From: Devosia sp.
GTDB lineage: Bacteria; Pseudomonadota; Alphaproteobacteria; Rhizobiales; Devosiaceae
Reading direction: 5' to 3'
NCBI GenBank assembly: GCA_015234425.1
Contig: JADGNE010000044.1
Location: 103,217-167,216, forward strand
DNA length: 64,000 nucleotides
Shown: positions 1-64,000 of the stretch, in pieces
Layout of the letters: the number at the start of each line of letters is the position of its first letter
Numbering within the stretch: the first letter of the stretch is position 1
Program-made: the position numbers and the translations under genes
Notes under the pieces: generated by a model
Databases searched by the model: none
What the model was told of the DNA's origin: nothing
What the model saw: only the letters and a program-made list of their open reading frames with translations

Positions 1-1
1 T

Positions 2-262
2 GGGCCGATCATGGTCAACATTACCCTCTCGACGGCAGCCTTCATCCTGCAGGAGGCTGGCCTCAGCTTCCTCGGTCTCGGCGTGCCGCTCTCCATCCCG
101 ACCTGGGGTAATATTCTCAACGTGGCGCAGGACCTTCGCGTGCTTCAGACCAATTGGTGGATCTGGTTGCCGGTGGGCAGCGTGATTTCGCTCTTCGTGC
201 TCAGCGTCAATTTCATTGGCGATGGTCTGCGCGATGCGACCGATCCGACCCAGCAAGGATAA
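2..262 (+). CDS. ABC transporter permease, DppC/OppC type (C-terminal end only)
   Basis: This is the last 86 or so residues of an inner-membrane permease; the 5' end lies outside the window. The visible part has the usual C-terminal pattern of peptide/nickel permeases: a LSFLGLGVP segment, then PTWGNIL, a last hydrophobic helix, and the ending NFIGDGLRDATDP that closes DppC/OppC proteins. Two peptide-type ATPase genes follow at once, so it is the second permease of an importer whose binding protein and first permease are upstream. Substrate unknown. Confidence is high for the family. Confidence 0.9.
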   Translation, partial: GPIMVNITLSTAAFILQEAGLSFLGLGVPLSIPTWGNILNVAQDLRVLQTNWWIWLPVGSVISLFVLSVNFIGDGLRDATDPTQQG

Positions 263-266
263 TGTG

Positions 267-1269
<1,003 letters not shown>

Positions 1270-1277
<8 letters not shown>

Positions 1278-2310
1278 GGACAAGGATGTCATTCTCCGCC
1301 TGCGCGGGGTGAAGGCGCATTTCCCGGTCAAGGCAGGCGTCTTCAAGCGCACGGTCGGCCATGTGAAGGCCGTCGACGGCGTCGATATCGACGTTTATCG
1401 CGGTGAGGTCCTCGGCCTCGTCGGCGAAAGCGGCTGTGGCAAGACAACGCTCGGCAAGGCCATCCTGCAGCTGGTGAAGCCCACCGACGGCGAGATCGTC
1501 TATAATTCTCCGCAGGGTGAACAGGCCGATCTGGTCAAGCTCGACAACGAGCAGATGACCCCGTTCCGCAAGCGCCTGCAGATCGTCTTTCAGGATCCGC
1601 ATTCCTCGCTCAATCCGGCCTTCACCATCTTCGGCTCGCTCGAAGATCCGCTGAAGAAATACGGCATCAAGTCGCGCGAGGAACGCCGCAAGATCATCGG
1701 CGACCTGCTCGAAGCGGTGAACATGCGCCGCGAATATATGGACCGCTATCCGCACGAATTTTCGGGCGGCCAGCGCCAACGCATCGGCATTGCCCGGGCG
1801 CTCAGCATCGAGCCCGAACTGATCGTCTGCGACGAGGCCGTCTCGGCGCTCGACGTGTCGATCCAGGCCCAGGTGCTGCAGCTCCTGATGAAGCTCAAGG
1901 CTGAGCGCAACCTCACCTATATCTTCATCACCCACGATCTCAGCGTCACCGAATATATCTGCGACCGTGTCGCCGTGATGTATCTGGGGCGCGTGGTGGA
2001 GCTGTGCCGCTCCGAAGATCTCTTCGCCAATAATCTCCACCCTTATACCGAGGCGCTGCTCTCGGCGATCCCGGTGGCCGATCTCGACAAGAAGACCGAT
2101 CGCATCGTGCTGCAGGGCGACGTCCCGAGCCCGGTCAATCCGCCTTCGGGCTGCCCGTTCCATCCGCGCTGCCGCTACGCCAAGGACGTCTGCAAGACAG
2201 TCGTTCCCCCGCTCAAGCGCTACTCGGTCGACGGGCACGACCACTACGCCTCCTGCCATCTCATCGACTTGCCGGAAGCGACGGATGAAGCCGTCGCCAT
2301 TCCTGCCTGA
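1270..2310 (+). CDS. ABC transporter ATPase, OppF/DppF type
   Basis: Second ATPase of the importer, 346 residues. Walker A is GESGCGKT, followed by FQDPHSSLNP, signature FSGGQRQR, Walker B IVCDEAVSALD and ITHDLSV. The Asp-Glu-Ala version of Walker B and the cysteine-bearing tail GCPFHPRCRYAKDVC fit OppF/DppF. ATG at 1270 lies inside the end of the preceding gene and has AAGGAG about 10 nt upstream, which suggests translational coupling. The aldolase genes that follow suggest the importer feeds a nitrogen-containing carboxylate or sugar acid rather than true peptides; that is inference. Confidence 0.93.
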
Positions 2311-2330
2311 TTTTTAATTCGGAGCCAAAA

Positions 2331-3260
2331 TTGTCAGCGTCCAAGCTTGCTTCAATCACCGGCGTGCTGCCGGCCCTGGTGACCCCGTTCGATGAGAACG
2401 AAAACTTCGACGAAGGGCGGATGCGCGCCGTCGTCGATTTCCTCATCGGCCGCGGCATCGATGGGCTTTATGTCACCGGCAGCACCGGCGAAGCCTTCAT
2501 GATGTCGCCCGAAGAGCGCAAGCGCGTGCTCGAAGTCGTCATCGACGAGACCAAGGGCCGGGTGCCGGTCATCGCCCATGTCGGCGCCATCAGCACGCAC
2601 CACTCGTCCGATCTTGCCCGTCACGCCGAAAAGGCCGGCGCTGATGCGCTCTCGGCCGTGCCGCCCTTCTACTGGGGTTTTTCGCAGGACCAGGTCCTTT
2701 CCTACTACTCCGATATCACCGCTTCGACCGGCCTGCCGATGTGCGCCTACAACGTGCCGCTGGCCGGGCTCTTCGGCTTCGACATGATCAAGCGTCTGGC
2801 CGAGATACCGGGCGTTGAAGGCATCAAGTACACCGCGACCACCCACCACGACATCATGCGCATCAAGGCCGAGATCGGTTCCGATTTCGTGCTCTATTCG
2901 GGTGCCGACGAGATGGCGATGTCGGGCCTGCATTTTGGTGCCGACGGCATCATCGGCAGCTTCTACAATGCCATTCCCGAAATCTTCCTGGCGCTCTATG
3001 CGGCGGTCAAGGCCGGCGACATGGCCAAGGCCAAGGAGCTGCAGGAAGTGGGCAATGCCATCATCTTCTTCACTCTTCCCCGCAATGCCATGGCTGCCCT
3101 CAAGCGCATGGTCACCTGGCAGGGTGCCGACGCCGGCTATTGCCGCAAGCCCTTCGGCAATTTCATGACCCAGGCCGAAGAAGACCAGCTCAAGGCCGAA
3201 TTCCGCGCCTTCAAGGCCGAGCGCAAGATCACGGGCGTCAATTTCCTCGACGTCATCTAG
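2331..3260 (+). CDS. DapA/NanA-family aldolase (N-acetylneuraminate-lyase-like)
   Basis: Class I, Schiff-base TIM-barrel aldolase/lyase, 309 residues, the normal family length. It carries GSTGE (50-54) for the substrate carboxylate, the catalytic Tyr140 in CAYNVP and the Schiff-base Lys166 in GIKYTA. YNVP and the GIKYT form resemble N-acetylneuraminate lyase more than dihydrodipicolinate synthase, but substrate cannot be read from this. The start is TTG with GGAG seven bases upstream; no ATG fits the conserved N-terminus. It follows the importer ATPase by 20 nt, so it is probably cotranscribed and cleaves or dehydrates the imported compound. Confidence 0.85.
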   Translation: MSASKLASITGVLPALVTPFDENENFDEGRMRAVVDFLIGRGIDGLYVTGSTGEAFMMSPEERKRVLEVVIDETKGRVPVIAHVGAISTHHSSDLARHAEKAGADALSAVPPFYWGFSQDQVLSYYSDITASTGLPMCAYNVPLAGLFGFDMIKRLAEIPGVEGIKYTATTHHDIMRIKAEIGSDFVLYSGADEMAMSGLHFGADGIIGSFYNAIPEIFLALYAAVKAGDMAKAKELQEVGNAIIFFTLPRNAMAALKRMVTWQGADAGYCRKPFGNFMTQAEEDQLKAEFRAFKAERKITGVNFLDVI

Positions 3261-3329
3261 CCTCGATCTGCCCCATCGCCGGCAAGTCCGGCGGTGGGGT
3301 GACCGCGTTGCGAGGAGAGGGGCCGCGCA

Positions 3330-4223
3330 TTGTCAATCATCACTCCACTGGCGCTCAATGGCGACCGCTCGGTCCGCAGCGGCAGCGCGAAGGCGCTCGC
3401 CGATGCCATCAGGCGCGGCGGCGATCTGCGCATCCGCACTGCCTTCCGCCACAACGAACATATCGACCCCAGTTCACCCAATCCGGAGCTGGTCGACGAG
3501 GTCGCCGAATTCCGCCAGACGCTGCTGCTCGACGACCATTGGTCTGCCGGAATCATGACGCTGCGCATGCCGGTCGAAATCCCCACCGGTTTCGGCCCCC
3601 GCCCGTCCATGTCGTTCTTCCTCTACAATCAGGATGGGCATCAGGCCATCGCGCGACCATTCCTCGATGGCCAGCCCGCTTCAGCCACACTTGGCCCATC
3701 GCCGCTCGATGATCACAGCGCCATGCCGCGCTATCACCAGTTCGACAGCTGGGACGCCGGCACCAACGCGCCGAGCAGCAATTTCATCTATGACTTCGAG
3801 AGCTACACCTTCCTCGTCAACGACCGTTGGCAGGAGGTTTACGCCCATGACAGCGCCGGCCATCCCGTCTCAGGTGCGCTCTCTGACCTGATCGACGCCT
3901 TTCAGCAGGGATGCCCGATCAAGCTCGCCATTTCCGGCCTCTGCGATGATCTCGCACCCGCGGCGCCGCTTACGCACGAAGTCTTCGTGCACGCCGGCTC
4001 CTGCTATTATTACACCGAGCAAAAGCTCTTCCTCACCGGCACGCACCCGGTCGTCCGCGTCCGCCCCGACATGCCGCTGCGCTACACCAGCCAGGGCTGG
4101 GATTTCGGCTGGCTGGTCGCCCGCACCGATGGCGAGGTCGAGCGCTGGCTCTGCAATCCTTACACCCTCAAATTCGAGCGCAGCCGGACACGGCACGCCA
4201 TCCGCTGGTTGATCGCACCGTGA
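3330..4223 (+). CDS. Unknown protein, 297 residues, catabolic-cluster member
   Basis: I do not recognise this family. The product is soluble, has no signal peptide or membrane helix and is rich in aromatic residues. The region around residues 85-175 alternates short hydrophobic strands with polar turns, and the C-terminal half holds a tyrosine-rich HAGSCYYYTEQK stretch and two Trp-rich segments, which would suit a beta-rich fold. The TTG start has GAGGAGAGGGG upstream, and the gene overlaps the next by GTGA, so it is translated with the acyltransferase. Context suggests an enzyme or carbohydrate-binding protein of the same pathway; nothing more specific is supported. Confidence 0.75.
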   Translation: MSIITPLALNGDRSVRSGSAKALADAIRRGGDLRIRTAFRHNEHIDPSSPNPELVDEVAEFRQTLLLDDHWSAGIMTLRMPVEIPTGFGPRPSMSFFLYNQDGHQAIARPFLDGQPASATLGPSPLDDHSAMPRYHQFDSWDAGTNAPSSNFIYDFESYTFLVNDRWQEVYAHDSAGHPVSGALSDLIDAFQQGCPIKLAISGLCDDLAPAAPLTHEVFVHAGSCYYYTEQKLFLTGTHPVVRVRPDMPLRYTSQGWDFGWLVARTDGEVERWLCNPYTLKFERSRTRHAIRWLIAP

Positions 4224-4914
4224 AATTTGATAACGCCAAGATTGGCGAAAACACCATCATCGAGCCCGACGTTTCCATCGGCTTCCGCTACCACTCCGAG
4301 TGTGGCCCGGCCACGATCGGCAGCCATGGCATCGTGCGCAAGGGCACGATCATCTATGGCGATGTCCGCATTGGCGATCATTTTCAGAGCGGGCACCACA
4401 CGGTGATCCGCGCCAAGGTGGCGATGGGTGATTTCTGTGCCATCGGCAATGGCTCGACCATCGAGGGGCTGGTGCGCATGGGGCAGGGCGTCCGAATAAT
4501 GTCCCATGTCTACATCCCCTCCCGCACCTGGTTCGGAGACCACATCTTTGTCGGGCCGGGCACGAAATTCCTCAATGAGCGCCTCCCCGGGCGTCTCGAC
4601 GATCCGCCGACGCCGCGCGGCGCGACATCGAGGATGATGTCATGATCGGCGGCGGTGTCACTGTCCTTCCCGGTGTCACTATTGGCGAGCGCAGTTTTGT
4701 CGCGGCCGGGGCCGTCGTTACGCGCGACGTGCCACCCCGCAGTCTCGTGATCGGGCCAAAAGGCGAGTGCCGCATCCTGCCGCCGCATCTCGATCGTCCC
4801 AACAGTCTGCGGCTGTGCGAAGCGCCGACCGATCTCTGGCATCCCGAAACAGATATTGCCGGACTTCACTGGCCGAGCGACTGGGCCGAAAGCTGGGAAG
4901 GGGTAACACAATGA
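4220..4914 (+). pseudogene. Hexapeptide-repeat acyltransferase, interrupted by a 1-nt frameshift
   Basis: Two adjoining reading frames together make one left-handed beta-helix acyltransferase of about 231 residues. The first frame (GTG at 4220) carries repeated [IV]G hexads and [18 protein letters not shown]. Near 4629 the frame must shift for the family sequence to continue as [20 protein letters not shown], then [12 protein letters not shown]. The spliced length is one base short of a multiple of three, which fits loss of one base in the run GCGAC-ATCGAG. Such enzymes transfer acetyl or other acyl groups to sugar amines. Either the gene is broken or the base was lost in sequencing. It overlaps both neighbours by 4 nt. 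Confidence 0.85.
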
Positions 4915-6005
4915 CCGCCACCAGCACCCGGATTTCGGGCAATTGGGCGTCCCTGCTGTTGCCGATCAACAGCGACGACAGCATCGACTTTGCCCGGCTC
5001 TGGGACGCGATGGATGTGCTCGTCGCCGCCGGGGTCGACGGCATCTATTCCAACGGTACCGCCTCGGAATTTTACACCCAGAGCGAAGCCGAGTTCGACC
5101 GCATCCAGGAGATGCTGGCCAACCGCTGCACCGCCGCCGGCCAGCCCTTCATCATCGGCGCGTGCCACACTGATGCCCGCCAGTCGCTGGACCGCGTACG
5201 CCGTGTGGTCGCTCTCAAACCCCTCGCCATGCAGGTCATCCTGCCTGACTGGTGGCCGGTCGGCGTCGACGAAGCCCGTGATTTTCTCATGCAGGCTTCA
5301 GAGGCCGCGGCCGGCATCCCGCTCATTCTCTACAATCCGCCCCACGCCAAGCGCGTGCTCACCCCGGCCGAGATCGCCGAGGCGACGCGCGGCACCGCCG
5401 TCACCGCCACCAAGCTGACGCTGGGCGGGGAGGGGTGGTACGAGGAAGCGCGCCAGCATTTGTCCCATCTCGGCGTGTTCGTTCCTGGCCATCATCTGGC
5501 GACCGGTATGCGCGAGGGCGTCGCCGCTGGTGCCTTTTCCAATGTGGCCTGTCTCTCGCCCATTGGAGCCCAGCGCTGGACCGAGATGATGAAGACCGAC
5601 CTTGAGGCCGCCCTCGATATCGAGACGCGCATCAAGGCTTTCGTCATGGGCCATATCCTGCCCTTTGCCGAGCAAGGCTATTCCAATGCCGCGCTCGACA
5701 AACTGCTCGCCGCCATTGGCGGCTGGGCCGATGTGGGCACGCGCCTGCGCGGACCCTATCGCTCCATTGATCCGGATGCGGCGACGACGCTGCGCGCCAT
5801 CGCCCATAAAATGATCCCGGAGATCATGACCCCATATAGGCCCGCACATCGGCGCGCGCGGCATCGACCAGATCGCGCGCTGTGTCATGGAAAAGGGCAT
5901 TGCGCTGCTGCTCTGTCAGCCCCAGCTGCCGCGCCCCGCGCTTCATCGCCCGCAATTGCTCATAGCGGATATAGGTCATGCGGCTATCGCAATGACCGAG
6001 ATTGA
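4911..6005 (+). CDS. DapA-family aldolase/lyase, second copy, with unusual C-terminal extension
   Basis: Another Schiff-base TIM-barrel enzyme, distant from the one at 2331. It has NGTASE where the family usually has GTTGE, Tyr141 in LYNPP and Lys168 in ATKLTL. ATG at 4911 overlaps the acyltransferase stop (ATGA); an earlier in-frame start would lie inside that gene. The conserved domain ends near residue 305 (about 5826), yet the frame stays open to 6005, which adds roughly 60 basic, low-complexity residues read antisense to the amidohydrolase gene. The native stop may have been lost by deletion. Substrate is probably a 2-keto acid. Confidence 0.8.
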
Positions 6006-6867
6006 GGCTGTGATTACTGTCCGAGAGGAAGGCCCAAGCGTAGCCGAAGGCGATATATTTGCCGCGCACCGGGCCGATCATGTCGTCGCTGCCATACATC
6101 ACCCGGTCGACGCCCACCCCGGTATAGAGCGCGTCGAGCGCATCGGACTCGCAGACGGTGGAGGTGTCGTACCAGACATTGGGCAGGCCCCTGAGGCTCG
6201 CCGCCGCCTTCTCGATGGCCCAGGACGAATAGGACCGGGCGCAATGGGCGAGGATCCAGCGTACGCGCGGGTATTTCTCGCTCAATCGACGGATCTCGCT
6301 GATATTGTCCGGATCCGAAATCGCCTTGCGCTTGGAGATGTGCATCATCACGATCAGCCCCAGCCTGTCGGCCAGCGCGATCTGATGCTCGGGCAGGAAG
6401 TCGGTGATCGAGGCTTCCGGCGGATCCCCATTGGTGGCGTAGACCAGATAGGGCTTTAGGCCGATGGCGCCGGTGCGTCGGAGCGTCTCGAGAATGTCGC
6501 CCTCGTTCATCCCCGGATGCACCATCATCAGCGCGGCGGAGTCTTGCGCCTTCTCCATCTCGGCGGCCACGTAGATATTGGACGCTTCGAAATCGCATTT
6601 CCCGGCGAACGGGAACGGAAACCCCAGTCGCTCGATCTGGCGCCCCGGCATCATCGCGGCGTCCACCGCGTCCGCCAGTTCCTTGGTCACTTCCGGAAAG
6701 TGCTTGCCGATGCTGGCTGCATACGGGCCGGTTTCCTTGTCCGGATTGATGTTGAAGGCCCAGCGATAAATATGGGTGTGCACGTCAAACACCTTGGCGG
6801 GAACAAAGGCGTCCAGCTCTTCGGCCCAAATGCGCCGATCCAGATCGTTTGGCTCAAAATCACCCAT
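5824..6867 (-). CDS. Amidohydrolase 2-family TIM-barrel hydrolase/decarboxylase
   Basis: Soluble metal-dependent enzyme of 347 residues. The metal-binding HxH sits near the N-terminus in VFDVHTHIY; later come MMHISK, LAHCARS and YGSDDM, matching the His, His and Asp positions of the amidohydrolase barrel. Members include uronate-isomerase-like enzymes, lactonases and decarboxylases, so the reaction is open. ATG at 6867 has AGGGAGGA just upstream. It is divergent from the aminotransferase at 6943 across a 75-nt promoter region with a palindrome. Its 3' end overlaps the opposing aldolase frame by 182 nt. Confidence 0.85.
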   Translation of the reverse strand: MGDFEPNDLDRRIWAEELDAFVPAKVFDVHTHIYRWAFNINPDKETGPYAASIGKHFPEVTKELADAVDAAMMPGRQIERLGFPFPFAGKCDFEASNIYVAAEMEKAQDSAALMMVHPGMNEGDILETLRRTGAIGLKPYLVYATNGDPPEASITDFLPEHQIALADRLGLIVMMHISKRKAISDPDNISEIRRLSEKYPRVRWILAHCARSYSSWAIEKAAASLRGLPNVWYDTSTVCESDALDALYTGVGVDRVMYGSDDMIGPVRGKYIAFGYAWAFLSDSNHSLNLGHCDSRMTYIRYEQLRAMKRGARQLGLTEQQRNALFHDTARDLVDAARADVRAYMGS

Positions 6868-6890
6868 GATATCCTCCCTTTAGGCTTGAA

Positions 6891-6918
6891 CTATCATGTT
6901 ACACTGATAACATTATAA
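6891..6918. promoter_or_regulatory. Palindromic operator in divergent promoter
   Basis: ATGTTA-N6-TAACAT is a perfect inverted repeat (6896-6913). The flanks extend it to 9 of 11 matching positions per arm. It is AT-rich in a GC-rich region and sits between the divergent amidohydrolase and aminotransferase genes, so it probably binds the regulator of both. No regulator gene of this cluster is in the window. Confidence 0.6.
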
Positions 6919-6942
6919 TCAAGCGTTTTGAGGAGGATTGGC

Positions 6943-8247
6943 GTGGGTAAGGGACAGGATTTGTGGCGCAGGGCCAAGGAGATCATTCCGGGAGGCAACA
7001 TGCTGTTGTCCAAGCGCCCGGAAATGTTCCTGCCCGATCAGTGGCCGGCTTATTTCAGCAAGTCCAAGGGGTGCCACGTGTGGGATCTCGACGGCCGCGA
7101 GCTGATCGACATGACCATCATGGGCGTCGGCGCCAACACACTGGGCTATGGCAATGATCGCGTCGATGCCGCCGTGGTCGAGGTGGTGGCCAAGGGCAAT
7201 ATGTCGACGCTCAACGCCCCCGAGGAAGTGGCGCTGGCCGAAAAGCTGATCGAGCTCCACCCCTGGGCCGACATGGCCCGCTTCGCCCGCACCGGCGGCG
7301 AAGCCAATGCCATCGCCATCCGCATTGCCCGCGCCGCGTCCGGTCGCGATGGCGTCGCCATCTGCGGCTATCACGGCTGGCACGACTGGTATCTCGCCTC
7401 CAATCTTGGCGCCGACGACAGCCTTGCGGGCCACCTCCTGCCAGGGCTCGATCCCAATGGCGTGCCCCGCAATCTGCGCGGTACCGTCTATCCCTTTGCC
7501 TACAATGACATTCCGGCCCTCGAGGCGGTGATCGCCACCGGCCAGGTCGGCGTCATCATGATGGAAGTCTCGCGAAACTTCGATCCGCCCGCTGGCTATC
7601 TCGAGCGCGTGCGCGAGCTAGCCACGGCCAATGGCATCGTGCTGATCTTTGACGAATGCACTTCCGGTTTCCGCCAGAGCTTTGGCGGGCTGCACAAGAA
7701 TTTCGGCGTCGATCCCGACATGGCCGTGTTCGGCAAGGCGCTCGGCAACGGCTATGCCGTCACCGCCATCATCGGCCGTCGCGCGGTCATGGAAGCGGCC
7801 CAGTCGAGCTTTATCAGCTCCACCTTCTGGACCGAGCGCATCGGCTCGGCGGCAGGGGTTGCGACCCTTGCCGTGATGGAGGAAACCCGCCCGTGGGAGA
7901 CCATCACCGCCATCGGCCTCGACATTACCGCGCGCTGGAAGGCGCTGGCTGAAAAGCACGGTCTCAAGCTCACCACGTCTGGCCTTCCGGCATTGACCAG
8001 CTTCAATTTCGCCGGCCCCAACGCAGCGGCGTACAAGACATTGATCAGCCAGGAAATGCTCGATAAGGGCTATCTGGCTGCCAACAGCGTCTACACCTGC
8101 ACCGCCCACACGCCGGATATTGTCGATGGCTATTTCGACGCCCTCGATCCGGTCTTTGCCCTCATTGCCGAGTGCGAAAACGGGCGCGATGTGATGGGCC
8201 TGCTGCGCGGCCCCATCTGCCATGCCAGCTTCAAGCGGCTCAACTAG
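6943..8247 (+). CDS. Class III PLP aminotransferase, glutamate-1-semialdehyde-aminomutase-like
   Basis: PLP enzyme of 434 residues. It shows ARTGGEANAIAIRIARA, the YHGWHDWY motif, Asp in IFDECTSGF and the Schiff-base Lys265 in FGKALGNGY. The GYHGWHDWY form is found in the GSA-aminomutase-like branch that often acts on amino sugars or amino acids in catabolic clusters. The start is GTG at 6943 with AGGAGG six bases upstream; the frame is open a little further but no better start exists. It probably removes or moves the amino group of the imported substrate or of the aldolase product. Confidence 0.88.
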   Translation: MGKGQDLWRRAKEIIPGGNMLLSKRPEMFLPDQWPAYFSKSKGCHVWDLDGRELIDMTIMGVGANTLGYGNDRVDAAVVEVVAKGNMSTLNAPEEVALAEKLIELHPWADMARFARTGGEANAIAIRIARAASGRDGVAICGYHGWHDWYLASNLGADDSLAGHLLPGLDPNGVPRNLRGTVYPFAYNDIPALEAVIATGQVGVIMMEVSRNFDPPAGYLERVRELATANGIVLIFDECTSGFRQSFGGLHKNFGVDPDMAVFGKALGNGYAVTAIIGRRAVMEAAQSSFISSTFWTERIGSAAGVATLAVMEETRPWETITAIGLDITARWKALAEKHGLKLTTSGLPALTSFNFAGPNAAAYKTLISQEMLDKGYLAANSVYTCTAHTPDIVDGYFDALDPVFALIAECENGRDVMGLLRGPICHASFKRLN

Positions 8248-8257
8248 GTCAACGCCC

Positions 8258-8731
8258 ATGTCGATCACACTCAAGGCCCAGCCGCTTACTGCTGCCGCCA
8301 TCGCCCCCTATGTCACCCTCCTGGGCTCGGACGACGGCAAGGCCCGCGTCATCCCCGAAGTGATGGACAAGGACGACGTCGCCGGTGCCCATGCCTTCAC
8401 CGTGCTTTGCCCGCAACCTGTCACCGGCGCGATCTCCATCACTGCGCTGGAGCGTCATCCGCACTCGACGCAGAGTTTTGTGCCGCTGAAGGCTGGTCGC
8501 TGGCTGGTGCTGGTTGCGCCCACTGCCGCTGATGGCTCGCCCGATCTCTCCGGCGCCAAGGCGTTCCTCGCGGGTCCGGAAGACGCCATCTGCATTGGCC
8601 AGGATGTCTGGCATGCCGGACTTACCGTGCTCGATCAGCCGGCCCAGTTCGGCATGATCATGTGGAAGGCCGAGAGCGAAGAAGACGGCATTCTCTTCCG
8701 GCTCGACGCACCGATCTCAGTCGAGATCTAG
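8258..8731 (+). CDS. Ureidoglycolate lyase (AllA)-family protein
   Basis: Small cupin-like beta protein of 157 residues. It carries the AllA hallmarks ERHPHSTQSFVPL, with LVAPT and a late WHAGL motif. Known members cleave ureidoglycolate to glyoxylate and urea in allantoin breakdown. No allantoinase or allantoate hydrolase genes are nearby, so here it may act on another ureido or hydroxy-acid compound. ATG at 8258 lies 10 nt after the aminotransferase stop, in the same operon. Its 3' end overlaps the opposing small gene by 15 nt. Confidence 0.8.
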   Translation: MSITLKAQPLTAAAIAPYVTLLGSDDGKARVIPEVMDKDDVAGAHAFTVLCPQPVTGAISITALERHPHSTQSFVPLKAGRWLVLVAPTAADGSPDLSGAKAFLAGPEDAICIGQDVWHAGLTVLDQPAQFGMIMWKAESEEDGILFRLDAPISVEI

Positions 8732-9025
8732 GTCCAGATCACTATCCGAGACCACCCGCTGCTCCGCTTCGTCGTCGACGAATTGGGGTGGCGGGCGCGT
8801 CGACACATAGCAGCCCGCGCGTTCGAGGAGCTCACGCGCTTCGGCCATATAGCCAATATAGTGCCCGGTCCATTCCTCGCTCTCCCACGCCTCCGGCGGG
8901 AGCAGGGCCTTCTTGCGCTCGCGATCGAAATCCTCGAGACGCCCGTCAATCGAGGCCCAGGCCCGGGCAAAGCGTTCCACCACTTCTTCACTGAAGCTCG
9001 AATTTGGCGGTGCGGGCTTTCTCAT
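8717..9025 (-). CDS. Unknown small acidic protein
   Basis: Predicted product of 102 residues, starting MRKPAPPNSSFSEEVVERFARAW. It has an amphipathic helical centre, a Trp/Tyr-rich patch (WTGHYIGYMAEAREL) and a repeating Asp-Leu tail. I do not recognise the family. An upstream in-frame start at 9121 would add 32 residues of low-complexity sequence and is less convincing. No clear ribosome-binding site is visible. It sits alone between convergent and divergent neighbours. Confidence 0.5.
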   Translation of the reverse strand: MRKPAPPNSSFSEEVVERFARAWASIDGRLEDFDRERKKALLPPEAWESEEWTGHYIGYMAEARELLERAGCYVSTRPPPQFVDDEAEQRVVSDSDLDLDLD

Positions 9026-9264
9026 CGGCGGGACCCCAAATCGGTGCGGGACAAATCGCCCAGACCCATCTCGTACAAAACTTGGCGTCGTCGCGGAAGG
9101 GGCGTCGGGCCCGCTATGCATCCGGGAGATTTCGCCGATTTCTTGGGCTTGTACTGGTAGCTTAACTATCTCCGGCGTTCTTTCTGCAAATTGTACTAAT
9201 ATTGGGTAGGAATATTACGTGCTTTGCAGAGCATAAGTGGTCTTCCTCGCATAGTGGCAGGACA

Positions 9265-10116
9265 ATGGGCGGCGCATCTATTAATTTCAGTCCCATCGGG
9301 CAAGGCAATCTCTCGGTTGCCGCTGAACTGCTGAGAGAAGGGTTCCCCAAGCATCAGGGCGAATTCTGGGAGCGTTCTCTCAAGTCGGTATTCGCGTATT
9401 CGGACGCCTGGGGCCTGGGGTCTCCCGGCCATGTCATGCACGTTGATGGCGAGCCCGTCGGCGTGTTGCTGACCATCGGAAGGCGGACAGCCGATGGCCC
9501 GAAGATCGTCAATCTTTCGAGCTGGTATGTGCGCCCGAAATTTCGCTGGCTGGCCCCGCGCATGCTGATGCGTGCCACGTCGGACCCCTCGACCACCTAT
9601 ACAGATCTCACCGCCTCCGAGGAGGCTGCCAAGCTCAACAAGCTGCTGGGTTTCCGGACGATCACCGAGACCGTGGCCTATCTCATCCTGCCGATGACAG
9701 CGTTCGCGACCCGGCCGGGTACGCGCGTCGTTCCGGTGTCGGCACGCTCCATGGCGCGGCTCGATCCCGCCGACAGGACGATGCTCGAATTTCACGCTCA
9801 GCTCGATTGCATCTGCGCCGTGCTTGAAGACGAAGCGGGATCGAGCCCGCTGATCTTCACGCGCACCTCGCGCCGCGGCGTGCCGTTTGCCCGGCTGATC
9901 TATGCACGGGACAGGGGCGTGGCCCAGGCGGCAAGGGGCGCGATTGCCCGCTTCCTGATGCTGCGGGGCCTGTTCCTGCTCTGTCTCTTCGTCAATCGCG
10001 GCGAACCCATTCCCAGCGGATGGTTCGGCGGCGGCTCGCCGGTGCAGGTGAAGGGCGAATGGAACGATGGCCGCATCGATGCGGCCTATTCAGAACTGGC
10101 ATTTTTGGGCCTCTAG
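9265..10116 (+). CDS. GNAT-like acyltransferase of the carrier-protein cluster
   Basis: Product of about 283 residues. The first 150 residues look like a GNAT fold: an AAELLREGFP helix, a strand ending VGVLLTIGRR, then SSWYVRPKFRWLAPRMLMR, where WYV.P..R resembles the strand and acyl-CoA/ACP-binding helix, and KLLGFRTITE near the end. The C-terminal 130 residues are not recognised. ATG at 9265 is preceded by AGGA; a TTG at 9202 would add 21 residues. It lies directly upstream of a carrier protein, a ligase and a PLP decarboxylase, so it may move the carrier-bound acyl group to an acceptor. This role is inferred. Confidence 0.65.
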   Translation: MGGASINFSPIGQGNLSVAAELLREGFPKHQGEFWERSLKSVFAYSDAWGLGSPGHVMHVDGEPVGVLLTIGRRTADGPKIVNLSSWYVRPKFRWLAPRMLMRATSDPSTTYTDLTASEEAAKLNKLLGFRTITETVAYLILPMTAFATRPGTRVVPVSARSMARLDPADRTMLEFHAQLDCICAVLEDEAGSSPLIFTRTSRRGVPFARLIYARDRGVAQAARGAIARFLMLRGLFLLCLFVNRGEPIPSGWFGGGSPVQVKGEWNDGRIDAAYSELAFLGL

Positions 10117-10135
10117 GGCCAATCGGGGGACTATT

Positions 10136-10399
10136 GTGAGTGCAGTGACCATGCTCGTCGAGGACGATATTGAATCAATTGTCTATGGCTACCTCCGCGA
10201 GCGCTTTCCGGCGCTTGCGGACTGCGATGCCGATACGCCGCTGATCGAGACGGGGGCGCTCGATTCCCTCGGCTTCCTTGAGCTGATGATGTTTCTCAGC
10301 GAGAAATTCGGCATCGAACTCACCGATGATGACTTTGACCCGAGCAATCTCGAAACGCCCGGCAGCATCATCGCCTTCATCCGGCGGAACACCCGTTGA
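10136..10399 (+). CDS. Acyl carrier protein (PCP/ACP-like)
   Basis: Acidic four-helix carrier of 87 residues. The phosphopantetheine attachment serine is Ser44 in TGALDSLGFLELMMFL, followed by EKFGIELTDDDFDP as in stand-alone ACPs. GTG at 10136 has GGGGGA five bases upstream; ATG at 10151 is a possible alternative. Its stop overlaps the start of the ligase gene (TTGA), so the two are translationally coupled. It is a dedicated carrier, not the fatty-acid AcpP, judging by context and divergence. Confidence 0.88.
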   Translation: MSAVTMLVEDDIESIVYGYLRERFPALADCDADTPLIETGALDSLGFLELMMFLSEKFGIELTDDDFDPSNLETPGSIIAFIRRNTR

Positions 10400-11928
10400 G
10401 CGCTTCGCCCTATCTCCTTCACCACCTGCTTGATGGTGCCGCCGGCAATGCCGCCGAAGCCATCGTGCATGGCGAGCGGCGACTGACCTATGCTGATCTG
10501 GTGGCGGCTGCCCGCAATTGCGCCGGTGAGCTTGTCGCGGCAGGGCTTGGGCGCGGTGATCGGGCGGTCATCTTCCTGCCGCGCGGGGTTGAGGAGTGCT
10601 GGGCGATCTTTGGCGTCAGCATGGCCCAGGGCGTCTTTGTTCCGATCAATGCCCTGCTCAAAGCGCCGCAGGTCCGCCATATCGTCGCCGATTGCGAAGC
10701 GACCGTCGTCATCTCCAGCAAAAGCCTCGCCGAGATCATCGAGCCGGCCCTCGACGGGCTGGAAAATGTTCACCTGATCTACGTTGAGGATATGGGGCAG
10801 GGCGCAGGCGAGCCGGCCCCCCGCGACGTCGCCATTGGCGAAGATCTTGCCGCCATTCTCTACACTTCCGGTTCCACAGGCCTGCCCAAGGGCGTGATGC
10901 TGTCGCATCGCAATCTGCTGGCCGGTACGCACATCGTGCGGACCTATCTCGGGATTACCGCGAGGGACCGCATTCTCTCCGTGCTGCCGTTCAGTTTCGA
11001 CTACGGGCTCAATCAGTTGCTGACCGCAGTCGAACAGAAGGCTGGTCTCGTCATCCTCACCTTCCGCTTCGGCGATGAGATCGTCCGAGTGCTCCGCGAC
11101 GAAGCCATCACCGCGCTCGCCGGCGTGCCCACGATCTGGGCCATCCTCACCAAGGGGTCGCCGCTCCTCCGCAAAACCGAATTGCCGCGTCTGCGCTACA
11201 TCACCAATTCAGGCGGCCGGGTGCCTGCCGAAACGGTGGCAAGCCTGCGCAGCCTCCTGGGCGAGACCCAGATCTATCTCATGTACGGGCTCACCGAGGC
11301 ATTTCGCTCGACTTTCCTGCCGCCCGAGGACATCGAAAAGCGCCCCACTTCCATTGGTCGCGCCATCCCCGAATGCGAAATCTTTGCCGTAACAGCCGAC
11401 GGCCGCCGCGCTCGTCCGGGCGAACCGGGTATTCTCGTTCATCGCGGCCCCACGGTCTCCCTCGGCTATTGGCGCCGGCCGGAGGAAACAGCACGCGTGC
11501 TGCGGCCTCATCCCTTCCTGCCCCCAGAACAGGGCGGTGAGATCGTGTGCTATTCCGGCGATATCGTCGTCGAGGACGATGAGGGCTTCTTCAGCTTCGT
11601 CGGTCGCGATGGGGCAATGATAAAATCGTCCGGCTACCGCATCAGCCCGACCGAAGTCGAGGAAGCCTTGATGGCGACCGGTCGCTTCCGCCAGGTGGCG
11701 GTGATCGGCCTGCCCGATGCATTGGCGGGCGAAAAGGTGCACGCGGTCGCGGTTCCATCAGGCGATGGGGTCGATACAGCCGAGGTGATGCGCGCCCTCT
11801 CTGAAAAGCTCGCGAGCTATATGCTGCCGCGCGCCGTCGAGCTCTGCGAAGCATTGCCGACGACCCCCAATGGCAAGGTGGACTACAAGGGCCTCGTGCG
11901 GGAGCGGAGCGAACATGTCGGCGTCTGA
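10396..11928 (+). CDS. AMP-forming acyl/aminoacyl ligase (ANL superfamily)
   Basis: Adenylating enzyme of 510 residues. It shows the P-loop YTSGSTGLPKGVM, LMYGLTEAFRS, the GYW motif, YSGDIV, FVGRDGAMIKSSGYRISPTEVE, and the catalytic Lys in PNGKVDYK near the C-terminus. It should activate a carboxylate with ATP and load it on the carrier protein encoded just upstream. The sequence resembles the ligases found beside carrier proteins and PLP decarboxylases in exosortase-A-type and butirosin-type loci. TTG at 10396 overlaps the carrier stop. It overlaps the decarboxylase by 14 nt. Confidence 0.88.
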   Translation: MSASPYLLHHLLDGAAGNAAEAIVHGERRLTYADLVAAARNCAGELVAAGLGRGDRAVIFLPRGVEECWAIFGVSMAQGVFVPINALLKAPQVRHIVADCEATVVISSKSLAEIIEPALDGLENVHLIYVEDMGQGAGEPAPRDVAIGEDLAAILYTSGSTGLPKGVMLSHRNLLAGTHIVRTYLGITARDRILSVLPFSFDYGLNQLLTAVEQKAGLVILTFRFGDEIVRVLRDEAITALAGVPTIWAILTKGSPLLRKTELPRLRYITNSGGRVPAETVASLRSLLGETQIYLMYGLTEAFRSTFLPPEDIEKRPTSIGRAIPECEIFAVTADGRRARPGEPGILVHRGPTVSLGYWRRPEETARVLRPHPFLPPEQGGEIVCYSGDIVVEDDEGFFSFVGRDGAMIKSSGYRISPTEVEEALMATGRFRQVAVIGLPDALAGEKVHAVAVPSGDGVDTAEVMRALSEKLASYMLPRAVELCEALPTTPNGKVDYKGLVRERSEHVGV

Positions 11929-13201
11929 CACGGCAAAGCCGGCGCATGGTCCCGATGTTGCCCGCTCGATCTTCGCAGTCGATGGCTCCGATCTCATGGT
12001 CGGCGGCGTAGCCGTTCGCTCAATCGTCGAGCATGTCGGCAGGCCGACCTTCCTCTATGACGGCGGGATCCTCCGCGCCAGCTACCGCGCCCTCGCAGAT
12101 GCTCTCGATGGCTTTGCCGAAATCCATTATTCAGTGAAGGCCAATCCGGCCAAGGCGATAATCGCGCTTTTCCTTTCCGAGGGCGCGGGCATCGAAATCG
12201 CCTCGATCGGGGAATATCGCGCGGCCATAGCAGCGGGCGCTGCGCCGGAGCGCATCCTTTTCGCCGGTCCGGGCAAGCGTCGGCGTGAGCTGGAAGAGGT
12301 CATCGCCGATGGCATCGGCGAAATCCATGTCGAGAGCCATGAAGAGATCGAGCGGATCGAAGCCATCGCCGCCGGCCTTTCACTGCGGGTGAAAATCTCG
12401 CTGCGCATCAATCCCATGGCCGAGGCGCAGGCCGGCGCTATGCGCATGGGTGGAAAACCCACGGCATTCGGGTTTTGCGAGGAAGACCTCGATCCCGTCT
12501 TCGCCCAACTCGCGCAGTGCCGACAGCTCGATTTCGTCGGCGTTCATATCTATGGCGGCACGCAGATCCTTGATGCGGAGGCGCTCCTCAACCAGTGGCG
12601 CCACGGCATCCGCATTGCCGGCGACATCGCCGCCCGACTTGGCCGCCCGCTCGAAACCATCGATCTCGGCGGCGGTCTCGGCATTCCCTATTATGCCGGT
12701 GAAACCCCGCTCGATCTGGCAGCCTTCAAAGCAGGTCTGCCGGAACTCTCGGCACTGCTTGCCGCCGATAGCAACCTCGCCGCTGCGCGCATTGTGGTGG
12801 AACCGGGACGGTTCCTCACCGGGCCGGGCGGCATCTATGTCGCTGAGGTCAATGCGGTGAAAGACGTGCGCGGCACACTCTTCGTCATCACCGATGGCGG
12901 AATGCACCATCATCTGGCCGCCTCGGGCAATCTGGGGCAGATCATCAAGCGCGATTATCCCATCGTCGCTCCGGCCCGCATGGATGAGGCCCCCTCAATG
13001 GCCGCCACCATCGTCGGCCCGCTCTGCACGCCGCTCGATACGCTGGCCCGATCCGCGCTCCTGCCCGCCCTCAAGGCCGGCGATCTCATCGCCGTCCTCC
13101 AGTCCGGTGCCTATGGTCCCTCCGCCAGTCCGGGGAACTTCCTCAGCCATGCCCCGGCCGCAGAAGTGCTGGTCGAGAACGGTGAGGTCATGATCCTCTA
13201 G
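11915..13201 (+). CDS. Group IV PLP decarboxylase (ornithine/DAP/arginine fold)
   Basis: Fold-type III decarboxylase of 428 residues. It has the PLP lysine Lys75 in HYSVKANP, an HIYGGTQ motif, the glycine loop DLGGGLGIPY, VEPGRFLTGPGG and the dimer-interface GPLCTPLD followed by SGAYGPSAS. The Cys-x-x-x-Asp form differs from CESGD of diaminopimelate decarboxylase and is shared with decarboxylases found next to carrier proteins. BtrK of butirosin synthesis, which decarboxylates glutamyl-ACP, is a known precedent. It may thus act on an aminoacyl carrier protein. ATG at 11915 is chosen because earlier starts lie deep in the ligase gene. Confidence 0.85.
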   Translation: MSASDTAKPAHGPDVARSIFAVDGSDLMVGGVAVRSIVEHVGRPTFLYDGGILRASYRALADALDGFAEIHYSVKANPAKAIIALFLSEGAGIEIASIGEYRAAIAAGAAPERILFAGPGKRRRELEEVIADGIGEIHVESHEEIERIEAIAAGLSLRVKISLRINPMAEAQAGAMRMGGKPTAFGFCEEDLDPVFAQLAQCRQLDFVGVHIYGGTQILDAEALLNQWRHGIRIAGDIAARLGRPLETIDLGGGLGIPYYAGETPLDLAAFKAGLPELSALLAADSNLAAARIVVEPGRFLTGPGGIYVAEVNAVKDVRGTLFVITDGGMHHHLAASGNLGQIIKRDYPIVAPARMDEAPSMAATIVGPLCTPLDTLARSALLPALKAGDLIAVLQSGAYGPSASPGNFLSHAPAAEVLVENGEVMIL

Positions 13202-13205
13202 CGGA

Positions 13206-13949
13206 TCAGCCCTGCCGGTCCTCGGGCACGCCCGAAAGGCCGAGGTCCACGAGGGCGATGTTGAGGAGCCGCGCCATCGAGGCAAATGCCCCCTCGCTGT
13301 CGCGCAGGCGAATGCGTTCGATGACCTCGCCGTGATTGGCAAGCGAGGCGCCGGGTTCGCGGGCGCGGGCAATGGTCAGGCGGAACGAATAGGCCAGCGC
13401 CGCCCCGATGGTGTTGGACAATTGCTGGAAGACGATATTGCCGCTGGCCCGCAAGAGGGCGGTGTGGAAGTCGATATCGGCCTTGTTGAACGCCTCGAAA
13501 TCCTGGCTGGCCTTATGTCGGCTCATGCGCGCAAAAGCATCCTCGAGCGGCGCGATGTCAGTGGCGGTAGCCCTGAGCGCGGCAAAACGAGCGGCGGCCG
13601 GTTCGATCACCTGCCGCGCCTCGATGAGGCTGAGCACCAGCTCGGCGCTCGGATGCAGTTCCATCGACCAGGCCAGCACGTCCGGATCGAGCAAATTCCA
13701 CTCTTCGCGGGCCCGCACCACCGTGCCGATGCGCGGCCGCGTCGTCACCATGCCCTTGCTGTCGAGCACCTTCACCGCCTCGCGCACCGCGCTGCGGCTG
13801 ACGCTGAACGTCTCGCACAGTTCCGGTTCGGACGGGAGCACGCTGCCGGGCGGAAACTCATTGTCCAGAATGCGCTGGGCCAGCGTCTTGACCACGTGGC
13901 GATGCACGCGCGGCTTGAGGAGTGGCTTGGTCGTAGCGGCCAAAGTCAC
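13206..13949 (-). CDS. GntR-family regulator, FadR/FCD subfamily
   Basis: Transcription factor of 247 residues. An N-terminal winged helix-turn-helix (LPSEPELCETFSVSRSAVREAVKVL, residues about 38-62) is followed by a helical FCD ligand domain with the metal-binding pattern of Asp and His residues (ADIDFHTALL, NHGEVIERI). GTG at 13949 has AGGAAAGGA upstream. It is the last gene position of a minus-strand block with the SDR and the galactonate-dehydratase-like gene, a common arrangement for DgoR-type regulators of sugar-acid pathways. Its likely operators are AATCAGATGATT at 15956 and a related site at 16104. Confidence 0.88.
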   Translation of the reverse strand: MTLAATTKPLLKPRVHRHVVKTLAQRILDNEFPPGSVLPSEPELCETFSVSRSAVREAVKVLDSKGMVTTRPRIGTVVRAREEWNLLDPDVLAWSMELHPSAELVLSLIEARQVIEPAAARFAALRATATDIAPLEDAFARMSRHKASQDFEAFNKADIDFHTALLRASGNIVFQQLSNTIGAALAYSFRLTIARAREPGASLANHGEVIERIRLRDSEGAFASMARLLNIALVDLGLSGVPEDRQG

Positions 13950-14004
13950 GGCACGCGATCCTTTCCTGGGGCGCTAGGGCGTTGGCGGTCGCGCCGGGAC
14001 CGCC

Positions 14005-14766
14005 CTAGTCATGATAGAGCACCGAACGCCCACCATCGATGGCGATCGATGTCGCATTGATGAACGGCGCCTCGTCGCTGGCGAGAAACACTGCCGTCAT
14101 CGCCACTTCCTCGGGACTGCCGATCCGCTTGGGCGGGTGAAGGTCATAGGTGCGCTGCCGCTCGGCCGCCGGATCGACAAAGCCTTTCCAGTATTCTATG
14201 GCAAGCTCGGTCTCGATATAGCCTGGCGCAATCGCGTTCACGCGGATGCCCTGCGCCGCATATTCGATCCCCAGCGACCGCGTCAGCCCCAGCAGCCCAT
14301 GCTTGGCGACGGGATAGGGGAAGGTGCCGGGGATGATGGTCGATGAATGCGAGGAGGCGATATTGACGATGCTGCCCGCCTGCTGGTCGATCATCGTGGG
14401 CAATGCCGCCCGGCACATGCGCCAGACGCCTTCGAGATCCACCGCCATGCAGCGCGCCCATTCAGCGTCGGTGGTCTCCAGCGGCTCGTGAAAGACATTG
14501 ATGCCGGCATTGTTGACGAGAATGTCGATGCCGCCATTTCGGGCAAGGACTTCGGCGATGGCCGCGTCGACAGAGGACTGGTCAGTGACGTCGGTGGGAA
14601 TGAAAAAGGCATTGTCGCCCAGCCGTGCCGCGGTGGCCGCGCCGGTTTCCTCGTCGCGCTCGGCGATGATCACCTGCGCGCCCTCGCGCACAAACGCCTC
14701 TGCTATCGCCGCCCCAATTCCGCGTCCCGCTCCGGTGACGACAGCGATTTTCCCCCCAAGGCGCAT
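14005..14766 (-). CDS. SDR-family NAD(P)-dependent dehydrogenase
   Basis: Classical short-chain dehydrogenase of 253 residues. It has TGAGRGIG (11-18), NNAG (85-88), the catalytic Ser139 region, Tyr151 and Lys155 (YPVAK), and a C-terminal DGG. Position between a FadR-type regulator and a galactonate-dehydratase-like enzyme suggests it oxidises a sugar, as in the non-phosphorylated galactose/fucose/arabinose routes where a sugar dehydrogenase precedes the aldonate dehydratase. It starts 4 nt after the dehydratase stop on the same strand. Exact substrate unknown. Confidence 0.88.
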   Translation of the reverse strand: MRLGGKIAVVTGAGRGIGAAIAEAFVREGAQVIIAERDEETGAATAARLGDNAFFIPTDVTDQSSVDAAIAEVLARNGGIDILVNNAGINVFHEPLETTDAEWARCMAVDLEGVWRMCRAALPTMIDQQAGSIVNIASSHSSTIIPGTFPYPVAKHGLLGLTRSLGIEYAAQGIRVNAIAPGYIETELAIEYWKGFVDPAAERQRTYDLHPPKRIGSPEEVAMTAVFLASDEAPFINATSIAIDGGRSVLYHD

Positions 14767-14770
14767 CGAT

Positions 14771-15943
14771 TTACCAATCCACGATTGTCCCGTCTGGCAT
14801 GACGGCGTTCTGCGTATGCATCACTTCCTGGGCAAAGGGATGCTTGGCGCACTCCGCCTCGTCAACCACAATTCCCAATCCCGGTGCCTCGGGCACTTGC
14901 CAGAAGCCGTCAACCCGGCGGATCGGTCCCTGCACCACTTCAAAATACCAGGGCACGGCCCCCACCATCTCCTCCTGGATGACATGATTGGGTGTCGAAA
15001 CAGCAAAATGCAGCGCCGCCACACCGGCGATGGGCCCGAGCGGGTTGTGCGGGGCAACACCAATGCCCAGTGCCTCGGCGCGGGCGGCGATCTTCTTGGC
15101 CTCCATCAGCCCGCCGCAATGGCAGATGTCGGGCTGGACGATGTCGATGGCGCCAGTGGCAAAGAGCGCGTCGAACTCACTCCTGTCGATCAGCCGTTCG
15201 CCTGTCGCCAGGGGCACCTTGGTCTGGCGCCCTAGCTTGGCCAGGCTCTGGAAGTCGCCGGGCTGAACAGGCTCCTCAACAAACATCGGCCGCGCCGGTG
15301 CCAGCGCCTCGATATAGGCGAGCGCTGCGCCGGCTGACGCCGGGCGACCGTGGAAATCAACCATGATCTCGATCTCGTCGCCCACGGCGGCGCGCATCGC
15401 CTCCATCATGCGAGCAACCTTGTCGATCTGGGGCAGGGGGGCGTGATAGTGCGTATAGGGCACGAAGACGGCCTTGAACGCCTTGTAGCCGCTCTCGACC
15501 ACCGCGCGCGCGCGCTCGACCAGCGGATCGATTTCGTCCGTCTCATAGACCGCCCGCATGTCGCCCATGCCGAGATGGGTATAGACCGCCACCTTGTCGC
15601 GCACCTTGCCGCCCAGCAGCCGCCAGACCGGCACGCCGAAATGCTTGCCCATGATGTCCCAGAGCGCCACTTCGATGCCGGACACCGCGCTCATGCCAAT
15701 CGCGCCGAGCCGCCAGAAGCTCTGCTTGGTCATGGCCCTATAGGCCTGCTCGATGTCGCGGGGGTCGCGCCCGATCAGCAGGGGCGCCAGGTCATCAATG
15801 GCCCCGACGACAGCGCGCGTTTTCCATTCGAGCGTCGCCTCGCCCCAGCCGAACAGGCCGGGTTCGTCGGTCTCAACCTTGACGAACACCCAATTGCGCA
15901 TTTCCGCATTGACCACACGGGTCGAAATCGCTGTGATCTTCAC
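14771..15943 (-). CDS. Enolase-superfamily sugar-acid dehydratase (D-galactonate-dehydratase-like)
   Basis: Mandelate-racemase-type enzyme of 390 residues. Metal and catalytic residues are visible: Asp and His in VDFHGR, Glu in FVEEPVQ, Glu in TGERLID, and the C-terminal His in APHNPLGP. The Asp-x-His pair of DFHGR occurs in galactonate and mannonate dehydratases. The reaction would be loss of water from an aldonate to a 2-keto-3-deoxy acid. The start is GTG at 15943. It is the first gene of the minus-strand operon, and its promoter faces that of the ABC sugar importer. Confidence 0.85.
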   Translation of the reverse strand: MKITAISTRVVNAEMRNWVFVKVETDEPGLFGWGEATLEWKTRAVVGAIDDLAPLLIGRDPRDIEQAYRAMTKQSFWRLGAIGMSAVSGIEVALWDIMGKHFGVPVWRLLGGKVRDKVAVYTHLGMGDMRAVYETDEIDPLVERARAVVESGYKAFKAVFVPYTHYHAPLPQIDKVARMMEAMRAAVGDEIEIMVDFHGRPASAGAALAYIEALAPARPMFVEEPVQPGDFQSLAKLGRQTKVPLATGERLIDRSEFDALFATGAIDIVQPDICHCGGLMEAKKIAARAEALGIGVAPHNPLGPIAGVAALHFAVSTPNHVIQEEMVGAVPWYFEVVQGPIRRVDGFWQVPEAPGLGIVVDEAECAKHPFAQEVMHTQNAVMPDGTIVDW

Positions 15944-15955
15944 ACGGCACCTATA

Positions 15956-15967
15956 AATCAGATGATT
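15956..15967. promoter_or_regulatory. Operator, AATCAGATGATT palindrome
   Basis: AATCA-GA-TGATT is a perfect short inverted repeat 12 nt upstream of the dehydratase gene. A close relative, ATCAGATTATTT, lies at 16104-16115 over the -10 region of the opposite promoter. The pair fits control of both divergent operons by the FadR-type regulator at 13206. Confidence 0.55.
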
Positions 15968-16085
15968 AGATGCTAGGTGACGGTTTTAATGGGGTCAAGG
16001 GGTGGCTGCGCTGGCCTTTTATTCCTTCGCCATGCGTTGTAGGACGCGTGTCTCTTGGCGTTCGTGCCCCTTCGGCCACCGCCTC

Positions 16086-16116
16086 TTGACATGCGGGTCA
16101 AACATCAGATTATTTA
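16086..16116 (+). promoter_or_regulatory. Sigma-70-type promoter of the ABC sugar operon
   Basis: TTGACA at 16086-16091 is a consensus -35 box. A TATTTA hexamer at 16111-16116 lies 19 nt downstream (or TTATTT at 18 nt). The ATCAGATTATTT operator-like site overlaps the -10 box, which fits repression. The first gene starts at 16140. Confidence 0.55.
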
Positions 16117-16139
16117 AAGCCAGAAACCGGAGGATTGGC

Positions 16140-17057
16140 ATGGCATCGGGCCACGCTGGCAAAACTCTGCACCGCATGCGCCGCGACAACGCCTTCTATC
16201 TGGCGGTCGCGCCCTTCCTCGTTGTCTTCCTGGTGTTCTCGGTCTTCCCGGTGATCTTCTCGCTCTATCTCGGCTTCAATCGCTGGGATGGGTTTTCCGA
16301 CCCGCAATGGGTCGGGTTCGAGAACTATGCCCGCGCCCTGCGCGATCCCGTGTTCCAGAAGGCCATCGGCAACACAATTTTCATGTGGTTCTGGTCCACG
16401 GTGCTGACCGTGCTGCTGGCGCTGGTCATCGCCGTCCTCGTCAACGACTACGTTGCCTTCGGCAAAAGCTATTTCCGCATGGTGTTCCTCTTGCCGCTGC
16501 TGGTGGCGCCGGCCATCGCGGCCATCGTGCTGCGCATGTTCTTTTCGGCCAATGGCGGCATCGTCAATCTGCTCTCCGGCGCCATGAGCGGCACGCCGAG
16601 CTATTTCGACTGGCTGGGTTCGGAAGCCTGGATCAAGCCGCTGGTGGTCCTCCTTGTGATCTGGCGCTGGACCGGCTGGTACATCATCATCTTCATGGCC
16701 GCTCTGCAGTCCATTCCGCGCGATATCTATGAGGCCGCGCGCATGGATGGCGTCGGGCGCTGGGCCATCTTCTCCCGCATCACCCTGCCGCTGCTGCTCC
16801 CCGCCATCGCCTTTGCCACCATCACGGCGACCTTGGGTGGCCTCCAGATGTTCGACGAGCCTTATGTCCTCACCCAGGGCATGGGCGGCACCAATAACTC
16901 GGCGACGACGCTGGGCATGTACCTCTTCGCCACCGCCTTCACCCGCCTCAATTTCGGGCTGGGATCGGCCGTCTCCTGGTACATCTTTGCCGCCGTCGTC
17001 ATCCTCACCCTTGTCTATCAGGCCGGGCTCAAGCGCCTGCGCGGGGCGAGCGCATGA
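16140..17057 (+). CDS. ABC sugar transporter permease, MalF/UgpA type
   Basis: Inner-membrane permease of 305 residues with about six hydrophobic helices, the first at residues 20-42. The cytoplasmic EAA loop reads YEAARMDGVGRWAIFSRITLP. ATG at 16140 has GGAGGA-like sequence (CCGGAGGATT) upstream; the open frame extends back to 16002 through the promoter, so the longer start is rejected. It overlaps the second permease by 4 nt. With the binding protein and MalK-type ATPase of this operon it forms a CUT1 sugar importer. Confidence 0.92.
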   Translation: MASGHAGKTLHRMRRDNAFYLAVAPFLVVFLVFSVFPVIFSLYLGFNRWDGFSDPQWVGFENYARALRDPVFQKAIGNTIFMWFWSTVLTVLLALVIAVLVNDYVAFGKSYFRMVFLLPLLVAPAIAAIVLRMFFSANGGIVNLLSGAMSGTPSYFDWLGSEAWIKPLVVLLVIWRWTGWYIIIFMAALQSIPRDIYEAARMDGVGRWAIFSRITLPLLLPAIAFATITATLGGLQMFDEPYVLTQGMGGTNNSATTLGMYLFATAFTRLNFGLGSAVSWYIFAAVVILTLVYQAGLKRLRGASA

Positions 17058-17896
17058 TGCAGATGCTCCGCAATCGCGAAAAGCGCTTCAAACTTGTCAT
17101 CACCCTGGTGCTGCTGGCGCTCAGCATCTTCTTCATCCTGCCGCTCTACTGGACGGCCGTTTTCGCCACGCGCACCCTCAACGAGGTGTTCCAGTTCCCG
17201 CCGCCCCTGTGGTTCGGCGACAATATCGTCCAGAACTACAGGAACATCGAAGCGGTGTTCCCGCCCTTCCGGCCGATCCTCAATTCCCTCATCGTGGCGG
17301 TGCCAAAAACCATCGGCCTTGTGCTGGTCAGTGCGCTCGCCGGTTATGGCCTTGCCCGCTACACCCGCGCGCCCGGCCACAAGATGATCCTCGTCGTCAC
17401 CTTCGCGACGCTGTTCTTTCCGCCGTCGCTGGCGCTGATCCCGTTCTTCCTGCAGATGAATGCCCTCGGCTGGCTCAACACCTATTGGCCCCTCATCATC
17501 CCTGCGCTGGCCTCGGGCTTCGGCGTCGTCTGGATGTACACCTATATCGGCTCCACCGTTCCCAAGGAGCTCTACGAAGCCTCCGAGATGGACGGCGCCA
17601 AGGGGCTCTCCACCTTCTTCTTCGTGGTCCTGCCGATCATCCGGCCCGGGCTTGCAGCGCTGTCGGTGTGGACGCTGATCAGCACCTGGAACGATTTTCA
17701 GATCCCGCTCGTGGTGCTCAGCGACGGCAGCAAATTTACCGTGCCGCTGGCGCTCACCACGCTCTCGACCACTCATTATTCCGACATGCCGGCGGTGATG
17801 CTCGCGACGCTCATGGGCCTTGTGCCGGTCTTCATTCTGTTCGGCTTGCTGAGCCGCCAATTCATCGCCGGGCTGACCGCCGGGTCGGTCAAATAA
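17054..17896 (+). CDS. ABC sugar transporter permease, MalG/UgpE type
   Basis: Second permease, 280 residues, six predicted helices and the EAA loop YEASEMDGAKGLSTFFFVVLP. The N-terminal helix starts after the basic stretch RNREKRFK. ATG at 17054 overlaps the MalF-type stop (ATGA). A 50-nt gap with GGGAGGA precedes the binding-protein gene, which here comes third in the operon rather than first. Confidence 0.92.
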   Translation: MMQMLRNREKRFKLVITLVLLALSIFFILPLYWTAVFATRTLNEVFQFPPPLWFGDNIVQNYRNIEAVFPPFRPILNSLIVAVPKTIGLVLVSALAGYGLARYTRAPGHKMILVVTFATLFFPPSLALIPFFLQMNALGWLNTYWPLIIPALASGFGVVWMYTYIGSTVPKELYEASEMDGAKGLSTFFFVVLPIIRPGLAALSVWTLISTWNDFQIPLVVLSDGSKFTVPLALTTLSTTHYSDMPAVMLATLMGLVPVFILFGLLSRQFIAGLTAGSVK

Positions 17897-17946
17897 ACCA
17901 ATTGCCGCGGGGAGCGGCAGGACACTGCAAAGGGAGGATTTGCACC

Positions 17947-19227
17947 ATGAAGACCATTCTGAAAGGACTTGCGGCCCTGGCGCTGGCCAGCACCGTCTCG
18001 TTGCCTGCCATCGCCCAGGACGCGCCGGATACCAGCATTTCCGGCACGATCAATGTGCTGACTTGGCCCAATAACGACCGCACCTTCCAGGCGCTTTTGC
18101 CTTCGTTCAACGCGGTCTATCCGAACATTACCGTCAATGTTCAGGGCATTCCGCAGGCCAACAGCGCCTATCTCAATGCCGTGCAGCGCGCCATGCTGGC
18201 CGGCGGCGGCACCGACGTCGCCATGATCGAGATCGGCATGATGGCGCTCCTGCGCGACAAGCCCCAATGGGTCGATCTCTCGCAGGCGCCCTACAATGCC
18301 GGTGAGTTCATCAATGATTTCGCTGGCTTCACCGTCGCCAATGTCACCCTGCCGGATGGCAAGATCTCCGCACTCCCCAAGCACACCGGCCCGGGCGGCA
18401 TGTTCTACCGCTCCGACATTTTCGCCGAAGCCGGCCTGCCGACCGATCCCGCCGAAGTCGGCGCGCTCTTTGCCGATTGGGATGCCTTCATCACCGAAGG
18501 GCAAAAGCTCGTCATTCCCAATGAGCGCTGGGTGATCGGCAATGGCGAGGAAATCGTCCGCGCCATGATGGCTCAGGCGGGCGTCAGCTATTTCAGCGCT
18601 GAGGGCGAATTCCAGATCGATGATCCGATCTTCACGACCGCCCTCGAAAAGGTCAAGGAGGCCGCGGACGCGGGCATGATCTCGCCCTTCACCGCCTGGA
18701 GCCCGGAATGGCAGGGCGCCTTCCAGCGCGGCCAGCTCGCGACTGCTCTCTACGGCAACTGGTTCGGGGGCCTCTTGAAGCGCGCCTATGCCACCGATCA
18801 GGAAGGCCAATGGGCCATCACCCAGGTACCGGGCGTCGATGGCAATCGCTCCTTCAACTCGGGTGGCGACTATATCGGCATTCTGGAAGGCAGCCAGAAC
18901 AAGGAAGCCGCCTGGGCCTTCATCCATTGGGTCGTCACCAATGACGAGAGCCTCAAGCAGCAATACCAGAACGACGATCTCTTCCCCGCCTACACCCCGG
19001 CCACGCAGTCGGAGTGGATCAATTTCGAAGATCCCTATTATGGCGGCCAGAACGTCAACGAGGTCTTTGCCCCGATCCAGGCCGAGATGGTCCCGTTCAC
19101 CCTCAACGCCCTCGACCCCGTCGCCGCAACGGCAATGGGCACGGCCATCAACAACGTCGCCCGCGGCGTCCAGAGCGTCGAGGAAGCCCTCGCCGCCGTG
19201 AAGGCCGAAGTCGAAGCACAGATGTAG
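17947..19227 (+). CDS. ABC sugar-binding protein, extracellular family 1
   Basis: Periplasmic binding protein of 426 residues. The signal peptide is MKTILKGLAALALASTVSLP followed by AIAQD, with likely cleavage after AIA-Q. The mature part has the family-1 pattern (INVLTWPNNDRTFQALLPSF, GTDVAMIEIG). AGGGAGGA lies 8 nt before ATG 17947; the frame is open far upstream but that part is antisense-like sequence within the permease genes. The binding protein probably delivers an oligosaccharide or galactoside that the GH2 enzyme downstream cuts. Confidence 0.92.
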   Translation: MKTILKGLAALALASTVSLPAIAQDAPDTSISGTINVLTWPNNDRTFQALLPSFNAVYPNITVNVQGIPQANSAYLNAVQRAMLAGGGTDVAMIEIGMMALLRDKPQWVDLSQAPYNAGEFINDFAGFTVANVTLPDGKISALPKHTGPGGMFYRSDIFAEAGLPTDPAEVGALFADWDAFITEGQKLVIPNERWVIGNGEEIVRAMMAQAGVSYFSAEGEFQIDDPIFTTALEKVKEAADAGMISPFTAWSPEWQGAFQRGQLATALYGNWFGGLLKRAYATDQEGQWAITQVPGVDGNRSFNSGGDYIGILEGSQNKEAAWAFIHWVVTNDESLKQQYQNDDLFPAYTPATQSEWINFEDPYYGGQNVNEVFAPIQAEMVPFTLNALDPVAATAMGTAINNVARGVQSVEEALAAVKAEVEAQM

Positions 19228-19235
19228 GGGCGTCG

Positions 19236-19376
19236 ACCCCCACCTAACCTCCCCCTTCCCAGGGGGAGGGACTTATCGCGTTTGCGAAACCATCTCGCCC
19301 ACCAAAAGTGCTCCTCCCAACTCGGGGAGCCACTGAACGACTCCTCCCCCTTCTCAGGGGGAGGTTGGGTGGGGGT
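19236..19376. repeat. Long palindromic intergenic element
   Basis: Two 21-nt arms, 19236-19256 and 19356-19376, are inverted copies matching at 20 of 21 positions (core ACCTCCCCCT / AGGGGGAGGT). Shorter C-rich and G-rich inverted stretches lie between them. The element fills the gap between the binding protein and the GH2 gene. It looks like a mobile extragenic palindrome and could act as an mRNA-stabilising or attenuating hairpin. Confidence 0.75.
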
Positions 19377-19417
19377 TCCTCTGGCAGTTAGACACCGACT
19401 ACAAGAAGAAGGCACTC

Positions 19418-22126
19418 ATGCTCACCTCTATCTCCCTCGAAGGCGAATGGGCCTTTGCGCTTGACCCCGACAGCCGAGGGGAGGCCGAGCAATGGTTCAA
19501 GGCCGATCTCTCCGACACCATCCAGCTGCCCGGCAGCATCGACGCGGCGCAGAAAACCCCGCTCTCGACCAATCGCACCATGGCCCATCTCAGCCGCCGC
19601 CACCCCTATGTTGGCAAGGCCTGGTACGCCAAAACCATCGAAATCCCCGAGGGGCTGGACGACCATTATTTCCACATCGCCCTTGAGCGCCCGCATGGCG
19701 AGGTCAACATCTGGGTTGATGGCTATAAGCTCGGGCGCGACGAAAGCCTGTCCACGGCCGTCCGCATGCTCGTCGGCCAACTCACGCCGGGGCCGCACAA
19801 GATCGTCATGATGATCGACAATGCCCGCTTCGAGGCGGTGGGCGAGGCGATCATCCGGGATCACGCCCTCATGGGCGACGTCGCCCATTCCAAGACCGAG
19901 CACACCCAGACCAATTGGAACGGCGTTGTCGGTTATCTCCGCATCGAAGCCGCCCGCGCCTCCATCGCCCGCGTCGATGTCCACGCTCTTAGCCGCGATG
20001 TTACAATCAAGGTGGAGCTCGATGCCTTCGACCCCGACATTCGTTTCCCCACTTTCTGGGCCGGAAAGCACCAGGACGAGCTGGTGTTTAGCTTTCACAT
20101 TTCCGGCCGGAATGAGCCTCTCAACGTTAGCAGTCTGGTAACAATAGATAGCGCTTTCACGACGTTTGAGCAGCATATAGCGCTGCCTGAGGACGCCGCA
20201 TTCTGGGATGAATTCGATCCCGTTACCCATCGCCTGACCGTCGAATGGCGGCGCGATGGAATTGCTCAGGATCGCCGTGAAACCACTTTCGGCATTCGGA
20301 ATTTTACCCGCGACGGCCGCCATCTCAAGCTCAATGGGCGCACTGTCTTCCTGCGCGGCACGCTCGAATGCGCCATCTTCCCACTCACCGGCTATCCGCC
20401 TACCGACCACGCCGGCTGGGAAAAAGTCTTCGCCACCGCAAAGGCTTACGGCCTCAACCACATCCGCTACCACTCCTGGTGCCCGCCCAAAGCCGCCTTC
20501 GAAGTCGCCGATCGGCTCGGCATGCTGCTCCACGTCGAAACCCCGGTCTGGCCCGTCCTCGGCGCCGATCCGGCGCTCGATCGCTATATCCATGCCGAGG
20601 CCGAGCGGATCATCCGGGACTATGGCAACCACCCCAGCTTTGTCATGCTCTGCGTGGGCAATGAGGTGAATGGGCGGGGCCTCCACGCTTTCCTCGAACG
20701 CTTCATCGACAAGTGGAAAAAGGCTGACAACAGAAGGCTTTATACGGGCGGCTCCGGCTGGCCGACGACCCAGCGCGCCGACTATGTGTCCAAGCCCGAA
20801 CCCCGCAATCAGCGCTGGGGGGAGGGGCTCGATGGGCGGCTCAACGCCCGCGCTCTGGAGACCAGAACCGACTGGTCCGACTGGGTGGCCTCTGTGCCGA
20901 TGGCGCTGGTCAGCCACGAAATCGGCCAGTGGTGCGTCTTCCCAAATCTCGAGGAAATCTCGAAATATGCTGGCGTCCTCGAAGCGCGTAACTTCCTGAT
21001 GATCAAGGAGGATCTGGACGACAAGGGGCTCGGTCATCTCGCCCATGACTATCTGATGGCCAGCGGCACGCTGCAAACCCAGCTCTACAAGGAAGAGATG
21101 GAAGCCGCGCTCCGGACCCGAGACATGGCGGGCGTGCAACTGCTTGGCCTCCAGGATTTTTCCGGGCAGGGCACTGCCCTTGTCGGTGTGGTCGACGCCT
21201 TCTGGGATGAAAAGCCCTATGTCACGCCATCCCAGTTCCGCGAATTCTGCGCGCCCATCGTCCCGCTGCTGCGCGCCGACGGATTTGTGCTGACGCAAGG
21301 GGAGCGCTTCAAGCGCCTGGCCCAACTCGCCCAGTTCGCCAGCCACGATGTTGAAAATGCGAAACTTTCCTGGTCGCTGCTCGACGGGGCAGGGGAAGTC
21401 GTCCGCAGTGGCGTCCTCTCGGCCGGCCCTCTCGCGACCGGACAACTGCATGACATCGGCGAGATTTCTATCGATACGACAGACCTTCCGCCCGCCGCGC
21501 GATATGAACTGGTCCTGGCCCTTGATGGCACAGCATATCGCAATCGCTGGGGATTTTGGGTCATGCCAGCTGCCGCTGAACCGGCAGAACTGCCCATCGT
21601 GTCGGTCCTCGACGATGCAGCCTTGGACCGCGTCGCCGCCGGCGAGACCCTGGTGCTGTCACCGCCCCCGGAATCTCTCAGGCCCAACAGCATTTTGGGC
21701 CACACTGCTGCCTTCTGGAATACGCTTTGGACCGATGGGCAAGCGCCACACACGCTGGGTCTTCTCATCGACGCCGCGCATCCCATGTTCACGGCTTTCC
21801 CCACCGCCAGCCATTCGGATTGGCATTGGTGGGAGCTCACCCATCAGCGGCGGGCGCTCGATGTGAAGGGCCTGGAAAACAAGGCGATTGTGCGCGTCGT
21901 TGATGACTGGAACAGCAATCGCGACCTTGTTCTGTGCGCCGAACTCCGTCTGGGGCAGGGCAGGCTTATCCTCACCGGTTTCGACCTCGAGCATAATCTG
22001 GCGGAACGGTCAGTCGCCCGCACCTTCCGCGAGGCACTGGCTAAATATCTCAATGGTCCAGCCAGTGAGGCTCCGGAGGTGACACGCGAACAGATCCAAG
22101 CCTGGTGGCAGGGAGTGCGCCAATGA
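19418..22126 (+). CDS. Glycoside hydrolase family 2 protein (beta-galactosidase/beta-mannosidase-like)
   Basis: Large cytoplasmic glycosidase of 902 residues without a signal peptide. The N-terminal sugar-binding jelly roll (SLEGEWAFALD, WYAKTIEIPE, NIWVDGYKLGR) is followed by the immunoglobulin-like domain and a TIM barrel. The acid/base is Glu416 in VGNEVNG and the likely nucleophile Glu501 in SHEIGQW. A long C-terminal part of about 300 residues is less conserved. It lies between the binding protein and the ATPase of an importer, so it should cleave the imported glycoside. It overlaps the ATPase gene by 4 nt. Confidence 0.88.
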   Translation: MLTSISLEGEWAFALDPDSRGEAEQWFKADLSDTIQLPGSIDAAQKTPLSTNRTMAHLSRRHPYVGKAWYAKTIEIPEGLDDHYFHIALERPHGEVNIWVDGYKLGRDESLSTAVRMLVGQLTPGPHKIVMMIDNARFEAVGEAIIRDHALMGDVAHSKTEHTQTNWNGVVGYLRIEAARASIARVDVHALSRDVTIKVELDAFDPDIRFPTFWAGKHQDELVFSFHISGRNEPLNVSSLVTIDSAFTTFEQHIALPEDAAFWDEFDPVTHRLTVEWRRDGIAQDRRETTFGIRNFTRDGRHLKLNGRTVFLRGTLECAIFPLTGYPPTDHAGWEKVFATAKAYGLNHIRYHSWCPPKAAFEVADRLGMLLHVETPVWPVLGADPALDRYIHAEAERIIRDYGNHPSFVMLCVGNEVNGRGLHAFLERFIDKWKKADNRRLYTGGSGWPTTQRADYVSKPEPRNQRWGEGLDGRLNARALETRTDWSDWVASVPMALVSHEIGQWCVFPNLEEISKYAGVLEARNFLMIKEDLDDKGLGHLAHDYLMASGTLQTQLYKEEMEAALRTRDMAGVQLLGLQDFSGQGTALVGVVDAFWDEKPYVTPSQFREFCAPIVPLLRADGFVLTQGERFKRLAQLAQFASHDVENAKLSWSLLDGAGEVVRSGVLSAGPLATGQLHDIGEISIDTTDLPPAARYELVLALDGTAYRNRWGFWVMPAAAEPAELPIVSVLDDAALDRVAAGETLVLSPPPESLRPNSILGHTAAFWNTLWTDGQAPHTLGLLIDAAHPMFTAFPTASHSDWHWWELTHQRRALDVKGLENKAIVRVVDDWNSNRDLVLCAELRLGQGRLILTGFDLEHNLAERSVARTFREALAKYLNGPASEAPEVTREQIQAWWQGVRQ

Positions 22127-23181
22127 GTGCAATCGAGCTGCGGCAGGTCCGCAAGTCATTCGGTGCCACAGACGTCATCCACGGCGTCGACCTCAGCGTC
22201 GAAAAGGGTGAGTTCGTCGTCTTTGTTGGTCCCTCGGGGTGCGGTAAGTCCACTCTGCTGCGCATGATCGCCGGGCTTGAGGATATTACCGCAGGGGAAG
22301 TCCTCATCGACGGCGAAGTGGTCAACGAGGTTGAGCCCGCAAGGCGCGGGCTCTCCATGGTTTTTCAGTCTTATGCCCTTTATCCCCATATGAGCGTTGC
22401 GGGGAATATGAGCTTCGGGCTGCGCATGACCGGCACCTCCAAGGCCGAGACCGAGAGGCGGGTGAAGGAAGCGGCGGCGATCCTGCAGCTCGAGCCGCTG
22501 ATGAAGCGCAAGCCGAGCCAGCTCTCCGGTGGCCAGCGGCAGCGCGTTGCCATTGGCCGCGCCATCGTCCGCCAGCCCAAGGCCTTCCTCTTCGACGAGC
22601 CGCTGTCGAACCTCGATGCAGAACTGCGCGTTGCCATGCGCGTCGAAATTACCAAGCTCCATCAAGACCTTGGCGCGACGATGATCTATGTCACCCATGA
22701 TCAGGTCGAGGCCATGACCCTGGCCGACCGCATCGTGGTGCTGCGCGCCGGGCGGATCGAGCAGGTCGGCACCCCCGCCCAACTCTACGCAGATCCCGAC
22801 AATGTCTTCGTCGCCGGTTTTATCGGCTCACCGCGAATGAACCTCATCAATGCCGTCAGCGATGGCCGCACCATCAGCATCGGCAATCTCACCCTGACCC
22901 CGAAACTGGCCGGGACGCTCCCCGCCGGCCCTGTCACTCTGGGGCTGCGGCCCGAGCAGTTCGAGGGCGGCGACGGGGAGACGGCAAGACTGGCAGTCGC
23001 CGTGGAAGTGGTTGAAAACCTTGGCGGAACCTCCGTCGTCCACGGCCGACTGCCCGATGGTCAAACCATCCTCGTCGAGCAACGCGGCAAGACAAGGTCC
23101 GCGCCGCAGGACCGGCTGGAGGCCGAATTTGCGGTTTCCGACCTCCTGGTCTTCGACGCCGAGGGCCAGCGCCTGCGCTGA
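22123..23181 (+). CDS. ABC sugar transporter ATPase, MalK/UgpC type
   Basis: Cytoplasmic ATPase of 352 residues. It has Walker A GPSGCGKST, FQSYALYPHM Q-loop, signature LSGGQRQRVAIGRAI, Walker B FLFDEPLSNLD and the switch His in THDQVEAMT. The C-terminal 110 residues form the MalK-type regulatory TOBE/OB domain (VTLGLRPEQFE). ATG at 22123 overlaps the GH2 stop. It completes the importer, and it may also power the ATPase-less importer at 24305. Its stop TGA shares TGATCA with the stop of the opposing SDR gene. Confidence 0.93.
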   Translation: MSAIELRQVRKSFGATDVIHGVDLSVEKGEFVVFVGPSGCGKSTLLRMIAGLEDITAGEVLIDGEVVNEVEPARRGLSMVFQSYALYPHMSVAGNMSFGLRMTGTSKAETERRVKEAAAILQLEPLMKRKPSQLSGGQRQRVAIGRAIVRQPKAFLFDEPLSNLDAELRVAMRVEITKLHQDLGATMIYVTHDQVEAMTLADRIVVLRAGRIEQVGTPAQLYADPDNVFVAGFIGSPRMNLINAVSDGRTISIGNLTLTPKLAGTLPAGPVTLGLRPEQFEGGDGETARLAVAVEVVENLGGTSVVHGRLPDGQTILVEQRGKTRSAPQDRLEAEFAVSDLLVFDAEGQRLR

Positions 23182-24075
23182 TCAGGCAATGGCCTTGCCG
23201 CCGGTGACACCGAAGACTTCGCCGGTGATGAAACTGCCTTCCTGGCTGGCGAGGAGGACATAGATCGGGGCGATCTCGACCGGCTGGCCCGGTCGGCCGA
23301 AGGCACTGTTCTCGCCGAATTTCTCGACCTTTTCGGGGAATTGGCCGCCACTGGGCTGAAGAACTGTCCAGAACGGACCGGGGGCTACCGCATTGACGCG
23401 TATGCCTTTTTCGATCAGCTGCTCGGCCAGCGCCTTGGCGTAGGCGGCAATGCCGGCCTTTGTGGTGGCGTAGTCCAGAAGATGGGCCGAGGGATCATAG
23501 GCCTGAACCGAAGTGGTGGCGATGATCGAGGCGCCGGGCGGCAGATGCGGCAGTGCAGCGCGCGTCAGCCAGTGCAGGGCATAAAGATTGGTCTTCATGG
23601 TCTTGTCGAAATCGTCGCTGGTCACGTCCTCGACGGACTTGCGGGCCTGCTGGCGCGCCGCGTTGATGACCAGAATATCGAGCCCGCCCAGCGCCTTGAC
23701 CGCCTTCTCGATGATCGAATTGCAGGCTTTCTCTTCGGAGATGTCTCCTGGCAGCGCCACGCCCTTCACACCAGCCTGCTCGATATATCCGATCACCTCA
23801 TCGGCATCCTCGGCTTCCTCCGGCAGAAAGTTGATGGCGACGTCAGCACCCTCCCGCGCATAGGCAATTGCCGCCGCACGTCCGATCCCGGAATCGCCAC
23901 CCGTGATCAGGGCCTTGCGCCCAAGAAGCCGTCCGAAACCGGCATAGCTTTCCTCTCCATGGTCGGGCGCGGGCGTCATCTTGCTCACAAGCCCGGGGCG
24001 CTCCTGCTCCTGGCGCGGAAAGGGCGGTGCGGGATATTGATAGCGCGGGTCCTGCATGGTGAAGCGGTCAGTCAT
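23182..24075 (-). CDS. SDR-family oxidoreductase, YghA/YdaD-like
   Basis: Short-chain dehydrogenase of 297 residues with the extra N-terminal segment (MTDRFTMQDPRYQYPAPPFP) typical of the YghA/GsiB-linked general-stress group. It has TGGDSGIGRA, NAAR in place of NNAG, and the catalytic YATTK. ATG at 24075 has GGAGGCCAAG upstream; a longer frame to 24222 is open but has no such signal. It stands alone between two sugar importers. Members reduce aldehydes in stress conditions; the true substrate is unknown. Confidence 0.88.
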   Translation of the reverse strand: MTDRFTMQDPRYQYPAPPFPRQEQERPGLVSKMTPAPDHGEESYAGFGRLLGRKALITGGDSGIGRAAAIAYAREGADVAINFLPEEAEDADEVIGYIEQAGVKGVALPGDISEEKACNSIIEKAVKALGGLDILVINAARQQARKSVEDVTSDDFDKTMKTNLYALHWLTRAALPHLPPGASIIATTSVQAYDPSAHLLDYATTKAGIAAYAKALAEQLIEKGIRVNAVAPGPFWTVLQPSGGQFPEKVEKFGENSAFGRPGQPVEIAPIYVLLASQEGSFITGEVFGVTGGKAIA

Positions 24076-24236
24076 CTTGGCCTCCAATGGGATCGTGCTT
24101 GGCCAATGCATGAGGCGGAGAGGATGTTCCCGGCACTCTCCTGGGTCGGCGAATGGGGAGGTAGCCTTGGTTTCAGCGTAAAATTCCGCGGGCTTCAGGA
24201 TTTCATCGTCCCAATAGAACACCTCTTGCTCAAGTC

Positions 24237-24252
24237 GTTATAACGTCATAAC
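24237..24252. promoter_or_regulatory. Palindromic operator upstream of second ABC operon
   Basis: GTTATAACGTCATAAC matches its reverse complement at 14 of 16 positions. It lies 53 nt before the binding-protein start. The HutC-type GntR regulator encoded at 28276 in the same operon is the best candidate to bind it. Confidence 0.55.
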
Positions 24253-24304
24253 TCTAATACGTGTTGCGGTTTGGAGAAGCCGCACAGGAGGATGGGAGAA
24301 CGAC

Positions 24305-25594
24305 ATGCACGCAAGCAAGGGCTTGAGCCTGGCACTTTTTGGCGGGCTGCTGATGGCAGGAACCGCACCAAGCCAGGCAGCGGAGATTTCATTTCTGACG
24401 CATTGGGGACCGGATACGGTTGCGCAGCTGGATGCCGCTATCGACAAATATGAGGCCGCGAACCCGGGTGACACCATCACGGTTCGCGCTGTGCCTTTTG
24501 GGGACCTGCTGACCACACTGCGCACCTCCGGGGGCGGGGCCGGTGGCGCGACGATCGCCGGGATTTACGACGCCTGGCTGCCGGACCTGGTCAAGGACGG
24601 CCTTGTCAGCGCGGCCTCTGACGACATCGCCGGCGACACGAGCGCGAATTGGCCCGAGGGCGTAGTCTCGGCTGCATCGGTCGGTGGCTCGCTCTATGGC
24701 ATCCCGAACGAAATCGACGTTTATGCGCTGAACTACAACAAGCGCCTCTTCGAGGAAGCCGGCATCACCGAGCCGCCCAAGACCTGGGACGAATTCCTCG
24801 CTGCCGCCGAGAAACTGACCGACAAGTCCAAGGGCCAGCAGGGCTTTGGCCTGATAAATTCCTGGGCGGCAGGCGTGCTGCATCCGTTCGCATCGCTTCT
24901 GGTGTCCAATGGCGGGGATCTGATCGTCGACGGCAAGCCGATGCTGGACAGCCAGGCTGCCAAGGAAACTTTCGAGCTCTACGAGAAGCTGGTCACCTCC
25001 GGCTATGCCGACCCGGCCATGGCCACGGCCGACGCCAACACCACCGGTCCCTTCCTCGACAATTTCGTCTCGGGCAAGACCGGCATGATCATCATGGCGA
25101 ACTGGTGGGAATCCGCCCTGCGCGGCGGCATGGGCGATGCATTCGCCGACGTTGCGACCGCGCCGATCCCGGTGGGGCCATCGGGCGACAAGGCCCGCTC
25201 GATCTCCTACTCGTGGATGACCGTGGTCAACGCCCAGGCATCCGCCGAAGAGCAGGAAGCAGCCTGGAAGTTCCTCTCCTGGCTCAATGGTCCGGATTCG
25301 GGCGAGAACGGCGCCTCTGCCATGGGCGAAATCCTGATGGCGATGGGTATCCTGCCGTCCCGCACCTCGGATGGTGAAGCCTTTGCCGATCGCCTCAACG
25401 AGCCATTCCTCGAAGGCTACACAAAGACCCTGGCCGACGCCAAACCGTTCCCGGTTGTGCTCGGCGGTCAGGAGTTCTCTGAATCGCTTCAGCAGACGCT
25501 TGAAGCGCTGCAGTTCGGCCAGGTTTCCGCCGCCGATGCCCAGGCCAATGCCCAGGCTGACGCGACCGAAATCCTTGAGCGCAACGCGCAGTAA
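24305..25594 (+). CDS. ABC sugar-binding protein of the second importer
   Basis: Periplasmic binding protein of 429 residues. The signal peptide is MHASKGLSLALFGGLLMAG then TAPSQAAE, with cleavage likely after QAA or QA-A. Mature features of family 1 are visible: ISFLTHWGPDTVAQLDAAI, YGIPNEIDVYALNYNKRLF and GQQGFGLINSW. CAGGAGGATGGGAG precedes ATG 24305. It heads an operon with two permeases, a ROK kinase, a GntR regulator and a SIS protein, which points to an amino sugar or similar phosphorylatable sugar. Confidence 0.92.
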   Translation: MHASKGLSLALFGGLLMAGTAPSQAAEISFLTHWGPDTVAQLDAAIDKYEAANPGDTITVRAVPFGDLLTTLRTSGGGAGGATIAGIYDAWLPDLVKDGLVSAASDDIAGDTSANWPEGVVSAASVGGSLYGIPNEIDVYALNYNKRLFEEAGITEPPKTWDEFLAAAEKLTDKSKGQQGFGLINSWAAGVLHPFASLLVSNGGDLIVDGKPMLDSQAAKETFELYEKLVTSGYADPAMATADANTTGPFLDNFVSGKTGMIIMANWWESALRGGMGDAFADVATAPIPVGPSGDKARSISYSWMTVVNAQASAEEQEAAWKFLSWLNGPDSGENGASAMGEILMAMGILPSRTSDGEAFADRLNEPFLEGYTKTLADAKPFPVVLGGQEFSESLQQTLEALQFGQVSAADAQANAQADATEILERNAQ

Positions 25595-25606
25595 GCGTCT
25601 TCTTCC

Positions 25607-25634
25607 GGCAGGCGGGATTTTCATCTCGCCTGCC
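25607..25634 (+). terminator. Hairpin after binding-protein gene
   Basis: GGCAGGCG (25607-25614) pairs perfectly with CGCCTGCC (25627-25634) over a 12-nt loop. No T run follows, so it is more likely an RNA-stability or partial-attenuation hairpin that favours binding-protein over permease expression than a full terminator. Confidence 0.5.
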
Positions 25635-25656
25635 GCTTTCCCAGGCAGTTTCCCGG

Positions 25657-26550
25657 ATGATTGGCCGCAATCCCCGCTCCGTTATCGGCATGCTCGCGCC
25701 TGCCACGGGGCTCATAGCGATCTTTGTCTTTGTGCCGATGGCCCTGACCATCGCGCTGAGCTTTACCCAATGGTCGACCCAGACCGGGTTTGAAACCGCC
25801 CAGTTTGTCGGGCTGGCCAATTTTTTCGATCTGTTCGGCCCGACCTCCATTGGGCGCGATTTCCGCGCGGCCTTTTTCAATACGGCTATTTATACCGGCC
25901 TGTCGGTTGCGCTGATCCTGCCGCTTTCGGTCGTGCTGGGTCTGATGGTGCACCAGACCTTTGCGCCCGGCGGCATCGTGCTGCGCACCGTTCTGTTCTC
26001 GACCTATATGGTGCCGATGATCGCGGTGGCGCTGGTGTGGTCCAAGCTCTATTCGCCAACCGAAGGACCGTTCAACCAAGTGCTGGGCTGGATCGGCATC
26101 CCGCCGCAGACCTGGCTTTCCTCGCCCAATACGGCCCTCGTCTCCATCGTCCTTCTTAATGTCTGGCAGCAGGTGGGCTATTTCACGGTGCTGGCGGTGG
26201 CGGGCCTGACGCAAATCCCGACGACGCTTTACGAAGCGGCGCGGGTGGATGGCGCCTCTCCCTGGATGCAGTTCTGGAAAATCACCCTGCCGCTTTTGCG
26301 CAATACGCTTCTGTTTTCCGCAGTCATTGCCGTCATCAACGCGGTGCAGGTGTTCGAGCCGGTGGCACTGATCACCCAGGGTGGGCCGGTCAATTCCACC
26401 AATGTCATGACCTATCATATTCGCCGCGTCGGCATTGAACGCGCGCAGGGCGGCCTTGGCTCGGCCATGGCGGTGACGCTGATGTTGTCGCTGATCGTGG
26501 TCATCGTCTTGCTCTTTGCCGCCTTCCGCGATCGTGAGGAACAGCGATGA
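25657..26550 (+). CDS. ABC sugar permease, MalF type
   Basis: Inner-membrane permease of 297 residues, six predicted helices, EAA loop YEAARVDGASPWMQFWKITLP. ATG at 25657 is the only plausible start; no ATG, GTG or TTG lies upstream in frame before the hairpin, and the ribosome site is weak. It overlaps the next gene by 4 nt. It partners the MalG-type permease and the binding protein upstream. Confidence 0.92.
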   Translation: MIGRNPRSVIGMLAPATGLIAIFVFVPMALTIALSFTQWSTQTGFETAQFVGLANFFDLFGPTSIGRDFRAAFFNTAIYTGLSVALILPLSVVLGLMVHQTFAPGGIVLRTVLFSTYMVPMIAVALVWSKLYSPTEGPFNQVLGWIGIPPQTWLSSPNTALVSIVLLNVWQQVGYFTVLAVAGLTQIPTTLYEAARVDGASPWMQFWKITLPLLRNTLLFSAVIAVINAVQVFEPVALITQGGPVNSTNVMTYHIRRVGIERAQGGLGSAMAVTLMLSLIVVIVLLFAAFRDREEQR

Positions 26551-27407
26551 GCAGCACTATGCGTCCCTATCTTCGCTATCCTGCCACGTGGAAGTCCGCG
26601 CTGCTGTCGCTGGCAATCCTTGCCATCGCGGTGGCGGCTGCCTTCCCGCTGGTGTGGATGGTGCTCTCCAGTCTCAAGACACCGGCTGAGAGCATGCAGG
26701 TGCCGCCCGTGTGGATCCCAGGATCGCCTAATTTCGACGCCTATTGGGAAGTGGCCGAGGTGGTCAATCTTGACCGGTCCTTCGTCAATTCCGCGTTCAT
26801 CGCGCTGGCGACGACGACTGCCATCGTCGTGACCAGCCTGATGGCCGGATACGCCTTTGCCAAATACAATTTTCCCGGGCGCGACTGGCTGTTCGCAGCG
26901 CTGATCGCCACCATGTTCCTGCCGCCCATCGTTACCCTCATCCCGCTCTACCGGATGACGGGCTATCTCGGCCTCAATGCCAATCTGCTCGGCGTGGTGG
27001 TGCCCAATCTGGCCAATGCCTTCGGTATTTTCCTCATGCGCCAATATATCAAGGGCGTGCCCAATGATCTGATCGATGCGGCGCGGGTCGATGGCGCTTC
27101 GGAGCTGACCATCCTCTTCAAGATCGTCGCGCCCGCCGTTCTGCCGGCGATCGCCGCGCTGACGCTGTTTGCCTTCGTCTATCACTGGAACAGCTATCTC
27201 TGGCCGCTGACGGTGCTGCAGGGCAATACCGACCAATACCCGATCGTCATCTCGCTCTCGCGTCTGCTCAGCTATAATCGCGGCGCGATGAATACCGGGC
27301 TGGTCATGGCCGGTGCGACCTTGGCGGTGCTGCCGCCTGTGGTGCTCTTCGTCTTCCTCCAGCGCTTTTTCGTCGACTCGATCGTTGCCACGGGGGTGAA
27401 GGGATGA
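26547..27407 (+). CDS. ABC sugar permease, MalG type
   Basis: Permease of 286 residues with six helices. A short basic N-terminus precedes helix 1 at about residues 17-38. The EAA loop reads DAARVDGASELTILFKIVAP. It overlaps both neighbours by ATGA. No ATPase gene lies in this operon, so the transporter must borrow one, possibly the MalK-type protein encoded at 22123. Confidence 0.92.
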   Translation: MSSTMRPYLRYPATWKSALLSLAILAIAVAAAFPLVWMVLSSLKTPAESMQVPPVWIPGSPNFDAYWEVAEVVNLDRSFVNSAFIALATTTAIVVTSLMAGYAFAKYNFPGRDWLFAALIATMFLPPIVTLIPLYRMTGYLGLNANLLGVVVPNLANAFGIFLMRQYIKGVPNDLIDAARVDGASELTILFKIVAPAVLPAIAALTLFAFVYHWNSYLWPLTVLQGNTDQYPIVISLSRLLSYNRGAMNTGLVMAGATLAVLPPVVLFVFLQRFFVDSIVATGVKG

Positions 27408-28279
27408 GCCCGATCCTTGCCATTGATCTCGGGGGCACGCGCTGCCGTATCGGGCTGGCCGACAGTGCCAATCCGGCAGAGGTCGCGCTCGTTGAAGATC
27501 GACCGGCGCCTTCGGACCGCGCGGATTTTCTCAATTGTATTCGCGTCCAGTTGGAAGCGCATGGGGCAAAGGCATTGGGGCTTGGCATTCCCGGGCTCGC
27601 TCAGGGCACAGTGTGCCGCTGGGTGCCGAATTTGCCTTTCCTTGACGGTCTGGACCTTGCCGCAGAATTTCCGGGCGTATCGATCGGCCTGGGCAATGAT
27701 GCCCAGCTGAGCCTTCTGGCAGAGGTGCACGCTGGCGTGGCTGAGGGGCAGAGCGATGCGCTGCTTTTGGCCATCGGCACCGGCATCGGGTCCGCCGTTC
27801 TTGCATCAGGTATGATCATTGCGGGGCAGGGCGGTGGCGCCTGTTCCTATGGTTGGGCGACTGCCGATATCTCGGATGCAGGAGAAGATGTCAGCGGTTG
27901 GCTCGAGCGCCAGGCCGCCGGCCGCGCCTATGACCAGATCGCTCATTCAATTGGCTTTGAGAACGGCCATGCCCTGATGGCGGCAGCGCGGAGTGGCGAT
28001 CCCAAGGCACTGTCTGCACTCCATGCACCGGTTGAGGCGCTGGGGACCGCGACGGCGGCGGCGGTGGCCTTGCTCGATCCCGCCCTGATCATCATTGCCG
28101 GGGGCGTTGCCGAGGCTTGCGACATCCTCGAGCCGCTGCTGCGACCGGCCATCGATCGCCGCCTGCCACCGCATCTGCGCGGCGTCCCGATCAAACCCGC
28201 AAGATATCGCTCGCAGGCTGGCCTGATTGGGGCAGCTTTTGCCGGCGCGTCGGGGCCCAATTGGAGGAGGACATCATGA
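27404..28279 (+). CDS. ROK-family sugar kinase
   Basis: Cytoplasmic kinase of 291 residues of the actin-like ROK fold. DLGGTRCR (8-15) is the phosphate-1 loop, LGIPGLAQG and LGNDAQLS hold the sugar-binding and catalytic Asp, and AIGTGIGSAVLASG is the second glycine motif. The usual ROK zinc motif CxCGxxGC is absent; the sequence instead reads GGGACSYGWATADIS. Without the zinc site it may be a diverged glucokinase, N-acetylmannosamine or amino-sugar kinase. It overlaps the permease and regulator genes by 4 nt, so it should phosphorylate the imported sugar. Confidence 0.85.
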   Translation: MSPILAIDLGGTRCRIGLADSANPAEVALVEDRPAPSDRADFLNCIRVQLEAHGAKALGLGIPGLAQGTVCRWVPNLPFLDGLDLAAEFPGVSIGLGNDAQLSLLAEVHAGVAEGQSDALLLAIGTGIGSAVLASGMIIAGQGGGACSYGWATADISDAGEDVSGWLERQAAGRAYDQIAHSIGFENGHALMAAARSGDPKALSALHAPVEALGTATAAAVALLDPALIIIAGGVAEACDILEPLLRPAIDRRLPPHLRGVPIKPARYRSQAGLIGAAFAGASGPNWRRTS

Positions 28280-29025
28280 CCGACCACCCTGCGGGTCTGG
28301 TGCGTCCGGACCGACGTCGCCCCGAGCCGCTGTGGCACCAGGCGGAAATGGCGCTGCGTTTTCTTATTGACCGGGGCGAATGGGCGCCGGGCACACAGAT
28401 CCCCAATGAGGACAAGCTCTGCGAAATGCTGGGCATTTCCCGGATCACGCTCCGCCATGCCCTGCGCAATCTTGAGGAAGCGGGCATGTTGCGGCGGGAG
28501 CATGGTCGCGGCACCTTCGTGCGGTCCGCCACCATGGTGGCCGGTGTGCGCGGGCTCACAAGCTTTACCGACGAAATGCAGACGCTCGCCCTTTCCCCGG
28601 GCACGCGTCTTCTGGCCGCGCAGATCATTCCTGCGCGAGGCGCGACAGCTGAGGCGCTGGAGATCGCCGAGGGAGAAGACGTGGTCCAGTTGCGGCGCCT
28701 TCGGCTGGGCAATGGACAGCCCATCGGCATCCAGACCACCCATCTTCCGGCCAGTCGTGTGCCGGGGCTGTTCGAGGCAGCATCGGACGTCACCTCGCTT
28801 TATCGCTGGCTCAAGGACAATGCCGGCATCGTGCCGGTCCGGGCCAAGGAGGTCTATCGCGTTGGCGCGGTGGCCAAAGGCGATGCGCATGACCTCGAGC
28901 TGCCGGCCGGCACGCCGGCCTTTGAAGTTGAGCGCATCACTTTCGACGCGCGCAGCCCCTTTGAATTCGCGGTCTCGACCATGCGCGCCGACCGCTACGA
29001 AATCCGATCCACCCTTTACGTTTAG
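28276..29025 (+). CDS. GntR-family regulator, HutC/NagR subfamily
   Basis: Regulator of 249 residues. The winged helix (PLWHQAEMALRFLI, IPNEDKLCEMLGISRITLRHALRNL, HGRGTFVR) takes residues 18-82, and a UTRA ligand domain with chorismate-lyase fold fills the rest (ITFDARSPFEFAVS near the end). ATG at 28276 has GGAGGAGG upstream; a longer open frame from 28117 runs inside the kinase gene. It belongs to the operon it probably controls. UTRA regulators usually sense a phosphorylated sugar such as GlcNAc-6-P. Confidence 0.9.
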   Translation: MTDHPAGLVRPDRRRPEPLWHQAEMALRFLIDRGEWAPGTQIPNEDKLCEMLGISRITLRHALRNLEEAGMLRREHGRGTFVRSATMVAGVRGLTSFTDEMQTLALSPGTRLLAAQIIPARGATAEALEIAEGEDVVQLRRLRLGNGQPIGIQTTHLPASRVPGLFEAASDVTSLYRWLKDNAGIVPVRAKEVYRVGAVAKGDAHDLELPAGTPAFEVERITFDARSPFEFAVSTMRADRYEIRSTLYV

Positions 29026-29044
29026 TCTGAAAGGCAGACCCCTC

Positions 29045-29839
29045 ATGTCGACCATGTTCATCAGCAAGCTCGCGGCCATTGCCGAAAAGGCTGCCGGCGA
29101 AAACGAAGCCGCATTCGAAGCCGCCTCCAAGGCGATGAGCGAGACGCTCGCCAATGGTGGCCTCGTGCATCTTTACGGCTCGGGCCACTCGGTGCTGCCC
29201 GTGCAGGAAACCTATCCGCGCTATGGCTCCTATCTCGGGTTCAACCCGCTGACTGACCCGCGCGTCATGTGGCACAACATTCTGGGCGCCGGTGGCGTGC
29301 GTGAGCTGCTCTGGCTCGAGCGCACGGAAAAGTACGCTGAGAAGTTCCTCGACCACCAGCCGCTCAATCCGGGCGACACGATTGTCATCTTCGGCCACTC
29401 AGGCAGCAATGCCTCGGGCATCGACACCGCGCTCTATGCCAAGGAACGTGGGCTGACGGTGATCGCGATCACCGCCAAGTCCAACGCCAGCAAGCCCGCC
29501 ACCCATTCCTCGGGCAAGCGCCTGCCGCATGCTTCCGATATCGTCATCGATACCGGCGCGCCGGTGGAGGACGCGATCGTTGCCATCGAAGGCTGGAGCC
29601 GCCCGGTTTCGGGCTCGTCGACGGTTCTGGCCATGATCATGATGCACGAGCTGGTCTCGCGCACGGCGCAGAAGCTGGCGGAAAAGGGCATCGAGCTGCC
29701 GGTCTTTGCCTCGCCGACCATTCCGGGCGTCACGCTGCACGACACGGACATTATCTATGGCCAGTACCGCGAGAAGATGATCGACGCGCAGTCCAAGCAC
29801 CTTGAGCAGTTCAAGAAGACCATGGCCAACGAAGGCTGA
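29045..29839 (+). CDS. SIS-domain sugar-phosphate protein
   Basis: Product of 264 residues with a SIS (sugar isomerase) domain: LVHLYGSGHSVLPVQE in the first half and TIVIFGHSGSNASGIDTALYAKERGLTVIAIT as the phosphosugar-binding strand-loop-helix. It resembles the UPF0309 group of unassigned SIS proteins. It may isomerise, deaminate or cleave the phosphorylated sugar made by the ROK kinase. ATG 29045 follows the regulator stop by 19 nt. A terminator-like hairpin follows at 29873. Confidence 0.85.
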   Translation: MSTMFISKLAAIAEKAAGENEAAFEAASKAMSETLANGGLVHLYGSGHSVLPVQETYPRYGSYLGFNPLTDPRVMWHNILGAGGVRELLWLERTEKYAEKFLDHQPLNPGDTIVIFGHSGSNASGIDTALYAKERGLTVIAITAKSNASKPATHSSGKRLPHASDIVIDTGAPVEDAIVAIEGWSRPVSGSSTVLAMIMMHELVSRTAQKLAEKGIELPVFASPTIPGVTLHDTDIIYGQYREKMIDAQSKHLEQFKKTMANEG

Positions 29840-29872
29840 GGCCCTTTCAACCAGGGTTCTGAAAAGGGCTGC

Positions 29873-29896
29873 GGGCGAAGGCTCGCGCCCCTTTTT
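29873..29896 (+). terminator. Rho-independent terminator of the second ABC sugar operon
   Basis: GGGCG (29873-29877) pairs with CGCCC (29886-29890) and an inner GCGA/TCGC pairing is also possible. CTTTTT follows directly. It lies 34 nt past the SIS-gene stop and separates this operon from crtY. Confidence 0.65.
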
Positions 29897-30016
29897 CCAT
29901 CCATGGCCGAGTTCGGTCGCCGCGTGATCCAAAACGCCTTGCCATGCGTAGACTATTGCACTTGCATGGTATGGTCGCGACGCGATGATCGTTATGCGGC
30001 AGGCGGAGGACTATCG

Positions 30017-31195
30017 TTGGCGGGTTCGGGGCGCGGTGGCAAAAGGCTTTTGGTGGCCGGCGGCGGACTTGCCGCTGCCCTGATCGCGCAGCGGCTGAGC
30101 CCGACGCCCGATCTTGAGATTATTATCCTTGAAGCGGCCAGCGCGCCTTTTGGCGAACACACCTGGTCCTTCCACATCGCCGATGTCGGCACTGACCTCC
30201 CTTGGATCGAACCGCTCATTGCCCATCGCTGGGCCGGCCAGTCGGTGCGCTTTCCCGCCTTTACCCGGCATCTGACCTCCGGCTATGCGACCCTGACTTC
30301 CCGTTCGGCCCAAGAGGGGATGGAGAGGCTACCCAATGTGTCCATCCGCACCGGCGCTGTTGTCGAGGCGGTGGATTCTGGTGGAGCGACGCTGGCCGAC
30401 GGTGAAAGGCTTTCGGGCGATTGCGTCATCGATGCGCGCGGCTACCGGAAGAGCGCCGCTCTCGTTCTCGGCTATCAGAAATTCGTCGGCCTGGAGATCG
30501 AAACAGCCGAGCCTCACGGCCTCGTCGATCCCGTCATCATGGATGCCTCGGTCGATCAGCTGGACGGCTATCGCTTCGTTTATTCACTGCCGTTTTCACC
30601 GACCCGCGTTCTGATCGAGGACACGCGCTATGCCGATGGCGAGGCACTCGATAAGGGCGAACTCGAACTGGCTATACGCGAATATGCCCGGCAGCAGGGT
30701 TGGTCCGTCGCTGAAGTCGTCCGGCGAGAGCATGGAGTCCTGCCCATTTCGCTCGCTCATGACGCGCAGAAATTCTGGTCGGAGGCTCCGCCTGACGTGC
30801 CGCAGGCCGGGATGCGTGCGGCGCTGTTTCATCCTACCACCGGCTACAGCCTGCCCGAGGCCGTCCGCGTGGCCAATCTCATTGCGGAAGCCTGGCCGAT
30901 CAGTAGTCCGGCCCTTGCCGTAAAGATCAGGGAGCATGCGCTTCGGCGGCACCGCGGCCAGCGTTTTTACCGGCTGCTCAACCGGATGCTGTTCCTCGCA
31001 GCAGAGCCGGACAAGCGCCATCTGGTGCTTCAAAGGTTCTACCGCCTGCGCCAACCCCTTATCGAGCGGTTCTACGCCGGCCAGACGACACCGGCCGACA
31101 TGGCCCGCATTCTTGTCGGCAAGCCACCTGTGCCCGTTCACCGGGCGCTCGCCTGCCTTCGCGAAAAGCCCCTCCTAGCCTCGGAGACGACGTGA
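30017..31195 (+). CDS. crtY: Lycopene beta-cyclase
   Basis: Membrane-associated flavoprotein of 392 residues that closes both ends of lycopene to give beta-carotene. The N-terminal dinucleotide fold is RLLVAGGGLAAALIAQRL, followed by EHTWSFH. VIDARGY and VLIEDTRY follow, then PLIERFYAG near the C-terminus, all CrtY hallmarks. TTG at 30017 has GGCGGAGGA upstream; an ATG-start alternative at 29903 adds an unlikely Cys- and Arg-rich leader. It is the first gene of crtY-crtI-crtB, which overlap by 4 nt each. Confidence 0.93.
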   Translation: MAGSGRGGKRLLVAGGGLAAALIAQRLSPTPDLEIIILEAASAPFGEHTWSFHIADVGTDLPWIEPLIAHRWAGQSVRFPAFTRHLTSGYATLTSRSAQEGMERLPNVSIRTGAVVEAVDSGGATLADGERLSGDCVIDARGYRKSAALVLGYQKFVGLEIETAEPHGLVDPVIMDASVDQLDGYRFVYSLPFSPTRVLIEDTRYADGEALDKGELELAIREYARQQGWSVAEVVRREHGVLPISLAHDAQKFWSEAPPDVPQAGMRAALFHPTTGYSLPEAVRVANLIAEAWPISSPALAVKIREHALRRHRGQRFYRLLNRMLFLAAEPDKRHLVLQRFYRLRQPLIERFYAGQTTPADMARILVGKPPVPVHRALACLREKPLLASETT

Positions 31196-32682
31196 CGAAT
31201 TCAAAGACCGCAGCAGTCATCGGCGCCGGATTTGGCGGCCTTGCGCTGGCAATCCGGCTGCAGAGCGCCGGCATTGAGACGACCATATTCGAGAAGCGGG
31301 ACAAGCCCGGCGGGCGGGCCTATGTCTATACCGATGACGGCTTCACCTTCGATGCCGGGCCGACCGTCATTACGGACCCGGATTGTCTCGACCAGCTGTG
31401 GACGCTGTCTGGCCGCACCATGGCGGACTATGTCACGCTTCTGCCGGTCGCGCCTTTCTACCAACTCTGCTGGGAGGACGGGTATCGGTTTGACTATGCC
31501 AATGACCAGGCCGAGATTGACCGGCAGATCGCGGCGAAGTCGCCTGAGGATGTCGAAGGCTACAGAAAGTTTCTCGCCTATTCCGAGGACCTTTTTCGCG
31601 AAGGCTACGAGAAGCTGGGCACAGTCCCCTTCCTCAATTTCTTCTCGATGATCAAGGCCGCCCCGCAATTGATGCGGCTCGAGAGCCACCGCAGCGTCTA
31701 TTCCAAGGTCAGCCAGTTCATCAAGGACGATCAGCTGCGGCAGGCTTTCAGCTTTCATTCGCTGCTGGTCGGCGGAAATCCGTTCGAGACCTCGTCCATC
31801 TATGGCCTCATCCACGCGCTCGAACGGCGGGGCGGGGTGTGGTTTGCCAAGGGCGGCACGGGCGCGCTGATCGCCGGAATGGTCAAACTGTTCGAGGATC
31901 TGGGCGGCAGGCTGGAGCTCAACGCCGAAATCGACCGGATCGAGGGCGGCGAGGACAAGGTGACGGGCGTTGCGCTCAAGGATGGGCGCCGGTTCAGTTT
32001 CGACCAGATCGCCTCCAATGCCGATGTGGTGCACACTTATCGCGACATGATGCGCGGCACGCAGCGGGGCGATGCCAAGGGCAAGGCGCTGGAGAAGAAG
32101 CGCTTTTCCATGTCGCTTTTTGTGATCTATTTCGGCCTCAAGACCCAGCATCCCGAGCTTAAGCACCATATGGTGCTGTTCGGGCCGCGTTATCGGGAAC
32201 TGATCAAGGACATTTTTCACACCGATGGTCTGGCAGACGATTTTTCGCTCTACCTCCACGCACCTTCCGTGACCGATGACAGTCTCGCCCCCAAGGGGCA
32301 GAGCGCCTATTACGTGCTCTCGCCGGTGCCGAATCTGGGCACGGCCGATATCGACTGGGACGTCGTCGGCCCGCAATATCGCGACCGGATCCTTAAATAT
32401 ATCAACGACCGCTATATCCCCGGGCTGCTTGATGACCTCGTGACGGTGCGCCACTTCACGCCCTTCGATTTCCGGGATGAGCTCAATGCCCATCTGGGCT
32501 CTGCCTTTTCGATCGAGCCGATCCTGACCCAGAGCGCCTGGTTCCGCCCGCATAATCGGGACGATGTGATTTCCAACATGTATATCGTCGGGGCCGGCAC
32601 GCATCCCGGCGCCGGCATTCCGGGTGTGGTCGGGTCGGCCAAGGCCACGGCCGGGCTGATGATCGCGGATGCCATGGCATGA
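31192..32682 (+). CDS. crtI: Phytoene desaturase
   Basis: FAD-dependent desaturase of 496 residues that converts phytoene to lycopene (four desaturations in the usual bacterial enzyme). It has the FAD fold AAVIGAGFGGLALAIRL, KPGGRAYVY, the DAGPTVIT segment and the CrtI C-terminal signature GAGTHPGAGIPGVVGSAKA. The GTG start overlaps the crtY stop (GTGA). Length is typical. No frameshift is seen, so the pathway should be active. Confidence 0.95.
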   Translation: MTNSKTAAVIGAGFGGLALAIRLQSAGIETTIFEKRDKPGGRAYVYTDDGFTFDAGPTVITDPDCLDQLWTLSGRTMADYVTLLPVAPFYQLCWEDGYRFDYANDQAEIDRQIAAKSPEDVEGYRKFLAYSEDLFREGYEKLGTVPFLNFFSMIKAAPQLMRLESHRSVYSKVSQFIKDDQLRQAFSFHSLLVGGNPFETSSIYGLIHALERRGGVWFAKGGTGALIAGMVKLFEDLGGRLELNAEIDRIEGGEDKVTGVALKDGRRFSFDQIASNADVVHTYRDMMRGTQRGDAKGKALEKKRFSMSLFVIYFGLKTQHPELKHHMVLFGPRYRELIKDIFHTDGLADDFSLYLHAPSVTDDSLAPKGQSAYYVLSPVPNLGTADIDWDVVGPQYRDRILKYINDRYIPGLLDDLVTVRHFTPFDFRDELNAHLGSAFSIEPILTQSAWFRPHNRDDVISNMYIVGAGTHPGAGIPGVVGSAKATAGLMIADAMA

Positions 32683-33605
32683 ACGACGAGGTTATTTCCC
32701 GCAGCGAAGAGGCCATCGCCAAGGGCTCGCAGAGCTTTGCGGCTGCGGCCCGCCTCTTCGACCGGCAGACGCGGGATGATGCTGTCATGCTCTACGCCTG
32801 GTGCCGCCATTGCGACGATGTCATCGACGGGCAGACGTCTGGGCATGCACAAGTGGCGGACTTCAGGGATGGGCAACAGGCCCGGCTCGAGCAATTGCGC
32901 GCCGAAACCAGCGCGGCTTTGTCTGGCAGGGCCTCGGACAGCTATATTTTCAATGCCTTGCAGCGCGTGGTGGAGCGGCACGAGATTCCCCATCGCCACC
33001 CTCAGGAATTGCTGACGGGCTTCCAGATGGACGTGGAGGATCGCGTCTACGAGACCATCGAGGACACACTTGAATATTGCTACCATGTCGCCGGCGTGGT
33101 CGGGGTAATGATGGCCATGATCATGGGTGTGCGGGAGCGCGAGGTGCTCGACCGGGCCAGCGATCTTGGCCTTGCCTTCCAGCTCACCAATATCGCGCGC
33201 GACGTCATTGATGATGCGCGCATGGAGCGGGTCTATCTCCCCCGCACGCTTCTCGCGCGGCATGGCATTACCGAAATCCGGGCTGATGATCGCGCGCAGT
33301 GGCCAAAACTTCATGCCGCTGCGCTGGAATTGCTTGAACTGGCGGAAGCCTATTACGCATCGGCCTATCACGGCATGGCGGAACTGCCGCCGCGCTCGGC
33401 CTGGGCCATTGGCGCGGCGCGGCGCGTCTATCGTGCCATTGGCCAGAAGCTGCGCTCAGGCGGGCCCGATGCTTGGGAACACCGCGTGTCTACATCGCGC
33501 AATGAGAAGCTGATGCTGCTCGCAAAATCCCTCGGAGACGTTGCCTGGACCCGCCTGCCCAGACAGCAGCCGGACCGTGCGGGCCTGTGGAAACGCCCCG
33601 CCTAA
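32679..33605 (+). CDS. crtB: Phytoene synthase
   Basis: Head-to-head prenyl synthase of 308 residues that joins two GGPP molecules to phytoene. The first aspartate-rich motif DDVID is at residues 46-50, and the second region is NIARDVIDDARMERVYLP. A late RRVYRAIG motif also fits. ATG overlaps the crtI stop. Its stop overlaps that of the opposing crtZ by 4 nt, with no room for a terminator between them. Confidence 0.95.
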   Translation: MNDEVISRSEEAIAKGSQSFAAAARLFDRQTRDDAVMLYAWCRHCDDVIDGQTSGHAQVADFRDGQQARLEQLRAETSAALSGRASDSYIFNALQRVVERHEIPHRHPQELLTGFQMDVEDRVYETIEDTLEYCYHVAGVVGVMMAMIMGVREREVLDRASDLGLAFQLTNIARDVIDDARMERVYLPRTLLARHGITEIRADDRAQWPKLHAAALELLELAEAYYASAYHGMAELPPRSAWAIGAARRVYRAIGQKLRSGGPDAWEHRVSTSRNEKLMLLAKSLGDVAWTRLPRQQPDRAGLWKRPA

Positions 33606-34129
33606 TGTGCGGCGGGGCGATCCTCGTCCTTGAGCGCATGGGGATCGTATGAGCGCTTGTTCTCTTCAAGTTCCTTGAGCAGCTTGTCGACTGGCTGGGC
33701 ATAAACAAAGCCGAACGAGACGCAGCCATCCTTGCCCTGCACCGCATGATGGAGTCTGTGCGCTTGGTAGACGCGCTTCATGTATCCCTTGCGCGGAATG
33801 TGCTTGAACGGCCAGCGCTGGTGCACGAGGCCATCGTGAAAAAAGAAGTACAGCATCCCATAGATTGTCACGCCCAGGCCTAGCCAGGTCAGCGGCCACC
33901 AGAAGAAGTGGCCAAGCGCAAACATGGCGATGGCGACGCCGGCGAACACCACGGCATAGAGATCGTTTTTTTCCAGAGCATCGTCATGTGGCTCATGGTG
34001 GGACTTGTGCCAGCCCCATCCCCAGCCGTGCATGATGTGTTCATGCGACCAGGTGGCGAACCACTCCATGAACAGGACGGAACCAACCACGAGCCCGGTT
34101 GGCACCAAATAGTAGAGAATAGTGTCCAT
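33602..34129 (-). CDS. crtZ: Beta-carotene hydroxylase
   Basis: Non-haem di-iron membrane hydroxylase of 175 residues that adds 3-hydroxyls to beta-carotene rings, giving zeaxanthin. The histidine boxes are HEHIMH (29-34), HKSHHEPH (41-48), HDGLVHQRW and HRLHHA, with hydrophobic segments at residues 5-24 and 60-90. ATG at 34129 has AAGGAGGCCT upstream. It is the last gene of the minus-strand crtE operon, 66 nt after the ABC-2 permease. Confidence 0.95.
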   Translation of the reverse strand: MDTILYYLVPTGLVVGSVLFMEWFATWSHEHIMHGWGWGWHKSHHEPHDDALEKNDLYAVVFAGVAIAMFALGHFFWWPLTWLGLGVTIYGMLYFFFHDGLVHQRWPFKHIPRKGYMKRVYQAHRLHHAVQGKDGCVSFGFVYAQPVDKLLKELEENKRSYDPHALKDEDRPAAH

Positions 34130-34195
34130 TCAGGCCTCCTTCGATAGTTTTAAAGATAAGATTTCCCGTGGTCTGCGGCCAGTGTGGCGTAGTCA

Positions 34196-35398
34196 CTAAA
34201 GGCGGAGCCGCAGGCGGGAAATGATCAGTCCGAGAATGACGCCGACCATGGCGACACACAGCAACCAGGCGAGTTCCGGCAGCACCGCACCGAGCGGTTC
34301 GCTGCGCCACAAAATGCCGTGGTAGGCCTCGATCGCCCAGGCGTTGGGGGTGTACCAACCGACATCCTGGAGCCAGGGCGGCATCATGAAACGCGGGACC
34401 ATAGAGCCGCCGATTGCGGAACTGACCAGCACCACAAAAGTGGAGACGGTCTGGGCCTGCTGCTTGCTGGTGCAGGCCGACGCAACGGCCAGCCCAAGCC
34501 CGGCTGTCGCGGCGGAGGCGACCAATGTAGTCAACAGCCATTCCATGCCGTGGTGAGTGACGTCGACCCCATAGACAATCGCGGCGACAAGGAAGATCAG
34601 GCCAACCTGCAGTACGCCCTGTGCGGTGAGGAACAGGAATTTCCCGAGGACGACGACATCCGTGCCGGCAGGCCCCACGGCGACGCGATCGACAATGCCG
34701 GAGTGACGTTCCTCGATCAGGGTCGCAGCGCCCTGCATCGCGGAAAAGAGCAGGAAGAGGATGGCGACCGCACCGGCATAATAGCTGATCGTCGCCCCGG
34801 CCGAGGTGGCTGATCCGATGTTTTCGATATTGACCAGGCCCGGCGCGGCATCAGGGCCATTGCCGCTGACAGCCAGTTCCTGAAGGGCGGCGTCGAGCTG
34901 TGCCTGCTGCTGCGGAGAAAAGCCGCCGACAAGCTCCCCGATGAGCGGGGCTGTTCGGGAGACGCCAATTTCGGGTACCGCGACGGCAATCAGGTTCTGC
35001 ACTTGCCCTGCAAGGCTCGCCCCGGCGATCACCTTGGCTGGATCAACGAGCACGGTAATCGGCGAGGTCGTTTCATCAGCGAGGTCGCCGGTGACAAACA
35101 GGCCGACATCGGCCCGTCCGGTCTGCACCATGCGCACCACCTCAGCGCGATCGGCCAGACTTTGCGGGAGGACACGAAGGCTCGCGTCTTCGCGCAAGGC
35201 AGCCTCGAGGCGCTCTGTCACCTGCGTCTCTGTGGCGACGCCATAAGCCACGTGAAGGCGCATTTCCTCCCCACTCGATCCGGAGAAAATAGCGGCGAAG
35301 ATGATGAAAATAACCGGGGGCAGGAGGAATGCCAGGGCCAGCGCGCCGCGATCGCGGATCACGCTGAGTGCCATGACGCGAAGCATGGCAAGGATCAA
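34196..35398 (-). CDS. ABC-2-type transporter permease in the carotenoid operon
   Basis: Membrane protein of 400 residues with the ABC-2/YhgE layout: one N-terminal helix (residues 17-40), a large extracytoplasmic domain of about 170 residues with a PQQQAQLDAALQ helix, then five or so helices from residue 220 to the end. ERHSGIVDRVAVGP just after the second helix is the coupling-helix region of this family. The TTG start overlaps the ATPase gene stop by 4 nt. Its cargo is unknown; lipids, antibiotics or pigments are all possible. Confidence 0.85.
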   Translation of the reverse strand: MILAMLRVMALSVIRDRGALALAFLLPPVIFIIFAAIFSGSSGEEMRLHVAYGVATETQVTERLEAALREDASLRVLPQSLADRAEVVRMVQTGRADVGLFVTGDLADETTSPITVLVDPAKVIAGASLAGQVQNLIAVAVPEIGVSRTAPLIGELVGGFSPQQQAQLDAALQELAVSGNGPDAAPGLVNIENIGSATSAGATISYYAGAVAILFLLFSAMQGAATLIEERHSGIVDRVAVGPAGTDVVVLGKFLFLTAQGVLQVGLIFLVAAIVYGVDVTHHGMEWLLTTLVASAATAGLGLAVASACTSKQQAQTVSTFVVLVSSAIGGSMVPRFMMPPWLQDVGWYTPNAWAIEAYHGILWRSEPLGAVLPELAWLLCVAMVGVILGLIISRLRLRL

Positions 35399-36333
35399 GG
35401 AGCCACCTCCGCGTCCCGCGTCAGACTGACGAAGAGACTGTCGAGACCGGGTTCCCGAAAACGGATTTCCCGTGTTTCTATCCCGGCCTTGTTGAGGGCT
35501 ATCGACAGTCGCTCCAGAGAATGGGAGCTGGCTCCGGTGAGCATGATCCAGCTATAGCCGCCCTTGAGCGGGCTGAAGCCGGCCTTGTGCAGGATCGCCG
35601 ACTGGTCCGGGGTGGCAAGGTGCCGAAGTTCGAGAATGACTTCCCTGTGCTTGCCGAACGCATCGGCGATAAGGCCCCGTGGCGTACCCTGAGGCGTGAT
35701 CTTGCCGTCGCGGAGGAAGCCGACCGTTGTGCAAAGCGCTTCAGCCTGGTCGAGGTCGTGGGTCGTCAAAAGTATCCCCATTCCGGCGCGGCTGAGGTGG
35801 ACGAGGACGTCGTGCAGGACATTGCGCGCCTCGACATCGACCCCGACCGTCGGTTCGTCGAGGATGAGCAAGTCAGGGTGATGAAGAATTGCGGCGGCAA
35901 TATTGACGCGCCGCTTCCACCCCCCCGAGAGGATGTCGACGCGTTCGTCCAGGCGCTGGGTGATATCGGTGGCCTGGCTGGCCCAAGTGATCGCCTGGCT
36001 GGTTTCTGTGGCCGACAGGCCGGACAGCCGGCCGAAGGCCTCAAGGTTCTCCCGGACCGTCAGATAGGGATAAAGCGCCAGTTCCTGTGGGACGAGGCCG
36101 ATATGGCGCATGCTTTTCTTGCCCGTCTCGCCGGCGACGCTGACCTGCCCGGAGCAGGCGCGGACGCGCCCGCATATGGTGCGGATGAGGGTGGTCTTGC
36201 CCGCCCCGTTTGGTCCGAGAAGGCCGAATATTTCCGACCGTCCGAGCTGCAGGTTGAGGCCACGCAGGACTTCGCGGTTTCCGTATCGCACTGATAGACC
36301 GGCCACAAACAGTGGCTGCGTATCACCCTGCAT
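35395..36333 (-). CDS. ABC-2-type transporter ATPase in the carotenoid operon
   Basis: ATPase of 312 residues. It has Walker A GPNGAGKTT, Q-loop VPQELALYP, signature LSGGWKRRVNIAAAI, Walker B LLILDEPTVGVD and TTHDLDQAE. The C-terminal 80 residues are the usual export-ATPase tail. ATG at 36333 lies within the last 11 nt of crtE; an earlier start at 36417 would run deep into crtE. The tight overlaps with crtE and the permease suggest one transcript and coupled translation. It should pair with the permease at 34196. Confidence 0.88.
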   Translation of the reverse strand: MQGDTQPLFVAGLSVRYGNREVLRGLNLQLGRSEIFGLLGPNGAGKTTLIRTICGRVRACSGQVSVAGETGKKSMRHIGLVPQELALYPYLTVRENLEAFGRLSGLSATETSQAITWASQATDITQRLDERVDILSGGWKRRVNIAAAILHHPDLLILDEPTVGVDVEARNVLHDVLVHLSRAGMGILLTTHDLDQAEALCTTVGFLRDGKITPQGTPRGLIADAFGKHREVILELRHLATPDQSAILHKAGFSPLKGGYSWIMLTGASSHSLERLSIALNKAGIETREIRFREPGLDSLFVSLTRDAEVAP

Positions 36334-37249
36334 CCGAGACGAGCTTGCTCTTGAGGTATTTGGCGACCAAAGCCTGGATGGGCGCGGCATTGACACCACT
36401 GGCGAGAAGGGCAGCATCCGCTACGGCTAGATGCTCCTCGCAGGTGAGGCGGGCCTGGCGCGCGCCGAAGATGGAAACGAGGGTCGCCTTGCCCTCGTCC
36501 TTGTTGACGTCCTTGCCGATGGCGAGCGGATCGGTGGATTTGTCCAGCAGGTCGTCTGCGGTCTGGAAGGCGAGGCCGAGGTGACGGGCGAATTTGCGGA
36601 TATGCGCGATCCGGTCATCCGGCATGTCGGCGAGAACGGCGCCCATCTCAGCTGAGGCGACAAAAAGCGTGCCGGTCTTGAGCCAGTTGAGGTTCTCGAT
36701 TTCCTTTTCGCCCACCAGTCCGGCGCGGCCATTGATGTCGATCTCCTGGCCGGCAACGAGGCCATTATGGCCCACGGCGTCCGAGAGGATTGCAGCAAGG
36801 CGCGTCCGAATGGAGGCGGGGATATCGAGTTCGGAAATGACGCCAAAGGCCCGGCTCAAAAGGGCAATCGCGCTGAGAATGGCTGTGGCCTGGCCGAAGG
36901 CAACATGGCTCGATGGCCGCTCGCGGCGCATGCTGGCGTCGTCCATGCAGGGCAGGTCATCAAGGATCAGCGAGGCCGTGTGGACCATCTCCACGGCGCA
37001 GCCCAGCACGAGGGCCGCCTCTTCCATCCCGGGGTCGGGATCGGCGATCATATAGAGCAGAACCGGGCGGAGACGCTTACTCGGCGCGAGCAGGGCATGC
37101 TTCATGGCGGCGGCGAGATTGGTGGGGATCGCGTCCGATCCCTCTATCATCCGCTCCAGACACGTCTCGACGCGTTCGCGAATAATGCGTGCGTCCTCAA
37201 GGGCTTGATGACCCGAATGCATGGCATCAATGCTATTCCTGGGGATCAT
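36323..37249 (-). CDS. crtE: Geranylgeranyl diphosphate synthase
   Basis: Trans-isoprenyl diphosphate synthase of 308 residues. The first aspartate-rich motif DDLPCMDD (97-104) has the two-residue insertion of type II GGPP/FPP synthases, KRLRPVL is nearby and the second DDxxD is DDLLD. GHNGLVAGQEIDI fits CrtE. The start at 37249 is ATG; ATG at 37222 is an alternative with AGGA upstream. It makes C20 GGPP for phytoene synthase. It is divergent from the isomerase gene fni across a 145-nt promoter region. Confidence 0.9.
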   Translation of the reverse strand: MIPRNSIDAMHSGHQALEDARIIRERVETCLERMIEGSDAIPTNLAAAMKHALLAPSKRLRPVLLYMIADPDPGMEEAALVLGCAVEMVHTASLILDDLPCMDDASMRRERPSSHVAFGQATAILSAIALLSRAFGVISELDIPASIRTRLAAILSDAVGHNGLVAGQEIDINGRAGLVGEKEIENLNWLKTGTLFVASAEMGAVLADMPDDRIAHIRKFARHLGLAFQTADDLLDKSTDPLAIGKDVNKDEGKATLVSIFGARQARLTCEEHLAVADAALLASGVNAAPIQALVAKYLKSKLVSDAG

Positions 37250-37394
37250 CCAGCATACCCCTGCCTGGAAACGCAGAAGAAGTGAACCAGAAACGGCGCT
37301 ACAACGTAAGAGCCAAAAGTAACCTGTCTGGGCAAGAAAATGGGTGCCCTTGCCCTAAATCCATCGCAGGCTGTCATGCTGAAGAGGCAATTCA

Positions 37395-38426
37395 TTGACT
37401 ATCAACCGTAAGAACGAGCATCTCGATATTGTCCTGGGCGGGCGAGGGGCGGCCTCGATCTCGGCTGGCTTTGACGATGTTAGATTTGAGCACGCTGCCC
37501 TCCCGGATCTGGATATGGACGATATCGGACTGGATACGCAGTTTGTCGGCAAGCGGATCAGTGCGCCGCTGCTCGTCAGTTCGATGACCGGCGGTCCGGC
37601 GCGGGCGGAAAGCATCAATGCCAATCTGGCCGTGGCCTGCGAAGAATTGGGGATTGCCCTGGCGGTCGGGTCGCAACGGGTGGCGCTCGACAGTGCGGCC
37701 GATGGCGGGCTGCGGCTCGATCTGCGGCGGCATGCGCCGACCATTCCGCTGCTCGCCAATTTCGGGGCGGCGCAGCTCAATCTGGGCTATGGCCTCGACG
37801 AGGCGCGGCGGGCGGTGGAGATGATCGGGGCAGACGCGCTGATCATTCATCTCAACCCGTTGCAGGAGGCGGTCCAGCCTGAAGGCGACCGTAACTGGCT
37901 GGGTTTGCTGGGTAAAATTGAGGCCCTTGCCAGGACGCTTTCGGTGCCTGTGGCCGTAAAGGAAGTGGGGTCGGGCATTTCTGGCCGGACTGCGCGGCGG
38001 CTGGTGGATGCCGGGGTAAGCATTATCGATGTGGCCGGAGCGGGTGGAACCAGCTGGGCTGCGGTTGAGGCCGAGCGGGCCCAGACGCCTCGACAGGCGG
38101 CGATTGCGCGGGCTTTTGTCAATTGGGGGCAGCCTACGGCCGAGGCGATCGCCGCGGTGCGGGCGGCCTGTCCGCGGGCGGTTGTGGTGGGTTCCGGCGG
38201 CGTTCGGGACGGGGTTGATGTGGCCAAGGCGATCCGGCTGGGCGCCGATGTGGTGGGGCAGGCGGCGGGGGTTCTGACCGCTGCGACCGAGTCTGCGGAG
38301 GCGGTGGTCGAGCATTTTTCGACCATTATCGGGCAGTTGCGGGTGGCGTGTTTCTGCACCGGATCTGCCAATCTGGCAGCGCTCAGAGTGGCCCCTTTGC
38401 AGTCACAGACGAGCCGAGTTCGTTAA
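37395..38426 (+). CDS. fni: Isopentenyl-diphosphate delta-isomerase, type 2
   Basis: FMN-dependent TIM-barrel isomerase of 343 residues that interconverts IPP and [13 protein letters not shown] opens the protein as in Fni/Idi2. It has SSMTGG, LALGSQR-like [46 protein letters not shown] and SGGVRDG. The start is TTG at 37395 with GAAGAGG upstream. It supplies DMAPP for GGPP synthesis next door. Type 2 isomerases are common in carotenoid loci of alphaproteobacteria. Confidence 0.94.
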
Positions 38427-38474
38427 CAGACTGTTAGCATTGAGCGCAGCGACGTGTGAAAACGTACCGATGGC

Positions 38475-39410
38475 TCATGGCGCGTTTTTCTGGACGATGC
38501 AATTGCCCCCGGCGGCGAGAAGACGCTGGCAAAAGTCCTGCGCCTCCTCTCGGCTCTGGCGACCGACCATGGCGGAAAAACGCATGCGGTTCCCAAAACT
38601 GGGATTGCGAACGCCGATGAGCATGAGCTGCTCGGGACCGAGGACAGTTTCGAAGCGAGCTTGCGCGGTGGCGAAGCGGGAGCGGGCGGCATCGGCAGAG
38701 GCGTTCTGAGCGATCAGCACGCCCCAGGGCTGCCACTCGGCCGGGCTGATGGTCAAGTCGGGTCGTCGGACAGAGCGGGACATGTCGAGACAGGCGGTGT
38801 GGAAGTCCTTGTCCTTGTCGAGGGTGTAGTCGACCTCTCCGGCGATATCGGCCAGCCAGATGTCGACTGGGTGGCCGGTGATGATCTCGACGTAATTGCG
38901 CGTCTCGAGCGGCAGGCGACCGCCATTGTTGGCGACGTAGCGGCTGATCCGGCCTTCGCCACCATTATAGGCCGCCGCAGCGAGGCCGAGATTGCCGAAC
39001 TTCTGCTCGAGGAAGCGCAGATATTCGGCGGAGCGGGCCATGGCCTCGGCCGGATCGAAGGCATTGCCGAGACCGCGAAGGCGCGCCGTGCCGGGCATGA
39101 ACTGGGCAATGCCCTGGGCACCAGCAGGGCTGAGGGCCGCGGGGTCGAAGCGGCTCTCCTGCCAGAGGAGGCGGGCGAAGAAATCTGGAGGCAGCTGCCA
39201 GTGCGTCGCATAGGCGGCGATGGCCGAGCAGACGTCAGCCCGATAATTGGCCTCGGTGATGCAAATGCTGTCTGCGCCGAGCGCGTGGCAGGTGCCGGGA
39301 CTGGCACTCGACTCCGATTCCGATTGCGCCCGCGCCGCCGGCATGGCCTGAAACGACAGGAGCAGCAACAGCAGCCCGCGCCTCAGCCATGTCGAAAAAA
39401 ACTGCGCCAT
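38475..39410 (-). CDS. Lytic murein transglycosylase (SLT domain)
   Basis: Periplasmic enzyme of 311 residues. The signal peptide is LRRGLLLLLLSFQAMPAARAQ, cleaved about residue 28. The goose-lysozyme-like SLT domain has the catalytic Glu85 in LLWQESRFDP, then SPAGAQGIAQFMPGTA and AAAYNGGEGRISRY. The C-terminal part (RSRFATAQARFETVLG to the end) resembles a SPOR-like domain. It cuts peptidoglycan glycan strands to 1,6-anhydro ends. It stands alone, and a 62-nt gap separates it from the GntR gene. Confidence 0.9.
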   Translation of the reverse strand: MAQFFSTWLRRGLLLLLLSFQAMPAARAQSESESSASPGTCHALGADSICITEANYRADVCSAIAAYATHWQLPPDFFARLLWQESRFDPAALSPAGAQGIAQFMPGTARLRGLGNAFDPAEAMARSAEYLRFLEQKFGNLGLAAAAYNGGEGRISRYVANNGGRLPLETRNYVEIITGHPVDIWLADIAGEVDYTLDKDKDFHTACLDMSRSVRRPDLTISPAEWQPWGVLIAQNASADAARSRFATAQARFETVLGPEQLMLIGVRNPSFGNRMRFSAMVGRQSREEAQDFCQRLLAAGGNCIVQKNAP

Positions 39411-39472
39411 GACGGCATCTTGGCGACACGGTGGCCAGTCGGCAAATCACAGAAGCGCCGGGGCGGTCGAAA

Positions 39473-40150
39473 TCAGGAAAAGAAGGTGTTGAACCGTTCG
39501 TAGGACTGTTCGACGTGCGCGCGCATCGCCTGTTCGGCGCGGTCGGGATCGCGCGCCTTGAGGGCGGCGATGAGATCGGCATGCTCCATATTGGCGGTGG
39601 AGGCAGCCTGCTGGTGGTGGAAGAGGCGGAACAGATGCATGTGGATATGTAGATTGGCGAGCGTTTCCTGGACCAGATCATTGCCGCTGGCCTGGGCGAC
39701 GAGATCGTGGAACTGGCCGTCGAGCCGGGCGAATTCGCTGTAGCTGACCTTGCCCTGGCCGGTGAGCGACATTTCCTCGGCAAGACGCTCGAGGGTGGCG
39801 AACTGCTCGTCGGTGATCATGGATGCGGCCTTGCGGGCGGCGAAGGGCTCGAGCAGCAGGCGCAACTCATAGAGCTGTTCGAAACGGGCCCGATCCATCT
39901 GGGTGGACGCGCTGAAGCCGATGAGATGGGTTTTGACGACGAGGCCCTGTGCCTCAAGGCGTGACAGCGCTTCGCGGATAGGGGTCTGCGACACGCCGAG
40001 TTCGCGCGCGAGATTGTCGATTGAGATCCGCGAGCCGGGAAGAATGTTCTGGCTCATCAGCTGCGCATAGATAGTGTTGTACACCTCGTCGCCCAGACGC
40101 GGCGGACGCTTGATCGGGTTGCTTGGCGTCTGATTGACCGGCGTTGCCAT
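39473..40150 (-). CDS. GntR-family regulator, FCD subfamily
   Basis: Regulator of 225 residues. The winged helix (ISIDNLARELGVSQTPIREALSRLEAQGLV) is at residues about 42-72, and the helical FCD domain holds Asp and His metal ligands (ARLDGQFHDLVAQASGN, HADLIAALKARD). It is divergent from the dehydrogenase operon at 40401. AT-rich sites of the form TATCCTATCGTATCC lie between the two genes and recur before other operons in this region, so it is the likely master regulator. Confidence 0.88.
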   Translation of the reverse strand: MATPVNQTPSNPIKRPPRLGDEVYNTIYAQLMSQNILPGSRISIDNLARELGVSQTPIREALSRLEAQGLVVKTHLIGFSASTQMDRARFEQLYELRLLLEPFAARKAASMITDEQFATLERLAEEMSLTGQGKVSYSEFARLDGQFHDLVAQASGNDLVQETLANLHIHMHLFRLFHHQQAASTANMEHADLIAALKARDPDRAEQAMRAHVEQSYERFNTFFS

Positions 40151-40185
40151 GACGGGAAATCCTCATCTCAAGGGAGCAGGAGCAC

Positions 40186-40287
40186 TATCCTATCGTATCC
40201 TTTTTGAAAACGCGGCGAAAAGAGAAGTTGCGTTTGACATCGAGATACAAGACGCATAGTGCTGAAACTAAATCATATAGGATATAT
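40186..40287. promoter_or_regulatory. Putative FCD-GntR operator region
   Basis: Within this 250-nt gap, TATCCTATCGTATCC (40186-40200) and ATCATATAGGATATAT (40272-40287) share an ATACGATAGGATAT-like core in opposite orientation. Both are AT-rich in a GC-rich region and lie in the divergent promoter of the GntR gene and the dehydrogenase operon. The core recurs at 45342 and 49033. Otherwise the gap holds no gene I can support. Confidence 0.55.
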
Positions 40288-40400
40288 CTGGTGCTGTTTT
40301 GCGGGCCCCGTCAAGATCATGCTTTGATCGGGAACCAGCGGCGCGGCACCGGCCGAGACACCATAAGTTCGGTGCCCGAAGGATTGGAGAGTGAATAGAC

Positions 40401-41390
40401 ATGCCCTTAGTGCCTGTCACTGAAATTCGCAGCGTAGCCGACCGGGTTCTGGCGGCAGCGGGTGTTCCGGCGGAAAATGCGGTGCTGCAACGCGAGCTTT
40501 TGCTCGACGCCGAAATGCGCGGCATTGCCTCGCACGGATTGCTGCGCCTGCCGCGGCTGGTGGAGCGGATCGCCAATGGCGTCGCCGATCCGGTCACGCG
40601 GGGCCGGCACGAATGGACGGCGCCGGGGTTTCTCAAGGTCGATGGTCAGCAGGGGCTCGGTCCCGTGGTGGCGCAGGCCGCAATCGACGCAGCAATGGAC
40701 CGCGCCGCGACGCAGGGCGTGGCGGTGGCAGCTGTAGCCAATGCCAATCACATCGGCATGCTGGGCTTTTACGCCGACCGCGTGGCGACGGCCGGAAAAT
40801 GCCTGATCGCTTTTTCGACCAGCGAAGCCCTGGTGCATCCCTGGGGCGGACGCCGGGCGATGATCGGCACCAACCCCATCGCCATCGGCATGCCGACAGG
40901 CGAAGGCATCTTCATGATGGATACGGCCACGAGCATCATCTCCATGGGGGAGGTTCACGACCATGCCAATCGCGGTGTGGCGCTGCCGCCGGGCATGGCG
41001 CTCGATGAGGACGGCAATCCGACGACGGACGCGGCGGCCGCGCGAGACGGGGCGATTGCGCCGTTCGGCGGGGCAAAGGGCTATGCGCTGGGTCTGGCCT
41101 TTGAGCTCATGCTCAGTGCCCTCGCAGGGGCTGCTATTGGCCGTGAGGTGAAGGGCACGCTTGATTCCACGGAGCCCTGCAACAAGGCTGATCTGTTCAT
41201 CGTTATCGACCAGGACCTAGCCCCGGTCGCGGGCTTCCTTGACCTGTTGCGCGCCGAGATGCCTGCACAAGGGTTTGACGGCGTCCGCATTCCGGGGGAG
41301 CGCGGACGGGCCCTGGCGGCGCAGGCCCAGTCGAACGGCATCAATGTGGCGGACGTGATCTGGACGCGCCTGCAAGAACTGGCCGCATAG
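40401..41390 (+). CDS. Malate/L-lactate-type NAD(P)-dependent dehydrogenase
   Basis: Oxidoreductase of 329 residues of the Ldh2/MDH2 family, which also holds ureidoglycolate dehydrogenase and sulfolactate dehydrogenase ComC. It shows ASHGLLRLPRL near the N-terminus, ANANHIGMLGFYADR with the catalytic His, GTNPIAIGMPT and the FGGAKGYALGLAFELM loop. It oxidises a 2-hydroxy acid to the keto acid. It is the first gene of a three-gene operon with an Fe-alcohol dehydrogenase and an aldehyde dehydrogenase. No sulfolactate lyase is seen, so a sulfonate role is not shown. Confidence 0.87.
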   Translation: MPLVPVTEIRSVADRVLAAAGVPAENAVLQRELLLDAEMRGIASHGLLRLPRLVERIANGVADPVTRGRHEWTAPGFLKVDGQQGLGPVVAQAAIDAAMDRAATQGVAVAAVANANHIGMLGFYADRVATAGKCLIAFSTSEALVHPWGGRRAMIGTNPIAIGMPTGEGIFMMDTATSIISMGEVHDHANRGVALPPGMALDEDGNPTTDAAAARDGAIAPFGGAKGYALGLAFELMLSALAGAAIGREVKGTLDSTEPCNKADLFIVIDQDLAPVAGFLDLLRAEMPAQGFDGVRIPGERGRALAAQAQSNGINVADVIWTRLQELAA

Positions 41391-41415
41391 GCGGCAAAAG
41401 AATAGGGACTGGACC

Positions 41416-42660
41416 ATGTTTGGCGCATTTCGCTCGCCTCGCACCGTAGTTTTCGGCCACGGCCAGATCGGCTCGCTGGCGGGCCATGTGGCCGCTTTTG
41501 GCAAGAAGCCTCTGCTGGTTACTGATCAGCGTCTGGCCAATGACCCGGCCTTTGCCGCGGCAAAGGCTGCGCTCGTCGCTGCGGGGCTGGATGTCGGCGT
41601 TTTTGCCGATGTAGAGGCCGAACTGCCGGCGCATTGCCTGGAGGCGGGCATTGCTGCGGCCCGGGAATTTGATGCCGATGTGATCGTCGGTATTGGTGGC
41701 GGCAGCTGCATCGATGCGGCCAAGATCATTGCCCTGATCGCGGCGCATGGCGGGGCTATCTCCGACTATTATGGCGAGCTGAAAGTGCCGGGGCCGATCG
41801 TGCCGGTGATTGCAGTGCCGACGACGGCGGGGACCGGCTCGGAAGTGACGCCGGTGGCGGTGATTGCCGATCCGGGGAAGGCCGTAAAGGTCGGACTGTC
41901 GAGCCCCCACCTCTTGCCGCAGGTGGCGATCTGCGATCCTGACCTGACGGCCAGCTGCCCGCCGGGGCTGACCGCCTATTCGGGCGCCGACGCACTGGTC
42001 CATGCCATCGAGGCGTTTACGACGGCGCGGCGGGCGGAAGACCCCAAAATCACTCTCGAGCATGTATTCGTCGGCAAGAACGCCTTTACCGATGCTTTTG
42101 CGCGCGCGGCGATCGTCAATATCGGGCGCAGCCTCGCCCGGGCCGTGGCCGATGGCAGCGATGGCGCGGCGCGCGCAGATGTGATGCTTGGCGCGACGCA
42201 GGCCGGGCTGGCCTTCGGGACGGCGGGAACGTCGATCTGCCACGCGGTGCAATATCCGGTTGGGGCGCTGACCCATACGGCCCATGGGCTGGGCGTGGCG
42301 CTGATGCTGCCCTATGCGCTGGAGTTCAATCGCAACCATGCGCTCGCCGATATTGCCGAAATCGGGCGGATGATGGGATTTGCCGCCGATGATCAATGTG
42401 ACGAAGCGGCAGTGGATGCCTGCATCGCCGGGATTGCGGCGCTGCTCAAGGAAATTGGCATCCCATCGACGCTGGCCGAGATCGGGGTGGCGGAAAAGGA
42501 TCTGGGCTGGATTGCGGAGCAGGCGCTGGGCGCCAACCGGCTGATCAAGAACAATCCGCGCCCGGTCGACCGGGCCGGCATGGATCAGCTCGTTGCCGCG
42601 GCATTTGCCGGCGACCGAGCGATGCTCAATGACAAAGTCTGTGTTGAAGGGGTGCGCTGA
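41416..42660 (+). CDS. Iron-containing alcohol dehydrogenase
   Basis: Group III alcohol dehydrogenase of 414 residues. It has the NAD-binding GIGGGSCIDAAKIIAL, the substrate-loop VPTTAGTGSEVTPVAV and metal ligands in YSGADALVHAIEAF and VQYPVGALTHTAHG. It oxidises a primary alcohol or hydroxy acid to an aldehyde, which the aldehyde dehydrogenase encoded next would convert to an acid. ATG 41416 follows the first gene by 25 nt. Its stop shares one base with the next start (TGATG). Confidence 0.9.
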   Translation: MFGAFRSPRTVVFGHGQIGSLAGHVAAFGKKPLLVTDQRLANDPAFAAAKAALVAAGLDVGVFADVEAELPAHCLEAGIAAAREFDADVIVGIGGGSCIDAAKIIALIAAHGGAISDYYGELKVPGPIVPVIAVPTTAGTGSEVTPVAVIADPGKAVKVGLSSPHLLPQVAICDPDLTASCPPGLTAYSGADALVHAIEAFTTARRAEDPKITLEHVFVGKNAFTDAFARAAIVNIGRSLARAVADGSDGAARADVMLGATQAGLAFGTAGTSICHAVQYPVGALTHTAHGLGVALMLPYALEFNRNHALADIAEIGRMMGFAADDQCDEAAVDACIAGIAALLKEIGIPSTLAEIGVAEKDLGWIAEQALGANRLIKNNPRPVDRAGMDQLVAAAFAGDRAMLNDKVCVEGVR

Positions 42661-44126
42661 TGTCCACTGATTACTCCCTGTCTTTCGACCCGTCCAACGT
42701 GCCGAACAATCTCTTCATCGGCGGGCAATGGCGGGATGGCAGCGCCGAGGGCCGGCTGGATGTCGTCGACCCCTCGACCGGCACAGTGATTTCCAGCGTG
42801 GCCAATGCCTCGGTGGAGGATGCGCTGGCGGCTGTAAGCGCCGCGCATGACGCCGCGTCCGGCTGGGCGGCGACGCCGCCGCGCAAACGGTCCGAAATTC
42901 TGCGGCGCTGCTTTGAGCTGATGGTTGAGCGCGAGCAGATGCTGGCCGAACTGATCAGCCTCGAAAACGGCAAGGCGCTGCCCGATGCCGAGGGCGAAGT
43001 GGCCTATGCCGCCGAGTTCTTCCGCTGGTTTTCCGAAGAGGCCGTACGGCTCAATGGCGATATTTCGGTGTCGCCGAGCGGGGCAAATCGGATCGTGGTG
43101 CAGTATCAGCCGATTGGTGTTTCCGTTCTGGTGACGCCGTGGAACTTTCCGGCGGCGATGGCGACGCGAAAGATTGCGCCGGCGCTGGCGGCGGGATGCA
43201 CGGTGGTGCTCAAGCCCGCCACCGAAACGCCGCTGACCGCCTATGCGCTGGCCGAGATCTACGCCGAGGCAGGCGTGCCGGCCGGGGTGGTCAATGTGAT
43301 CACGACGTCAAAGTCCGGGGCGACCGTGAGCGCCATGCTTCATGATCCGCGTGTGCGGAAGCTCAGCTTCACCGGTTCAACCGAAGTCGGCCGCAAGCTG
43401 TTGCGCGAGGCGGCCGACCAGGTGATTTCCTGCTCGATGGAGCTGGGGGGCAATGCGCCCTTCATCGTCTTTGACGACGCCGATCTCGAAAAGGCGCTGG
43501 ATGGCGCCATGGTCGCCAAGATGCGCAATGGCGGGGAGGCCTGCACGGCGGCTAATCGCTTCTTCGTGCAGGAGGGGATTCTGGACGCCTTCTCCAAGGG
43601 GCTGGCCGAGCGCATGGGCGCGATGAAGCTGGGGCGCGGCTATGACAAGGGCGTGCAATGCGGCCCGCTGGTCAACCAGGATGCGCTGGACCGGATCAGC
43701 GGCTGGGTGGACGACGCCAAGGGGCAGGGGGCGCAGGTTCTGACCGGGGGCACGGCGCCGGGCGGGAACGGGTTTTATTATCCGCCGACCGTGCTCACGA
43801 ACGTGCCCGCGGACTCGCCGCTGGTGCGCGACGAGATTTTCGGGCCGATCGCGCCGATCGCCAGCTTCAAGACAGAAGATGAGGCGATCGCGCGGGCAAA
43901 TGACACCGAATATGGGCTGATCGCCTATGTGTTCACCGAGGATCTCAAGCGCGGGCTGCAGGTATCGGAAAAGCTCGAAGCCGGCATGATCGGGCTCAAC
44001 CGCGGTCTGGCCTCGGACCCGGCGGCGCCGTTTGGCGGGGTCAAGCAGAGCGGGCTGGGCCGCGAGGGCGCCCACCATGGCATCCTAGAATTCTGCGAGG
44101 CCAAGTATATCGCAGTGAGCTGGTAA
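42660..44126 (+). CDS. Aldehyde dehydrogenase (GabD-like)
   Basis: NAD(P)-dependent aldehyde dehydrogenase of 488 residues. The Rossmann part has [21 protein letters not shown] and [11 protein letters not shown]; the catalytic Glu is in MELGGNAPF and the catalytic Cys in [12 protein letters not shown]. The pattern SW at the C-terminus and [18 protein letters not shown] fit succinate-semialdehyde-type enzymes. With the two dehydrogenases upstream it completes an alcohol to acid module. A GC-rich hairpin lies before the opposing lacI-type gene. Confidence 0.92.
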
Positions 44127-44135
44127 GATCGGATG

Positions 44136-44165
44136 GGCCGCGGGGTCCCAGGGGGAGCCGCGGCC
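44136..44165. terminator. GC-rich hairpin between convergent genes
   Basis: GGCCGCGG (44136-44143) pairs perfectly with CCGCGGCC (44158-44165) over a 14-nt loop. It has no T run in either direction and slightly overlaps the stop of the LacI gene. It may act as a bidirectional terminator or transcript end stabiliser. Confidence 0.5.
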
Positions 44166-45241
44166 TAGCCGGCTGGCAGATAGGGGTGGTCGATCTGTTC
44201 GGGATCGACAGCGGCCATGGTTGAATGGCGAATGAAAAGCTCGCCCGGCAGCGCGTATTGCGCGGGGGTGAAGGGTTCGCCGGACAATTGTGCGACGATG
44301 AGCTCGATGGTTTTTTCGACCATGGCATCGACCGGCTGGCGAAAGGTGGTCAGAGAATAGCGCGGCCATTCGGTCATCGGGACATTATCGAAGCCGGCGA
44401 TGGCGATGTCTTCGGGAATCTTCTTGTTGAGGCGATCGCGCAGGGCGTCATAGCCGCCAAAAGCGAGCACATCATTGGCAAAGAAAACCGCATCAGTGCG
44501 GTTTGCCGTGCCAATTTCGAGGCCCGCACGATAGCCCGCCTGGTAGCTGTACTCGCCACCTGGAATGGAATGGGTCAGCGTCATCCCCAGTTCGGCGACC
44601 CGGGTGATGAAGGCGTTCTGACGTTCGAGATTTGTCGAGGTGTGCGAGAGGCCGCCGACAAAGGCAACGCGATGCTTGCCGATGGCGTGGAAGTGGTCGG
44701 CGATGGCGCGGGCGCCTTCGACATTGTTGCAGCTCACCGAGGTGAGGCTCTGTTCTGGAACGCTGCGGTTGACGAGAACGGCGGCACGCCCCTCGGTTGC
44801 CCAGCGCAGGGATGCGCCCGAGAGCACGGTGGCTGAAATCACCACCACAGCATCAACATTGTATTTGCGCAGGGCGACCAGCTGTTCCTCGATATTGGAG
44901 CCGCGGGTGATGTTGAACATCAGGCTCTGCATTCCGACGCGCTGCAGCTCGCGAGAGAGCTTTTCGATCAGCAGCGGATAGAAGGGGTTGAGCATCTCGG
45001 ACACCACGATGCCGGCGATGTTGCTGCGACGGGTCGACAGCATCGAGGCGATGGCATTGGGCTGGTAGTCGAGCTCCTCGGCGGCGCGCAGGATGCGTTG
45101 GCGCATTTCGGCCGAGATGGAAGCTCCGGGGGTGAAGGCGCGCGAAATCGCCGACTGGCTGACGCCCAGAAGCTGCGCCAATTCCCTTGCCGTGATGGGC
45201 GATTTGCGCGCCACAGTTCTACTGTCCGGCGTCGTTGTCAT
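44165..45241 (-). CDS. LacI-family transcriptional regulator
   Basis: Regulator of 358 residues. The helix-turn-helix and hinge (ITARELAQLLGVSQSAISRAF, ISAEMRQRILRAAEELDYQPN) cover residues 17-70, followed by a periplasmic-binding-like effector domain. ATG at 45241 faces the CoA-transferase operon. Two palindromes of LacI type (TTGCATGCGGATGCAA and a variant) lie in the 180-nt gap, and a third lies upstream of the operon at 49192, so it probably controls both transcripts. Confidence 0.9.
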   Translation of the reverse strand: MTTTPDSRTVARKSPITARELAQLLGVSQSAISRAFTPGASISAEMRQRILRAAEELDYQPNAIASMLSTRRSNIAGIVVSEMLNPFYPLLIEKLSRELQRVGMQSLMFNITRGSNIEEQLVALRKYNVDAVVVISATVLSGASLRWATEGRAAVLVNRSVPEQSLTSVSCNNVEGARAIADHFHAIGKHRVAFVGGLSHTSTNLERQNAFITRVAELGMTLTHSIPGGEYSYQAGYRAGLEIGTANRTDAVFFANDVLAFGGYDALRDRLNKKIPEDIAIAGFDNVPMTEWPRYSLTTFRQPVDAMVEKTIELIVAQLSGEPFTPAQYALPGELFIRHSTMAAVDPEQIDHPYLPAG

Positions 45242-45300
45242 AACCCCTCACTCGTTTCCCCATAGGCAGCATAGCCGAGATTCAGCGCCGCGCCAATTTG

Positions 45301-45339
45301 TTGCAAGCGGATGCAATCTGATATTGCATGCGGATGCAA
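45301..45339. promoter_or_regulatory. Tandem LacI-type operators
   Basis: TTGCAAGCGGATGCAA (45301-45316) and TTGCATGCGGATGCAA (45324-45339) are spaced 23 nt apart, start to start. The second is TTGCAT-N4-ATGCAA, a perfect inverted repeat; the first has one arm changed. A third copy identical over 17 nt lies at 49053. They suit the LacI regulator encoded next to them. Confidence 0.7.
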
Positions 45340-45341
45340 AC

Positions 45342-45357
45342 ATATCCTATCGTATTC
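45342..45357. promoter_or_regulatory. FCD-GntR operator-like site
   Basis: ATATCCTATCGTATTC shares TATCCTATCGTAT with the site at 40186, upstream of the dehydrogenase operon. It lies two bases past the second LacI-type operator and 66 nt before the CoA-transferase start, so this promoter may answer to both regulators. Confidence 0.55.
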
Positions 45358-45423
45358 TGGCGATCGCCATAAGGGTCGGTTCAGAAGCCATGGTGTCGCA
45401 GTGTAAGGTGTGGAGGAAAAGGC

Positions 45424-47787
45424 ATGGACGGCGCTCTCGGCCATCTGCGAGTTGTTGATTATTCCGACAGTCTGGCGGGACAATATTGTGCGCGGCTTTT
45501 TGCCGATTTCGGAGCCTCCGTCGTGCTGGTGGAGCCGGCTGGCGGCTCGCCGATGCGGGCGGCCCAGCCAATAGGGCAGGCGGGCGAGTCTCTTCAGTTC
45601 TTCCATCTCAATACCGGCAAGAGATCAGTCGTGATCGATCGCGCGGACCCGGCGGATGCCGAGCGTCTGGAGATGCTGCTGCGTGGCGCCGATGTGGCTG
45701 TTCTGCCGGCGGGTGAGGATGCCGAGGCGGTCAGTGCGGCCAATCCCAACTGTATCGTCGTGCAGCCCACGGCATTTGGGTGCGATGGCCCGCGTGCCGA
45801 CTGGCAGGGGCCGGAGATCGTGCTGCAGGCGCTTTCGGGGATGATGCACAATAATGGTGCCGCCGGGCGTGAGCCCTTGTATGGCGTGGCCAACCGCGCT
45901 GCGATGGCGAGTGGCGTGGGTGCCTATGTCGGTGCGTTGGGCGCCGTTTACGCTCGCGCGCAGAATGGCGCGGGCCAGATCGTGCGCATCGATGCGGCCG
46001 AGACCGCCGCAACAATGTGTTTCCCCTATGTGATGCAGCATATCTACAATGGCTCGGTGCGGCAGCGGACCGAGCAGGCGGTGCAGGCCGGGCAGGTTCT
46101 GTGCAAGGATGGCTGGGTCTGCATCTGGATCTATAATTTCCGCTGGAACGCGCTGCTGACGGCGCTGGACCTGCTCGAATTGGAGCACGATCCGCGCTTT
46201 GCCGATCCTGCCGACCGGCGCAGCCACTGGGACGCGCTGTTCGCAATCTTCCAGGCCAAGGTGGCCGAGATGTCGGCCGAGGATCTGGTCGAGATCCTGC
46301 AGCAGGCGCAGGTGATCGCGGCGAAGGCCTATCGGCCGTCGGAACTCAGCAACAACCGGCATCTCGACGCGCGCAATTACTGGGAAGAGGTTGAGGGCAA
46401 GCGCATCCTCGGCCCCGCTTTCCGACTGACGAAGACGCCGCGCCGAGTACAGTCCGGGGCGCCCGTGCTGGATAATGCCGGACCGGTTGCCTGGCCGAGC
46501 AGCCCCAAGACAGACGCGGTGCACAACGGGCGGCCGCCGCTCGAAGGGTTGCGCGTCATTGAGCTGACGACGGCGTGGGCAGGGCCCATGTCAGGGCGTG
46601 TCCTGGCCTATCTGGGGGCGGAATCCATCCACGTCGAGGCGCCAAACCGGGTCAACTCATGGCGGCTCAACAAGGATCGTCCGAACCCGATCAACTTCCC
46701 CAACAAGGAGCCGGGCGATCGTTGGTATGACCGCTCGTTCCTGTTCAATTCGCAGAACGTCAACAAGCTCAGCTGCATCCTCAACCTCAAGACAGAGGAG
46801 GGGCGCAGCACCCTGCGGCGCCTGGTGGAAGTGGCCGATGTGCTGATCTGCAACTTCCGGCCTGGGACGCTCAAGAAGCTTGGGGTGGACTACGACAGCC
46901 TCACCAAGATCAAGCCCGATATCATCGTGGCGGAGCTGCCTGCCTTTGGCGTGCATGGACCTATGTCGGGTTATGCCGCACTGGGCCCGACGATGGAGAT
47001 GGCCGCGGGAATGTCGGCGATGATCGGTTATCCGGGCGGACAGCCCGAGGTGACGGGGCCGTCCTATCTCGACCCCATCGGCGGCTTCAATGCTGCGGCG
47101 GCGATCCTGACAGCGCTGGTTCACCGGCAGCGGACAGGTGAAGGACAGTATGTTGAAGTGCCTCAGGTCGAGGCGGCGATGCAGCTTGTCGGCGCGGAAA
47201 TCCTCAAGGCTGGCGAGAGCGGGAACGATCCAGCGCCAAACGGCAATCGCGTCAGCTTTGCCAGCCCACATGACGCTTTCCCGGTCAGCGGACATGACCA
47301 GTGGATCGCGATAGCGGCTCTCGATGAGGGACAATGGCAGTCTCTGTGCATCCAAATGGGGCAGCCGGAACTGGCCAGGGATCCCCGGTTCGCCGATCTG
47401 GCGCGCCGACGCGACAATGAGGATGAGCTGACGAAAATCATCTCGGCCTGGACGCGCGGGCAGGACAAGCATGTGCTGGCCGCAAGCTTGCAAGCTGCAG
47501 GGATTGCTGCGGCACCAGTGCAAACGCCCAAGGATGTGGCCGAGGATCCCTATCTCGCATACCGGGGCTTTTTCACCGAGCTCGACCATCCCGACGCGGG
47601 GCGACACAAGCATCCAAGCCTGCCGATGCATCTCAGCGCCACGCCGGGTGCACAAGTCCGATCGGCCCCGCCCTTCGGTTGGCATAACCGTCACGTGCTT
47701 GAGAATGTGCTCAAATTGTCGCCGGAAGAGATCGCTGCCATCGAGGCAAGCGACGCCATGGCCACCGAACCCCTCGCAGGGCACTGA
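45424..47787 (+). CDS. Double-domain class III CoA transferase (CaiB/BaiF)
   Basis: Fusion of two CaiB/BaiF domains, 787 residues instead of about 400. Domain 1 starts at GHLRVVDYSDSLAGQYCARL, domain 2 near residue 372 with LEGLRVIELTTAWAGPMSGRVLAYLG. The second domain has the catalytic Asp550 in YLDPIGG; by alignment of the following ALxxR helix, the first has Ala there and appears to lack it. The enzyme would transfer CoA between acids. It leads an operon with two MaoC-like hydratases, so the CoA ester probably becomes hydrated. ATG 45424 has GGTGTGGAGGA upstream. Confidence 0.88.
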   Translation: MDGALGHLRVVDYSDSLAGQYCARLFADFGASVVLVEPAGGSPMRAAQPIGQAGESLQFFHLNTGKRSVVIDRADPADAERLEMLLRGADVAVLPAGEDAEAVSAANPNCIVVQPTAFGCDGPRADWQGPEIVLQALSGMMHNNGAAGREPLYGVANRAAMASGVGAYVGALGAVYARAQNGAGQIVRIDAAETAATMCFPYVMQHIYNGSVRQRTEQAVQAGQVLCKDGWVCIWIYNFRWNALLTALDLLELEHDPRFADPADRRSHWDALFAIFQAKVAEMSAEDLVEILQQAQVIAAKAYRPSELSNNRHLDARNYWEEVEGKRILGPAFRLTKTPRRVQSGAPVLDNAGPVAWPSSPKTDAVHNGRPPLEGLRVIELTTAWAGPMSGRVLAYLGAESIHVEAPNRVNSWRLNKDRPNPINFPNKEPGDRWYDRSFLFNSQNVNKLSCILNLKTEEGRSTLRRLVEVADVLICNFRPGTLKKLGVDYDSLTKIKPDIIVAELPAFGVHGPMSGYAALGPTMEMAAGMSAMIGYPGGQPEVTGPSYLDPIGGFNAAAAILTALVHRQRTGEGQYVEVPQVEAAMQLVGAEILKAGESGNDPAPNGNRVSFASPHDAFPVSGHDQWIAIAALDEGQWQSLCIQMGQPELARDPRFADLARRRDNEDELTKIISAWTRGQDKHVLAASLQAAGIAAAPVQTPKDVAEDPYLAYRGFFTELDHPDAGRHKHPSLPMHLSATPGAQVRSAPPFGWHNRHVLENVLKLSPEEIAAIEASDAMATEPLAGH

Positions 47788-47789
47788 TC

Positions 47790-48596
47790 ATGACCGGGCA
47801 ATTTCCACGGAGCTACGAGGTCGATATCCTCCTCAACGACGAGCCGCACTACAAGGGCTCGATCCATGACGATGCAGTCGCGCGGGCGCGCGGCTACAAG
47901 GCGGCGTTGATCCCAGGCGCCTTCGTTTATGGCCATATCAGTCGCGGCGCGATCGAGAGCTGGGGGCAGGCGTGGGCCGAGCGCGGCGCGATGTCGGCGC
48001 GGTTCCGCAAGCCGGTTTACAATCACGATAAAATCACGGTCCATCTCGACGCGCTGGTGGATGACGGGGCATTCGTCCGTAGCCAGGCGCAAGTGGTGAA
48101 CGGCGATGGAGATGTGGTGGCGACGGGCTGGGTCGCTCTGGCACATAAACCCGTTACCCCGCCTCAGCCGGAAAGCCTGACGCTGTTGCCCTCGCCTAAG
48201 ACCCCGCCGCCCATCAAGGCCGGCGAGCTGCCGGTGGGTGCTCCGCTTCACAGTCGTGACCGGATACTCACGGCCGAAGATTTTGCCGGGTCTCTGGCGG
48301 CCTTTGCCGAAACCCATCCCATCTACGCCGACCCGGGGTTTGTGCATTCGGGCATGCTGATGCGCACAGCCATGGGCGACGTCAATTCTGGCTGGAAATT
48401 TCCGGCCGCTATCGTGCTCGTCGAGACGGAAACCCAGCATTTTCGGCCGGTCTACCCTGGGCAGTCGATCCGCACGGCCGGGACGATTGCCGAGATTTAT
48501 GAGCGCAAGGGCAAGCACCACTTCGTTTCGGAGGAAGTGCTGCTGGCCGACGGGCAACCTGCCGCGAGGTTCCGGAGGACACAGATTTATGGATAG
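47790..48596 (+). CDS. MaoC/hot-dog-fold protein
   Basis: Product of 268 residues with two half-domains of hot-dog type: an N-terminal half ending QAQVVNGDGDVVATGWVAL and a C-terminal half with HFRPVYPGQSIRTAGTIAEIYERKGKHHFVSEEVL. Family members are acyl-CoA hydratases or thioesterases. GAFVYGHISRGAIE resembles the hydratase-like LIPGxxxYxxI segment. ATG 47790 lies 2 nt after the CoA transferase stop; the gene overlaps the next by 8 nt. Activity is uncertain because catalytic Asp/His are not obvious. Confidence 0.75.
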   Translation: MTGQFPRSYEVDILLNDEPHYKGSIHDDAVARARGYKAALIPGAFVYGHISRGAIESWGQAWAERGAMSARFRKPVYNHDKITVHLDALVDDGAFVRSQAQVVNGDGDVVATGWVALAHKPVTPPQPESLTLLPSPKTPPPIKAGELPVGAPLHSRDRILTAEDFAGSLAAFAETHPIYADPGFVHSGMLMRTAMGDVNSGWKFPAAIVLVETETQHFRPVYPGQSIRTAGTIAEIYERKGKHHFVSEEVLLADGQPAARFRRTQIYG

Positions 48597-49032
48597 CGGC
48601 TGGACACAATCGGTCAATGACCTCGTGGCCTTCCACGACGTGACGGTGACGGCAGACGATATTGCAGTCTTCGTTCGGCTGAGTGGCGACGATTATGAGG
48701 CCCATACCGATCCCGACATCATGGCCAAGACCAGCTTTGGCGGGATCATCGCCCATGGCGCCCTGTTGGTCGGCTACATGTCAGCGGCGGGCACCCGTGC
48801 GATCCGCCTGGCGCGCGAGCGCGGAAATGACTGCTCGCCGGTATCGCTCGGCTATGAGGCAATGCGGTTCGTCGCGCCGGTCTATCCCGGCGACAGCCTG
48901 CGCGTGGCTTATCGCGTGAAGTCCATTGATGAGACCCGCCGGCGTTCCACCGCAGTCATTGAAATCACCAACCAGAAAGACGCGGTGGTGGCGGTAGCAG
49001 ACCACATCATGAAGTGGCTGAAAACAGAGTAG
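48589..49032 (+). CDS. MaoC-like enoyl-CoA hydratase
   Basis: Hot-dog-fold protein of 147 residues. It carries the hydratase-2 pattern: FVRLSGDDYEAHTDPDIMAK, matching the D-x5-H motif (here Asp and His in GDDYEAHTD), then FGGIIAHGALLVGYMSA, the GxIAHG substrate motif. It should add or remove water on a CoA ester made by the CoA transferase. The ATG at 48589 lies inside the end of the previous gene. Similar CaiB-MaoC pairs serve itaconate and mesaconate degradation. Confidence 0.82.
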   Translation: MDSGWTQSVNDLVAFHDVTVTADDIAVFVRLSGDDYEAHTDPDIMAKTSFGGIIAHGALLVGYMSAAGTRAIRLARERGNDCSPVSLGYEAMRFVAPVYPGDSLRVAYRVKSIDETRRRSTAVIEITNQKDAVVAVADHIMKWLKTE

Positions 49033-49068
49033 AATATACGATATATTGACCCTTGCATGCGGATGCAA
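49033..49068. promoter_or_regulatory. Paired GntR-like and LacI-like operators
   Basis: AATATACGATATATT (49033-49047) contains the ATACGATA core seen at 40191 and 45350. TTGCATGCGGATGCAA (49053-49068) is an exact copy of the LacI-type operator at 45324. The same two site types thus sit side by side before this second operon. Confidence 0.65.
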
Positions 49069-49191
49069 AGGATGCAAGGGTGGAGGCATTGGTAAGCAGG
49101 CCCGGTGCAGAAGAGGCCGCTGACTGACACGGGAGTAGTTCACTATGCTGGGGAACCGTCAGCGCGATTTCGCGCCACGGCTGCGGCTGTC

Positions 49192-49635
49192 ATGACAAAG
49201 CGTTTGCCGCCCGCCCAGCGCGATGAGTTCAGCTGGTTTGCCAGCATTACGCTGCGCTGGAACGACATCGACATTTTCGGGCACGTCAATAATGCCCGCT
49301 ATTACGAATTTTTCGACACGACAGTGGTCGGTTTCCTGCATGAGGCTGATTTTGGGTTTGGTGCGGGCGGTGCCGCCATGGTGGTCGCCGAAAATGGCTG
49401 CCGCTTCCATCGCGAGGTCAAATTCACCGACAGCCTCGAGATGGGGCTGCGGGTCGAACATATCGGCACGTCATCCGTGCGCTACGGACTGGCCGCTTTC
49501 GTCAATGGCGAGAGCAGTGCACCCGCCGACGGTCACTTCATCCATGTATTCGTCGATCCGGCCAGCAAGCGTCCGGCACCCTTAGACCCCGCTGTGCGGA
49601 GCCATCTCGAAAGTATTCTGACACTCACGGCCTGA
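49192..49635 (+). CDS. Acyl-CoA thioesterase, 4HBT type
   Basis: Hot-dog thioesterase of 147 residues. The pattern FSWFASITLRWNDIDIFGHVNNARYYEFFDT holds the catalytic Asp in RWNDIDIFGHVNN, as in 4-hydroxybenzoyl-CoA thioesterases. It would release free acid from a CoA ester. ATG at 49192 gives the family length; an in-frame GTG at 49105 would add 29 residues of unlike sequence. It is followed 13 nt later by the enolase-superfamily gene. Confidence 0.8.
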   Translation: MTKRLPPAQRDEFSWFASITLRWNDIDIFGHVNNARYYEFFDTTVVGFLHEADFGFGAGGAAMVVAENGCRFHREVKFTDSLEMGLRVEHIGTSSVRYGLAAFVNGESSAPADGHFIHVFVDPASKRPAPLDPAVRSHLESILTLTA

Positions 49636-49648
49636 GGAGGGGCCGCCA

Positions 49649-50764
49649 ATGTCCAAAGCGTCCATTATCAAGTCAGTCGACGCCTTCCAGCTAGCCTGGC
49701 GGCCAGAGGATCCGCCGGGTCGGCGCAGCGCATTTGTGCGTGTGACCACCGAGGAAGGTCTCGTGGGCTATGGCGAAGCTTCGCCCATGCACGGCGGCGA
49801 GCACTCGCTCTGGGTGCTGCGCGATGCGGCCGCTTCCCTCGTCGGTGCCGATGTGCTCGATCACTCGGTGATCTACGATCGGTTGCTGCACCGCTATGTC
49901 AAGCTCGGGCCTGAAGGTGCCGTGACAGGCGCGCTTGCAGCCCTCGACATTGCGTTGTGGGACCTCAAGGGTAAGCTCTTCAACCTGCCGATCTACAAGC
50001 TGCTGGGCGGGGCCTGGCGGACGGAAGTGCCGTTCTATGCCTCGATCGGGGGCAATGCGAACCGAACCGTGGACGAAACGGTGCGTGTCGTCGAGCAGCG
50101 CTGGCTGGCGGAAAAGCCGGCCGCGATCAAGATCCGCTGGGACGGCGACCGTACGCGTCAGGACTATGATATTCCCGGCGATATCGCCAAGGCCAAGGCC
50201 GTGCGCAAGCTCGTCGGCGACGACTTCCCGCTCGCCTTCGACGCCAACAATCAATATTCCGTCGGTGGCGCCATCCGCGTCGGCCGGGCGCTCGAGGAGC
50301 TGGGCTACATCTGGTTCGAAGAGCCGGTGCAGCACTATGACGTGCGCGCCATGGGCGAGGTTGCCCAGCGTCTCGACATCACGGTGTCGGCGGCCGAGCA
50401 GACCTATACGACCCAGGCGCTGGTCGACATCATCAATGCGGGCGTGCGCATGGTGCAGCCCGACATCGTCAAGATGGGTGGCATCACCGGCCTGATGCAG
50501 TGCGCGGCAATTGCCTATGCGCACGGTGTCGAGCTGGTGCCGCACCAGACCCAGCCGACGATCGGCCACATGGCCAATCTGCATGTGCTGGCCACCATCA
50601 TGCACCTGACCAAGCCGGCCGAATTCGCCGACCCCGATGACCGCATGCATCCCGCGTTCGTCAATCCACCAAAACCCGTCGACGGCAAGTTCCAGATTCC
50701 AGAAGGCCCGGGTCTCGGCCTGGAGCTCAACGAAGACGTGCTCGAGAACAGACGCGTTCGCTAA
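49649..50764 (+). CDS. Enolase-superfamily enzyme, mandelate-racemase type
   Basis: Product of 371 residues. Catalytic features are the Lys of AIKIRWDG (KxR), metal ligands Asp in FDANNQY, Glu in WFEEPVQ and Glu in SAAEQTY, and the C-terminal His in VPHQTQPT. This resembles dehydratases and racemases acting on acid sugars or hydroxy acids. Unlike the enzyme at 14771 it has no DFHGR His. GAGGAGGGG lies before ATG 49649. It precedes a peptide-type ABC importer, whose substrate it may act on. Confidence 0.87.
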   Translation: MSKASIIKSVDAFQLAWRPEDPPGRRSAFVRVTTEEGLVGYGEASPMHGGEHSLWVLRDAAASLVGADVLDHSVIYDRLLHRYVKLGPEGAVTGALAALDIALWDLKGKLFNLPIYKLLGGAWRTEVPFYASIGGNANRTVDETVRVVEQRWLAEKPAAIKIRWDGDRTRQDYDIPGDIAKAKAVRKLVGDDFPLAFDANNQYSVGGAIRVGRALEELGYIWFEEPVQHYDVRAMGEVAQRLDITVSAAEQTYTTQALVDIINAGVRMVQPDIVKMGGITGLMQCAAIAYAHGVELVPHQTQPTIGHMANLHVLATIMHLTKPAEFADPDDRMHPAFVNPPKPVDGKFQIPEGPGLGLELNEDVLENRRVR

Positions 50765-50784
50765 GGCGCGCACCGGAGGACTAA

Positions 50785-52377
50785 ATGACTTTGAACCGTC
50801 GCAATTTCATGGAGCTGGCAGCAGCTTCGACGGCACTCACCGCAGTGGGCGTGACTGCGGCCAGCGCGCAGGACAATGATGTTATCCGCATCGGTATTGC
50901 CGCGAACAACCCGCGTCATTCGGATCCGAACCAGACGACGCAGGGTCCGGACAACTGGGCTGTCGAGCAGATGTACGAGCAGCTCGTGCGCCCTGATGAC
51001 GGCAAGTTTGCGCTGGCGCCAGACGACTACAAGCCTGTGCTGGCCACCGAGTGGTCGGTTTCGGAAGACGCCAAGACCTGGACGTTCAAGCTGCGCGAGG
51101 GCGTGCAGTTCCATCGCGGCTATGGCGAGATGACCTCGGAGGACGTCGTCTTCACCTTCCTCAAGGCCAAGGAGTTCGGCACCGGCCGGGTGATCTTCGC
51201 CAATATCGAGGATGCGGTGGCCAATGGCCCTTATGAAGTGGTGATCACGCTCAAGCAGCCGGACGTCAATTTCCTCGGCACCACGGTGTTCTCGCTCAAT
51301 GCGAACATCGTGTCCAAGAAGGCCTATGAGGAAATCGGGGTGGAGAAGTTCACCACCGACGCCGTGGGCACTGGTCCCTATGAGCTGGCCAAGTATGATG
51401 CCGAGAGCGGCACCTATCTGACACGCTTTGCCGATTACTGGGGCGAGCCGGCAAAGGTCGCCAATATCGAGTGTCTCTATATCGCCGACACCACGGCGCG
51501 CACGCTGGCGCTGGTTTCCGGCCAGGTCGACATGATCGAAGCCGTGCGTGCACCGGGCTGGATCGACAGCATCCTGCAGCGCGATCCGAGCATGAAGGTC
51601 GACATGACCGTGCCGGGTTCGTTCAACACGCTGCACGTCAATCTGACCCGCGCGCCGTTCGACAATATCCTCGTGCGCCGGGCGCTGATGCACGCAATCG
51701 ACCGCAACCTCGTGGCAGAGGCGCTGGCGCCGATGGGCGGCGTGCTGGTCGGCCTGCAGCCGGACTTCTTCCCGCCAGGCCTCAAGACCGAGGACCTGCC
51801 CGAAGAGCTGCGCTACGAATACAATCCGGAAAAGTCGAAGGCCCTGCTGGCGGAAGCCGGCTTCCCCGACGGCGTCAGCTTCGATGCGCTTTGCAGCCAG
51901 CGCGAGGACTATTCCTCGACCATGCTGATTGTGCAGGAACTGATCCGTCCAGCCGGGTTCAACATGAACCTCATCATCGGCGATCACACGGCCTATCACG
52001 CCGACAACCGCTCGGACAAAAACACGCTGGCGATGCACGCGTCGAGCTATCCGCCGATCCCGACGCAAATCTATATCCAGCAGCTTTATTCGAAGGCCGA
52101 GGTTAAGGCTGACGGTTCGGGTGGCGGCAATTACAGCCATTATGGCGTCGCCATGCCGGGTGTCGATGAACTGCTTGAGCAGGCTCTCGCCGCCACCAAT
52201 TACGATACTTATCTCGACCTCTGCCGCCAGATCGAGCTGCAGGTTCTGCGTGACCTGCCGCTGATCGGCCTGTCGACCCTGAGCTACACCATGGTGCGCA
52301 ATCCGCGTCTCGACCTCGGCTATGAGGTGGAGAGTGGCTATGCGCGCTGGAGGCTACACCGCGCCACCAAGGCGTAA
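50785..52377 (+). CDS. ABC importer binding protein, SBP family 5 (copy 1)
   Basis: Periplasmic binding protein of 530 residues of the dipeptide/opine/nickel type. The N-terminus LNRRNFMELAAASTALTAVG then ASAQD has a twin-arginine pattern (RRNFM), so Tat export is likely. EDVVFTFLKAKEF, GTGPYELAKYD and NTLHVNLTRAPFDN fit family 5. It is followed by a second copy (52438) about three-quarters identical by eye, including the same signal peptide start. A terminator-like hairpin separates them. Confidence 0.9.
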   Translation: MTLNRRNFMELAAASTALTAVGVTAASAQDNDVIRIGIAANNPRHSDPNQTTQGPDNWAVEQMYEQLVRPDDGKFALAPDDYKPVLATEWSVSEDAKTWTFKLREGVQFHRGYGEMTSEDVVFTFLKAKEFGTGRVIFANIEDAVANGPYEVVITLKQPDVNFLGTTVFSLNANIVSKKAYEEIGVEKFTTDAVGTGPYELAKYDAESGTYLTRFADYWGEPAKVANIECLYIADTTARTLALVSGQVDMIEAVRAPGWIDSILQRDPSMKVDMTVPGSFNTLHVNLTRAPFDNILVRRALMHAIDRNLVAEALAPMGGVLVGLQPDFFPPGLKTEDLPEELRYEYNPEKSKALLAEAGFPDGVSFDALCSQREDYSSTMLIVQELIRPAGFNMNLIIGDHTAYHADNRSDKNTLAMHASSYPPIPTQIYIQQLYSKAEVKADGSGGGNYSHYGVAMPGVDELLEQALAATNYDTYLDLCRQIELQVLRDLPLIGLSTLSYTMVRNPRLDLGYEVESGYARWRLHRATKA

Positions 52378-52384
52378 GTGCATG

Positions 52385-52415
52385 GGGGCGCCGGCGAGGG
52401 GCCGGCGTCCCTTTT
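52385..52415 (+). terminator. Hairpin with T run between the two binding-protein genes
   Basis: An 11-bp stem with one G-T pair joins 52385-52395 to 52401-52411 over a 5-nt loop, around a GCCGGC core, and is followed by TTTT. It should cut most transcripts after the first binding protein, allowing it to be made in excess. Confidence 0.65.
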
Positions 52416-52437
52416 AAAATATGGGAGGAGGAAACCC

Positions 52438-54033
52438 ATGACTTTGAACAGACGTAATTTCATGGAGCTGGCGGCGGCTACGACGGCGCTTACAGCTTTT
52501 GGCGTGAGCTCGGCACGGGCCCAGAACGCTGACACATTCCGCATGGGCATCGCGGCCAACAACCCGCGCCATTCGGACCCCAATCTGACCACTCAGGGGT
52601 CGGATAACTGGGCGACCGAGCAGATGTATGAGCAGCTCGTGCGGCCCGATGACGGGCGCTTCGCGCTGACGCAGGACGAATATCTGCCGACGCTGGCGAC
52701 CGAGTGGACACAGTCGGACGACGCCAAGGTGTGGACGTTCAAGCTGCGCGAAGGCGTGCAGTTCCATCGCGGCTACGGAGAGATGACCTCGGAAGACGTG
52801 GTGTTCTCCTATGAGCGCGCCATTGCTGGCGGCACCAACAAGACCATTCTCTCCAATATCGAGAGCGTCGTGGCCAATGGCCCCTATGAGGTGACGATCA
52901 CCCTCAAGCAGCCAGACGTGAACCTGCTGGGCACCTCGATCTTCAACAACAATACCTCGATCATCTCCAAGAAGGCCTATGAGGAGATCGGCGCGGAAGC
53001 TTTTGCGACCGATGCCGTGGGCACCGGCCCTTATGAGCTGGTCGAGTTCAACCCCGAGTCCGGCACGAAGATGACGCGCCACGAGGGCTATTGGGGCGAC
53101 AAGGCCAAGATCGCCAATGTCGAGTGCGTCTATATCGCCGACACCACGGCGCGCACTCTGGCGCTCCTTTCCGGCGAAGTTGACTGCATCGAGGCCGTGC
53201 GTGCTCCGGGCTGGATCGACTCCATGCTCCAGCGCGACCCGAACCTCAAGATCGACATGACGACGCCGGGCTCGTTCAACACGCTGCACATCAATCTGAC
53301 GCGCGCGCCGTTCGATAACCTCCTGGTCCGCCAGGCGCTGATGCATGCAATCGACCGCGAGGCCGTCGCTGCGGCCCTGGCTCCGATGGGCGGCACGATG
53401 AACGGGTTGCAGCCGGACTTCTTCCCGGCCGGCTTCAAGAAGGAAGAGCTGCCCGAAGAACTGCAGTACAACTATGACCCGGAAAAGTCCCGGGCACTGC
53501 TGGCCGAGGCTGGCTATCCCGACGGCATCAGCTTCAGCGCTCTCTGCAGCCAGCGCGAGGACTATTCCTCGACCATGCTGATCGTGCAGGAACTGATCCG
53601 TCCGGCCGGGTTCAACATGGACCTGCAGATCATCGACCATACCGCCTATCACGCGGACAATCGCTCGGACAAAAACACCCTGGCGATGCACTCCTCGAGC
53701 TATCCGCCGATCCCGACGCAGATCTATTTCCAGCAGTTGGCATCGGCTTCTGAGGTGAAGTCCGATGGCACGGGTGGCGGCAATTACAGCCACTACGGCG
53801 TTGCCATGCCCGGCATCGACGACCTGCTGGCGCAGGCGCTCGTTGCTTCGGACTACGAGACTTATCTCGACCTCTGCAAGCAGATCGAGCTTCAGGTGCT
53901 GCGTGACCTGCCGCTGATCGGTCTGTCGACCCTGGGCTTCACGGCCGTGCGCCGGGGAGAGGTCGACCTCGGATACGAAGTTGAAAGCGGTTATGCCCGC
54001 TGGCGCTTCCATCGCGCGACCAAGACGGTCTGA
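52438..54033 (+). CDS. ABC importer binding protein, SBP family 5 (copy 2)
   Basis: Close paralogue of the preceding gene, 531 residues. The first 13 residues and long internal blocks are identical (SNY.PPIPTQIY, SQREDYSSTMLIVQEL, RSDKNTLAMH), while several surface and pocket stretches differ (KAKEFGTGRVIF there, ERAIAGGTNKTIL here). The Tat-like leader MTLNRRNFMELAAATTALTAF is kept. GGGAGGAGGAAACCC precedes ATG 52438. The tandem pair suggests recent duplication, giving two ligands or affinities to one permease set. Confidence 0.9.
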   Translation: MTLNRRNFMELAAATTALTAFGVSSARAQNADTFRMGIAANNPRHSDPNLTTQGSDNWATEQMYEQLVRPDDGRFALTQDEYLPTLATEWTQSDDAKVWTFKLREGVQFHRGYGEMTSEDVVFSYERAIAGGTNKTILSNIESVVANGPYEVTITLKQPDVNLLGTSIFNNNTSIISKKAYEEIGAEAFATDAVGTGPYELVEFNPESGTKMTRHEGYWGDKAKIANVECVYIADTTARTLALLSGEVDCIEAVRAPGWIDSMLQRDPNLKIDMTTPGSFNTLHINLTRAPFDNLLVRQALMHAIDREAVAAALAPMGGTMNGLQPDFFPAGFKKEELPEELQYNYDPEKSRALLAEAGYPDGISFSALCSQREDYSSTMLIVQELIRPAGFNMDLQIIDHTAYHADNRSDKNTLAMHSSSYPPIPTQIYFQQLASASEVKSDGTGGGNYSHYGVAMPGIDDLLAQALVASDYETYLDLCKQIELQVLRDLPLIGLSTLGFTAVRRGEVDLGYEVESGYARWRFHRATKTV

Positions 54034-54044
54034 TCCAAACAAAT

Positions 54045-54070
54045 CCGGGCTCCCAGGAGCGGGAGCCCGG
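54045..54070 (+). terminator. Strong hairpin before permease genes
   Basis: CCGGGCTCCC (54045-54054) pairs perfectly with GGGAGCCCGG (54061-54070) over a 6-nt loop. A pyrimidine stretch TCTCTC follows. It likely lowers expression of the permeases and ATPase compared with the binding proteins. Confidence 0.65.
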
Positions 54071-54089
54071 TCTCTCAAAGGCGGTGAAA

Positions 54090-55025
54090 ATGGCCAGATA
54101 TCTGCTCTTACGCTTGGGTGATGCGATCCCCACCCTTTTCATGGTGCTGACGCTGGTGTTCATCGCCATGCGCATCCTGCCCGGCGACCCCGCACTGGCG
54201 GCGCTCGGTGATGCGGCACTACCCGAGCAGCTGGCCGAATTCCGCGAGCGGATGGGGCTCAACGTCCCCCTCTGGCAGCAATATTTCAATTTTCTCGGCG
54301 GCGTGCTGACGCTCGATTTCGGTCGCTCGCTGCTGACCAATACGCCGGTGCTGCAGCTGATCGCGCAGAACCTGCCTTATACGATCGAACTGACCGTCGC
54401 CGCCATGCTGATGGGCATTGTCGCCGGCCTGCCGATGGGCGTGATGGCTGCGACCAACCGCAACAAAGCCCCGGACGGGGTGGTGCGGGTGTTCTCGCTG
54501 ATCGGCTATGCCATTCCCGACTTTTTCCTCGGCGCGATCCTGCTTATCACGTTCTCGCTCAATATGGGCTGGTTCCCGATCAATGGGGCAGGGTCCGACT
54601 TTGTCAGTCGGCTGCACCATCTGTTCCTGCCGGCGCTGACGCTGGCCTTCGTGAAAGCTGCCTTCCTCGGCCGCCTGACACGTACCAGCCTGCTCGAAGT
54701 TTTGGGCAAGGACTATGTGCGGACGGCGCGCGCCAAAGGCGCCAAAGAAAATCGAGTCATTTACCGGCACGGCCTGCGCAATGCGCTGTTGCCGATCTCG
54801 ACCGGGCTGGGGCTGAGCCTTCTCTCGACGTTGTCCGGTTCGGTGGCGGTGGAGCTGGTGTTCAACCGTCCCGGCATCGGGCGCCTGCTCATCGATGCGA
54901 TCGCGCAGCGCGACTACGCCGTGATCCAGGGCGGGGTACTGGTGTTTGCCGGTTTCGTGGTGCTCATCAACCTCCTGATGGACCTTGTTTATGTTGTTGT
55001 CGATCCACGCGTGCGGGTGAGCTGA
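54090..55025 (+). CDS. ABC permease, DppB/OppB type
   Basis: Inner-membrane permease of 311 residues. MARYLLLRLGDAIPTLFMV is the usual first helix of DppB, followed by FIAMRILPGDPALAAL and the EAA-like loop YVRTARAKGAKENRVIYRHGLRNALLP. ATG at 54090 has AAAGG eight bases upstream; GTG at 54084 is closer to that site and less likely. The gene sits 2 nt before the DppC-type gene. Confidence 0.92.
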   Translation: MARYLLLRLGDAIPTLFMVLTLVFIAMRILPGDPALAALGDAALPEQLAEFRERMGLNVPLWQQYFNFLGGVLTLDFGRSLLTNTPVLQLIAQNLPYTIELTVAAMLMGIVAGLPMGVMAATNRNKAPDGVVRVFSLIGYAIPDFFLGAILLITFSLNMGWFPINGAGSDFVSRLHHLFLPALTLAFVKAAFLGRLTRTSLLEVLGKDYVRTARAKGAKENRVIYRHGLRNALLPISTGLGLSLLSTLSGSVAVELVFNRPGIGRLLIDAIAQRDYAVIQGGVLVFAGFVVLINLLMDLVYVVVDPRVRVS

Positions 55026-55026
55026 G

Positions 55027-55911
55027 ATGAGTGTCATTACCGAAGATACCGTTCGCATCCCGCCGGCCGAACCTGGCTTTTTCAGCCAGCTCAGGAAGAT
55101 CCTGTTCGGCCGCGTGGAGACGGCTTTCGCCACCTGCATGATTGGGGTGTTTATCCTCGTCGCGCTGTTTGCGCCTGTGCTGGCGCCCTATGATCCGCTG
55201 GCGCAGTCGGTTCTCAAGATCAACCGGCTGCCGAGTGCCGACAACTGGCTCGGTACCGACCAGTTCGGTCGCGACGTGCTGAGCCGGCTTATTTACGGTT
55301 CGCGCAACTCGCTGCTGTTCGGGTTCATCTCGCCAGTGCTGGCCGCGCTGTTCGGCACGACCCTCGGGGTCATCGCCGGCTATTTCGGCGGGGTCGTCGA
55401 CCGCCTGATCTCCCGCGTCATCGACCTGTTGCTGGCCTTTCCGGAGTTGCTGCTGGCGATCCTGATCGCGGCTGTTCTGGGTGGCGGCTTCTGGAACATC
55501 ATTGCGGTGATCACCGTGGCCTTCATCCCGGGTTTTGCCCGCGTGGCCCGGGCCCAGACGCTGTCGATCAAGCAGGAGCCCTATGTGGAGGCGGCGATCG
55601 CCACGGGTGTGCGCACCCCGATCATCATCATCCGCCACATCATTCCCAATATCATGGCCCCAATCGTGGCGCTGATGACGCTGTGGGTGGCGTCGGCCAT
55701 CCGCATCGAGGCTTCGCTGAGTTTCCTCGGTATCGGCACCCGGCCGCCCAATCCCAGCTGGGGCAACATCATCCGCGACGGGCTCAACAGCCTCTTCGGT
55801 TCGCCCTGGCCGATCATCGGCGCCGGTATTGCCATTACCCTGGTGGTGCTTTCGTTCAACCTTGTCGGCGACGCGATCCGCGATGCGCTCGACCCATCGA
55901 CTGCACGCTAG
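55027..55911 (+). CDS. ABC permease, DppC/OppC type
   Basis: Permease of 294 residues with about six helices. The first cytoplasmic segment ends at LRKILFGRVETAF. GTDQFGRDVLSRLIYGSRNSL and the coupling loop YVEAAIATGVRTPIIIIRHIIPNIM are hallmarks, and the protein ends DAIRDALDPSTAR, like the permease end at the start of the window. ATG 55027 is preceded by a short gap; the fused ATPase follows. Confidence 0.92.
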   Translation: MSVITEDTVRIPPAEPGFFSQLRKILFGRVETAFATCMIGVFILVALFAPVLAPYDPLAQSVLKINRLPSADNWLGTDQFGRDVLSRLIYGSRNSLLFGFISPVLAALFGTTLGVIAGYFGGVVDRLISRVIDLLLAFPELLLAILIAAVLGGGFWNIIAVITVAFIPGFARVARAQTLSIKQEPYVEAAIATGVRTPIIIIRHIIPNIMAPIVALMTLWVASAIRIEASLSFLGIGTRPPNPSWGNIIRDGLNSLFGSPWPIIGAGIAITLVVLSFNLVGDAIRDALDPSTAR

Positions 55912-55920
55912 GAGATGGAC

Positions 55921-57789
55921 ATGAGCGCAATGGACAATACTGCAGAGCAGGCCGCGCCAAAAGCGGCCGCAGAGCCGGTCCTGTCGGTCCGTGATCTCAA
56001 GACCTCGTTCCTTACTCCGAAAGGCTGGGTGGAGATCGTCAAGGGGATCAGCTTCGACATTGCGGCGGAGGAAACTCTTGCCGTGGTGGGCGAGAGCGGG
56101 TCGGGCAAGTCGGTAACAGCGCTGAGCGTGATGCGGCTCCTCGACCACGAGATGAGCCGGGTCGAGGGCTCGGTGAAACTTGCCGGGCGTGAACTGCTCT
56201 CGCTCGGGCCCAATGAAATGCGCAATGTGCGGGGGCGGCAGATCGGCATGATCTTCCAGGAGGCGATGACCAGCCTCAACCCGCTGCAGACCGTGGGCCA
56301 GCAGATCGCCGAAGTGCTGACCATCCACGGCCTCTATTCGGGCCAGGAGGCCTATAAGGAGGCCGAGCGACTGCTCGAGCGCGTGCGTATTCCCGGGGCG
56401 GCGTCGCGGCTCAAGGATTATCCGCATGCTCTCTCGGGCGGCATGCGCCAGCGCGTCATGATTGCCATGGCGCTGGCCTGCAAGCCCAAGCTTCTTATCG
56501 CCGACGAGCCGACGACGGCGCTCGACGTGACCATTCAGGCCCAGATCCTGCAGCTGATCAAGCAGCTGCAGAAGGAGGAGGGCATGGGCGTCCTGTTCAT
56601 TACCCATGACATGGGTGTGGTGGCCGAGGTCGCCGACCGGACCGTGGTGATGCTGCAGGGCAAGGCGGTTGAGTCCGACAAGACCGAGAACATCTTTGCG
56701 CATGCCCAGAACCCCTATACGCGGGCGCTGATCGCGGCGGTGCCGCGGCTCGGCGAAGGCAATAAGAAGGGGCCTCAGCACTTCCCCATTCTCGACCGGG
56801 CGACCGGTCTGGTGGTGACCGGCCGCGAGCGACCGGACACGGTCCAACACACGGCCGAGCCGGTGCTGCGGGTGAAGAACCTCGTCAAGCGGTTCGACAT
56901 TGCAGGTGGGCTGTTCAGCGGTCCGATCGGCCGGGTCCACGCTGTCGAAGATGTCAGCTTCGACCTCAAGGCGGGGGAGACCCTCTCGCTCGTGGGCGAG
57001 TCCGGGTGCGGAAAGTCGACCACGGGCCGGGCGGTGATGCGGCTGATCGAGCCACAGAGCGGCGAGATCAATCTGGGCGGCACCGATATCCGCGCGCTGG
57101 ACAAGGAACGCATGCGCGACATGCGCCGGCATATCCAGATGATCTTCCAGGATCCGTATGCCAGCCTCAACCCGCGCATCAAGATCGGTGATGCCATTGC
57201 CGAGCCATTCCTGACCCACAAGCTGGGGACCAAGCAACAGGCGCGCGACAAGGCCATGGACCTGCTAGAGCGGGTGGGGCTCAGCCCGGAAATGGCGGGA
57301 CGCTATCCCTCACAGTTTTCCGGCGGTCAGCGGCAGCGCATCTGCATTGCCCGGGCGCTCTCGCTGGAACCCAAGGTGATCGTGGCGGACGAAAGCGTCT
57401 CGGCGCTCGACGTCTCGATCAAGGCCCAGGTCGTGAACCTGATGATGGATCTGCAGGAACAGTTTGGCCTGTCTTATCTTTTCATCTCGCACGACATGGC
57501 GGTGGTGGAGCGCATCAGCCATCAGGTTGCGGTGATGTATCTCGGCGAGATCGTGGAGCGGGGGCCGGTGGCATCCGTCTTCGGGAACCCGCAGCACCCC
57601 TATACAAAGCGCCTGATGGCGGCAGTGCCTGTGCCTGATCCGGCACGGCGAACCCAGGTGCGGCCCGTCAGCAATGACGAGATCAAGAGCCCGATCCGCA
57701 AGGTGGATTATGTGCTGCCAAAACGAGAGTACCGCGAAGTCTCGCCAGGCCATATCGTGCAGGTCTGGGGCGATGACTGGAAGATCTAG
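55921..57789 (+). CDS. Fused double ABC ATPase (DppD-DppF)
   Basis: Single chain of 622 residues that joins the two ATPases normally encoded apart, as they are at 267 and 1270. Module 1 has [29 protein letters not shown] and [11 protein letters not shown]; module 2 has [29 protein letters not shown] and [10 protein letters not shown]. The cysteine-rich tails of DppD/DppF are missing from both modules. ATG at 55921 fits the AGGAG at 55910; ATG at 55915 lies directly on that site. It closes the importer operon. Confidence 0.93.
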
Positions 57790-57828
57790 GGGCGCGGTGA
57801 CAATGAAGAAAAGAGAAGGACAGGTTTC

Positions 57829-58818
57829 ATGAGTTTTCAGGCATTGGTCACCAGCAAGGATGGGGCGGGGAAGGTTTCTTCGCGCGTCGAGATGATCGGT
57901 GATGACCGCCTGCCCGAGGGCAATGTGACGGTCGATGTGGAATGGGCGGGGCTCAACTACAAGGACGGGCTGTGCCTGACCGGGGCTGGCGGGCTGGTGC
58001 GGAATTTTCCGCATGTGGCGGGCATCGACTTTGCCGGGACTGTCGCCGAGAGCGCGGACAGCCGCTACAAGGCGGGCGACAAGGTGCTGTTGACCGGCTG
58101 GCGCGTGGGCGAGGCTCATTGGGGCGGCTATGCGCAGCGGGCGCGGGTCAATGCCGACTGGCTGGTCCCGGTGCCGGAAAGCCTTTCGACGCGCGACACC
58201 ATGGTGGCGGGCACGGCGGGCCTTACTGCAATGCTGGCGGTGGATCGGCTGGAAAAGCTGGGGCTGACGCCGGAAGCCGGCGAAGTGCTGGTGACGGGTG
58301 CGGCGGGTGGCGTAGGCTCGATTGCGCTCTCGCTGCTGGGCAAGCTCGGCTACACGGCGGTGGCGGTTTCCGGGCGGCCGGAACATGCCGAAATGCTCAA
58401 GGGGCTTGGCGCCAGCGAGATCATCGCGCGCGATGAGTTCATGGGGCAGCCGGACAAGCCGCTGGAATCGGCACGCTGGGCCGGTCTGATCGACAATGTC
58501 GGCGGCAAGGTTCTGGCCAAGGCGCTCAAGCAGATGAAGTACAACGGCATCGCCACGGCGATCGGCAATGCCGGCGGTATCGGTCTTGATACAAATGTCC
58601 TGCCGTTCATCCTGCGCGGGGTGACGCTTGCGGGCATCGACAGCGTGATGCAGCCCTATGCAAACCGCGTTCCGGCATGGAACCGGATTGCCGAGATATT
58701 TGACCTCGGAGCCTATGACGGCATGGTCAGCGAAATCGGGCTTGAGGCGCTGCCGGCTGCTGCCGACCAGATCCTCGCCGGGCAGGTGCGCGGGCGCACC
58801 ATCGTCAAGCTGCGCTAG
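57829..58818 (+). CDS. YhdH/AcuI-type acrylyl-CoA reductase-like MDR oxidoreductase
   Basis: Zinc-free medium-chain reductase of 329 residues. It has LNYKDGLCLTGAGGLVRNFPHVAGIDFAGTV, the YhdH hallmark, GTAGLTAMLAV and the NADPH motif VTGAAGGVGSIALSLLGKLG. Known relatives reduce acryloyl-CoA to propionyl-CoA with NADPH. Paired with the CoA-ester enzymes upstream it may remove a toxic enoyl-CoA. GAAGGACAGG precedes ATG 57829. It is the first of three dehydrogenase genes. Confidence 0.88.
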   Translation: MSFQALVTSKDGAGKVSSRVEMIGDDRLPEGNVTVDVEWAGLNYKDGLCLTGAGGLVRNFPHVAGIDFAGTVAESADSRYKAGDKVLLTGWRVGEAHWGGYAQRARVNADWLVPVPESLSTRDTMVAGTAGLTAMLAVDRLEKLGLTPEAGEVLVTGAAGGVGSIALSLLGKLGYTAVAVSGRPEHAEMLKGLGASEIIARDEFMGQPDKPLESARWAGLIDNVGGKVLAKALKQMKYNGIATAIGNAGGIGLDTNVLPFILRGVTLAGIDSVMQPYANRVPAWNRIAEIFDLGAYDGMVSEIGLEALPAAADQILAGQVRGRTIVKLR

Positions 58819-58827
58819 GAGAACGCG

Positions 58828-59784
58828 ATGCCGGTCATGATCGCGCATAATTATGATGAGCGGCTGGCTGGCAAAATTGCGGCCGTGCTGCCCGAGGGCG
58901 TGGATTTTCGCGCCCTCGGAGCGAATGCCGAGACGGGCTGGGAGGTACCGGCCGAGGCGGAAATCCTGCTGATCAACCAGAACAGCCCGGAAATCGGGCT
59001 GCATCGGGGGATGGTGAAGCCGGATGGCTGGCCTTTCAACCTCAAATGGGTGCAGTTGCGCTCGACCGGCATCGACAAATATCCGGACTGGATTTTCGAG
59101 GTGCCGCAGGTCTGTGTCACCCGTGGCGGCTATGCCGTGCCGATTTCGGAATATGTGCTGGCCGCGATGCTGGCGCAGGTGAAGCTCATTCCGGAGATCT
59201 GGGTGAGAGGGGCCGGGCAGTGGCAGCCCCGGCCCAGATTGGGCACGCTCAACGGTCAGACGCTGGGGATCATCGGCTTTGGCGAGATCGGCAAGGCGAT
59301 TGCCGAAAAGGCCCAGACCTTTGGCATGGAGATCATCGGCACGCGCCGCTCGGGTGGGCCGAGCGGCATGGAAGGCGTCGAGATCGTTTCGCTGGGCGAG
59401 CTGATTTCGCGGTCGGACCATATTGTGGTGGCGACACCGCTGACCGAGGAGACGGCCGGCATGCTCAATGTCGAGACGCTTGCCGGGATCAAGGACGGCG
59501 CGCATCTGATCAATATCGGGCGCGGCCAGGTGATCACCGAAGACGGGCTCAGGGCCGCGCTCGATGGTAAGCTGGGGGCGGCGACGCTGGATGTGACCGT
59601 GCCTGAACCGCTGACGGATGGGCACTGGCTTTATAGCCACCCCAAGGTGCGGATCTCGCCTCATATTTCGGGCAGCTCGCCGCAGAGCGACGCCAATATC
59701 ACCGCGTTTTTCCGGCGCAATCTCGATCGCTATCTGGCTGGTGAGCGGCTGGAAGGGCTAGTCGATCCGCTGGCGCGCTACTGA
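58828..59784 (+). CDS. D-isomer-specific 2-hydroxyacid dehydrogenase family protein
   Basis: NAD(P)-dependent dehydrogenase of 318 residues. The nucleotide site is GIIGFGEIGKAIAEKAQ; catalytic residues fall in NIGRGQVI (Arg), VTVPEPLTDGHWLYSHP (Glu) and ISPHISGSS (His). It would interconvert a 2-hydroxy acid and its keto acid. CAGGAG-like AGGAGAACG lies before ATG 58828, 9 nt past the reductase stop. It is separate in sequence from the malate-type dehydrogenase at 40401. Confidence 0.87.
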   Translation: MPVMIAHNYDERLAGKIAAVLPEGVDFRALGANAETGWEVPAEAEILLINQNSPEIGLHRGMVKPDGWPFNLKWVQLRSTGIDKYPDWIFEVPQVCVTRGGYAVPISEYVLAAMLAQVKLIPEIWVRGAGQWQPRPRLGTLNGQTLGIIGFGEIGKAIAEKAQTFGMEIIGTRRSGGPSGMEGVEIVSLGELISRSDHIVVATPLTEETAGMLNVETLAGIKDGAHLINIGRGQVITEDGLRAALDGKLGAATLDVTVPEPLTDGHWLYSHPKVRISPHISGSSPQSDANITAFFRRNLDRYLAGERLEGLVDPLARY

Positions 59785-59848
59785 ATTTTACGTTTGACTG
59801 ACTGCCGGCCCTGGGCCGGAAACAGCTGTGATTGCTGGAGGATATCTT

Positions 59849-61153
59849 ATGGCCATTTGGCTCAAGCGCGGTAAGGATGTCGAGGAGCGGGCAGAGGCGG
59901 ACCGGCAGGTGCGCGCCACGGTTGAAGGCATTCTCGCCGATATCGAAAAGCGCGGCGATGCGGCGATCCGCGAGCTCTCGGTCAAATTCGATAAATGGGA
60001 CCGGACCGATTTCCGGCTGAGCCAGGCCGAGATCGATGACTGCATTGCGCAGCTGACCGATGAGGAAGTGCGCGACATCGAGTTTGCGCAGATCCAGGTG
60101 CGCAATTTTGCGCAGAAGCAGCGCGAGACCATGCTCGATCTCGAGGTGGAGACGTTGCCGGGGGTGATCCTGGGGCACAAGCATGTGCCGATCAGTGCGG
60201 TGGGCTGCTATGTGCCGGGCGGCAAATATCCGCTGCTGGCCTCGGCGCATATGTCGGTGCTGACGGCCAAGGTGGCGGGTTGTCCGCGCGTGATCACCTG
60301 TGCGCCGCCGTTCAATGGCAAGCCGGCGCCAGCGATTGTTGCGGCGCAGGCGATGGCGGGGGCCGACGAGATCTATGTGCTGGGCGGGATCCAGGCGATT
60401 GGCGCCATGGCAATCGGCACCGAGAGCATTGACCCAGTCGACATGCTGGTGGGGCCGGGCAATGCCTTTGTGGCCGAAGCCAAGCGGCAGCTTTATGGGC
60501 GCGTGGGGATTGATCTTTTTGCCGGGCCGACCGAGACGCTGGTGATTGCCGACGAGACGGTGGACGGCGAGCTCTGCGCGACGGACCTTCTGGGGCAGGC
60601 CGAGCATGGGCCGACCTCGCCGGCGATCCTGCTCACAAATTCCGAAAAGCTGGCGCGGGACACGATGGCGGAAATCGAGCGGCTGCTGGAAATCCTGCCA
60701 ACGGCTGATATCGCGCGAAAGTCGTGGGCGGATTTCGGCGAGGTGATCGTCTGCGAGAGCTATGAGGAAATGCTGGCTGAAGCCGACCGCATTGCTTCCG
60801 AACATGTGCAGGTGATGACCGAGAGGGACATGTGGTTCCGGGACAATCTGCGCAACTTTGGGGCGTTGTTCCTCGGCCCGCGCACCAATGTGGCCTATGG
60901 CGACAAGGTGATCGGCACCAACCATACGCTGCCGACCATGAAGGCGGCGCGCTATACGGGCGGGTTGTGGGTTGGAAAGTTTTTGAAGACCTGCACCTGG
61001 CAGACGGTCAACAGTGACGAAGCCTCGGCCATGGTAGGCGAATATGGCTCGCGCCTATCCATGCTGGAGGGGTTTGTGGGCCATGCCGAGCAGGCCAATA
61101 TCCGGGTGCGGCGCTATGGCGGGCGCAATGTGCCCTATGGCGGCAAGGCCTGA
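59849..61153 (+). CDS. Histidinol-dehydrogenase-family enzyme (HpsN-like)
   Basis: Zinc/NAD enzyme of 434 residues. It has the family core [43 protein letters not shown] and the metal-binding LLGQAEHGP (Gln, His). The opening [20 protein letters not shown] and the [21 protein letters not shown] stretch are those of the non-biosynthetic branch that includes sulfopropanediol 3-dehydrogenase HpsN. No his genes are nearby, so it is catabolic, probably oxidising an alcohol to an acid in two steps. GGAGGATATC precedes ATG 59849. Confidence 0.85.
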
Positions 61154-61214
61154 GAGGAGGGAGGCGGCCGTGAAATCCCTATGCCGCTTCGTATGCTGGC
61201 GTCTCCACGCCGCA

Positions 61215-61245
61215 AAAGCGTTTCCACTTTGGACGGAAACGCTTT
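61215..61245. repeat. 11-bp perfect inverted repeat
   Basis: AAAGCGTTTCC (61215-61225) and GGAAACGCTTT (61235-61245) are perfect inverted copies over 9 nt. It lies between the HisD-like gene and the GlcG-like gene. There is no T run, so it may be an operator or an RNA hairpin. Confidence 0.6.
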
Positions 61246-61299
61246 AGGAGCAGTCCTGAACCTTCGTGCGTTTGTATAATTGTATTACAGGAGACTTTC

Positions 61300-61722
61300 A
61301 TGCTGACTCTCAAGCGGATTGACGTGCAGGACGCACAGGTGCTGCTCCAGGGTGCGCGGGACAAGGCGCGGGAGATCGGCGTGCCAATGTGCATCGCCAT
61401 CACGGATGAATCGGGCAATCTCATCGCTTTCGAGCGCATGGATGGCGGCAAGATCACCTCGATCACCATCGCCATCGACAAGGCCTTCACGGCTGCCGGT
61501 GCGCGCAAGGCGACGGGTGACTACGGCACGTCCAGCCAGCCCGGTTCGCCCGCCTATGGCATCAATTCGGCGATTAACGGCCGCCTGATGGTGGTTGCCG
61601 GTGGCCTTCCGCTCAGCGTTGATGGCGAAGTCGTCGGCGGTATTGGCGTGAGCTCGGGCACGCCAGCGCAGGACACGGAAGTCGCCCAAGCCGGCATCGA
61701 CGCGTTTCTTGCGGGTCTCTGA
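61300..61722 (+). CDS. GlcG/HbpS (DUF336) family protein
   Basis: Small alpha-beta protein of 140 residues. It has the whole family pattern: ARDKAREIGVPMCIAITDESGNLIAFERMDG, IDKAFTAAGARKATGD, the SAINGRLMVVAGGLPLS segment and GGIGVSSGTPAQD. Some members bind haem or corrinoid (HbpS); others (GlcG) accompany glycolate or diol oxidation without a known role. CAGGAGAC lies before ATG 61300. It closes the catabolic region and is followed by a terminator. Confidence 0.88.
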   Translation: MLTLKRIDVQDAQVLLQGARDKAREIGVPMCIAITDESGNLIAFERMDGGKITSITIAIDKAFTAAGARKATGDYGTSSQPGSPAYGINSAINGRLMVVAGGLPLSVDGEVVGGIGVSSGTPAQDTEVAQAGIDAFLAGL

Positions 61723-61771
61723 AAATATAGTCGGAGAATAAACGTCTACTTCCGATTTTGAGAATTCTGGA

Positions 61772-61799
61772 GGGGCAAGGCGCAAGCCTTGCCCCTTTT
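61772..61799 (+). terminator. Strong rho-independent terminator
   Basis: GGGGCAAGG (61772-61780) pairs perfectly with CCTTGCCCC (61787-61795) over CGCAAG, followed by TTTT. It ends the transcript that includes the GlcG-like gene. Confidence 0.88.
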
Positions 61800-62040
61800 G
61801 TCCGAAGGGTCAAATTGGGCCCAATGTGTATTTAGGCTGCACTGGAAATTTCTGTTGGACGCTTTGAACGTTGGGCGGCTGGCTACCGCCGGTGCGGAGC
61901 ATTTTTGCCTAAACCTTTGGTATCGAACATTTTTTATTGATAAAATATACACTGTTTTTGCTGCACTAAATGGCGACCAGCAGACCAGTGAGCGTCTTTG
62001 CCCCGAAGCCGTTCTGGCCCTGCCGGGAAGGTGGGACCTC
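61800..62040. other. AT-rich intergenic stretch, no gene seen
   Basis: About 240 bases between the terminator and the next gene, with several AT-rich runs (such as TTTTTTATTGATAAAATATA) unlike the surroundings. It may hold the promoter of the disrupted gene that follows. No RNA gene or conserved protein could be supported. Confidence 0.5.
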
Positions 62041-63204
62041 ATGGCCATTTCGAAAAACGATATTCAAAAACTCTATAGACGGACCTCTCCGTCGCGCCCC
62101 AGGCCGGGCTTTATCTCTTTGCCACCGAAGGCGTGTTCTGCGACGGGGGCGGGGTGCTGCACAGCGTTGGCGCGTCGGGGCTAGATGGTGGGCGACGGGA
62201 ACTGCAGCGGATGGGCGAGGTCGATGTCTACGGCCTCGTCGACCGGTCATCGCGATTTCTGGCCGATCAGGTCGGGCCGGACGGCCGCTTTGTTTATGGC
62301 TATCACCCATGTTTTGACCGGCAGATCGCCGCCTATAATACGCTGCGCCATGCCAGCACGACCTATTCGATGATCGAAGCCCTTGAGGTCACCGGGGATG
62401 CCGACCTCAGGGCCGCGATCGAGCGCTCGCTTTCCTATCTCAGCACGCATCTGATCAAACAGGTCATGCTCCCCGACCTGACGGAGGCGGCCTTCCTTGT
62501 CGACAGCGGTGACGAGATCAAGCTGGGGGGCAATGCGGTCGCCATTCTGGCCTTCACCAAATATGCCGATGTCACCGGATCGAACCGCTATCTCCCTCTT
62601 GCCGAGGCGCTTGGGCATGGCATCAGGTCGATGCAGGACGGGGCGACCGGGTCGTTTGTGCATGTGCTCAATTACCCCGATCTCTCGGTCAAGGCGGAGT
62701 ATCGCACCATCTATTACGATGGCGAGGCGGCCTTTGGGCTGATGCGGCTTTATGAGCAGACGGGCAATTCGCTCTGGCTGGAGACGGTGGAAAAGGCCTT
62801 CGACCATTTCATCGCCGCCGAGCACTGGCAGCACCACGATCATTGGCTGAGTTACTGCGTCAACGAGCTGACGCGGTATCGGCCGGAGGAGCGCTATTTC
62901 CGGTTCGGCATCCAGAATTTTGCCGGCTATCTCGATTTCGTGCTGGAGCGGATCACGACGTTCCCGACCCTGCTCGAGCTGATGATGGCAGCCGAGCGCA
63001 TGCTCAGGCGGCTTTCAGAGCAGCCGGATCTGGCGCATCTGCTGGACGATGTCGACTTCGAAAAATTCGATCGGGCGCTGCACAAGCGGGCGCACCATCT
63101 GCTCAACGGACACTTCTGGCCGGAGATGGCGATGTATTTTCGCAATCCCGCCAGGATCATCGGGTCGTTCTTCATCCGGCATCACGCGTTCCGCGTGCGG
63201 GGGG
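62041..63204 (+). pseudogene. Disrupted gene of unknown function, frameshifted and cut by an IS
   Basis: A continuous protein-like sequence opens in one frame (ATG 62041, MAISKNDIQKLYRR) and goes on in another from about 62079 (LSVAPQAGLYLFATEGVFCDGGG). It runs to HHAFRVR at about 63200, where the IS3 element begins. The long, Trp- and Tyr-rich helical body with internal helix pairs (YNTLRHASTTYSMIEALEVTGD, YDGEAAFGLMRLYEQTGN) resembles an alpha/alpha toroid such as those of sugar epimerases or hydrolases. I cannot name the family. The gene is broken at both ends, so it is probably inactive. Confidence 0.75.
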
Positions 63205-64000
63205 TGCGGATTAAAACTTGGACCGGTTATGCCGTAATGCCAAGACTTTGGCGGTATTCGATGGGGCTAAGAGAGCCAAGAGATATTTTGATGCGCTTCT
63301 CATTGTACCAACGGATGTAGGAATCAACTTCGACGACGAACTGCTCGACCGTGGTCGCCTTCCAGTCCCGCGGGTAAAAGAGTTCTGTTTTCAGCCTGCC
63401 GAAGAAGCCTTCGCATGCGGCGTTATCCTGCGAGCAGCCCTTGCGGGACATTGAGCGAACCAGCTTCGCGTCGTCAATCCTGGATAACCAGCCTGGCCAG
63501 CGATAATGGGCACCACGATCAGAATGAACGATGGGCCGAGCATCCCCACCAGCCACAGTCTCGATGGCGGCATCCAGCATTGTATTGACCAGCTCGGCAT
63601 CTGGATGCGTTCCAATGGACCAGCTGATGACCAGGCCATCGAAGCAGTCGATGATGGGCGAGAGATACACCTTGCCAGCTGGGATCTGGAACTCGGTGAT
63701 ATCCGTGAGCCACTTTTCATTCGGGGCGCCGGCCTGGAAGTCGCGATTGATAAGGTTTTCAGGTGCGGGACTGATTTCGCCAAGATAGGAGCCGTACCGG
63801 CGCCGCTTTGGCTTGGCAACGACCAAGCTCTCCTGTTTCATCAACCGCTGCACGACCTTTTCAGAGATCGTAACGCACTGCCTGGCCAGCGATGCCTGCA
63901 GCCTGCGGTAGCCATAGCAGCGATGGTTGAGTTCGAAGATTTCAGCGATCCTGCGACGAACAGCGAGGTACTTGTCTGCCATTTTCACACGGGCTCGATG
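63205..64000 (-). mobile_element. IS3-family insertion sequence (IS150-like), partial
   Basis: The element starts near TGCGGATTAAAACTTGG (63205) and continues past the window edge. The sequence TCCAAGTTTTAATCCGCA on the reverse strand resembles the right end of IS150-group elements. It carries a DDE transposase and lies inside the disrupted gene above. Exact ends and target duplication cannot be seen because the other end is outside. Confidence 0.75.
63227..64000 (-). CDS. IS3-family transposase OrfB (5' end outside window)
   Basis: Integrase-type transposase, at least 253 residues visible. The frame stays open to the window edge, so the real start or the OrfA-OrfB frameshift lies beyond it. 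The HTH_21 segment CYGYRRLQASLARQ is followed by the rve core with the catalytic triad Asp (WLTDITEF), Asp (VHSDRGAHY) and Glu (NAACEGFFGRLKTE), then YIRWYNEKRIKISLG. It is intact as far as seen and may be active. Confidence 0.92.
   Translation of the reverse strand, partial: HRARVKMADKYLAVRRRIAEIFELNHRCYGYRRLQASLARQCVTISEKVVQRLMKQESLVVAKPKRRRYGSYLGEISPAPENLINRDFQAGAPNEKWLTDITEFQIPAGKVYLSPIIDCFDGLVISWSIGTHPDAELVNTMLDAAIETVAGGDARPIVHSDRGAHYRWPGWLSRIDDAKLVRSMSRKGCSQDNAACEGFFGRLKTELFYPRDWKATTVEQFVVEVDSYIRWYNEKRIKISLGSLSPIEYRQSLGITA

Follow-up and report, generated by a model that had tools for sequence, protein, structure and literature searches.

A recurring four-gene cassette of Devosia as a candidate route to beta-alanyl groups on surface polysaccharide

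Results and discussion

Organization of the locus

The window, a stretch of 64,000 nucleotides from a genome of the genus Devosia, holds at 9265-13201 four co-directional ORFs, as the original prediction had stated, and these encode, in order, a GNAT-like protein, a carrier that stands alone, a ligase of the AMP-forming type, and a PLP decarboxylase resembling BtrK (Table 1). The carrier and ligase ORFs overlap by 4 bases, and those of the ligase and decarboxylase by 14 bases. The Ser44 of the carrier and the GPLCTPLD motif of the decarboxylase, both named in that prediction, were located, the latter at residues 368-375. The predicted lack of PKS and NRPS genes nearby held for the 20 window proteins scanned (4 from the cassette and 16 neighbours), none of which is PKS- or NRPS-like. 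The neighbours scanned function in catabolism, regulation, or transport. Several of them (dihydrodipicolinate synthase-like, aminotransferase, ureidoglycolate lyase-like, ABC transporters, and GntR regulator) were considered as pathway members and rejected, because the cassette order holds without them elsewhere; of the loci compared, those of G345 and G360, both near relatives, are the only ones where neighbours of this type flank the cassette.

Table 1. Features of the cassette and the stretch upstream of it (positions are those of the window)
Feature	Position	Strand	Description
Intergenic stretch upstream of the cassette, putative promoter	9122..9264	.	Separates a minus-strand ORF, which ends at 9121, from the GNAT start at 9265
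GNAT-like tandem acyltransferase, putative carrier-to-acceptor transferase	9265..10116	+	283 aa; ORF, predicted fold, Foldseek
Free-standing carrier protein	10136..10399	+	87 aa from GTG; PF00550; phosphopantetheine site Ser44 (D43-S44-L45)
AMP-forming putative aminoacyl-carrier ligase, VinN-like pocket	10396..11928	+	510 aa, TTG start; PF00501 and PF13193; D202, S272, R304
PLP-dependent decarboxylase, BtrK-like	11915..13201	+	428 aa; PF02784 and PF00278; DGGMHHH and GPLCTPLD

Conservation of the four-gene order

A search for genomes that keep all four genes together, proposed with the original prediction, was performed with a GNAT alignment, and the same order on one strand was found at 34 of the 43 loci retrieved, a count that includes L106, in which a contig end cuts the decarboxylase. 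A lack of conservation elsewhere, which had been named as counting against the prediction, did not arise. The order is also carried by 11 of the 12 best GNAT loci other than the genome's own, the twelfth stopping at a contig end, although this sample and the 43-locus set have many genomes in common. Hosts include Devosia, Agrobacterium, Rhizobium, Shinella, Phreatobacter, and Hyphomicrobium, among others; the more distant decarboxylases of G151, G295, G265, G116, and G056 lie in other settings and were excluded from the count.

Distances between GNAT-like proteins were correlated with those between ligases (r 0.967, with 0 of 2000 permutations as high), which indicates co-inheritance; 34 of 36 sets were used (32 loci, the window, and G360), L101 (short carrier, a matter of start choice) and L106 being omitted. 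In the loci compared, the four genes have no constant fifth companion; genes were called in this high-GC DNA with a codon-score caller whose training set of 24 genes included cassette genes, and which still overlooks genes in L172 as well as a deacetylase-like gene in L062. Since the order recurs between unrelated neighbours, the cassette appears to be self-contained.

Carrier and ligase

The carrier scored 32.3 bits against PF00550 (cut-off 20.8) and has the DSL attachment site, in which D43 and S44 do not vary among the 19 members aligned. When the pocket segment of the ligase was searched alone, VinN was the best PDB match, whereas the full-length protein matched gramicidin synthetase better (3.4e-76) than VinN (2.3e-58), and a profile-based PDB search with the full ligase gave gramicidin synthetase alignments only. 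The ligase residues D202, S272, and R304 align with Asp230, Ser299, and Arg331 of VinN, for which roles in holding an aspartate-type substrate are proposed in PMC7756342. This triad is present in all 54 ligases of at least 55% identity and in 1 of 21 others (some genomes are counted twice); six of these 21 more distant ligases have D-T-R instead, and three of the six belong to a second module without a decarboxylase.

An alpha-carboxyl held in a thioester cannot be decarboxylated. Together with the VinN triad in the pocket, this narrows the predicted substrate to an acidic amino acid activated at its side-chain carboxyl, most likely L-aspartate, which would give a beta-alanyl group, while the triad cannot tell aspartate from 3-methylaspartate. 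The activation of an amino acid, as first proposed, is favoured, but that wording can be narrowed.

Decarboxylase and the exosortase A-associated families

The best PDB matches of the decarboxylase were two BtrK entries, 7ru7 and 2j66, at the 1e-78 level (2.2e-78 and 6.4e-78), compared with 2.9e-50 for the best diaminopimelate (DAP) decarboxylase, so that the protein is nearer to BtrK. GPLCTPLD is conserved in 58 of 58 close members. It is very improbable that the enzyme acts like LysA on diaminopimelate, free or carrier-bound, so that the operon would yield a lysyl-carrier: the lysA model TIGR01048 does score 270.9 bits, but this is under its cut-off of 297.9; GPLCTP stands where aligned DAP decarboxylases have GP-x-CE; and a separate LysA-like paralogue, with GPVCETGD at that site, is encoded on contig C30 of the same genome. 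Identity as a diaminopimelate decarboxylase was rejected on these grounds.

The best NCBIfam models for the ligase and the decarboxylase are the exosortase A-associated TIGR03098 and TIGR03099, but the scores, 545.5 and 409.9 bits, are below the respective cut-offs of 592.35 and 478.45. Exosortase (PF09721) was found neither in the whole window genome, in keeping with its predicted absence from the vicinity, nor in 23 genomes with the cassette or a related decarboxylase; the control search was positive in 1 of 14 genomes and says little on sensitivity in bacteria. Membership of the exosortase-associated families was therefore rejected, and of the exosortase A link first suggested, the relatedness of the families stands while both window proteins fall under the curated cut-offs. 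A distant set in G187 exceeds both cut-offs, and its surroundings include a GNAT relative and genes of polysaccharide type. A limited literature search on exosortase and decarboxylase gave no relevant paper.

The GNAT-like protein

The first protein of the cassette matched no Pfam family at E 0.1 and no NCBIfam family at E 0.01, and a profile search of the PDB gave no credible sequence relative (a single meaningless match, E 0.53). Its structure was confidently predicted as a tandem GNAT (mean pLDDT 93.3), and Foldseek returned 238 matches at E ≤ 0.001, including Eis and glucosamine N-acetyltransferases; the GNAT identity rests on this predicted two-lobed fold. The fold is common to Eis and the clostridial glucosamine N-acetyltransferase, but identity to these is 9-16% at a TM-score of about 0.5. 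Some tandem GNATs of this kind acylate the amines of amino sugars, as PDB entry titles indicate. GNATs usually bind the CoA diphosphate through a loop with the motif [QR]xxGx[GA], which the cassette protein has not kept; the loop glycines (G-x-G) are kept in 0 of 36 aligned members, a loss that would be expected if the carrier were the acyl donor.

A protecting role, in which the GNAT would N-acylate the carrier-bound amino group from an acyl-CoA, as in butirosin and vicenistatin, and a separate enzyme would perform the transfer, is improbable with the loop glycines missing in all aligned members and no further gene accompanying the four in the loci compared, although on-carrier amino protection is described for vicenistatin, and likened to butirosin, in PMC11284099.

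Genomic context and the acceptor

In D. crocina, D. equisanguinis, Shinella, and Rhizobium, the cassette is embedded in polysaccharide clusters. In the window genome the orthologous cluster is on another contig, C30 (compared with D. crocina: sugar transferase 76%, Wzx 65%, GT2 73%, deacetylase 67%). Within the host's family, all 6 genomes with an intact cassette have a sugar transferase of the C30 kind, versus 34 of 129 others (raw counts that ignore kinship), and among five further genomes with weaker GNAT matches it was present in two and absent in three. G345, a genome of the same species, retains the cluster's sugar transferase although most of its ligase gene and the beginning of its decarboxylase gene are gone, so that the trait is dispensable.

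One or more polysaccharide markers are present at all 6 loci where a GNAT relative occurs without the carrier-ligase-decarboxylase trio, compared with 5 of 14 for the wider GNAT family and 1 of 40 control stretches, which were hand-chosen at round positions in 9 genomes. In G196 such a relative lies in a polysaccharide cluster with the carrier, ligase, and decarboxylase genes on another contig, and G272 likewise has GNAT relatives among polysaccharide genes and its decarboxylase on a separate contig. Around the cassettes themselves, three or more marker classes were detected at just 6 of 36 loci and not at the other 30, in a test spanning up to about 10 kb on each side, with several loci shortened by contig ends. 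Seed proteins were taken from L067, L068, L035, L037, L038, L102, L120, and L122, and the test favours the seed clusters because L067, L068, L102, L037, and L038 were both seeds and scored. No polysaccharide genes were recognised around the cassettes in Agrobacterium (11 loci), Phreatobacter, or Hyphomicrobium.

Polysaccharide clusters are the sole functional theme seen to recur in unrelated loci, and most cassettes adjoin none. On this context the acceptor, left unspecified in the original prediction, is probably a surface polysaccharide, a refinement tempered by the 30 cassettes outside such neighbourhoods. Those 30 loci and the wide variation of neighbours would also suit another kind of product, whether a small metabolite (soluble or secreted) or a modification on lipid or protein, with the polysaccharide link incidental. 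We consider this less likely, though a substantial minority view, since no other recurring theme was seen, the trio-less relatives have polysaccharide markers more often than the wider GNAT family and the controls, and G196 and G272 keep their GNAT relatives among polysaccharide genes with the decarboxylase elsewhere.

Proposed pathway and comparison with known systems

The reading that we favour, with about even confidence, is that the cassette is a beta-aminoacylation unit which converts aspartate to a carrier-bound beta-alanyl group and places it, via the tandem GNAT, as an amine on surface polysaccharide. Judging from the pocket residues, the ligase would adenylate the beta-carboxyl of L-aspartate and load the phosphopantetheine on Ser44. 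By analogy with BtrK and VinO, the PLP decarboxylase would then strip the alpha-carboxyl on the carrier to give beta-alanyl-S-carrier, so that free beta-alanine would not be needed. The fold, the lost CoA loop, and the gene order suggest that the tandem GNAT would use the carrier-bound beta-alanyl group to N-acylate an amine, most likely that of an amino sugar in a cytoplasmic precursor of surface polysaccharide; in the window genome the target may be the polysaccharide made by the C30 cluster. The succession of activation, loading, on-carrier decarboxylation, and GNAT transfer is that of the original prediction, and the conserved gene order is in keeping with it.

In butirosin synthesis, BtrJ is an ADP-forming ATP-grasp ligase and transfer is performed by BtrH. 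The cassette ligase is of the AMP-forming PF00501 type, and the butirosin set (BtrJ-BtrI-BtrK), first offered as the parallel, is therefore not the closest one. It resembles the cassette in the on-carrier decarboxylation of an acidic amino acid, but converts glutamate to GABA. A corresponding route here, with gamma-glutamyl-carrier decarboxylated to GABA-carrier and GABA transferred, is unlikely given the VinN-type pocket, with its residues proposed for an aspartate-type substrate, and the different ligase class of BtrJ. What speaks for glutamate is BtrK, which among proteins of solved structure is nearest to the decarboxylase and which acts on BtrI-S-glutamate according to PMC7857480.

The closest working model for the aspartate route is VinN-VinL-VinO or BolO-BolC-BolN, which share the AMP-forming ligase type. 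In vicenistatin (VinN-VinL-VinO) and fluvirucin B2 (FlvN) synthesis, such a ligase charges a free carrier with an amino acid of the aspartate type, and in vicenistatin a PLP enzyme decarboxylates the carrier-bound amino acid, as proposed for the cassette. The vicenistatin beta-aminoacyl group starts a macrolactam polyketide via VinM and VinK, whereas the cassette has a GNAT and recurring polysaccharide contexts. BolO-BolC-BolN of bolagladin likewise comprises a VinN-like ligase, a free carrier, and a BtrK-like decarboxylase, but feeds a lipodepsipeptide pathway; conversion of L-Asp to beta-alanyl-carrier is proposed for it.

Biological significance

A description of a beta-alanyl route for polysaccharides was not found in a narrow literature search that covered few subscription journals. 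Rather tentatively, and with somewhat less than even confidence, the cassette may be viewed as a relocating, self-contained four-gene system that decorates surface polysaccharide with beta-alanine derived from carrier-bound aspartate, with the carrier replacing CoA for the GNAT; the exosortase A-associated ligase-decarboxylase pair would then represent the same decoration chemistry, unrelated to protein sorting. For this pair, which NCBIfam names by exosortase association only, the proposal offers a direct biochemical test with three proteins and one amino acid. If it is true, a positively charged amino group would be placed on a surface polymer, and changes in adhesion, metal binding, and flocculation would be expected where exopolysaccharides bear free amines. 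The cassette hosts are soil and plant-associated bacteria, in which a gene pair so far known by association alone would gain a testable job.

Cassette anatomy and conservation

The four consecutive genes of the original prediction, the last three overlapping, were found as plus-strand open reading frames on contig C44 of the 3.98-Mb Devosia sp. genome. Nineteen bases separate the GNAT-like gene from the carrier gene, and overlaps of 4 and 14 bases join carrier to ligase and ligase to decarboxylase; the predicted carrier serine and decarboxylase GPLCTPLD motif were both present.

Features of the cassette and of related loci
Feature	Location	Strand	Description
GNAT-like transferase	first gene of window 9265-13201	+	283 aa; no Pfam or NCBIfam match
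Carrier	second gene	+	87 aa; attachment serine 44
AMP-forming ligase	third gene	+	510 aa
PLP decarboxylase	fourth gene	+	428 aa
Hexapeptide-type acyltransferase	window 4220-4914		two frames, 4220-4645 and 4642-4914
Broken cassette, G345	L143:11144-12250		1,699-bp deletion, window 10485-12183
Second carrier module, window genome	C30:81242-87231 (L121:1342-7331)		373-aa protein without Pfam match; asparagine-synthase family protein; 86-aa carrier; AMP-forming ligase; NAD-synthase-like protein
Pseudochrobactrum algeriensis plasmid locus	L036:8124-10852		ligase, carrier, GNAT relative; no decarboxylase adjoining
Protein of L178	L178:8057-10279		740 aa; BtrK-type decarboxylase part, 39% over 326 aa
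Devosia crocina cassette contig	NZ_FPCK01000003.1		
Devosia equisanguinis cassette contig	NZ_UZWD01000038.1		

GTDB species genomes were scanned with the GNAT alignment, which gave 43 loci, many from genomes already in the sample of the order. The expectation that the four genes stay together elsewhere was borne out, the complete ordered set lying on one strand at 34 of the 43 loci (including L106, whose decarboxylase is cut by a contig end). The ligase was broken across several frames at L083 and interrupted by a contig end at L089, six loci (L087, L094, L099, L102, L105, and L108) carried the GNAT without the other three genes, and L109 was rejected as spurious. Within the order, GNAT relatives were present in 34 of 297 genomes (E <= 0.001); the twelve best matches after the window all belonged to a single genus (g23, probably Phreatobacter), with the same gene order at 11 loci and the twelfth running into a contig end.

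The flanking genes varied between settings. In Agrobacterium, GidA-family and alcohol dehydrogenase genes lie at one end of the cassette, and genes for a chorismate-binding enzyme, tgt, and queuosine synthase at the other; the neighbors in Phreatobacter are TRAP transporter and RraA-like genes, whereas Hyphomicrobium has DUF502 and DUF2189 genes there and the window has genes of catabolism and transport. No fifth gene common to these four settings was found. Across 34 sets, distances among the cassette genes were concordant (Mantel r 0.925-0.967, a level reached by none of 2000 permutations), the pattern of genes inherited together. Divergence of the GNAT was about 1.9-fold that of the ligase (42% versus 69% mean identity), as would be expected where activation stays fixed and the acceptor varies.

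The 297 genomes were also searched for TIGR03099 matches at E <= 1e-75, and 23 contained such a decarboxylase. In 13 of these (the window genome and the twelve of g23) the GNAT adjoins the decarboxylase or, in the split assembly G246, is found on a separate contig. A distant GNAT relative adjoins ligase, decarboxylase, and carrier in G187; G196 and G117 have carrier, ligase, and decarboxylase with no GNAT beside them; G174 and G272 have the decarboxylase by itself; and G151, G295, G265, G116, and G056 have it in more distant settings. G196 and G272 carry GNAT relatives amid polysaccharide genes on a different contig from the decarboxylase. Solitary decarboxylases of this family were also observed at L173 and L174 (62-64% identical to one from a cassette); gene calling over about 9 kb on either side gave no ligase, and hemC- and tilS-like neighbors were named by eye. 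The cluster neighbors of the 740-aa protein of L178 include ligases and carrier-sized proteins.

In the conspecific genome G345, the deletion took out the greater part of the ligase together with the beginning of the decarboxylase, and the GNAT and carrier remain. Because the start of the ligase frame now runs on into the decarboxylase's second part, G345 has presumably lost both enzymes; within-species loss of this sort is common for surface traits. The hexapeptide-type acyltransferase of the window is likewise split in G345 and is a single 231-aa frame in the near relative G360.

Predicted chemistry

The best PDB match of the full-length ligase was linear gramicidin synthetase (3.4e-76), with VinN lower (2.3e-58); for the pocket segment alone, VinN (3wv4/3wvn) was best. 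In the alignment, ligase residues D202, S272, and R304 correspond to positions 246, 315, and 347 of the VinN chain. All 54 ligases of at least 55% identity keep this triad (a set in which some genomes appear twice and a GNAT does not adjoin every ligase), as does 1 of 21 more distant ligases; in 6 of those 21, Thr replaces Ser. The pocket of the L036 plasmid ligase reads D-C-V, so a different acyl group may be carried there.

The decarboxylase best matched two BtrK entries in the PDB (2.2e-78 and 6.4e-78), followed by DAP decarboxylases (2.9e-50), and shares DGGMHHH and GPLCTP with BtrK. GPLCTPLD was present in 58 of 58 decarboxylases of at least 50% identity and DGGMHHHLAA also in 47 of these, duplicates counted; a LysA-like paralogue on contig C30 of the window genome (34% identity) reads GPVCETGD. 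Carrier-bound decarboxylation needs a side-chain carboxyl in the thioester, and since the cassette has no glutamate mutase, L-aspartate is the simpler substrate. The cassette chemistry is probably beta-aspartyl to beta-alanyl. VinN-VinL-VinO and FlvN are both described in PMC11284099, FlvN as recognising Asp.

The AlphaFold model of the GNAT-like protein was two-lobed and confident (pLDDT 93.3, pTM 0.89, 36 sequences). Its Foldseek matches included tandem GNATs, such as Eis proteins and a clostridial glucosamine N-acetyltransferase, at 9-16% identity and TM of about 0.5 among the 50 matches listed. N83, S85, W87, H177, C182, S276, and E277 were invariant in the aligned members, and the glycines of the CoA-loop motif were present in 0 of 36. 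The anatomy of the cassette and its conservation are shown by these data, and from them we infer substrate, step order, and acceptor: a beta-aspartyl-carrier would be decarboxylated to a beta-alanyl-carrier, from which the GNAT would acylate an amine of a surface polysaccharide.

Polysaccharide context

On annotated Shinella and Rhizobium plasmids the cassette lies amid glycosyltransferases and flippase-type genes, with a nucleotide-sugar dehydrogenase and a polysaccharide deacetylase also there in two of the three; in Rhizobium CC-CFT758 the cassette ligase is interrupted and unannotated. The cassettes of D. crocina and D. equisanguinis border on a sugar transferase gene (PF02397) that is accompanied by Wzx-type, Wzy_C, and deacetylase genes. 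The orthologue of the D. crocina cluster in the window genome is on C30 rather than the cassette contig, and about 1 Mb separates cassette and sugar transferase in the single-contig genomes G345 and G360. The sugar transferase (E <= 1e-100) was present in all six family genomes with an intact cassette (G000, the window genome; G360; G312, D. crocina; G314, D. equisanguinis; G375; and G381), although at only 43-48% identity in the last three, versus 34 of 129 family genomes not counted as cassette-bearing (p 5e-4, relatedness ignored). The 129 include five genomes with weaker GNAT matches, two with the sugar transferase and three without. Adding G345 gave 7 of 7 (p 1.5e-4, relatedness again ignored).

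At least three polysaccharide marker classes were present near 6 of 36 cassettes, compared with none of 40 control stretches (p 0.009). One or more markers lay near 7 of the 36 cassettes and near all 6 GNAT-only loci, as well as near 5 of 14 loci of the wider GNAT family and 1 of the 40 controls; several of the scored loci had themselves supplied seeds for the test. However, 30 of the 36 cassettes had no such three-class neighborhood, although contig ends shortened several of the 36 stretches. A polysaccharide is a likelier acceptor than any single alternative.

At L087 and four loci of beta-proteobacterial MAGs (L099, L102, L105, and L108), the GNAT relative directly adjoins a 475-485-aa Wzx-like flippase, and the two genes form a pair that lacks the complete activation trio. 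In Shinella yambaruensis an extra GNAT copy (L094), which also lacks the trio, lies on the same contig as the full cassette (L082), about 17 kb away and adjoining other polysaccharide genes. The second carrier module of the window genome, which adjoins the C30 polysaccharide cluster, has a D-T-R ligase pocket, and its asparagine-synthase family protein matched the XrtA amidotransferase model below cut-off; modules of this type were also found in G360 (L148) and at L087.

No exosortase (PF09721) was found in the window genome or in 23 genomes with the cassette or a related decarboxylase; the control matched only 1 of 14 genomes, an archaeon, and so gives little measure of how sensitive the search is in these bacteria. 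The ligase (731 bits) and decarboxylase (596 bits) of G187 are above the TIGR03098 and TIGR03099 cut-offs, and the PF09721 search found no exosortase in that genome. Around the pair are the GNAT relative and genes resembling glycosyltransferases and a deacetylase, although the marker test saw one class only at this locus. Together these features of G187 suggest that the TIGR03098 and TIGR03099 families may serve polysaccharide decoration rather than sorting.
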